A DNA stretch of 28,912 nucleotides from a virus. Location of the stretch: the IMG/VR virus record IMGVR_UViG_3300042520_000850, positions 1-28,912 of that record. The stretch is one strand, 5' to 3'. The notes under the pieces are model-generated. The model saw only the letters and a program-made list of their open reading frames with translations. It did not search any database and was not told where the DNA came from. Each line of letters opens with the position of its first letter. The stretch's first letter is position 1. The position numbers and the translations under genes were made by a program. Positions 1 through 28,912 of the stretch are shown here, piece after piece.

Positions 1-1421
1 AAAGACTAAAGAGTCTAAGTTTACAAAAACAAGGATATCAAGATTTAGATGAATGGGTAAAGATATATACTGATTCTTTAATAGCAAATGCAGTAGCACA
101 AGAATATTTATCTAAAGTAGTTGCTACAACAACACAAATAAATCAGCAAACAAATTTATTAGCTGAAATATCAAAAGGCTATGTTGATATTGCTAAAAAA
201 AGAAGAGAAGCTGAAGGGCAGCAAATATTTGATCCATTAACTGGTGCTGATTTAACAACTACAATATTAGGCGGATTACAAACCGCAGAAGAAAATCTTA
301 ATAAAGATTTTAAAGAGCAAAAAGTTATTGTAGATAGTTTATGGAAAACATTAGATAGGTATAAAAAGTCTGCTGCTGATGCGACTAAAGAAGCAATAAA
401 CTTTTTTAGAGAAACAAAGGATGGCAAAGGTGGTAAAAATGAATTTACATTAGGAATAGATCCTCAAGAATTAGATGCTGCATTTAATTTAGACAAAATT
501 ATATCAAGCATTACAAAATATGGTAATGCGTTATTAGATACAAATAAATCAGTTGAAGAAAGAAAGAATGCATTAAAAGAATTAGTTGGTATAAATTCAG
601 AAGTATTTAGTGGGTTAAGTTTAGAAACATCAGCTACACTTACAAATAAAAATGCAATAGAATCATATCTTAGGTCTTTAGAAGTACTAAGAAAAGAAAA
701 AGAATTTAATGCAAGAGCATCTCAATTAAATGCAGACTTTTTAAAAGCAGAAATAAAGGTACAAGAACAAGCAGCAAAAGCTGAAGAAGATAGATTAGAA
801 AATCTCATAAAACTAACTTATGCTCAAGATAATTTAGGTAATTCTACTGATAAAATTGTAAAAAATAATAATAAATATTTAGAACAATTAGCGGAAATTC
901 AACAAATTAATGAAGGTGTAATTCAAGATTTAACAAAAGGATTAAATTTAGAAGGAGCATATAATAAAGCAATAGAAAATTTATTAAGATTTGGTGAATT
1001 TACTAAAAAGACTTCGGCAGATATTGTAAGAAATTTAAGATTTTTACAAGAACCATTTGAGGGGTTGTTTACAACAATTTTAGAAGAAGGAAGTGCTAAT
1101 TGGAGGACTTTTGCAGATGATGTAATAAAGCAAATAAGAAGAATAACTGCATCTTTATTATCAAGAGCTTTAATAAATGGTATAGCATATTTGCTTAATT
1201 TAGCAACTGGTGGAGCTGCTGGAATTGTAAAAGCTGGATTAAAGGGTGTTTCAACGGCTGCATTAGGTGACTTTTTAAGTTCAACACCAGGAGCGGCTAA
1301 TTTTAGCGGCATACAAGGCGGTCCAATGCAAATGGCTGGTGCGGTTAATTTAACTTTGAGAGGTAGTGACTTGGTGGCATCAATAAATAGAACAAATACA
1401 ACAATTAACAGAGTTGGCTAA
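1..1421 (+). CDS. Tail tape measure protein, C-terminal part (gene starts before the window)
   Basis: The frame is open from base 3 to the TAA at 1419-1421, giving 472 residues with no start codon, so the gene enters from outside the window. The protein is rich in Lys, Glu, Asn and Gln with long helical stretches, as expected for the tape measure that sets tail length and lies inside the tail tube. Near the end is a Gly/Ala-rich hydrophobic stretch (about 1180-1290), followed by GAVNLTLRGSDLVASINRTN, which resembles the C termini of Bacteroidota phage tape measure proteins as I remember them. An internal TTG at 1065 is not needed as a start because the frame continues upstream. The next gene overlaps the last 8 bases. 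Assignment rests on composition, the C-terminal motif and position just before tail/baseplate genes. Confidence 0.8.
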   Translation, partial: RLKSLSLQKQGYQDLDEWVKIYTDSLIANAVAQEYLSKVVATTTQINQQTNLLAEISKGYVDIAKKRREAEGQQIFDPLTGADLTTTILGGLQTAEENLNKDFKEQKVIVDSLWKTLDRYKKSAADATKEAINFFRETKDGKGGKNEFTLGIDPQELDAAFNLDKIISSITKYGNALLDTNKSVEERKNALKELVGINSEVFSGLSLETSATLTNKNAIESYLRSLEVLRKEKEFNARASQLNADFLKAEIKVQEQAAKAEEDRLENLIKLTYAQDNLGNSTDKIVKNNNKYLEQLAEIQQINEGVIQDLTKGLNLEGAYNKAIENLLRFGEFTKKTSADIVRNLRFLQEPFEGLFTTILEEGSANWRTFADDVIKQIRRITASLLSRALINGIAYLLNLATGGAAGIVKAGLKGVSTAALGDFLSSTPGAANFSGIQGGPMQMAGAVNLTLRGSDLVASINRTNTTINRVG

Positions 1422-3864
1422 AGCAGTAAAATATAGAGTAGAATTTTTTAGCAAAGAAGGAACTTTGTGCCAAGTTGACTTTCGTTATGAAGGTTATACT
1501 GCTGGTATAGTATATTATTTAGATGGTGGTTCAAAACCATTTGTATTAAGAGAGTTTAATACTGATGATAATTTATTTAAACCAATTAGACCACTTCTTG
1601 CTGAAATACAAATAGTAACTAATTCATCATCTGTTAGCATAGATGATTTTTTGGCTGACCAAGATACTGATATTGAAGTAAGATTTACGTATAATAGTGT
1701 TATTTATTGGAGTGGATTTGTTCTTCAAGATGATTTTCAAGAAAGCTATGAGGACCAAAATCATATATTAACAATAACTGCAACAGAGGCATTAGGTTCA
1801 TTAAAAGACAAAAGCCTAACAAATAATGGTGCTGAGATACTTGATATGTCAACACCATTACAATTTATTGAGTATTGTTTACAAGATACTTCTAAGCCAC
1901 TTACAAATTATACAATAGTTAATAACTTGTATCATACAAGTATGTCAACTACACTTCCTGACACATCTTTAAGTCAGGCAAAGTTAGATCCAAGAACATT
2001 TGAAATATCACCACGAGAATACGAAAATTGTTATACTGTTCTCGAAAGAATAAACACATCATTTAATCAGACGATATTCCAATATGAAAATAGATGGTAT
2101 ATAAATAGATTAGAAGATTTATATACAAATGGTAACATCAGAGGTTATGATGTTATCAGTACAGTAACAACAACATTTAATAGAAGATTTGATATTGAGG
2201 TTGGTGAAAATAGTGAAGTGAAACCGATTGCACCACAAATGCTTAGGTTTATCAATCGTAAACCTAAAGAAACAATAGTAAGGTTTAATTTTGAAAGACT
2301 TGCAGAGGTAATAAAAAATAGTTCATTTTCAAGAGGAGCTATAACTGCAACATTACCTACTCAAAAAGAATATGAGATTGATAATTGGACTTTAATTAGT
2401 GGTAATCCAATCAGTTATTCAACAAGTGCTGATGGCACTTCTGTTAGAATAGAAACATATCAATCAAATATTGGTCCTATTATAGATAATTATATAACAG
2501 TTCCACAAACATTTAATGCATCTACTGGTAATAACCAAGCTATAATGTCAGAGCCAATAGATGTAAACTTTGGTGAAAAAATTAGGATTAGTGCAGAGAC
2601 TAAATATAATATTGAATTTACAAGTGGATCTGCTGCCTTTCCACAAGCTACATTTTATGTTTATTTAGATGGTAATGCTGGTACAGACTATTTACTTGAT
2701 GAAAATGGTCAATGGAAAACATTAACATCAATTTGGGCAGTAGAATTGCCATACAAAGAATCTGACAATATTATAGCTGCTGATTGGAATACAATAGAGG
2801 TAGAAGCAGAGCCTTTACCTGATAATGGTGTATTAAAAGTATTTTTAATATGTCCAGAACTACCAACAATAGGTAATCAAGTTAGGTATTTTAAAAACTT
2901 TGAATTTGAAATACTTAATAGAATTGATGGTTTTCAAGTAGGTTTAACTGCGGTTGAGTGTAAGTTTATTAAAACTAATGATATTAAGTTTAATAATAAT
3001 TACGATTTATATATAAGTGATTTTATATCAGAATCATATAAAGGTTTGATATACGAAAATGATGGTACAACACCAACTGATTTTGAATGGTATAGATTTA
3101 GATATAGTGGTGAAAGACAATCATTTAAAAAACAAAACGCAATATCTTATTGGTCACACAATAGATATGATAGAGATAGGGTAGATGCAAGTTTTTATGG
3201 GTTAACTTGGAATGATGCTGGTACTGCACGAACAATAGGATTACTTAATACTATTAAACTTGTTGATGATTTGCCTAACAAAATATTTTACATATCTAAT
3301 CTAAAAGAAATTGATTTTTATAATGCAACTTGGAGTTGTACTATGGAAGAGATTTGGGATGAGTCAAGAGATGGTGCAGCTGGTCCAAATAGATCATTAA
3401 CATTAAATACAAGAACTGGAACATATAATAATATTACAACTGTTCCCTATAATGCTTCAACAAATGTTGACTTTGTAGTTGCGGCAAATAATCTTATTAT
3501 TTATCAAGGTGCAGAGCCAATAACAGAAAGTTTAACAATTAGCTTGAGTGGAAATTTTATTTCATATATTGGTGCAACACCTGTTCTTGTAGAGTTTTAT
3601 GTAAAGCAAAATGGTACAACAATTAAGACACAAGCATTTACAATTAGCGGTGCTGCTCCTTTCCCATTCACAGTTAACCTATCACCAACCGGCACTTATA
3701 CAATCAACCCTAACGACCAATTTGAGGTAAGTTTTGATGCGACTGAGGTAGGTAAGGATATTACTTCTATTCAGTTTACAAGTGGTACATTTAATGTAAG
3801 CAGTTATAACGTACCAAATACTTTAAACTACGATAATTATATTGAAAAATATATATACAAATAA
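1414..3864 (+). CDS. Large tail/baseplate structural protein (816 aa)
   Basis: Opens with TTG at 1414, overlapping the tape measure end by 8 bases; I see no ATG near that point, so TTG is the likely start. The first roughly 150 residues (YRVEFFSKEG, WSGFVLQDDF, HILTITATEALGSLKD) look like the N-terminal part of the large tail-tip proteins that follow the tape measure in Bacteroidota phages. The middle and C-terminal parts are beta-rich, Asn/Thr/Ser-rich and Tyr-rich, with a stretch around residues 700-800 (LTISLSGNFISYIG, FYVKQNGTTIKTQ) suggesting an immunoglobulin-like or carbohydrate-binding fold. No catalytic motif is visible. By position it should be the distal tail or baseplate hub component; this is inference from gene order. 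It ends with TAATG shared with the next gene. Confidence 0.65.
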   Translation: MAKAVKYRVEFFSKEGTLCQVDFRYEGYTAGIVYYLDGGSKPFVLREFNTDDNLFKPIRPLLAEIQIVTNSSSVSIDDFLADQDTDIEVRFTYNSVIYWSGFVLQDDFQESYEDQNHILTITATEALGSLKDKSLTNNGAEILDMSTPLQFIEYCLQDTSKPLTNYTIVNNLYHTSMSTTLPDTSLSQAKLDPRTFEISPREYENCYTVLERINTSFNQTIFQYENRWYINRLEDLYTNGNIRGYDVISTVTTTFNRRFDIEVGENSEVKPIAPQMLRFINRKPKETIVRFNFERLAEVIKNSSFSRGAITATLPTQKEYEIDNWTLISGNPISYSTSADGTSVRIETYQSNIGPIIDNYITVPQTFNASTGNNQAIMSEPIDVNFGEKIRISAETKYNIEFTSGSAAFPQATFYVYLDGNAGTDYLLDENGQWKTLTSIWAVELPYKESDNIIAADWNTIEVEAEPLPDNGVLKVFLICPELPTIGNQVRYFKNFEFEILNRIDGFQVGLTAVECKFIKTNDIKFNNNYDLYISDFISESYKGLIYENDGTTPTDFEWYRFRYSGERQSFKKQNAISYWSHNRYDRDRVDASFYGLTWNDAGTARTIGLLNTIKLVDDLPNKIFYISNLKEIDFYNATWSCTMEEIWDESRDGAAGPNRSLTLNTRTGTYNNITTVPYNASTNVDFVVAANNLIIYQGAEPITESLTISLSGNFISYIGATPVLVEFYVKQNGTTIKTQAFTISGAAPFPFTVNLSPTGTYTINPNDQFEVSFDATEVGKDITSIQFTSGTFNVSSYNVPNTLNYDNYIEKYIYK

Positions 3865-4496
3865 TGGCAGATACATTAAAAGCGGAAGGGTTAGTTATAG
3901 CAGCTATGGGTACTGGCAATAATGTCTATCCATTTGCTTGTGCAACTAATTCTTCTATTACAATAAGTGGTGAGACATTAGAGATAGCTACTATTTCTAA
4001 TAACTCATTTAGGTCGTTTGTAAGCGGTAGGCAGTCATTCACGGTTAGTGGGTCTGGACTCGCAAAAATGACCGAAACAAGTATGAATGGTATTAATTTT
4101 TTTGATAACTTTATAACTGGTACGAATACAAAATTTAAGTGCTTTTTAGACTTAATTGACAATCAGAATAACTATCAGTCTTATGAATTTTATGTAATTA
4201 TTACATCACTTACATTAGACTCTACTTATGGCTCTTTCCCTACATACTCTTATACTTTACAAGGAGCAAGTCCTATAACTGATACACTTATTAGGGATCA
4301 AGATGTTGTGGCAAGTGGTAAGGTTACCGCTGCGGCTGGTTCTGAACCTGGAGGCATTTACAAACTTGTGGCGGTTGGTTATGGTGGCAAATGGTATTTT
4401 AACTACACAGTTACTCTTGATGGAGCAACCCCAATAATTAACTTGGGTAGTGCATTAAACGGAACGACTGTAACACACGCATATACGGCAATATAA
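3864..4496 (+). CDS. Tail-tube-like structural protein (210 aa)
   Basis: The ATG shares one base with the preceding TAA (TAATG), implying coupled translation. The protein is beta-rich with short polar turns: ATNSSITISGETLEIAT, SGRQSFTVSGSGLA, then FFDNFITGTNTKFKCFLDL and a strand-rich second half. The order 'substrate-name strand, small insertion, SFTVSGSG, extended strand, TLDSTYGSFPTYSYTLQG' recalls the major tail (tube) protein fold of siphoviruses, TP901-1-like group. It lies after the tape measure, whereas the main tail tube gene normally precedes it, so it may be a second tube-fold protein at the tail tip rather than the shaft subunit. No enzymatic residues are evident. Family assignment is by pattern only. 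Confidence 0.5.
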   Translation: MADTLKAEGLVIAAMGTGNNVYPFACATNSSITISGETLEIATISNNSFRSFVSGRQSFTVSGSGLAKMTETSMNGINFFDNFITGTNTKFKCFLDLIDNQNNYQSYEFYVIITSLTLDSTYGSFPTYSYTLQGASPITDTLIRDQDVVASGKVTAAAGSEPGGIYKLVAVGYGGKWYFNYTVTLDGATPIINLGSALNGTTVTHAYTAI

Positions 4497-4507
4497 AAAT
4501 CAATAAT

Positions 4508-4666
4508 ATGAAACAAATGATGGAAAATGTAAAGACAAGCCTTTTTGGTGCGGTAGCTGGACTACCTATGATTTGGGAAGGCGCAATGGCTAATGATTGG
4601 AAAATGGTCTTAGCTGGTCTTGGAATGCTTTTAGTGGGCATTTTTGCAAGTGACGCTAAAAAGTAA
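4508..4666 (+). CDS. Small membrane protein, possible holin (52 aa)
   Basis: A short ORF, starting ATG at 4508 and ending TAA at 4664-4666, fits snugly between its neighbours. It encodes MKQMMENVKTSLFGAVAGLP, a second hydrophobic stretch (WKMVLAGLGMLLVGIFA) and a charged tail SDAKK. One to two membrane segments, small size and a lysine-rich C terminus match a class of small phage membrane proteins often annotated as holin-like in Bacteroidota phages. The endolysin and spanin lie about 7 kb downstream, so the lysis link is not proven by location. A tail-assembly or superinfection role is possible. Confidence 0.55.
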   Translation: MKQMMENVKTSLFGAVAGLPMIWEGAMANDWKMVLAGLGMLLVGIFASDAKK

Positions 4667-4669
4667 GAG

Positions 4670-4891
4670 ATGGAGCAAGGGGTGATTGTGACGATAATTA
4701 TTCAGACTATTGCATTTGCAATGGCATTGTCGAAGATGTTTACGGATATGAAGATTAAGCTTAGAGAACTTGATCTTCGTGTCCGCACCCTTGAAAAGAA
4801 GGAAGATGAGATTGGAGAGAAATTGGGGAAGATTTTTGACGCTTTGCAAGACATAAAATTGGAATTAAAAGATAAAGCAGATAGATTATGA
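4670..4891 (+). CDS. Small membrane-anchored coiled-coil protein (73 aa)
   Basis: The N terminus (MEQGVIVTIIIQTIAFAMAL) forms one hydrophobic membrane segment. Residues 25-72 are a charged amphipathic helix with heptad-like spacing (LRELDLRVRTLEKKEDEIGEKL), a likely coiled coil. It starts 3 bases after the previous stop, and its end overlaps the next ATG by 4 bases. A membrane anchor plus coiled coil resembles XhlA-type lysis accessory proteins in layout, although XhlA carries its membrane segment at the C terminus. Together with the preceding 52-aa protein it could be a holin pair. Function is not established from the sequence. Confidence 0.55.
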   Translation: MEQGVIVTIIIQTIAFAMALSKMFTDMKIKLRELDLRVRTLEKKEDEIGEKLGKIFDALQDIKLELKDKADRL

Positions 4892-5226
4892 TACCAGAAT
4901 TTAATTTAATGCCCATTCGCCAAGGAGATACATACGTTCTCCCTTTGTCATTTTGGGAGGATGAGTGCGAGACCACCGCTTTGGATGTCACCACTGATGT
5001 ATTTAAGCTAATGGCTAAAAATAGTGCTGGTGTCACACAATTTACTTGGGATAATGGTGCATTTGTAGTTGGTCAGCCAAATGAACGCACAGTTACTTTG
5101 ACTGCTGCTACAACGGCTGGTTATACTGCTGGGGAGTACAAGTACGACCTACAAGTAACTACCGCAACTGGGACTTATACTTGGATGCAAGGTTACATAC
5201 AAGTACAATCGCAAATAACATCATAA
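4888..5226 (+). CDS. Small baseplate/fibre-attachment-like protein (112 aa)
   Basis: ATGA overlap with the preceding gene. The protein begins MIPEFNLMPIRQGDTYVLPLSF, then beta-strand-like segments: VTTDVFKLMAKNS, RTVTLTAATTAGY, GEYKYDLQVTTATGTYTWMQGYI. This strand order (polar insertion of a property, acid-rich turn, 'YDLQV...G....GYIQV') resembles the N-terminal domain of BppU-type upper baseplate proteins that tie receptor-binding modules to the tail tip. It has no signal peptide or membrane segment. Its position directly before three fibre genes supports an adaptor role, which is inference. Confidence 0.55.
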   Translation: MIPEFNLMPIRQGDTYVLPLSFWEDECETTALDVTTDVFKLMAKNSAGVTQFTWDNGAFVVGQPNERTVTLTAATTAGYTAGEYKYDLQVTTATGTYTWMQGYIQVQSQITS

Positions 5227-5876
5227 TGGTTATTAAGGTTAGTTATACAACAACGCAGCCTATTATTAGGGTTACGGACACATCAAGCAATATAATTGTG
5301 AAAGTTGTGCCTCCAAGTCCTATTTATATTAAGGCTGGTAGCAATGGTGGAGGAGGAGCAGTTGACTCGGCTCTTACTTTGCTTCAATATGTCCGCAACC
5401 AAAGTGGTGCTACAATGACCAAAGGTACGGTTGTCTACATAAGTGGAGCAACGGGCAATACTGCAACGATTAGCAAGGCTATTGCCACAACCGATGGCAC
5501 ATCTGCGCAAACACTTGGATTATTAAAGGATGATATTACAAACAACGGCTTCGGATATGTTGTAGTGTTTGGTAAAGTTAGTGGACTTAACACAAGTGCC
5601 TATGACGAAGGCAATCAATTATATTTATCTCCAACGGTAGCTGGGGGTTACACAACCACTAAGCCTTATGCTCCTTATCATTTGGTGTATATAGGGATTA
5701 TTACAAGATCACATCCCAATCAAGGGACTATTGAGGTAAGGGTGCAAAATGGTTATGAGATGGATGAGTTGCACGATGTGGCGGCTCAAAACCCATCGGA
5801 TGGTGATGTGATACAATATGTGGCAAGTACGGGATTATGGACAAAGACTTCATCAATTAATTTTGGTACCTGGTGA
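5226..5876 (+). CDS. Tail fibre/appendage protein, short (216 aa)
   Basis: I choose the ATG at 5226, which shares one base with the preceding TAA (TAATG). A longer frame from 5181 would add 15 residues inside the previous gene and is unlikely. Residues 1-45 hold short strands and a GSNGGGG linker. Residues 55-190 form the widespread phage fibre module reading 'VRNQSGATMTKGTVVYISG ... TLGLLKDDI ... VFGKVSGLNTSAYDEGNQLYLSP ... YAPYHLVYIGII ... GTIEVRVQNGY', followed by LHDVAAQNPSDGDVIQY. That module is common in Bacteroidota phage fibres, but its structure-function role is unclear to me. The protein ends NFGTW; the next fibre protein also ends FGTW. Its stop overlaps the GTG of the next gene. 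Confidence 0.7.
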   Translation: MVIKVSYTTTQPIIRVTDTSSNIIVKVVPPSPIYIKAGSNGGGGAVDSALTLLQYVRNQSGATMTKGTVVYISGATGNTATISKAIATTDGTSAQTLGLLKDDITNNGFGYVVVFGKVSGLNTSAYDEGNQLYLSPTVAGGYTTTKPYAPYHLVYIGIITRSHPNQGTIEVRVQNGYEMDELHDVAAQNPSDGDVIQYVASTGLWTKTSSINFGTW

Positions 5877-7783
5877 GAATAAACAAATCACTCATAACAT
5901 ATATCCCAACGAGTGGTGCTGGTAGTGGTACGGTCACCTCCGTAGCAATGACCGTGCCAAGCGGTGTATTTACAATACTTGGCTCACCAATCACTTCGAG
6001 TGGCACATTGCAAGTTGGGTTAGTCAATCAGTTGGCTAACACTGTGTGGGCTGGTCCAACAAGCGGTGCGGAGAGTGTGCCGACATTTAGATTATTAGTA
6101 AGCGATGACATACCTAACCTAAGTGCAAGTAAAATCACAAGTGGCACATTAGGAGTAGATAGAGGAGGTACGGGTGCAAGTACATTAACTGGTGTATTAT
6201 TTGGCAATGGCACAAGTGCATTTACGGGTATTGCCTCGACAACGGCTAACCAAATGCTAAGGGTCAATAGTGGGGGGACTGGGTACGAGTGGTTCACACC
6301 TGACTACCTTAGTAACGTAATGACCTCACTTGGCGATATGATATATGGCAATGCAGTAGGATTGCCAGTAAGAAGGAGTGGGAATGTAACCACAACAAAA
6401 ATGTTTCTCTCACAAACGGGTGATGGGACAAGTAGTGCTGCTCCAGTTTGGAGTGTAGTTACGGCAAGTGATGTGGGAGGTGTGCCAACGAGTAGGCAGT
6501 TAACTATAAATGGTACAAGTTATGACCTTTCGTTAGATCGCAGCTGGAGTGTAGGAACAATCACATCATTGACTGGTGAAGCAACTGCAAGTGGAACGGG
6601 TGCAGTAGCGGTAACGCTTACAAATAGTGCGGTTATAGGTAAGGTGCTAACTGGGTTAAATACAAGTGGTGGAGGAACGATAGTATCAACTGATAGTATC
6701 GTTGAAGCCTTTGGTAAAGTGCAGAACCAAATAACTGCTTTAGTAGGTGGGGTAATGTACGAAGGCACTTGGAACGCATCTACTAACTCTCCTACAATTA
6801 CATCAAGTACTGGTAATAAAGGCGATTACTATGTTGTAAGTACGGCTGGTTCTACTACGATTGATGGCATTAGCGATTGGAAGGTAGGTGATTGGATAAT
6901 ATTTAATGGCTCTACTTGGCAAAAGGTAGATAATACTGATTTAGTAAGTTCGGTCAATGGTTATACTGGTGCAGTTGTTTTAACTACTTCAGATGTTGCA
7001 GAGGGAACGGCTTTATACTTTACAAACACAAGAGCGCAAAACGCAATCACTCTTACAACAAGTGGAACGAGTGGTGCGTCAACATATAGTGGAGGTACAC
7101 TAAACATCCCTAACTATTCTTTAAGCGGTTTGGGTGGAGTTCCTACAACAAGAACTTTAACTATAAATGGAACGACTTTTGATTTGAGTGCGGATCGCAC
7201 TTTTTCAGTAGGCACGGTGACAAGTGTGGCTCTTAGTGTACCAACGGGATTAAGTGTGAGTGGGTCTCCTATTACAACAAGTGGCACTCTTGCTATAAGT
7301 TTAGCGAGTGGATATAGCATCCCTACAACAACATCCCAAACAAATTGGGATGCTGCGTATAATGACAAGATTAATAGTGCTGCGGTAACGGGTACTACTA
7401 CTAAAACCCTAACCCTCACGCAACAAGATGGCGGCACTATTACTGCCTCTTGGACTGATGATAATACAGATGCAGTAACAAGTGTATTTGGAAGGACGGG
7501 TGCGGTGGTTGCGACAAGTGGTGACTACACAACGGCTCAAGTGACTGAGAGTGGGAACTTATACTACTTAGACTCAAGAGCAAGGGCAGCGATAAGTTTG
7601 ACAACAACGGGGTCGAGTGGCTCGGCAACATATAGTAGTAGTACGGGTGTACTAAACGTACCAACATATACGGCAAGTGGGTTGGGTGCAGTTCCAACAA
7701 GTCGCACAATCACAATCAATGATGTGGTGTTTGATTTGTCGGCAAATAGATCGTGGAGTGTTGGGGATTTTGGCACTTGGTAA
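5873..7783 (+). CDS. Repeat-rich tail fibre protein (636 aa)
   Basis: Starts with GTG at 5873 in a GTGA overlap with the previous stop. The protein is Thr/Ser/Gly/Val-rich and built of repeats. GTVTSVAMTVPSG and GTVTSVALSVPTG begin two related blocks. PTSR/PTTR-x-LTINGTxxDLSxDR occurs three times. Two copies of a V-x-SV-G-TGAVV block are each followed by (L/Y)YFTNTRA or YYLDSRARAAI and a TYS-x-L-N-P-Y stretch. A GLVNQLAN...SDDIPNLSASKI segment near the start is typical of phage fibres. It should form an extended trimeric host-contacting fibre. No C-terminal chaperone domain is seen. The C terminus DFGTW cuts into the third repeat where the other copies continue as GT(I/V)TS. Confidence 0.8.
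   Translation: MRINKSLITYIPTSGAGSGTVTSVAMTVPSGVFTILGSPITSSGTLQVGLVNQLANTVWAGPTSGAESVPTFRLLVSDDIPNLSASKITSGTLGVDRGGTGASTLTGVLFGNGTSAFTGIASTTANQMLRVNSGGTGYEWFTPDYLSNVMTSLGDMIYGNAVGLPVRRSGNVTTTKMFLSQTGDGTSSAAPVWSVVTASDVGGVPTSRQLTINGTSYDLSLDRSWSVGTITSLTGEATASGTGAVAVTLTNSAVIGKVLTGLNTSGGGTIVSTDSIVEAFGKVQNQITALVGGVMYEGTWNASTNSPTITSSTGNKGDYYVVSTAGSTTIDGISDWKVGDWIIFNGSTWQKVDNTDLVSSVNGYTGAVVLTTSDVAEGTALYFTNTRAQNAITLTTSGTSGASTYSGGTLNIPNYSLSGLGGVPTTRTLTINGTTFDLSADRTFSVGTVTSVALSVPTGLSVSGSPITTSGTLAISLASGYSIPTTTSQTNWDAAYNDKINSAAVTGTTTKTLTLTQQDGGTITASWTDDNTDAVTSVFGRTGAVVATSGDYTTAQVTESGNLYYLDSRARAAISLTTTGSSGSATYSSSTGVLNVPTYTASGLGAVPTSRTITINDVVFDLSANRSWSVGDFGTW
6485..7765 (+). repeat. Three copies of a 24-residue fibre repeat
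   Basis: In-frame copies at 6485-6556, 7142-7213 and 7694-7765 encode a unit of the form PT(S/T)R-x-(L/I)TIN-x-x-x-(Y/F)DLS-x-(D/N)R(S/T)(W/F)SVG. The protein match is much stronger than the DNA match, so the duplication is old or under strong protein-level selection. Larger blocks around copies 2 and 3 are also duplicated (TGAVV and SGLG(G/A) segments). Confidence 0.8.
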
Positions 7784-7818
7784 GACGCATAGAGTTAAAA
7801 TAAGATAATACAAGATAT

Positions 7819-10800
7819 ATGGCAAATACATTAAGATTTAAAAGGGGTTTAGCGAGTGGGATTCCTACGGCATTAGCTGGTGAGCCACTATTCACAACCG
7901 ACACCTTTGATTTATACATAGGCAACGGAACGACTAACACTCGCTTCCAAAAGTACATTGCTTCGGGTGCGACTACGCAGATTCTAAGAGGTGATGGTAG
8001 CTTATACACGTTCCCTTTGGCGATTAGTTCACCTTCAAATGGGCAAGTGCTAAAATACAACGGCACATCTTGGGTGAATGATAGCGATAGTGGGATAACG
8101 GGTTCGCTAACAACGAACTATTTGCCTAAAGCGACGGGTGCGACAACGCTTGGGAATAGTTTGGTGTATGATAATGGAACGAATGTATTAATAGGCACAA
8201 CAACTGCTCCAACATCAAGTGACGTAAAAATATTATTGAATAGTGCTGGAGGTTCATTTGTAGGATTTGGATTTAATGGGTTAGCTGGTTCTGCAATAGG
8301 TTCTACCGCAGCATCTAATATGGTATTTTTTACGGCAACTGGTTCTCTTGGTTCTGAATCATACACTGAACGTGCAAGATTTGATGCATCTGGAAATCTT
8401 GGACTTGGAGTAACCCCAGCAGCTTGGAGAAATTTATTTAACACTTTTCAAGTTGGTTATACTGGTGCTTTATATTCATTAACAGTTGCAAATGCAACAG
8501 AGCAAGTTAACTTAGCATCAAACTATTATCAAAATTCTGCTGGTAATGAATTGAGAATACAAGCTGGTTTTGCTACAAGGTATCAACAAGGTAGTGGATT
8601 ACATATTTGGTCAACTGCTGCAAGTTCAACTGCTGGTAGTGGTATTACGTTTACTGAAAATATGCGTATTACTACCTTAAACAACCTCCACATCGGCACA
8701 TTCAGTTCCGATTCGGGCGAGAAGCTACAAGTGGCTGGGACAATGAAGGTGACGGGGGCGAGTTACTTTTCGGATGTTGTTGGTATAGGTGGGTCATCTA
8801 ATGCTTTTTATCCGTTAATTATATATAGAGCTACTGCTGGTGTAGGCTTACAAGTATATAACTCAACAACATATTCACAAATAAGATTGCAGTCAAGTGG
8901 AACAAATCAAAACTCATACCTAACATTTAATGGTACTGGAACTGGTAGAGCGATTATACAAGTTAATGATACAGATAGACTAACCATAGATACATCTGGC
9001 AATCTCGGTCTGGGTGTGACTCCGAGTGCGTGGAGGAGTGCTTATAAGGCTTTTCAAATTAATCCACAAGCAAGTTTAGTATCAAGTGGAGGGAACTTTT
9101 ATTTAGGAGTTAACTGGTATCAAGATAGTGGAGTTGTTAATAGGTATATTGCTAATGGACCATCTGTGTTTTTTGGTTCTGATGATGGTGGGTCATATAG
9201 TTGGAGAATAGCCCCATCTGGCACTGCTGGAAACGCAATCACCTTCACCCAAGCAATGACACTTGATGCGAGTGGGAATTTAGGTGTGGGGGCAACAAGT
9301 CCTCAAGGAAAATTACATATTGCTCAAAGCTCAAGTGGTATTATATTTAGTCAAGATGGAACGACTGCTACAATAGTAGGTACAAATGCTGCTGGTACTG
9401 CTTCACAAGGATTATTTTTAAGAGGATTTCCTATTACTTTCACTGGTAATGGAGGTGGTGCAGCAGAACAAATGCGTCTTACTGCACTCGGTAATCTCCA
9501 CATCGGAACATTCTCATCCGATAGCGGAGAGAAACTCCAAGTCAACGGCACTGCGAAGATAACGGGTGCGTTGACGACAATTGGGGCAATAATAACTGGT
9601 ACAAATGCAGTTTATTTAAATAGTTATATTAGGGGGGCATCTACTGGGTTTATTGTAAATAATAATGCTGATACTGAAAACAACTTTATAATTTCAGATA
9701 ATGGAAATACAAGAGTAATTAGAGGTTCATTAACAATAGGTTCAACAGTTGGAACTGGTACTGGTGCTTTATTTGCTGGTGCAGCCACATTCAGTAGTAG
9801 TGTGACGGCTAAAGGAACTTTAACTATTGGAGATGCTGGTGTAACAAATGCAATAATAAATTCCGCAGATGGAATGTATTTTAACATTGACTCTGATGCG
9901 TCAGGAAGTACACCAGAGTTTATGTTTGGTAAAGGAAGAAGTGGTGCTGGGGCTGGTGGTACTACGTTTATGACAATTACAAACGCAGGTAATGTGGGGA
10001 TAGGAACGGTGAATCCGACAACTAAGGTTCATATCATTGACAATAATCCATTATCTCTTGGTGATAGTACTGGTTCGCTAACTATTGCTTATGAGTCAGC
10101 ATCACCTGCCATTGGAATGGGTGGAGGTATGTTTCTTGCTATTCCAGCAAGTGGTGGTTCGTTTTTTAGTACATATATAAAATCTGCAAGAGAATCAGCA
10201 GATAGTGCAAATAGTGCAGCAGCTTTGGTTTTTGGAACTCGTATAAATGGTGGCTCTAACACCGAACGTATGCGTATCACAAGTGGTGGTGATGTAGGTA
10301 TCGGAATGACACCATCATACAAACTTGATGTAACGGGTTCTGCAAGGGTATCAGATGCTATCGCAATCGGCACAACACCAGACACTAACAATCCGTTCAA
10401 GATATTGAAAAATATCAACGCAACGGTTGGTATTAAGTTTGAGAATACAAACACTTCATCAAGTGCATTTAGTGCGGTGCAGCTTGGTACGGATGTAAAT
10501 GGAGGAACAAAGTTCACTAATCTTGTGTATTCATCAAGTGGAATTAGTGCGAGTGGTGTTTATAATCCCGATGGTACATCATTAATCAACAATGGTAACG
10601 GAGGTTTGAACTTCTTAGGCAACCCTATTAGAATGTATACGGGTGGTTCAAATGGTGTGCTTAGATGGGATTTAGTGAATGATGGTTATATTACTCATTA
10701 TTCTGCAACTTCTCCAACAACAAGTGCAGCCGATAGTTATAGACAATACTCGGCTGACGTAACTGCTGGTAACGCTGCTCCACACTTTAGAACTGAAAAT

Positions 10801-10956
10801 GGGGCGGTGATTAAGTTGTACCAAGAAACAACTGCGGTGGGTAACTCAACAATAAGTGTTGGTGGAGGTAATGCGGTGTTAGACGATACGGAGTTTGGTG
10901 GCTACACGCTTAGACAAGTTGTAAAAGCATTACAGAATCAAGGTATATTAGCTTAA
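7819..10956 (+). CDS. Large tail fibre protein with Mtd-like N terminus (1045 aa)
   Basis: ATG at 7819 follows a 35-bp AT-rich gap. Residues 1-40 (MANTLRFKRGLASGIPTALA, then GEPLFTTDTFDLYIGNGTTN) match the short N-terminal module of major tropism determinant-like and other fibre proteins, with its R-x-K-R-G start and DTx(D/R)LYIGNG core. The rest alternates beta-helical segments with recurring units: D(A/T)SGNLGLGVTP(A/S)AWR twice, NLHIGTFSSDSGEKLQV twice, and NVGIGTVNPTTKVHI, DVGIGMTPSYKLDVTGSARV. These GI(G)T-P-x-x-KL-V repeats are known from long phage fibres and bacteriophage-like adhesins. The end, GGYTLRQVVKALQNQGILA, is a helix that may trimerise the fibre; no S74 peptidase dyad is seen. 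No template repeat or reverse transcriptase is present, so tropism switching is not indicated. Confidence 0.8.
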   Translation: MANTLRFKRGLASGIPTALAGEPLFTTDTFDLYIGNGTTNTRFQKYIASGATTQILRGDGSLYTFPLAISSPSNGQVLKYNGTSWVNDSDSGITGSLTTNYLPKATGATTLGNSLVYDNGTNVLIGTTTAPTSSDVKILLNSAGGSFVGFGFNGLAGSAIGSTAASNMVFFTATGSLGSESYTERARFDASGNLGLGVTPAAWRNLFNTFQVGYTGALYSLTVANATEQVNLASNYYQNSAGNELRIQAGFATRYQQGSGLHIWSTAASSTAGSGITFTENMRITTLNNLHIGTFSSDSGEKLQVAGTMKVTGASYFSDVVGIGGSSNAFYPLIIYRATAGVGLQVYNSTTYSQIRLQSSGTNQNSYLTFNGTGTGRAIIQVNDTDRLTIDTSGNLGLGVTPSAWRSAYKAFQINPQASLVSSGGNFYLGVNWYQDSGVVNRYIANGPSVFFGSDDGGSYSWRIAPSGTAGNAITFTQAMTLDASGNLGVGATSPQGKLHIAQSSSGIIFSQDGTTATIVGTNAAGTASQGLFLRGFPITFTGNGGGAAEQMRLTALGNLHIGTFSSDSGEKLQVNGTAKITGALTTIGAIITGTNAVYLNSYIRGASTGFIVNNNADTENNFIISDNGNTRVIRGSLTIGSTVGTGTGALFAGAATFSSSVTAKGTLTIGDAGVTNAIINSADGMYFNIDSDASGSTPEFMFGKGRSGAGAGGTTFMTITNAGNVGIGTVNPTTKVHIIDNNPLSLGDSTGSLTIAYESASPAIGMGGGMFLAIPASGGSFFSTYIKSARESADSANSAAALVFGTRINGGSNTERMRITSGGDVGIGMTPSYKLDVTGSARVSDAIAIGTTPDTNNPFKILKNINATVGIKFENTNTSSSAFSAVQLGTDVNGGTKFTNLVYSSSGISASGVYNPDGTSLINNGNGGLNFLGNPIRMYTGGSNGVLRWDLVNDGYITHYSATSPTTSAADSYRQYSADVTAGNAAPHFRTENGAVIKLYQETTAVGNSTISVGGGNAVLDDTEFGGYTLRQVVKALQNQGILA
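8383..9570 (+). repeat. Two pairs of duplicated units in the large fibre gene
   Basis: Unit B: 8383-8454 and 8989-9060, each 24 codons, encodes D(A/T)SGNLGLGVTP(A/S)AWR and ends in FQ(V/I). Unit A: 8683-8760 and 9493-9570, each 26 codons, encodes NLHIGTFSSDSGEKLQV then GT-x-K-(V/I)TGA. Unit A copies are visibly GC-richer than the AT-rich segments between them. The order B-A-B-A with unlike inserts suggests modules joined at shared short units. Confidence 0.75.
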
Positions 10957-10977
10957 TAAATAAAAAAACAAAACAAA

Positions 10978-11256
10978 ATGGGAGTAAACATTCAACCAGT
11001 ATCAATCTGGGCAAACGGACAAAGCAAGAGTGCATCAGAATTAGATGCAAGGATTATTTATGATGACTTGGCGACAAGTGCTACGTTCTACTATGAACTA
11101 AAAGAAGTAGTAGACGAAGAAGGTGCATCAAGTGGTGGTGCGGTTCTATCGGTAGGAAACGTGGCGATGGATAACGAAGATTATTCAGCGTGGGATAATA
11201 GCAACGAACAAGCGTATGCTTATATTGCTGGGAAGTTAAATTTGGTAATTATCTAA
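10978..11256 (+). CDS. Small fibre-associated protein, unknown function (92 aa)
   Basis: ATG at 10978 follows an A-rich 21-bp gap after the large fibre. The protein is acidic: MGVNIQPVSIWANGQSKSAS, then FYYELKEVVDEEG and a middle GGAVLSVGNVAMDNEDYSAWD. It has no membrane segment and no Cys. I recognise the type as a small protein that often follows the long fibre gene in Bacteroidota phages, but its role (chaperone, tail tip or virion component) is not known to me. The C terminus YAYIAGKLNLVII is hydrophobic, and it ends just before a promoter for the lysis genes. Confidence 0.6.
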   Translation: MGVNIQPVSIWANGQSKSASELDARIIYDDLATSATFYYELKEVVDEEGASSGGAVLSVGNVAMDNEDYSAWDNSNEQAYAYIAGKLNLVII

Positions 11257-11274
11257 ATATTTTATATAACTTTA
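11241..11274 (+). promoter_or_regulatory. Candidate promoter for the lysis cassette
   Basis: TTTG at 11241-11244, a 22-bp spacer, then TAACTTTA at 11267-11274, one base from the Bacteroidota -7 consensus TAnnTTTG. The next ATG is 16 bp downstream at 11291. The spacer is at the long end of the usual range, so this is a fair but not exact match. The upstream box lies in the end of the previous gene. Confidence 0.5.
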
Positions 11275-11290
11275 CAATAAATTTAAAACT

Positions 11291-11425
11291 ATGGATATTA
11301 AAGAACTCAAGGCTCAAGCCTACGATCTACTCGCACAAATGGAGTACATCCAAAAACAATTAGCAGAAACAAATCAGAAAATCGCTGAGGCAATGCAGAA
11401 AGATGCTGAACAAACTGCACAATAA
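11291..11425 (+). CDS. Small coiled-coil peptide (44 aa)
   Basis: ATG GAT ATT AAA at 11291 opens a 44-codon frame ending TAA at 11423-11425. The product MDIKELKAQAYDLLAQMEYI followed by QKQLAETNQKIAEAM is one continuous amphipathic, charged helix, likely a coiled coil. It is the first gene after a candidate promoter and overlaps the endolysin start by 23 bases. It has no membrane segment. A role as an anti-holin-like or regulatory peptide is a guess. Its good start context, promoter and close fit make it a likely real gene. Confidence 0.6.
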   Translation: MDIKELKAQAYDLLAQMEYIQKQLAETNQKIAEAMQKDAEQTAQ

Positions 11426-11996
11426 AATCCCCATACAAGTCCTTAATGAGTTAGGTGATGTGATGAAGCAATTTGGCATCACCAACTCATTTAGACTTAC
11501 TCACTTCCTTGCTCAAGTGGCTCACGAGAGTGGGAACTTCCGCTATACAAGAGAGAACCTCAACTACTCTACCGAAGGACTACTAAAAGTCTTTCCAAAA
11601 TACTTCGATAAAAATACTGCACCACTATACGCAAGGCGACCACAAGCCATTGCCAATATGGTCTATAATGGTCGTATGGGCAATAAGCTAAAGAGCAATG
11701 ATGGGTGGATGTTTAGGGGTGCTGGATTTATTCAATTAACGGGTCGGACAAACTTTAAAGCATTCTCAGATTTTATAGGTGATCCGAAGATTATGGATGA
11801 CCCAAGTTTAGTAGCTACAAAATACCCTCTCACATCAGCCGCTTGGTTCTTTGAAAAGAGAGGACTATGGGCAATTTGCGATGAGGGTGTAGACCAAAAT
11901 ATAGTCAAGAAAGTTACATTAAAAGTGAACGGAGGTTACAATGGCATCGCAGACCGCCTCTCCAAAACCAATGTCCTATTTAACATATTAGTATGA
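11403..11996 (+). CDS. Endolysin, glycoside hydrolase family 19 (197 aa)
   Basis: Cleaves the peptidoglycan glycan chain at the end of infection. The N-terminal half shows the GH19 core: FLAQVAHESGNFRYTRENLNY, where E42 (HESG) and E51 (RENLNY) are the expected catalytic acid and base. Next come the glycan-binding region NGRMGNKLKSNDGWMFRGAG, then FIQLTGRTNF, and the C-terminal segment WFFEKRGLWAICDEG...KKVTLKVNGGYNG. About 200 residues is normal for phage GH19 lysozymes/chitinases. There is no signal peptide or membrane anchor, so it would need a holin for release. It starts within the preceding small gene and overlaps the next gene by 4 bases (ATGA). Confidence 0.9.
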   Translation: MLNKLHNKIPIQVLNELGDVMKQFGITNSFRLTHFLAQVAHESGNFRYTRENLNYSTEGLLKVFPKYFDKNTAPLYARRPQAIANMVYNGRMGNKLKSNDGWMFRGAGFIQLTGRTNFKAFSDFIGDPKIMDDPSLVATKYPLTSAAWFFEKRGLWAICDEGVDQNIVKKVTLKVNGGYNGIADRLSKTNVLFNILV

Positions 11997-12421
11997 GATA
12001 TTTAATGATTTTAGTATTACTTACGTCTTGCGTAACTACTAAACGGATTGAAAGGTATTTAGAAAAAAACCCCCAAGAAATTGAGAAGGTTTTTATTACT
12101 AATGATGTACACGATACAACACTAATTGTCAAGGATTCCTTGATAGTTGAAAGGATTACCGACTCATTCTACACTTGGTTTGCTGATACCCATTACATAG
12201 ATAGAGTGCGCATAAAGAAGGTATTAGAGCCTTGCAAGGATAGTATCATTATAGTATCAAAGCAGATATATACGGATAGATATAAGAAAGTTTATGAGGC
12301 TGCAAAGAAGAACATCGAGGCAAATGATAAGATGCTTAAATGGTGGAGGAAAGGGGCATTGCTAACTTGGGCGTGGATAATACTTATTTGTGGTGTGATT
12401 TATATCATCAAACGTAGATGA
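11993..12421 (+). CDS. Predicted unimolecular spanin (142 aa)
   Basis: The N terminus MRYLMILVLLTSC is a short lipoprotein signal with lipobox LTSC (Cys13), so the mature protein would be lipid-anchored in the outer membrane. The C terminus has one membrane segment (about residues 122-139, WAWIILICGVIYII) ending in KRR, placing it in the inner membrane. Between them is a periplasmic domain of about 100 residues with a charged helix (KKVYEAAKKNIEANDKML). This double anchoring is the defining layout of u-spanins, exemplified by T1 gp11, which fuse the two membranes after the endolysin acts. Position directly after the endolysin in ATGA overlap supports this. No homology is claimed; the call rests on topology. 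Confidence 0.75.
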   Translation: MRYLMILVLLTSCVTTKRIERYLEKNPQEIEKVFITNDVHDTTLIVKDSLIVERITDSFYTWFADTHYIDRVRIKKVLEPCKDSIIIVSKQIYTDRYKKVYEAAKKNIEANDKMLKWWRKGALLTWAWIILICGVIYIIKRR

Positions 12422-13443
12422 AGAAAAGCGACATAGTTAAGGAGTATTTGGCGTTATACCCAACAATGAAAGGGTTGACTCTTGCTAAGAAGATTTACGA
12501 AGAAAATAAAGAATTATTTGATCACGTTGAGAATGCGAGAAAACTAATTAACTACTATCGTGGATTGTCTGGTAATGGGGATAGAAAAAAGCTAAAGAAT
12601 AGAACATACCAAGTTGCTCCAAATTACGACACAACAAAAACCAAAATGGAGAAAATCCAAACAAGTGCGAAAGTCCTTATCCTCGACATTGAGACCGCAC
12701 CCATTAGTGCTTACGTTTGGGGGATTTGGAATCAGAACGTGGGAACGCATCAGATTAAGAGTGACTGGTTCTGCTTGACGTGGGCAGCAAAGTGGTTGTT
12801 TGAAGATAAGGTGTATAGTGCCAAACTAAAGCCAGAGGAAGTAGCCAACCAAGATGACAAGAGGATAATGGAGGGGATTTGGAAGTTGGTAAATGAGGCT
12901 GATATTGTCATAGCACATAACGCAGTCAAGTTTGACATCCCTCGACTTAATTCAAGATTCATCATAAATGACTTATGTCCTCCCCTTCCGTATCAAATTA
13001 TCGATACTTTGACTCATATTCGTAGGCAATTTGGGTTTACGTCTAATAAATTAGACTATGTTAACAAGTTGCTGAACCTGGAGCGTAAAAAAGAGACATC
13101 TTTTGAGTTGTGGGATAATTGTATGAAAGGGGATAGGAAGGCACTCAAAGAGATGGAGGAGTATAACGTACAAGATGTACGCATACTTGAAGAGACTTAT
13201 TTGCAAATTAGACCTTGGATCAAACCTCACCCAAATATGGGGTTATTCATCTTGGATGAAACCGAGCATAGATGTCCGAGTTGTGGGTCAAATGAACTTG
13301 AGGCACAAGGCAAATGTTATAACACGAGTGCTAACATTTACGAGTTATTTAGATGTGGGAATTGTTCAAGTATATCAAGGAAAAGGCTTGGTACTGCTAC
13401 AATAAAACAAAAGCGACATCTTCTAATACCTACCGCCAAATGA
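12418..13443 (+). CDS. RNase H-fold 3'-5' exonuclease with C-terminal zinc ribbon (341 aa)
   Basis: ATGA overlap with the spanin. Residues 1-60 form a charged helical region that may bind DNA. From about residue 85 a DnaQ/polymerase-B-type exonuclease is visible: Exo I VLILDIETAP (D90, E92), Exo II IVIAHNAVKFDIPRLNSR (D173), Exo III EEYNVQDVRILEE (Y249, D253). That gives the full DEDDy set for two-metal hydrolysis of DNA or RNA 3' ends. The C-terminal part has a CPSCG...CGNC zinc ribbon (C286, C289, C313, C316). There is no polymerase domain, so it is a free-standing nuclease. Substrate (host DNA breakdown, replication proofreading or recombination) cannot be told from sequence. Confidence 0.8.
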   Translation: MKKSDIVKEYLALYPTMKGLTLAKKIYEENKELFDHVENARKLINYYRGLSGNGDRKKLKNRTYQVAPNYDTTKTKMEKIQTSAKVLILDIETAPISAYVWGIWNQNVGTHQIKSDWFCLTWAAKWLFEDKVYSAKLKPEEVANQDDKRIMEGIWKLVNEADIVIAHNAVKFDIPRLNSRFIINDLCPPLPYQIIDTLTHIRRQFGFTSNKLDYVNKLLNLERKKETSFELWDNCMKGDRKALKEMEEYNVQDVRILEETYLQIRPWIKPHPNMGLFILDETEHRCPSCGSNELEAQGKCYNTSANIYELFRCGNCSSISRKRLGTATIKQKRHLLIPTAK

Positions 13444-13712
13444 GGAGGATAAAAGTATTATATACCAAACTTGGTAAGCAAAAGGCTTGGGGATTGGCTC
13501 ACTCGGATGAGTTGATTGAGATTGACATTCGGCTCAAGGGTCGGAAGGCTATGGAGATATTGATACACGAGATTTGCCATATATTGGCTCCAGAGGATGA
13601 TGAGGAGGAGGTGATACGCAAGAGTGTCATCCTAACCAAAACCTTATGGCACGAGGGATATAGGCGAATAGATAACACGGAAGATATACCATTGCAGAAT
13701 GGTGAACCTTGA
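13440..13712 (+). CDS. Minimal zincin-like metallopeptidase (90 aa)
   Basis: I start at the ATG at 13440, which overlaps the exonuclease stop as ATGA; an upstream GTG would add 29 residues inside that gene. Residues 36-50 read AMEILIHEICHILAP, with HExxH at H43-E44-H47, a zinc-binding and catalytic motif. Acidic residues follow (PEDDEEEV) and the C terminus has ILTKTLWHEGYRRIDN. It is far shorter than classical metalloproteases and resembles the small HExxH proteins found in Bacteroidota phages near replication genes. Enzymatic activity is unproven. It is the last gene before a strong terminator. Confidence 0.65.
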   Translation: MRRIKVLYTKLGKQKAWGLAHSDELIEIDIRLKGRKAMEILIHEICHILAPEDDEEEVIRKSVILTKTLWHEGYRRIDNTEDIPLQNGEP

Positions 13713-13740
13713 TTGTTTTAAATACGGTATGGTCAAATTC

Positions 13741-13770
13741 GCCCTTCGTTTCTACGAGGGGCTTTATTTT
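13741..13770 (+). terminator. Intrinsic terminator after the zincin gene
   Basis: Stem GCCCTTCG (13741-13748), loop TTTCTA, stem CGAGGGGC (13755-13762), with one G-U pair, followed by TTTATTTT. It closes the lysis/exonuclease transcript and lies 38 bp before the XRE promoter. The same TTTCTA loop is used by the hairpin at 15088. Confidence 0.85.
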
Positions 13771-13807
13771 AGAAGTAAATGCTTTAACAAAACTTTAACA
13801 CATATAT

Positions 13808-13838
13808 TTTGTGGTTTAAAAATAATCATATAACTTTG
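13808..13838 (+). promoter_or_regulatory. Consensus Bacteroidota promoter for the XRE gene
   Basis: TTTG at 13808-13811, exactly 19 bp, then TAACTTTG at 13831-13838, matching the Bacteroidota housekeeping promoter pattern TTTG-N19-TAnnTTTG. The ATG of the regulator gene is at 13862, leaving a short leader. It is the clearest promoter in the window and good evidence for the host phylum. Confidence 0.85.
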
Positions 13839-13861
13839 ATGTCATAACAAATAAGAATACT

Positions 13862-14080
13862 ATGACTGAAATTTTAATTAAAGAGAAACTAAGAGCATTA
13901 CGAGAATCGAAAGGATTATCTCGTGAAACATTATCTAAGATGGCTAATGTAACAATGCAGACTATTTTTAGAGCAGAGACGGGTGGTAACATTAACCTTA
14001 ACAACTATCTCAAAATCATCCAAACTTTACAATCCTATGGAGTACATAGCAATACTGGTGATAATGTTAATTACATTTAG
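13862..14080 (+). CDS. XRE-family transcriptional regulator (72 aa)
   Basis: Residues 6-62 make a Cro/CI-type helix-turn-helix: IKEKLRALRESKGLSRETLSK, MANVTMQTIFRAETGGNINL, NNYLKIIQTLQSYG. The turn and second helix (LSRETLSKMANVTMQTIFRAE) are the DNA-recognition part. It is only the DNA-binding domain, without a protease-like LexA/CI C-terminal half, so Cro-like or a small autoregulator. It is the first gene after the best promoter in the window and probably controls the downstream early genes. Target operators are not identified; CTCAACAAGTTGAG at 15025-15038 is one candidate. The next gene overlaps its last 44 bases. Confidence 0.8.
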   Translation: MTEILIKEKLRALRESKGLSRETLSKMANVTMQTIFRAETGGNINLNNYLKIIQTLQSYGVHSNTGDNVNYI

Positions 14081-14369
14081 TGTAATTTTTATCCCTAATC
14101 AATGGGACATCCCAATCAAACCTAAACGCAAACACACCAATACAAAATTTATTATTCCAGCAGAGTTTTGGGTTGAATACAATGAAATGCTACAAGCAAT
14201 AAATGATATGAATGAGGGTAGTGCAAAGATAGTGTTCTTTAGGCTCAACCAACTCAACGAGAAGTATTGTAGGTTGTATATGAATTACACCTACGATGAG
14301 AAAATGACTCAACTTATAGAAAAGTATAACGCAAAGATTAATTATTTTCATAACCGCAAAACCAATTAA
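14037..14369 (+). CDS. Membrane-anchored small protein, unknown function (110 aa)
   Basis: Start is chosen at ATG 14037 (MEYIAILVIMLITFSVIFIP), giving one N-terminal membrane helix followed by KRKHTNTKFIIPAEFW and a charged helical C-terminal domain of about 75 residues. A later ATG at 14064 would shorten the overlap with the XRE gene but halve the membrane segment. A GTG far upstream would lie inside the regulator and is unlikely. The C-terminal part (EMLQAINDMNEG...RLNQLNEKYCRLY) is helical. I do not recognise the family. Its place between the regulator and the SSB-like gene suggests an early accessory protein. Confidence 0.55.
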   Translation: MEYIAILVIMLITFSVIFIPNQWDIPIKPKRKHTNTKFIIPAEFWVEYNEMLQAINDMNEGSAKIVFFRLNQLNEKYCRLYMNYTYDEKMTQLIEKYNAKINYFHNRKTN

Positions 14370-14371
14370 AA

Positions 14372-14956
14372 ATGGGACTAAATCAAAGTCAGAACAAAGG
14401 AGTGTTTTTATCAATTACTAATGGTAAACTTGTGCGCCAGTTTTCTGCGCCAACAGACAAGTCAGTATCTCGTGTCAACAAAATGGGTCGTGAAGTACAC
14501 GAGGAGTTCTACGATTCGCTTAGTGGATGGCTAATGGAAATCAAGACCAAAGAGTCTGAGTATGGCAAGTTTTGGGTCATCACCATCAAAGATGAGAATG
14601 TATATTACAACTTAGAGTGTAAGTACGATAGCGGTTATGCTATGTCATTTTTGAAAGCATTACCAAATGCTGACCTATCTGAAGTCATTACCTTATCTCC
14701 AAAGCTAATCGTGGATGGTGATAAGAAACAATCTGTACTTTTCATTTCGCAAAATGGGAACGGACTCAAGCATTACTGGACTAAGGCTGATCCGAAAGAA
14801 TTACCTGACTTGCAAAAGATAAAAGTAAAAGGTAAGGAGACCTGGGATTCTACCAATAGGTTAGAATATTTGGAAGATTATGTGAAATTATCTATCTTAC
14901 CTAAGATTAAACCTACCCTCTCAGATGTAACCGAGGGAGAAGATACACCGTTTTAG
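14372..14956 (+). CDS. Predicted single-stranded DNA-binding protein (194 aa)
   Basis: The start is 2 bases after the preceding stop. The protein has a beta-rich body (GVFLSITNGKLVRQF, FWVITIKDENVYYNLE, YAMSFLKALPN, ITLSPKL) in an order compatible with an OB-like or T7 gp2.5-like fold. The last residues, VTEGEDTPF, are acidic and end in Pro-Phe, the C-terminal tip that in SSB and many phage ssDNA-binding proteins binds partner enzymes and competes with DNA. Bacteroidota phages often carry such a protein here beside a RecB-like nuclease, as in this window. The OB fold itself is not proven by sequence; the tail is the main evidence. Confidence 0.65.
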   Translation: MGLNQSQNKGVFLSITNGKLVRQFSAPTDKSVSRVNKMGREVHEEFYDSLSGWLMEIKTKESEYGKFWVITIKDENVYYNLECKYDSGYAMSFLKALPNADLSEVITLSPKLIVDGDKKQSVLFISQNGNGLKHYWTKADPKELPDLQKIKVKGKETWDSTNRLEYLEDYVKLSILPKIKPTLSDVTEGEDTPF

Positions 14957-14972
14957 TGTTTGGGTTGTATTC

Positions 14973-15023
14973 GGGGGTTGCGAAGGTTCGCATTTGGAGA
15001 TAGATTCTCACCCCATTTTTTTT
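14973..15023 (+). terminator. Branched terminator after the SSB-like gene
   Basis: An outer GGGG (14973-14976) pairs with CCCC (15011-15014). Inside sit two hairpins: TGCGAA-GG-TTCGCA (14979-14992) and GAGA-TAGAT-TCTC (14997-15009). The CCCC is followed by A and eight Ts. This makes a multi-arm terminator rather than a simple hairpin. Confidence 0.6.
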
Positions 15024-15024
15024 A

Positions 15025-15038
15025 CTCAACAAGTTGAG
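15025..15038 (+). promoter_or_regulatory. Palindrome CTCAACAAGTTGAG
   Basis: Perfect 6-bp arms around AA, just after the T-run of the branched terminator and upstream of the nuclease gene. It could be an operator for a dimeric regulator such as the XRE protein. No -7 element of TAnnTTTG type follows closely, so the promoter it might control is not identified. Confidence 0.4.
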
Positions 15039-15087
15039 CAAATTAATGATTTTTTAAATAACTGTGTTTTTCATTAGTGTAGCATAC

Positions 15088-15117
15088 GACCTGATGTTTC
15101 TACGTTGGGTCTTTTTT
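15088..15117 (+). terminator. Hairpin-T6 in the leader of the nuclease gene
   Basis: GACCTGATG (15088-15096), loop TTTCTA, CGTTGGGTC (15103-15111) with three G-U pairs, then TTTTTT. It lies 24 bp before the ATG at 15142. It may end the upstream transcript a second time or act as a leader attenuator; no competing antiterminator hairpin was found by eye. Confidence 0.6.
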
Positions 15118-15141
15118 ATCAAACTTTATAAACTTTTAACT

Positions 15142-15894
15142 ATGAACAATTATACTATCGACTTAAACAAAAATCGCATCGAGTTTTTAGACTCACGTTT
15201 TTATGCCACGCCATCAGGTGGCTACGTTCCTTCAGTCACCACAATCTTAGAGTGCTTCCCAAAGGGTGCAGAGTTTTACAAATGGCTTAAAGAAATGGGA
15301 GGTGATGCCGACACCATCCGTGATGAGGCTGGTCGTAGAGGCTCAACCGTCCACGCATTGACCGAAAGGTATGACGATGGAGAGGAAGTGTCTTATTTAG
15401 ACCATAATGGCTTCCCAGCTTACAAAAATATTGAATGGGCAATGTTTGAAAGGTATGTAGATTTCTGCACTACCCACAAGCCAAGCATTGAAATGATGGA
15501 AGCGCACTTTGTGAGTGAGAAGTTAGGCTTTGCTGGGACTTTAGATAGGGTAGTGACCCTAAATGGTAAGAGGATATTATTGGATATCAAGACATCAAAT
15601 AGTGTGCAAGATAGCTATTGGTTGCAGTTGTCAGCTTATTACGAATTGCTTAGTGAGATTGCAACGGATGTCAAAAGCATTGATGAGGTAGGTATCTTAT
15701 GGTTAAATGCCAAGACCCGTACAACTGGCAAAGGTGGTGCAATACAAGGAGTGGGTTGGCAACTAATTACCAAGCCAATTAGTGAGGTGTTAAGCTATTG
15801 GACATTATTTCAAGCAACCCACCAGCTATGGCTATATATGAACGAGACAACCAAACCAAGACAATTATCTTACACTTTAAAGCATAAGAAATGA
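15142..15894 (+). CDS. PD-(D/E)XK nuclease, RecB/Cas4-like (250 aa)
   Basis: I start at ATG 15142; a longer frame from 15064 would run through the terminator hairpin. Motifs: RGSTVHALTE (H71), an upstream acid in FVSEKLGFAGTLDRVV (E126, D135), the core LLDIKTS (D148, K150), then SYWLQLSAYYELL (Q162, Y166). This is the metal-binding arrangement of the RecB-like branch of the superfamily, single domain, without an ATPase. It likely acts as an exonuclease resecting DNA ends for recombination or replication, next to the SSB-like protein. The following gene overlaps by 4 bases (ATGA). Confidence 0.8.
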   Translation: MNNYTIDLNKNRIEFLDSRFYATPSGGYVPSVTTILECFPKGAEFYKWLKEMGGDADTIRDEAGRRGSTVHALTERYDDGEEVSYLDHNGFPAYKNIEWAMFERYVDFCTTHKPSIEMMEAHFVSEKLGFAGTLDRVVTLNGKRILLDIKTSNSVQDSYWLQLSAYYELLSEIATDVKSIDEVGILWLNAKTRTTGKGGAIQGVGWQLITKPISEVLSYWTLFQATHQLWLYMNETTKPRQLSYTLKHKK

Positions 15895-16106
15895 GTCACG
15901 ATTTCATCACCATCGACAACAAAGACACAGTAGTGTATCGCATAGCATCACTACTCCGCTCACGCTCCGAGACTGGCATTCGCAAGTATGGGACAACCCT
16001 TGATAGGACTGACTTAGAGGTTAAGCAATGGATTGACCACGCAATAGATGAGTCGCTTGATCACGCATTATATTTAATGAAACTTAAAGATGAATTAAAT
16101 AAATAA
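15891..16106 (+). CDS. Small phage protein with MazG-like helix pattern (71 aa)
   Basis: ATGA overlap with the nuclease. The protein has RSETGIRKYGTTLDRTDLEV then KQWIDHAIDESLDHALYLMKLK. The pattern KYG-x-T-L-x-R, followed by W-x-x-H-A-x-x-E-x-x-D-x-x-x-Y-L, recurs in short phage proteins related to MazG/dUTPase-like nucleotide pyrophosphohydrolase helices. It is too short for a full enzyme with all EExxD residues, though E-S-L-D-H (residues 53-57) keeps part of the set. Function as a nucleotide hydrolase is a guess. Confidence 0.55.
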   Translation: MSHDFITIDNKDTVVYRIASLLRSRSETGIRKYGTTLDRTDLEVKQWIDHAIDESLDHALYLMKLKDELNK

Positions 16107-16108
16107 AT

Positions 16109-16321
16109 ATGGCAAAACACATACTAAATAGAATAGGCTTAGAATCAAATATAAAAAGAAAGGTAAAGGTATATGACGTTGAAAAGAAAAAACTTATATA
16201 TGAATTTGATTCACTGTTAGAAGCAAGTAATTTTTTAGGTGTTAAAAATGTTGCTGCATATATAAATCAAAAATGTAAATGTTATAAAAACAATTTAGGA
16301 ATAACAATATGTTTCAGATAA
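16109..16321 (+). CDS. Stand-alone NUMOD1-like DNA-binding protein (70 aa)
   Basis: ATG at 16109, 2 bases after the previous stop. Residues 18-69 read VKVYDVEKKKLIYEFDSLLE, ASNFLGVKNVAAYINQKCKC and a final NLGITICFR. The order 'V-x-V-Y-D, hydrophobic strand, F-x-S-x-x-E-A, helix-turn-helix, basic stretch, G-x-x-I' matches the NUMOD1 module that usually sits at the C terminus of GIY-YIG or HNH homing endonucleases and binds DNA. Here no nuclease domain is attached. It is strikingly A/T-rich compared with its neighbours. It may be a remnant of a homing endonuclease or a repurposed DNA-binding protein. Confidence 0.6.
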   Translation: MAKHILNRIGLESNIKRKVKVYDVEKKKLIYEFDSLLEASNFLGVKNVAAYINQKCKCYKNNLGITICFR

Positions 16322-16332
16322 ACAAATAAACT

Positions 16333-16599
16333 ATGGCACAACATACGGCAGTTAATTGGATTTTAATAGAATTACAAAATAAGTTTCCTAAAGAAATAGG
16401 TAATACGTATGAGTCTAATCAGTTTTTGTTTGAGTATTTATTTGAAAAAGCAAAAGCAATGGAACGGGCGCAGTTGAGGAAATGTTACGAACACGCTATG
16501 TTAGCATTGTTAGAAACGGGTCATGGTGATTCGTTTGAAGATTATTATAATAAAACATTTAAAAATAAAATATGGCACAACAAACAGACAACCCAGTAG
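16333..16599 (+). CDS. Small helical protein, first of a tandem paralogue pair (88 aa)
   Basis: MAQHTAVNWILIELQNKFPK, then a helical middle FEKAKAMERAQLRKCYEHAM and an end DSFEDYYNKTFKNK. The layout TAV-x-W-(I/L), KAKAMER-x-Q, YYN(K/E)T is shared with the next gene. Such proteins are very common in Bacteroidota phages as strings of small early proteins, with no known function. No catalytic motif or membrane segment is seen. It overlaps the next gene by 28 bases. Confidence 0.65.
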   Translation: MAQHTAVNWILIELQNKFPKEIGNTYESNQFLFEYLFEKAKAMERAQLRKCYEHAMLALLETGHGDSFEDYYNKTFKNKIWHNKQTTQ

Positions 16600-16880
16600 A
16601 CGAAAACGGCTATCCTGTGTATGGTACATTTAGACAACCAACAAAACAACAAACGGCAGTAGAGTGGTTATGGAGATGGCAAATGGATAACGAATTTGCA
16701 TCATTTAAAGAAGGTGTAGATGCCTATAAAAGGGCCAAAGCAATGGAGAAGGAGCAGATACTAAATGCTTATGGAGATGGGCAAGCAAATGGAATAGAGT
16801 GTCAGACAAAATTATCTAATGGTTATGATTGTAATGTAATTACTTCAATTCAATACTACAATGAAACTTATAACAAATGA
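16572..16880 (+). CDS. Small helical protein, second of the tandem pair (102 aa)
   Basis: ATG at 16572 inside the end of the previous gene. It carries QQTAVEWLWRWQMDNEFASF, RAKAMEKEQILNAYGDGQ and ends IQYYNETYNK, matching the preceding protein in the TAV-x-W, KAMEK-x-Q and YYN-x-T motifs. The N terminus adds about 25 residues (NPVDENGYPVYGTFRQPTKQ). The pair probably arose by duplication and diverged; both fit the conserved small-protein layout of Bacteroidota phages. Function unknown. It ends in ATGA overlap with the next small gene. Confidence 0.65.
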   Translation: MAQQTDNPVDENGYPVYGTFRQPTKQQTAVEWLWRWQMDNEFASFKEGVDAYKRAKAMEKEQILNAYGDGQANGIECQTKLSNGYDCNVITSIQYYNETYNK

Positions 16881-16993
16881 CTAGATTAATAGCATACATA
16901 TTTATTTTAATTATTACTGTAATAGTTTGGTTCTTCTTTTTTTATGGTGTTATTAAATTCTTACAAGAATGCAGTTGCGAGACTATCAAATAA
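16877..16993 (+). CDS. Small single-pass membrane peptide (38 aa)
   Basis: ATGA overlap with the previous gene; the product is MTRLIAYIFILIITVIVWFF, then FFYGVIKFLQECSCETIK. Residues 4-27 form one membrane helix, and the short tail holds two cysteines (CSC). It overlaps the helicase start by 25 bases. The position and start context make it likely real. It could be a small superinfection-exclusion or membrane-perturbing peptide; nothing in the sequence decides. Confidence 0.55.
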   Translation: MTRLIAYIFILIITVIVWFFFFYGVIKFLQECSCETIK

Positions 16994-18201
16994 AGTTGTC
17001 TGATAAGGCAACACAGATATTAAATGATTATGGCTTGGTTTACCTTGCTATGGAGGTAAGAACCGGAAAGACCCTAACCGCCTTTGTTACGGCACATAAG
17101 TTTGGTGCTAAGAGGGTGTTGTTTGTAACAAAGAAGAAAGCCATTGATGACATCATTGCTCAAGGCAAGAAGATGGGGTTTGACTTAGAGATTTATGTAA
17201 CTAATTATGAGCAGTTGCATAATGTGAATGAAGAGTTTGATCTTGTCATAATCGATGAGGCACATTCATTAGGAGCATTCCCAACACCATCACTTAAAGC
17301 AAAAGAATTAAAACGTATATGTAATGGAAAACCAATCATCTTCCTATCGGGGACGCCCACTCCCGAAAGCTTCTCTCAGATCTTCCATCAGACCTGGGTA
17401 TCGTCTTTTAGTCCTTTTAAAGATTACAAAAATTTTTATGGGTGGGCAAAAGATTACGTTGACATACGCAAAAAATATTTGTATGGTAAAACGATTAATG
17501 ATTACTCAATGGCAAAAAGAGAACTTATTGAAGAAAAGACGAACCATTTATTCCTTGCCTTTACCCAAGAACAAGCTGGGTTCACGGAACTTGTGAAGGA
17601 AAATGTTTTATATGTTAAAATGGAAGATAACACTTACAAGTTTGCAGAGCGGCTTAGAATTGATAAAGTTATCACCAACAAGGAAGGAAATAGTGTTTTA
17701 GGAGATACTGCGGTAAAGCTAATGAACAAACTACACCAAATTTATAGTGGATCGGTAATTATAGATGCACCAGAGCGATACGGCAAGGTGTTTGACTATA
17801 CCAAGGCAGAATTTATCAAGCAATATTTTGCTGGGAAAAAGATTGCCATTTTTTACAAATTCGCAGCCGAGCAAATGGCTATCAAATGGGTGATGGGTAA
17901 GTGTTATGACGATCCCAACGAGTTTAATAATGCTAATGATGGTTGCTTTATATCTCAGATAGTTAGTGGTAGGGAAGGAGTGAATTTAAGCACTGCTGAT
18001 GCGCTTGTGTTTTATAACATTGACTTTAGTGCGACAAGTTACTGGCAAAGTAGAGCAAGGATACAAACCAAAGATAGGACCAAAGAGGCGCAGATATATT
18101 GGATATTTAGTGAAGGTGGAATAGAGGATAAGATATATAAGGCAGTTATGGATAAGCGAGACTATACAACCTCCTATTTCGTAAAAGATTTTGGTCTTTA
18201 A
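16969..18201 (+). CDS. SF2 DNA helicase/translocase (410 aa)
   Basis: ATP-driven DNA helicase or translocase of superfamily 2, SNF2/DEAD-like. Motifs: Q-like start MQLRDYQIKLSDKA; Walker A MEVRTGKTLTA (residues 28-38); motif Ia VLFVTKKKAI; Walker B DLVIIDEAHSLG (DEAH 96-99); motif III IIFLSGTPTPES (SGT 127-129); motif V QIVSGREGVNLSTADALVFY; motif VI SYWQSRARIQTKDR. The two RecA-like lobes are compact, 410 residues, with no added nuclease. Phage homologues act in replication restart or recombination alongside nucleases and SSB, consistent with the neighbours here. A 90-codon frame in the +1 phase at 17324-17596 is judged a shadow. Confidence 0.85.
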   Translation: MQLRDYQIKLSDKATQILNDYGLVYLAMEVRTGKTLTAFVTAHKFGAKRVLFVTKKKAIDDIIAQGKKMGFDLEIYVTNYEQLHNVNEEFDLVIIDEAHSLGAFPTPSLKAKELKRICNGKPIIFLSGTPTPESFSQIFHQTWVSSFSPFKDYKNFYGWAKDYVDIRKKYLYGKTINDYSMAKRELIEEKTNHLFLAFTQEQAGFTELVKENVLYVKMEDNTYKFAERLRIDKVITNKEGNSVLGDTAVKLMNKLHQIYSGSVIIDAPERYGKVFDYTKAEFIKQYFAGKKIAIFYKFAAEQMAIKWVMGKCYDDPNEFNNANDGCFISQIVSGREGVNLSTADALVFYNIDFSATSYWQSRARIQTKDRTKEAQIYWIFSEGGIEDKIYKAVMDKRDYTTSYFVKDFGL

Positions 18202-18224
18202 CTTATTTATAACATTTGCCTTTT

Positions 18225-18232
18225 TATATTTG
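18225..18232 (+). promoter_or_regulatory. Candidate promoter -7 element TATATTTG
   Basis: Exact match to TAnnTTTG, 20 bp before the ATG at 18253, in a 51-bp AT-rich gap after the helicase. No TTTG box lies at the best distance upstream, so the -33 part is weak. Probably starts the transcript for the methyltransferase region. Confidence 0.5.
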
Positions 18233-18252
18233 TCTAAACAAACTCAAACACT

Positions 18253-18675
18253 ATGTCACAACAACAACACTTGACTCGCAAACTCGACTGCACGATTGCT
18301 TACTTACCAAAGTATTTAGGATTATCAGATGACTCTTATGAAATTAGAGCCGAGGTTGAGGATTTAAGATGCTTTTGGTATAGCGACTACTCAGCGAACC
18401 ACAACCAAGCATATTTTGAGGTTGGTCACATTAGAACGGATTTTTTCGTAAATTTTCAAATACCTTTGGATGAACTCACCCAAGACGAGATTGCAATGCT
18501 AAAGGTTAGATGGGTGTGTTATGAGGATGCTGATACGTTGTATGGTAGTGTGCCATTTACAACTGACAACAACACAATACCAGAGGTTGATTTTGATGTG
18601 GAGGTAAAAGGTGGTATAATACAACCAATAGAACTAATTTTTCACGTTGACCAAGGATGGTTGCAAATTAAATAA
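18253..18675 (+). CDS. Hypothetical protein behind a promoter (140 aa)
   Basis: ATG at 18253 follows a candidate promoter. The protein is acidic and strand-rich: TRKLDCTIAYLPKYLGLSDD, EVEDLRCFWYSDYSANHNQA, and a middle ELTQDEIAMLKVRWVCYEDAD. It has no signal peptide, membrane helix or obvious active site, and only scattered cysteines (residues 13, 39 and 88). I do not recognise the family. It stands as the first gene of a unit that continues with the cytosine methyltransferase. Confidence 0.5.
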   Translation: MSQQQHLTRKLDCTIAYLPKYLGLSDDSYEIRAEVEDLRCFWYSDYSANHNQAYFEVGHIRTDFFVNFQIPLDELTQDEIAMLKVRWVCYEDADTLYGSVPFTTDNNTIPEVDFDVEVKGGIIQPIELIFHVDQGWLQIK

Positions 18676-18676
18676 T

Positions 18677-19582
18677 ATGAGGCACGGATCATTATTTAGT
18701 GGTATTGGTGGATTCGACCTGGCTGCCGAATGGATGGGATGGGAAAATGTGTTTCATTGCGAATGGAATAAATTTGGACAACAAGTATTAAAATATTACT
18801 GGCCTAAAGCAATAAGTTATGAGGACATCACTAAAACAGACTTCACTATTCACCGAGGTAGCATTGACATCCTTACCGGAGGATTCCCTTGCCAACCATA
18901 TTCAAGTGCAGGAAAGCGACTCGGCAAGGAAGATGAGAGACACCTCTGGCCGGAAATGCTTAGAGCAATTAGAGAAATTCAGCCAAGTTGGGTTGTGGGC
19001 GAAAACGTACGCGGACTTACTAATTGGAATGGAGGGTTGGTATTCGATGAGGTGCAAGTTGAGTTGGAAGCTGAAGGCTACGAAGTCCTCCCGTTTTTAC
19101 TTCCAGCTTGTGCCGTCAACGCACCACATAGAAGAGATAGGATTTGGTTTGTTGCCCACTGTTACAGCAATGGACTCAACGAACGCAACGGCAACAATGA
19201 AGTCAACACAAGTAAAGGAAGGCTCAATGCACTCGGTGACATTAAGCAGAGCAATGGCGATGGGGATGTTGCCGACACCTTGTGCGAGAGATACTCAAGG
19301 ACCACAAGCAATGGAATACAAAAAATGGAAAGGATTGCCACACAATGGAATGCAATCAGTTCCAGGAGTAGTCAGGGAATTAACTGGGTCAACTTCCCAA
19401 CTGTCGCCCCAATTTGTACTGGAGATGATGGGCTTTCCGACCGATTGGACAATATTACCTTTCCTAAATGGAGACAAGAGTCAATAAAGGCTGGAGGCAA
19501 CGCAATAGTCCCACAAGTAGTACATCAAATATTTAAAGCAATAGAAGAATATGAAAGAATCACAACTCCAAACACAAATTAA
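18677..19582 (+). CDS. DNA (cytosine-5-)-methyltransferase (301 aa)
   Basis: I start at ATG 18677, 1 base after the preceding stop; an extension to 18647 would run into the previous gene. It transfers a methyl group from S-adenosylmethionine to C5 of cytosine in phage DNA, likely against host restriction. Motifs in order: I LFSGIGGFDLAAEWMG; IV GGFPCQPYSSAGK with catalytic C72; VI VVGENVRGL (E109); VIII APHRRDRIWFVA; a target-recognition stretch around NFPTVAPICTGDDGL; and X ESIKAGGNAIVPQVV. The set is complete and in canonical order. GC content is higher than that of the flanking genes. A second long frame runs inside codons 48-270. No partner restriction gene is in the window. Confidence 0.9.
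   Translation: MRHGSLFSGIGGFDLAAEWMGWENVFHCEWNKFGQQVLKYYWPKAISYEDITKTDFTIHRGSIDILTGGFPCQPYSSAGKRLGKEDERHLWPEMLRAIREIQPSWVVGENVRGLTNWNGGLVFDEVQVELEAEGYEVLPFLLPACAVNAPHRRDRIWFVAHCYSNGLNERNGNNEVNTSKGRLNALGDIKQSNGDGDVADTLCERYSRTTSNGIQKMERIATQWNAISSRSSQGINWVNFPTVAPICTGDDGLSDRLDNITFPKWRQESIKAGGNAIVPQVVHQIFKAIEEYERITTPNTN
18819..19487 (+). CDS. Nested overlapping ORF inside the methyltransferase, methyltransferase-companion type (222 aa)
   Basis: An ATG-started frame, +1 relative to the methyltransferase, runs 222 codons without a stop, from codon 48 of that gene to its last third. The product begins MRTSLKQTSLFTE and continues DTSGRKCLEQLEKFSQVGLW, WYSMRCKLSWKLKATKS, RFYFQLVPSTHHIEEIGFG, LLPTVTAMD (residues 111-119), LPTPCARD (151-158), SQLSPQFVLEMMGFPTDW (193-210). 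From memory, phage proteins near cytosine methyltransferases show the same 'SGRK-C, CxL(S/T)WK-K-T, FQLVPS, LLPTPTA.D, LNPxFVExxMGFPxxWT' order. Its ending in LPFLNG(D/E) also fits. Function unknown. It has no promoter of its own; translation would come from the methyltransferase transcript. Confidence 0.6.
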   Translation: MRTSLKQTSLFTEVALTSLPEDSLANHIQVQESDSARKMRDTSGRKCLEQLEKFSQVGLWAKTYADLLIGMEGWYSMRCKLSWKLKATKSSRFYFQLVPSTHHIEEIGFGLLPTVTAMDSTNATATMKSTQVKEGSMHSVTLSRAMAMGMLPTPCARDTQGPQAMEYKKWKGLPHNGMQSVPGVVRELTGSTSQLSPQFVLEMMGFPTDWTILPFLNGDKSQ

Positions 19583-19823
19583 AAACAGACTAACCAAGCA
19601 CGGATGGTTGGTGGTCAAGATTATCAGTTCATCAATGAATGGCATCCCAGACCTTATGTGCATTCGCAAGGGTGTGGTGATATTTTTAGAGGTTAAGACC
19701 GATGTCGGAGTGGTTGCGCCACTACAAGAGTATGTAATGAAAGTTTTAAATAGCCATCAAGTACATAGTAGAGTAGTAAAATCGGTAGAAGATATTGATG
19801 TTTATTGTCATAAAACATATTAA
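19551..19823 (+). CDS. VRR-NUC domain nuclease (90 aa)
   Basis: A complete small PD-(D/E)XK nuclease of the VRR-NUC type, which resolves or nicks branched DNA in related systems. Core: MNGIPDLMCIRKG (D34), VVIFLEVKTDVG (E47, K49), then APLQEYVMKVLNSHQV (Q59). The helix before the core (ESQLQTQIKNRLTKHGW) is the usual N-terminal part. The ATG at 19551 lies inside the methyltransferase end (32-base overlap). Stand-alone VRR-NUC proteins are common in phage recombination/replication regions, and this one precedes the primase-helicase. Confidence 0.85.
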   Translation: MKESQLQTQIKNRLTKHGWLVVKIISSSMNGIPDLMCIRKGVVIFLEVKTDVGVVAPLQEYVMKVLNSHQVHSRVVKSVEDIDVYCHKTY

Positions 19824-19826
19824 TAA

Positions 19827-22325
19827 ATGCACACTAAATACTTAGACTTTGGAGTTAATGTTATTGCGGTTAATGATAAGAAACAAGCAATATTCCCGTG
19901 GAAGGATTATCAATCCAAGCAAATAACGAAAGATGAATTAGAGAAGCAAATGGCTGATCCACGAGCTAAAGGAATCGCAGTAATTTGCGGAGCAGTTAGT
20001 GGAGGACTTGAGGTTATTGACATTGATACGAAGTATGAAACTTTCCCACTTTGGGAACAGATTAAGACTAAGATACCTCAAGATATTTTTGATAAGTTAC
20101 ACATTGTTGAGACTAAGAGCAATGGCTACCATCTTTATTATAAATGTGAGGAGATAGAAGGCAACCAAAAGTTAGCACAAAGGCTGCCGACAAATGAGGA
20201 GTTGAAGTCATCCCCACAAATCAAAACTTATTGCATCATCGAGACAAGAGGTGAGGCTGGGTATGTGGTGGCGCCGCCATCAGAAGGCTATACCATCGTG
20301 CAGAAAGGTATTAATATTATTACCATTGAAGAGAGGTCGACATTGTTTGAAGTGATGCGCAGTTTTAATGAAATAATTGAGGAGCAAATAATTGAAGCGC
20401 ATCAGCGACCAAGCACGAAGGATTATGGTGTATCGCCATTTGAGGATTATAACAAGAGAGGGGATGTGTCGGCATTATTGCAGTCACACGGATGGACAAT
20501 AGTGAAGGAGAATAGTGAGAGGGTGTATTATTTACGACCAGGTAGCAAGGCTGAACATAGTGGATCATACAATAAGAGCTTAGGCTTGTTTAGTGTATTC
20601 TCTGTCAACACACCATTTACTCCTCAGAAGGGTTATAGACCCGCTATTGTTTACGCTATACTTGAACACAATGCAGACTACAAAAAAGCAGCCAAAGCAC
20701 TCCTCGAGCAAGGCTACGGAGAAAAAAAAACCTCAGACCGACTCGAACGAACTCTTTTTAATAAAAAGCAAAATGGAGCTACAAAGGACGAACTGGTATC
20801 GCTCCTCGTCCAGTCCCATCGGAAATCTGTCTCGGATGCAACGGAAATGGTAGATAACCTTGAGCAAAGGTGGGGCGAGCAAATTTGCACCTTTTGGGAT
20901 GTATCCGAACAAGATAGGCTCACCATCAACCGCTATAAGCTGCAAGTGTTTCTAACCACAGTAGGAGGCTTTAGGCTTTATTTCTATGACCAAAATAGCA
21001 CGATTTATAGATTGGTAAGGATAAAGGATGGTTTTGTAGAAGAGTCCTCCACAGAGCAAATAAAACGCTTTATAAAGGATTATATTGATAGGCTACCTGA
21101 TAGTTTTGATGGTGGAATTACGCCACAAGATCTACTTGAACACATCTATCGTGGTGCATCAGCTTTATTTTCTGATGCTTTCTTTGAGTTTTTTGATAGG
21201 GCAGATATTAATTTTCTGCAAGACGCACAAGATACTTCCTACTTCCCATTTAAAAATGGTGTGGTGTGTGTTAGTAAGAACAAGATAGAACTCAAGACGT
21301 ATGGTGAATTAAACAAATTTGTTTGGAAAACACAAATCATCGACCACCATATTTATGTTGATGATGGCTCGATAAAATTAGAGGAGATTGAATATTATAA
21401 ATTTTTGCATTATATCAGCGGTGAAGAGTCAGAGAGGCTTATGTATGCCATCACACTGATTGGATACTTATTACATACCTATAAAGACCCCTCCCGCCCG
21501 TTCTCGGTTATTCTTGCTGAAGAGACTGAGAATGAGGCTAATGGAGGAGGCACTGGTAAGGGGATTTTTGTAAAGGCTCTTGGGCATCTTAGTAACCTGG
21601 TTCGTGTTGATGGTAAGAACTTTAAGGTAGATAAGAACTTTGCCTTTCAGAGGGTAGATCTTGATACAAGGATTCTTGCGATTGAAGATACTCGTAGGAA
21701 CGTAGATTTTGAGGGTTTTTATAGCATTATTACTGAAGGAATTACAGTTGAGAAGAAGAATAAGGATGAGCTTTTTATCCCTTATAAGGATAGTCCCAAG
21801 GTTATGTTTACGACCAATTATACCATCCCTAATATGGGCAATCACGCTAAGAGGAGGCAGAAGGTGTTTGAATTTTCGCCATACTTCGGAGCTGGTAAGA
21901 CCCCTGAAGATGTGTTTGGACATAAATTATTTGAAGATTGGGACAAGGATGAGTGGAATAGGTTTTTTAATTTGATGTTTAACTGCGTTCAAATCTACCT
22001 TGAGAGTGGTGTTTTGGCAGTCGAAAATTCGGATAAATTGCTAAGAAAACAAGTCCGTGTCCAGTTCTCGGAGGAGTTTTTAGAGTACTTTTTGGGGGTC
22101 ATTGAAGAGAAGGGAGTGTGGATAAGTAAGGAGCAAATGTATAATGATTTTTTAAATATGACGGGTTTTGAGAAGAAAGAATACTCGATGAAAAGGTTTT
22201 CTAAGGCGATTGACGAATCGTGTACTATTTTAAAAATCGTGTACCAAAGTACGCGATCGAAGGCTCATAATAACAAAAAATGTGTGAAGTTTGTAGAGAC
22301 TGATTTGGTAGAACAAGTATTATGA
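19827..22325 (+). CDS. Bifunctional primase-polymerase / SF3-type replicative helicase (832 aa)
   Basis: The ATG follows the VRR-NUC stop by 3 bases. The N-terminal domain is a primase-polymerase of the archaeo-eukaryotic type: GAVSGGLEVIDIDTKY (D65, D67), SNGYHLYYK (H102), TRGEAGYVVAPPSEGY. A linker of about 250 residues follows. The C-terminal half is a D5/SF3-like ATPase: ENEANGGGTGKGIFVKAL (Walker A 573-579, K578), DTRILAIEDTRRN (Walker B), and KVMFTTNYTIPNMG with the sensor Asn. The two enzymes in one chain start and unwind DNA at the phage origin. Its last third carries two inverted copies of the repeat that forms the iteron cluster, and the cluster follows immediately. Confidence 0.85.
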   Translation: MHTKYLDFGVNVIAVNDKKQAIFPWKDYQSKQITKDELEKQMADPRAKGIAVICGAVSGGLEVIDIDTKYETFPLWEQIKTKIPQDIFDKLHIVETKSNGYHLYYKCEEIEGNQKLAQRLPTNEELKSSPQIKTYCIIETRGEAGYVVAPPSEGYTIVQKGINIITIEERSTLFEVMRSFNEIIEEQIIEAHQRPSTKDYGVSPFEDYNKRGDVSALLQSHGWTIVKENSERVYYLRPGSKAEHSGSYNKSLGLFSVFSVNTPFTPQKGYRPAIVYAILEHNADYKKAAKALLEQGYGEKKTSDRLERTLFNKKQNGATKDELVSLLVQSHRKSVSDATEMVDNLEQRWGEQICTFWDVSEQDRLTINRYKLQVFLTTVGGFRLYFYDQNSTIYRLVRIKDGFVEESSTEQIKRFIKDYIDRLPDSFDGGITPQDLLEHIYRGASALFSDAFFEFFDRADINFLQDAQDTSYFPFKNGVVCVSKNKIELKTYGELNKFVWKTQIIDHHIYVDDGSIKLEEIEYYKFLHYISGEESERLMYAITLIGYLLHTYKDPSRPFSVILAEETENEANGGGTGKGIFVKALGHLSNLVRVDGKNFKVDKNFAFQRVDLDTRILAIEDTRRNVDFEGFYSIITEGITVEKKNKDELFIPYKDSPKVMFTTNYTIPNMGNHAKRRQKVFEFSPYFGAGKTPEDVFGHKLFEDWDKDEWNRFFNLMFNCVQIYLESGVLAVENSDKLLRKQVRVQFSEEFLEYFLGVIEEKGVWISKEQMYNDFLNMTGFEKKEYSMKRFSKAIDESCTILKIVYQSTRSKAHNNKKCVKFVETDLVEQVL

Positions 22326-22529
22326 TACAAAAATCACTTTTGGGTACACGATTTTGGTCTTGGGTACACGATTGGTACACGATTAGTACACGATTAAAGT
22401 CCTGATAATCAGTCCGGTACACGATTTACACGATTTTTCTATGTTTTTTCTATGCCCACCTTTTTTTTGGCAAAAAAATATAGGAGTGGGTGGAGTAAGG
22501 AAAATGCTGAAAATCGTGTTATCGTGTAC
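22217..22529 (+). repeat. Iteron-like cluster of GTACACGAT, likely replication origin
   Basis: Five perfect forward copies: 22344-22352, 22364-22372, 22375-22383, 22386-22394, 22417-22425. Three perfect inverted copies (ATCGTGTAC): 22217-22225, 22236-22244, 22521-22529. Near copies occur at 22249-22257, 22426-22434 and 22513-22521. Three copies sit exactly 11 bp apart, near one helix turn. A CTGATAATCAG palindrome (22402-22412) lies within. The array sits between the primase-helicase and the DnaA-domain-IV gene, so an origin or initiator-binding site is likely. Confidence 0.7.
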
Positions 22530-22645
22530 CATAGGAATCGGAGATTCTATGTTTTCACTCAAAGTGTGTAACTTATGTTTAAGGTTTTTTGTTAGGTTTT
22601 TATTGATAGTTATCAACATTGTAAATTATTTTAAAAAGTATATAT
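22326..22645 (+). other. Noncoding region with iterons, AT-rich tract and DnaA-like box
   Basis: 320 bp with no convincing gene. It holds most of the GTACACGAT array, then an AT-rich stretch with an inverted repeat joining CCCACC...TTTT to AAAA...GTGGG (about 22456-22491), which could be a DNA-unwinding element or hairpin. TTATCAACA at 22610-22618 follows, resembling a DnaA box with one deviation from TTATNCACA. A 70-codon frame starting at ATG 22441 overlaps these structures and is not supported. Confidence 0.6.
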
Positions 22646-23035
22646 ATGGTTAATTTAAGTAATGTAATGGAAGCGGTAGTTGAGGTAAGTGGTGTACCAT
22701 CTTATCAGGTTATTGGGAAGAGTAGAATGAGAGAGATTGCAATGGCTAGGCATTTGTTTTGCTATATGGCTCGAGTGCATACCAATGCTTCACTTTTGGC
22801 TATTGGGGAGTTTTTGTCGGGTAGGGACCACGCAACGGTGATGAACTCGGTTAAGGTATCAAATGATATGATCGACACCGATTATGGGGTTTTTGTCGAT
22901 ATGGTTAATGAATGCTCGAACCATATTACCAAGAATTGGAAACAAGATTTCACTTTCAGTGTAACAATCCCTTATGGTGTTGAATACACCAAAGTCAAAG
23001 CTGCGCTGGAGGTTTTTGGGGTGGAAATAAAATAA
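22646..23035 (+). CDS. Stand-alone DnaA domain IV protein (129 aa)
   Basis: The protein reads like the C-terminal DNA-binding domain of DnaA without its AAA+ motor. Residues 11-70 contain VVEVSGVPSYQVIGKSRMRE, IAMARHLFCYMARVHTNASL and LAIGEFLSGRDHATVMNSVK. In DnaA, K-S-R-x-R-x-I-x-x-A-R and G-R-D-H-(T/A)-T-V are the box-recognition and signature motifs; here GRDHATV is at 59-65 and R27/R35 are kept. After residue 75 the tail is not DnaA-like (FTFSVTIPYGVEYTKVKAAL). It is probably an initiator or origin-binding partner for the iterons next to it. Family match is from memory; the DNA target is inferred from adjacency. Confidence 0.8.
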   Translation: MVNLSNVMEAVVEVSGVPSYQVIGKSRMREIAMARHLFCYMARVHTNASLLAIGEFLSGRDHATVMNSVKVSNDMIDTDYGVFVDMVNECSNHITKNWKQDFTFSVTIPYGVEYTKVKAALEVFGVEIK

Positions 23036-23160
23036 TTTTATGGGGTTTTTGTCAACCACATTAGAAAGCTTTTGGTACACAAGATTTTTGTCCGACATAG
23101 ATTTTTGTCTATGGGGTTTTTGGCGGATCTATCCGAAAATGGCGGTTGGGGTTTTTTGGC
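22883..23160 (+). repeat. Second repeat family TATGGGGTTTTTGTC
   Basis: Identical 15-mers at 22883-22897 (inside the DnaA-domain gene) and 23039-23053, plus a 14/15 copy at 23110-23124 and a weaker one at 23146-23160. Short GATTTTTG repeats lie in between. They may be additional initiator or partition sites. Confidence 0.6.
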
Positions 23161-23381
23161 AATATTGTTCACTACGTTCACAATAGATTTTTGGCACTAC
23201 CTAAGTACACCTAATTAGGTGCCATTAGGTATGCAATACCTTTGCAACATATTGCGAAAATATATCAATTAATTATAAGGCTATTTTTAGGCTTATTAAG
23301 GGCTTTTATTTCTTAGGCATATCAACATATTACTTTTGCTTTAATTTGTCTCAAATTGGCTTAAAATTGCATCTAATTAAA
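23036..23381. other. Convergent intergenic region with compound dyads
   Basis: 346 bp between the rightward replication genes and the leftward cluster, with no gene seen. From left it holds the TATGGGGTTTTTGTC repeats, a CGGAT-CT-ATCCG hairpin, a GTTCAC-TAC-GTTCAC direct repeat, the 34-bp dyad and a leftward terminator. Its AT content is high and it has many runs of T. No clear rightward terminator was recognised. Confidence 0.7.
23198..23241. promoter_or_regulatory. 34-bp compound dyad plus second inverted repeat, likely operator
   Basis: TACCTAA (23198-23204), GTA, then the perfect palindrome CACCTAATTAGGTG (23208-23221), CCA, then TTAGGTA (23225-23231): four ACCTAA-type half-sites arranged symmetrically. 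Overlapping it is AGGTAT-GCA-ATACCT (23227-23241), which contains TACCTTTG (23237-23244), an exact TAnnTTTG element pointing right. It could be an operator set covering a promoter that would read antisense into the small leftward gene. Confidence 0.55.
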
Positions 23382-23388
23382 TTAGATG
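23370..23388 (-). terminator. Hairpin terminating the leftward cluster
   Basis: CATCTAAT-TAA-ATTAGATG with perfect 8-bp arms, overlapping the stop codon of the leftward gene at 23382. On the minus strand it is followed by CAATTTTAA, a short weak U tract. Terminator or transcript-end hairpin. Confidence 0.55.
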
Positions 23389-23606
23389 TTATTCAAGCTG
23401 CAAAATTTATCAAAATAAGCATCTTCCTCAGCTTGTATAAATTGCTTTGTGGCAATTGCTTCGCTTTCTTGCTCCTGGAACTGTTTAAACTCCTTAGAGT
23501 GCATTGAATAAGCTTTACCACTCGATAGTAAAATTTTTTCACCTGGCATAATTAGGCGCAATGTTCCAGCGCATTTAGTTTTAAACTTGTTTCTAATGAT
23601 AGGCAT
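23382..23606 (-). CDS. Hypothetical protein, end of the leftward cluster (74 aa)
   Basis: Starts ATG at 23606 on the minus strand. The protein opens MPIIRNKFKTKCAGTLRLIM, continues GEKILLSSGKAYSMHSKEFK and ends in an acidic helix (SEAIATKQFIQAEEDAYFD). The N-terminal half looks like a small strand-rich fold with one Cys near the start, of the general kind 'K-C-x-x-x-I-x-x-G-E' seen in short phage DNA-associated proteins, but I do not recognise the family. It lies 16 bp downstream (leftward) of the tRNA-like element. Confidence 0.55.
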   Translation of the reverse strand: MPIIRNKFKTKCAGTLRLIMPGEKILLSSGKAYSMHSKEFKQFQEQESEAIATKQFIQAEEDAYFDKFCSLNNI

Positions 23607-23621
23607 AAAATTGAAATTTAG

Positions 23622-23670
23622 TGGGGGCTTATGCTGGTATCGAACCAGCTTCGCACATTGCTATAAACCC
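23622..23670 (-). ncRNA. tRNA-like minihelix with encoded CCA (49 nt)
   Basis: Read on the minus strand. 5' acceptor GGGTTTAT (23670-23663) pairs with ATAAGCCC (23632-23625), one G-U. A 13-nt linker (AGCAATGTGCGAA) can form GCA-ATG-TGC. The T-arm is GCTGG-TTCGATA-CCAGC (23649-23633) with the invariant TTC-R-A pattern. CCA follows (23624-23622). There is no D or anticodon arm. The first G pairing with the final C before CCA matches the G-1:C73 identity pair of tRNA-His. Either a real minihelix RNA or a tRNA 3'-end relic such as an attachment site. Confidence 0.5.
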
Positions 23671-23697
23671 AAAAAATAACCAGCTTTATTGCTGGTT
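23671..23697 (-). terminator. Perfect intrinsic terminator on the minus strand
   Basis: On the minus strand AACCAGC-AATAAA-GCTGGTT (7-bp perfect arms, 23697-23678) followed by ATTTTTT (23677-23671). It overlaps the stop of the gene ending at 23686 and directly precedes the tRNA-like element. Confidence 0.85.
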
Positions 23698-23901
23698 ACT
23701 TTTGTCGAATATTGCGCTAATTTGCTCTAAGTATGTCTGTTCCTTAGGGGTTATTTCATCCCAGAATGCAACACAAAACGCGGGAAAAGGCAATTTTAAT
23801 CTTTGTGTTTTAGGGATGCGCTGATATTCTTCTTTTAATGCGTCGTAATTTGAACAGATGAAATTGTAAATTTCCTCAGCTATTTTTGTTCTGTTTTCCA
23901 T
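23686..23901 (-). CDS. Hypothetical protein, leftward cluster (71 aa)
   Basis: ATG at 23901 on the minus strand, 1 base after the stop of the GP88-like gene, so co-transcribed. The product is helical and charged: MENRTKIAEEIYNFICSNYD, EEYQRIPKTQRLKLPFPAF, ending in EQTYLEQISAIFDKSNQQ. No membrane helix or catalytic motif. Its stop lies in a perfect terminator, so the leftward transcript mostly ends here. Unrecognised; possibly an accessory to the larger protein upstream in the transcript. Confidence 0.6.
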   Translation of the reverse strand: MENRTKIAEEIYNFICSNYDALKEEYQRIPKTQRLKLPFPAFCVAFWDEITPKEQTYLEQISAIFDKSNQQ

Positions 23902-23902
23902 A

Positions 23903-24655
23903 TTAGTTTATTACAAAGTTTGAAATTTGCTTTTTTGCTTTACCTTTCGCAATTAACCCGACAATACAATTTTTTGGATCGAATACCCTAAGATCTGACA
24001 AATCGCCATTAATAACCGGTAAACCTTTGTATGTTGCTGGTAATTCATTACGGAAAACAACAGCAATATTTGCGCCCAATTCAATCGCCTGGTTTACTGT
24101 TGAGTCGTTACACTCAGAACGTGAAAAAGTTAAATGATAGCGTGAACCTTTGTACTTTTTCACGTGGTTAATATTTTTGGTATAGTCGTAAAAAATTAGA
24201 TCGCTGTAAAATTCATCTAAAAAGTTAATGCCTGTATACCTAAGCAATAACCCTAAATGATCGACGTCGCTGGTGCCGTTTAAACGTATAGCAATATTTT
24301 TATTTTCTGTTATTGCTTGGTCGTGTATCTTTAATAGTTCGTTTCCTAATTGCAAATAAAACGCTTCGCGTTCGTCGCGCCAAAATTCTGTCTTTCTTAT
24401 TCGTCCTTTTTGTACATTGCTAAATGCTCCGCGACCTGCAGTGTACAAACATACCTTTTCGCATTCTGGTGAAGCAAAGGGACAAAGATTAATACCTTGA
24501 ACTGTTCGAGCTGGTGCAAGGTATAAAATGAATGTTTTTAGTTCGTTTTTACTTGTCTTGGCGTTACTTTTACCAGGGCTTAATAAATTAGCAATTTTAG
24601 TTTTTTTAGTCTTATTGCGTCCTGCATCTGCAATAGTTGTGAAATTTTGTTTCAT
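23903..24655 (-). CDS. GP88-like phage protein (250 aa)
   Basis: I start at ATG 24655 (MKQNFTTIADAGRNKTKKTK); a TTG 33 bases earlier would add 11 residues and is less likely. Core features: LYLAPARTVQGINLCPFASP, then CEKVCLYTAGRGAF with three clustered cysteines (CPFASPECEKVC), TEFWRDEREAFYLQL, AIRLNGTSDVDH, FYDYTKNINHVKKY, and YHLTFSRSE. This order fits the 'gene product 88' family of phage proteins, known from mycobacteriophages and others, with a Cys-rich N-terminal part that may bind metal; its biochemical role is not settled as far as I know. It is the largest gene of the leftward cluster. Confidence 0.65.
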   Translation of the reverse strand: MKQNFTTIADAGRNKTKKTKIANLLSPGKSNAKTSKNELKTFILYLAPARTVQGINLCPFASPECEKVCLYTAGRGAFSNVQKGRIRKTEFWRDEREAFYLQLGNELLKIHDQAITENKNIAIRLNGTSDVDHLGLLLRYTGINFLDEFYSDLIFYDYTKNINHVKKYKGSRYHLTFSRSECNDSTVNQAIELGANIAVVFRNELPATYKGLPVINGDLSDLRVFDPKNCIVGLIAKGKAKKQISNFVIN

Positions 24656-24674
24656 ATTAGTGTAGTTTAAAAAG

Positions 24675-24767
24675 TTATAAATTTTCAATATAGTTAACTA
24701 GCTTAAGTGAAGCAATAAAATAAAGTAAAAAAAGAATAAGTTGAATAGTACTTTTGCGAATTCTCAT
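24675..24767 (-). CDS. Small membrane peptide (30 aa)
   Basis: ATG at 24767-24765 shares a base with the TAA of the upstream 77-aa gene (TAATG), indicating coupled translation; stop at 24677-24675. The peptide begins MRIRKSTIQLILFLLYFIAS and ends LKLVNYIENL: basic N terminus, one hydrophobic helix. Real-gene evidence is the coupled start and absence of other content in the gap. Function unknown. Confidence 0.45.
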   Translation of the reverse strand: MRIRKSTIQLILFLLYFIASLKLVNYIENL

Positions 24768-25000
24768 TAGTAGTTAATTTTAATTGTTTCTGTAGTTTCT
24801 GTAGATCTTGCTTCGATAATTGCAAAGCTTGGATCAATACCTTTGTAGTTTTCAGTAAGCTTACCTAAATTTTCCTTAGGTACTAAAGTTGCATAAATTA
24901 AATTGATAACCGGCTTACCTGTACTGCAGTCAATTGGCTTAAAATTTTTTTCGCCGTTAAATTTTGCGTAAAGTCGATAATAAGTAGTTAATTGTTTCAT
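24767..25000 (-). CDS. Hypothetical protein, leftward cluster (77 aa)
   Basis: ATG at 25000 on the minus strand, preceded by AAAAAACTACACACATG, a leader also seen at the two neighbouring leftward starts. It reads MKQLTTYYRLYAKFNGEKNF, KPIDCSTGKPVINLIYATLV, then PKENLGKLTENYKG and an end EARSTETTETIKINY: a short alternating strand pattern, possibly one small beta-sheet domain. No transmembrane helix. Unrecognised family. It heads the transcript part that continues with the 30-aa peptide and the GP88-like gene. Confidence 0.6.
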   Translation of the reverse strand: MKQLTTYYRLYAKFNGEKNFKPIDCSTGKPVINLIYATLVPKENLGKLTENYKGIDPSFAIIEARSTETTETIKINY

Positions 25001-25020
25001 GTGTGTAGTTTTTTAATTGT

Positions 25021-25101
25021 TTAAATTAAGTTCCAATTGATAAGGTTAATCAATACAATAACAGTGTAAAATAAGACGGTGAAGATTAATGACTTTTTCA
25101 T
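25021..25101 (-). CDS. Small membrane peptide, first leftward gene (26 aa)
   Basis: ATG at 25101-25099 (minus), stop TAA at 25023-25021. Product MKKSLIFTVLFYTVIVLINL then INWNLI: Lys-rich start, a single hydrophobic helix. The leader AAAAACACACACATG resembles those of the next leftward genes. It is the first frame after the leftward promoter. Could be a real microprotein or a leader peptide. Confidence 0.4.
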   Translation of the reverse strand: MKKSLIFTVLFYTVIVLINLINWNLI

Positions 25102-25273
25102 GTGTGTGTTTTTTGTTTAGACAAAGATAAAGTAATTAATCAATACAAAGTACAATTGTCTATACTTTTTTTATATATTTCTTTAATTAATCTATAATTA
25201 GTTAGTTATCAACATAATATTAATAAATATATTATAAGTTTAATTTGGTTAATTAGTAATTTTAGGTTAATTA
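25102..25273. other. Divergent intergenic control region
   Basis: 172 bp without a gene, between the leftward small-gene cluster and the rightward packaging module. It contains the leftward promoter, an ACAATTGT palindrome (25152-25159), TTATCAACA (25206-25214) and two GGTTAATTA repeats (25247-25255, 25265-25273) 18 bp apart just before the ATG at 25274. The rightward -7 element is not clear. Confidence 0.6.
25122..25129 (-). promoter_or_regulatory. Leftward promoter -7 element TATCTTTG
   Basis: On the minus strand TATCTTTG matches TAnnTTTG exactly, with a TTTG 16 bp upstream. It lies about 20 bp before the 26-aa peptide start at 25101 and fits as the promoter of the whole leftward cluster. 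Confidence 0.65.
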
Positions 25274-25486
25274 ATGACAAAGAAAGGCTTTTATATATCG
25301 AAGCAAAGGAAAAATGAATTGATTTTAAATATCAACGCGCCTGACTTTATCGAGTATTTAAATACAATTAATAAGGTTAACGGGTGGTGCAAGTTTAGAA
25401 TATATGAAAGAGAGAAAGCTGCAAGTAATGGGTTGACTCATAATATGGAATTGATACAATTTAAGGAAGATAAAACGGATGTTTAA
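25274..25486 (+). CDS. Hypothetical protein before the packaging genes (70 aa)
   Basis: ATG at 25274 after two GGTTAATTA repeats. Basic N terminus (MTKKGFYISKQRKNELILNI), then APDFIEYLNTINKVNGWCKF, RIYEREKAASNGLTHNMELI and an acidic end. It reads like a small alpha/beta protein; proteins of this look frequently precede the small terminase in Bacteroidota phages, but the function is unknown to me. No membrane segment. It is separated from the small terminase by 32 bp. Confidence 0.6.
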   Translation: MTKKGFYISKQRKNELILNINAPDFIEYLNTINKVNGWCKFRIYEREKAASNGLTHNMELIQFKEDKTDV

Positions 25487-25518
25487 ACATTAACTGTTTA
25501 TTCAGATTATTTCAGTTT

Positions 25519-25824
25519 ATGGAACTAAAGCAAGATGAACCAATAAAGAAAAAGAATGGAGGCGCAAGACCAGGAGCTGGAAGAAAGCGCAAGATGGAGG
25601 AGCATGAATTGATAGAGCGACTTTATCCAATGGCTGATACTGCTTTCCGTGTATTGAATGAGAAGATTGCACAAGGCGATATGAAAGCAATACAGATCTT
25701 TTGCAGTTACTTTATTGGCTTACCAACTCAAAAAATAGAAAACAAAATCGAGGGACAGCTAAACAGCGTGAAGATAGACGTAGTCAAGCCGCAAATAGTG
25801 AAAGAAGAGGTAATGTGTAACTAA
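25519..25824 (+). CDS. Predicted small terminase subunit (101 aa)
   Basis: The N terminus has KKKNGGARPGAGRKRK, the basic glycine/arginine tract often seen at the start of phage small terminases, followed by a helical body (HELIERLYPMADTAFRVLNE, MKAIQIFCSYFIGLPTQKIE) and a hydrophobic C terminus. About 100 residues and position upstream of the large terminase agree with a DNA-recognition subunit that selects the packaging site. No helix-turn-helix was pinned down by eye. The two genes are separated by a 306-bp noncoding stretch, which might hold the packaging site. Confidence 0.7.
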   Translation: MELKQDEPIKKKNGGARPGAGRKRKMEEHELIERLYPMADTAFRVLNEKIAQGDMKAIQIFCSYFIGLPTQKIENKIEGQLNSVKIDVVKPQIVKEEVMCN

Positions 25825-26130
25825 CTGAATATAAATAGATTAACGCTCTATTTATCATAATATACCTTATAAGGGTTTTTTATGGCAAGGTGGCAAAAGT
25901 GGTGTAAGTGGTTGATAATGAGCAAGATACAATGAGGGGGACTTAAAGAAAACGAAACCAGGCCGAGGCGGGGTAAATCTCCAAGAATGATAACCCTAAA
26001 TCGACTATCTAACTTTTGATAAGCAACTTATAACTTAACAAAATACTGATAAAAGTAAGACTATACGATGACACCCTTTTATACCCTACTTTTCAAACTG
26101 ATAAACTAATACTCAAATTTTATTTTTTCT
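25825..26130 (+). other. Noncoding stretch between terminase subunits, possible packaging site
   Basis: 306 bp without a supported gene. It holds a perfect 9-bp hairpin ATAAATAGA-(7 nt)-TCTATTTAT (25831-25855), a CCTTATAAGG palindrome followed by GTTTTTT (25865-25880, terminator-like), and a locally GC-rich patch around 25950-25985 (GGCCGAGGCGGGG). A 17-codon frame at 25882-25935 is too short to call. Between small and large terminase genes a cos or pac site is plausible. Confidence 0.6.
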
Positions 26131-27276
26131 ATGGATGCAACACTTAAAACTAACAAGATATTTGAGATACTCACGGAGTCTGACAAGAGGATAACGGTAA
26201 TGCAAGGAGGATCTCGTAGTGGTAAGACTTATAATATCTTAATTTGGTTCATTGTTAAATTATTACAAGAGAATGGCAAGACCTTAACGATTGTGAGGCA
26301 ATCGCTTCCGAGCATTAAGGGTACTGTTCTACGTGATTTTATAGATATACTATCCCGTCTTGGTATTTATAGTGAGGATAATCACAACAAGACGGACCAA
26401 ATTTATTCTTTGAATGGCAATATAGTGGAGTTTGTATCGGCAGATCAACCTCAAAAGATTCGTGGTCGTGCAAGGCAGTATTTATTCTGCAATGAGGCTA
26501 ACGAATTGACGTATGAGGCTTGGATGCAGTTGATTATGAGAACTGAGGGTAAGATAGTGATTGACTATAACCCTTCTGACTTATCATCTTGGATTTACGA
26601 TTCAGTTATTCCAAGAGATGATGCGGATTTTCATATTACAACTTTCCGTGATAACCCATTCTTACCAGCAGAGCTTATAACAGAGCTTGAGAGGTTAAAA
26701 GATGCAGACCCAAACTATTGGACCATCTATGGATTGGGAGAGAGGGGACTGAGTCAAGACTTAATATACTCGCATTGGAAAACAACGGAGAATATGCCAG
26801 AGGGCGGAGAGGTGGTGTACGGATTGGACTTTGGGTTTAACGTGCCTACTGCATTGGTGAAGGTTGTGTTCCACGAAGATGCTGCATATTGTCAGGAGTT
26901 GATATATGAGCCAAAGATGACAACTGATGATGTGGTAGAGAGATTAAAGACTTTAGGGATTGAGAAGTGGGATGATTTGTATTGTGATGCTGCCGAGCCG
27001 AAAACGATTGAGAGTATAGTGAGGGGAGGGTTCAATGCCAAACCGGCTAACAAGGATGTGACGGAGGGAATAAAGACGGTAAAAGCGACACCATTGTTTA
27101 TTCACCAAGATAGTGTAAATTTGTTAAAGGAAATAAAAAACTATCGTTGGAAAACTGACCGCAATGGAAACAAACTTGATGCTCCCGTGAAGTTTAATGA
27201 CCATATTCTTGATGCACTTAGATACGGCATATTTAGTAAATTAACTATCCCAAGTGTTACTTGGGGTGCAATATAA
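26131..27276 (+). CDS. Terminase large subunit (381 aa)
   Basis: ATP-driven packaging motor and headful/cos nuclease. N-terminal ATPase: MQGGSRSGKTYNIL (Walker A, 26-33), QYLFCNEANELTYEAW (Walker B with E122), KIVIDYNPSD (coupling-motif region). C-terminal RNase H-like nuclease: YGLDFGFNVPTAL (D233), LYCDAAEPKTIE (D286), KFNDHILDALRYG (D357, D361). The three-acid nuclease set is complete. 381 residues is on the short side for the terminase_3 type but both domains are whole. ATG at 26131 follows a T-rich tract. Confidence 0.9.
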   Translation: MDATLKTNKIFEILTESDKRITVMQGGSRSGKTYNILIWFIVKLLQENGKTLTIVRQSLPSIKGTVLRDFIDILSRLGIYSEDNHNKTDQIYSLNGNIVEFVSADQPQKIRGRARQYLFCNEANELTYEAWMQLIMRTEGKIVIDYNPSDLSSWIYDSVIPRDDADFHITTFRDNPFLPAELITELERLKDADPNYWTIYGLGERGLSQDLIYSHWKTTENMPEGGEVVYGLDFGFNVPTALVKVVFHEDAAYCQELIYEPKMTTDDVVERLKTLGIEKWDDLYCDAAEPKTIESIVRGGFNAKPANKDVTEGIKTVKATPLFIHQDSVNLLKEIKNYRWKTDRNGNKLDAPVKFNDHILDALRYGIFSKLTIPSVTWGAI

Positions 27277-27282
27277 ATATAG

Positions 27283-28758
27283 ATGGGTTTATTAGACATA
27301 TTCAAAAAGAAAGCGTTAAATCCTAACCAGAACGTAACAACAAATATTAGGGGCATCAACGGAGCGTTGTTACAAGAGTATGAGAATGGTAAGTATGTTT
27401 ACGAGGGATATTTAGGTAATGCGGATGTGTATAGCATCGTGTCATTCCTTGCACGTAAAGCGGCATCAATACCTTGGTACGTTTACAAAACAAATAATAC
27501 AGAGAAGGGAAGAACATCATTACTTCGCTATAAGCAACTAACAAAAGGCTTAGGCAATCAAGGTGCGTTTGAGAGAGCGGTGATAGAGAGGAAGAACGCA
27601 TATAGTGAGAATATTGTGATGAACTCTGAATTAGCGAGACTATTAGAAAGACCGAATGAATACCAAGCACAAGACCAATTCCTCGAAAACTTATTTGGTT
27701 ATAGATTTTTATCAGGAGAAGGTAATATTTACGGCAATGATGGAAAGGTGGGCGGTAAGTTCGTTGAGCTTAACGTGCTTCCAACACATTTCTTGGACAT
27801 CTACCCCGACCCTAACGACCTCTATGGACTCGTTGGGTATAGACTTATGGTGGACAGAGGAATAGACATTCCGAAGGATCAAGTATGTGCTTGGAAAACT
27901 TGGAACCCAGACTTTGATGCAACTACAAGAACGCACTTGCGTGGGTTGTCACCATTACGAGCTGCATACAAAACACTTCGTATGAGTAATAATGCTGCTG
28001 ATGCGAGTGCGATGATGGCAGCAAATGGTGGAGCAAAGGGTGCAATTACTCCTAAGCCATTAGGAACGATAGTGCCAAACTTCACAATAGAACAAGCAAA
28101 TATAATTAAAAGAGCAGTGAATGAGGACATCAACACTGTGGACAATAAAGGCAAGGTTGCGGTATTGCAAACTCCGTGGGACTATTTAAACTTTGGGTTG
28201 TCAAGTGTCGATATGGAGCTGGTAAAAACAATGCAGATGAGCCTTCATCAGTGGTGTAGGGTATTTGGAATGCCAGCGGTATTGTTCGATGTTGACACGT
28301 CATCATACAACAACTACCAAAATGCAATGCGTGACCTAATTACCAACACGATTATGCCAATGTGTTGCTCATTGAGAGATGAGTTGAACAAATGGCTCGT
28401 GCCAAGATTTGGAGAGGATGTATTTATTGACTTTGACATTACTGCTCTTCCTGAGATGCAGCAAGATATGGAGAGGATGGTTCGTTCTCTTCGTGATGCA
28501 AACTGGCTAACAATGGATGAGAAGAGAGTAGCGATGAACTATTCTAAGAAAGAGGGTGCGTGGGATATGAGTTATATCAATCAAGGACTTGTACCAATTA
28601 CACAAGTAATGATGGACTTAAGCATAGCTGATGATAATAGCAACGACAACAGACAAAGAGATATGGGCGATCGTGATGACGAGATTTCCGAAAATCCCTA
28701 CGGAAATGACGTGCCTAACGGAGAGAACAATGAGGATGCAAGTGAGGATGTCGTATAA
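27283..28758 (+). CDS. Portal protein, HK97-like (491 aa)
   Basis: Forms the dodecameric ring at the head vertex through which DNA is packaged. It starts MGLLDIFKKK, then VYEGYLGNADVYSIVSFLA, SIPWYVYKTN, ELARLLERPNEYQ, and in the second half MQMSLHQWCRVFGMPAVLFD (core portal stretch) and VAMNYSKKEGAWDM. The last 45 residues are rich in Asp, Asn and Glu (DDNSNDNRQRDMGDRDDEIS), an acidic tail typical of this portal group. Order terminase-portal is canonical, with 6 bp between genes. Shadow frames in this region were ignored. Confidence 0.88.
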   Translation: MGLLDIFKKKALNPNQNVTTNIRGINGALLQEYENGKYVYEGYLGNADVYSIVSFLARKAASIPWYVYKTNNTEKGRTSLLRYKQLTKGLGNQGAFERAVIERKNAYSENIVMNSELARLLERPNEYQAQDQFLENLFGYRFLSGEGNIYGNDGKVGGKFVELNVLPTHFLDIYPDPNDLYGLVGYRLMVDRGIDIPKDQVCAWKTWNPDFDATTRTHLRGLSPLRAAYKTLRMSNNAADASAMMAANGGAKGAITPKPLGTIVPNFTIEQANIIKRAVNEDINTVDNKGKVAVLQTPWDYLNFGLSSVDMELVKTMQMSLHQWCRVFGMPAVLFDVDTSSYNNYQNAMRDLITNTIMPMCCSLRDELNKWLVPRFGEDVFIDFDITALPEMQQDMERMVRSLRDANWLTMDEKRVAMNYSKKEGAWDMSYINQGLVPITQVMMDLSIADDNSNDNRQRDMGDRDDEISENPYGNDVPNGENNEDASEDVV

Positions 28759-28772
28759 AATAAAACTGACTG

Positions 28773-28912
28773 ATGAACGCAACGCAGCGAGGGACATATT
28801 GGCTGAAGGTGGAGAGGCTGCGAAGAACTCTTGATAAGAAATATAGTTCTTTGTTTTTTGGAGTATTAAAGGGTGAGTTAGAAAACTTTGCGAGAAGTGT
28901 TAGAAGAGATGG
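28773..28912 (+). CDS. N-terminal part of a head-morphogenesis-like gene (runs off the window)
   Basis: ATG at 28773, 14 bases after the portal stop, opens a frame that stays open to the window end (46 codons): MNATQRGTYWLKVERLRRTL, DKKYSSLFFGVLKGELENF, ARSVRRD. A basic, helical start beginning with Q-R-x-x-Y-W fits the gene that follows the portal, often a MuF/SPP1 gp7-type head protein, but the visible part is too short to show a motif. An alternative frame through 28834 (SYKIKLTDERNAARDILAEG) ends early and is less likely. Confidence 0.5.
   Translation, partial: MNATQRGTYWLKVERLRRTLDKKYSSLFFGVLKGELENFARSVRRD

Follow-up and report, generated by a model that had tools for sequence, protein, structure and literature searches.

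What does a reading frame that stays open for 222 codons inside a viral cytosine methyltransferase gene encode, and how is its product related to the methyltransferase itself? The question is raised by the virus record IMGVR_UViG_3300042520_000850, which was analysed over its whole length of 28,912 bases (the window). The original prediction, made from the letters of the DNA, placed an ORF that starts from an ATG and runs from 18819 to 19487 in the +1 frame of the methyltransferase gene, and these coordinates proved exact. We refer to the methyltransferase as alpha and to the nested protein as beta; the features of both, together with neighbouring genes, are as follows.

16969-18201: helicase gene
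18253-18675: ORF of 140 aa, directly upstream of alpha
18677-19582, + strand: alpha, C5-cytosine DNA methyltransferase, 301 aa (ORF from ATG 18677; PF00145; phrog_363)
18695-18712, + strand: alpha motif I (FSGIGG, AdoMet binding), from the sequence
18819-19487, + strand: beta, nested at +1 within alpha, proposed specificity subunit, 222 aa, ATG start (ORF; phrog_1008; selection)
18837-18851, + strand: beta QTSLF, residues 7-11, a sliding-clamp-binding-like QxxLF motif (enrichment in beta N-termini)
18878-18904, + strand: alpha motif IV (GGFPCQPYS, catalytic Cys), from the sequence
18945-19118, + strand: beta N-terminal domain (SGRKCLEQL...FQLVPS), overprinted on alpha motifs IV-VIII (alignments A1 and A2)
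19001-19015, + strand: alpha motif VI (ENVRG), from the sequence
19124-19144, + strand: alpha motif VIII (PHRRDRI), from the sequence
19149-19265, + strand: beta cassette 1 (LLPTVTAMDSTNATATMKSTQVKEGSMHSVTL...), proposed target-recognition unit (cassette family fam0)
19266-19391, + strand: beta cassette 2 (MLPTPCARDTQG...), proposed target-recognition unit (position in A1; cassette counts)
19395-19463, + strand: beta motif IX (SQLSPQFVLEMMGFPTDWTILPF) (in one chain with I-VIII and X in five relatives; hhalign)
19496-19519, + strand: alpha motif X (GNAIVPQV), 3' of the beta stop codon, from the sequence
19551-19823: VRR-NUC/Hjc-type nuclease gene
19827-22325: prim-pol protein gene

The 140-aa ORF gave no match in PHROG or Pfam. 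Its stop codon ends one base ahead of the alpha ATG, so the two genes are probably cotranscribed. At the other end, the last 32 bases of alpha (19551-19582) are overlapped by the start of the nuclease gene. Farther from alpha, the window holds endolysin, polymerase exonuclease, terminase and portal genes.

Methyltransferase motifs in two frames

Motifs I, IV, VI, VIII and X of the PF00145 family are all present in alpha. The match to PF00145 itself (E = 4e-46) covers residues 1-221 and stops at profile position 227 of 324; phrog_363 matches with E = 4e-71, and in a phmmer comparison with M.HhaI only residues 3-171 of alpha were covered. Motif IX and a constrained target-recognition region are absent from alpha, as judged from the PF00145 and M.HhaI matches and from the selection counts given below, so that alpha alone is only part of a member of this family. 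From motif VIII to motif X, alpha shows no conservation at the protein level. The motifs are thus partitioned: alpha carries I-VIII and X, and beta carries LPTPxxxD cassettes followed by motif IX (QLSPQFVLEMMGFPTDW). We take the C-terminal end of beta, QLSPQFVLEMMGFPTDWT, to resemble motif IX of C5 methyltransferases.

Relatives that join these parts in one chain bear on this assignment. At five loci (L285, L291, L308, L309 and L311) motifs I-VIII, the cassettes, IX and X all lie in one ORF, and a beta profile compared by hhalign matched two of them, L309 (97.5%, E = 6e-12) and L308 (97.7%, E = 2e-12); the profile comparison was needed, since a BLASTP comparison of beta with the single L309 sequence scored weakly (E = 1e-5). 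The predicted structure of the L308 chain (pLDDT 85, pTM 0.86), a good model even though the folding alignment misplaces motif VIII of the alpha rows, has a C5-methyltransferase fold and aligns end to end with M.HhaI (6-343 / 10-327; Z 24.5, r.m.s.d. 2.8, 256 residues). The beta-type segment therefore occupies the place of the M.HhaI small domain.

Assigning architectures by the location of motif X gave three classes. Nesting of the window type, with I-VIII and X in alpha and cassettes and IX in beta, was found at 224 distinct loci, and in 54 further nested loci the motif-X pattern was recognised in neither ORF. About 21 loci are AquI-like, with a second ORF, at +1, that holds cassettes, IX and X and overlaps the end of alpha, and the five loci named above have everything in one frame. 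These five were considered as ancestral single chains, a reading that we rejected: over the catalytic domain their +1 frame is still open and keeps the beta N-terminal signature (E = 7e-13 to 4e-4), and they are therefore probably later fusions of split forms. The frame changes near the start of a cassette, and a further cassette-like stretch stands in the +1 frame; these loci could be fusions or cases of programmed frameshifting. Four other candidates for one-frame versions (L250, L272, L279 and L104) were set aside as apparently frame-broken or gap-filled copies.

Searches of Pfam and NCBIfam with beta gave no match, and searches of the PDB (phmmer and profile) returned chance matches only. 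AlphaFold predicted beta alone with low confidence (pLDDT 66, pTM 0.35), as would fit, without proving, a part that needs a partner. Foldseek and VIA-align found no usable match for this model; no C5 methyltransferase was listed, which is uninformative at such model quality.

Conservation of and selection on the nested frame

Beta is a real conserved protein, and its overlap with alpha is widespread and ancient in phages. Beta matches phrog_1008 (E = 4e-22), and searches recovered homologues from 69 phage records of GenBank as well as from hundreds of contigs in IMG/VR and genomes in GTDB. Nearly all of the first 80 loci (76 of which were used) have beta at +1 to an intact alpha. Overall, 394 of 417 loci are nested at +1, a count in which the presence of beta is partly ascertained, most loci having been fetched with beta as the query, whereas the overlap with an intact alpha is not. 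Among about 400 relatives, which come from phages and prophages of Bacteroidota, Bacillota and Pseudomonadota, nearly all keep the beta frame open, always at +1. In the phylum of one locus from Burkholderiaceae (L120), 26 of 398 sampled genomes matched, and all 12 that were read out (L420-L431) are nested at +1.

An open frame of this length is not expected from the codons of alpha. When these were shuffled within identical amino acids, the stretch in the window acquired a mean of 8.46 stops and was free of stops in 0 of 300 shuffles. The same procedure in 62 distinct relatives gave a mean of 7.45 expected stops in the beta frame, against an observed 0 of 62 stretches with a stop; the +2 frame of alpha in these relatives has about 23 stops.

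Selection was assessed by dN/dS-type counts with an OLGenie-like method of our own implementation (not the published program), over all pairs and then over 29 disjoint sister pairs with bootstrap. The two sets of counts agree, and values for the sister pairs are given here. In the recognition region, dNN/dNS for beta was 0.08 (0.07-0.10) and dNN/dSN for alpha was 0.92 (0.66-1.88). Both frames are constrained in the motif IX region (beta 0.11, alpha 0.27), and over motifs IV-VIII alpha stands at 0.03 and beta dNN/dNS at 0.18. The beta ratios within the overlap are well below the baseline, since control regions read by alpha only gave an apparent beta ratio of 0.34-0.53. Codon positions were also compared: the ratio of position 3 to the mean of positions 1 and 2 of alpha codons was 3.7-3.9 in the alpha-only parts, as in a normal gene, and 0.73 and 0.83 in the recognition and motif-IX regions, respectively. 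Alpha position 3 is beta position 2, and for this reason it is no longer the fast site between VIII and X. Both proteins are under purifying selection, and beta dominates between motifs VIII and X, where the DNA is shaped almost entirely by beta and alpha reads it as a near-neutral linker.

The open frame in relatives and the selection on both frames bear out the original prediction that two conserved proteins share the same DNA; the order that it gave for the peptides of the nested product is also correct. Homologues also exist outside the exact overlap (the one-frame and AquI-like relatives), the +1 frame stays open at related loci and the OLGenie-like count found purifying rather than neutral change in it, three points on which that prediction could have failed. 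Its view of the methyltransferase frame as complete with all motifs does not hold, as I, IV, VI, VIII and X are there but IX lies in the nested frame. Similarly, of the motif VIII and target-recognition region that this frame was said to keep, motif VIII (PHRRDRI) is present, whereas the recognition region is near neutral (alpha 0.92).

Cassettes and a clamp-binding-like peptide in beta

The part of beta that separates the N-terminal domain from motif IX holds, in most cases, 1-7 units with the pattern [LW]PTPxAxD..., many of them about 25-45 aa long, which crude clustering divided into about 440 families. One and the same cassette family recurs at different positions and with different neighbours, in nested as well as AquI-like contexts, and cassette 1 of the window (GSMHSVTL) belongs to a family (fam0) of 67 members with varying neighbours. 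A profile of the beta cassette region also matches the AquI-like L286 (E = 7e-11) and, weakly, the one-frame L309 (E = 1e-4). Exchangeable target-recognition units, as in multispecific phage methyltransferases, would be expected to show this pattern, and we infer that every cassette recognises a separate DNA site. The cassette arrays would then amount to a natural library of putative DNA-recognition units.

A second feature of beta is a short peptide near its N-terminus. QxxLF-type peptides (QLTLF, QISLF, QTSLF) occur there in 145 of 272 distinct betas compared with 3.6 expected when alpha codons are resampled, a 40-fold excess, and the remainder of beta has 2 in 58,075 aa. The peptides are found over either of two alpha segments, TIDIIS or TDFTIH, so the motif has arisen or moved more than once. 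An ATG stands 2-6 codons ahead of the peptide in 50 of 62 close relatives, which supports the annotated start of beta. The QTSLF of the window, a stretch of low confidence in the beta model, matches the terminal QL(S/D)LF-like pattern of sliding-clamp-binding proteins; the bacterial clamp-binding consensus is QL(S/D)LF (PMC9690074). Less firmly than the other parts of this reading, this resemblance suggests that beta may dock on the replication sliding clamp. Such docking would imply methylation coupled to replication, as has been proposed for DNMT1 and PCNA; PCNA is believed to guide DNMT1 (PMC9690074).

Taken to its full extent, this reading would give a replication-coupled, multi-specific phage methyltransferase whose choice of site lies wholly in the nested gene, with docking on the clamp through QxxLF and with swappable cassettes, by which phages would exchange specificities in a stretch that is no more than a neutral linker to the catalytic frame. 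We advance that fuller picture tentatively and consider it possible rather than probable.

A split-enzyme reading, its alternatives and known systems

The most likely reading is that alpha and beta together make up one C5-cytosine DNA methyltransferase, split into two subunits (probability of roughly 0.87), because beta supplies the missing motif IX and recognition region and a fused relative is predicted to fold like M.HhaI. Beta is very probably the half that chooses the DNA site. Alpha would contribute motifs I-VIII, as the domain that binds AdoMet and carries out catalysis, and motif X, as the closing helix; beta, translated from its own ATG within the alpha gene in the +1 frame, would contribute a small domain of one or more target-recognition cassettes with a motif IX that positions them. 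The two would assemble as a heterodimer, in which the beta N-terminal domain possibly makes the contact, and the resulting M.HhaI-like enzyme would methylate phage DNA, presumably so that it evades host restriction. Enzymes of this sort usually serve to protect phage DNA against restriction by the host.

Ribosomes could instead shift from alpha to the +1 frame, or back, to yield an alpha-beta fusion that acts as a single-chain enzyme, with no separate beta. A joined chain is evidently tolerated, as five relatives join cassettes, IX and X to the alpha frame near a cassette boundary, but the conserved ATG ahead of QxxLF and the selected N-terminal domain over motifs IV-VIII, which a fusion after VIII would not need, make frameshifting improbable and favour separate translation from the inner ATG. 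Slightly less probable again is a role for beta as an independent companion to a self-sufficient methyltransferase, such as an anti-restriction protein or one that alters specificity. Such a role would suit a separate ORF beside an alpha that retains its catalytic motifs; alpha has, however, neither motif IX nor a constrained recognition region, and the fused and AquI-like relatives identify the C-terminal half of beta as the very segment that alpha is missing. The original prediction of a companion that alters specificity was therefore right to link beta to specificity, but not to add it to an already complete enzyme. That the +1 frame is a mere by-product of codon and amino-acid conservation in alpha, with no beta protein, would explain why a +1 peptide looks conserved over motif-rich parts of alpha and why beta constraint is weakest over motifs IV-VIII, but it is refuted, barring a bias common to all of these tests, by a stop-free frame where 7-8 stops are expected, by beta being far better conserved than alpha between VIII and X, by the excess of QxxLF over alpha resampling and by the occurrence of beta segments in other frame contexts.

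The split C5 methyltransferase as such is already known. M.AquI and M.EcoHK31I are naturally split, M.AquI between motifs VIII and IX and M.EcoHK31I into a large subunit with I-VIII and X, to which the predicted TRD was assigned, and a small subunit with motif IX only (PMC3404938). M.EcoHK31I (YGGCCR, two polypeptides) is like the window in having IX in the small subunit and X in the large one. The two differ in the TRD, which selection (alpha near neutral, beta constrained between VIII and IX) places in the nested subunit here, and in the cassette arrays and clamp-binding-like peptide of the phage family. Nesting of the small ORF in another frame is seen in the window, and for M.EcoHK31I Lee, Kam and Shaw reportedly described in 1995 a small ORF contained in the large one in a different frame. 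M.AquI (CYCGRG, two polypeptides) has IX and X together in its second ORF, as do the approximately 21 AquI-like relatives, whereas alpha of the window retains motif X and contains the whole of the second gene. Multispecific phage C5 methyltransferases of the phi3T, SPR and SPbeta type carry consecutive recognition units of about 30-45 aa between VIII and IX in a single chain; here the proposed units sit in a second protein and another frame.

The EcoHK31I-like partition is thus known from one laboratory-studied enzyme, and what is new is its spread, the proposed target recognition in the nested frame, the arrays of 1-7 apparently exchangeable cassettes and the sliding-clamp-binding-like motif. 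Literature searches for the alpha/beta overlap in phages found no paper, and PHROGs labels both phrog_1008 (beta) and phrog_363 (alpha) as 'DNA methyltransferase', a label that mentions neither overlap nor subunit status. A deeply conserved same-strand overlap of more than 200 codons, both products of which would be parts of one enzyme, is an instance of overprinting that is rare and open to testing.

Public annotation treats the locus unevenly. In Paenibacillus larvae phages both ORFs are annotated as cytosine methyltransferases, and the genome paper gives two such gene products; in Lactobacillus and Lacticaseibacillus phages alpha alone is annotated, in a marine phage record the alpha annotation is cut to 243 bases and in a Bacteroides plasmid record neither ORF is shown whole. 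Alpha or beta is shortened or omitted in KT997847.1, NZ_OY725930.1 and OP807346.1 (L298, L299 and L081, respectively) because the genes overlap. One half is commonly lost in this way, and predictions of methylation targets from alpha alone would therefore be unreliable.

Elsewhere in the window, a large ORF at 7819-10956 has an Mtd_N domain (major tropism determinant N-terminus, E = 1e-7). Mtd_N proteins are of the tail or receptor-binding type and in other phages are sometimes diversified by retroelements.
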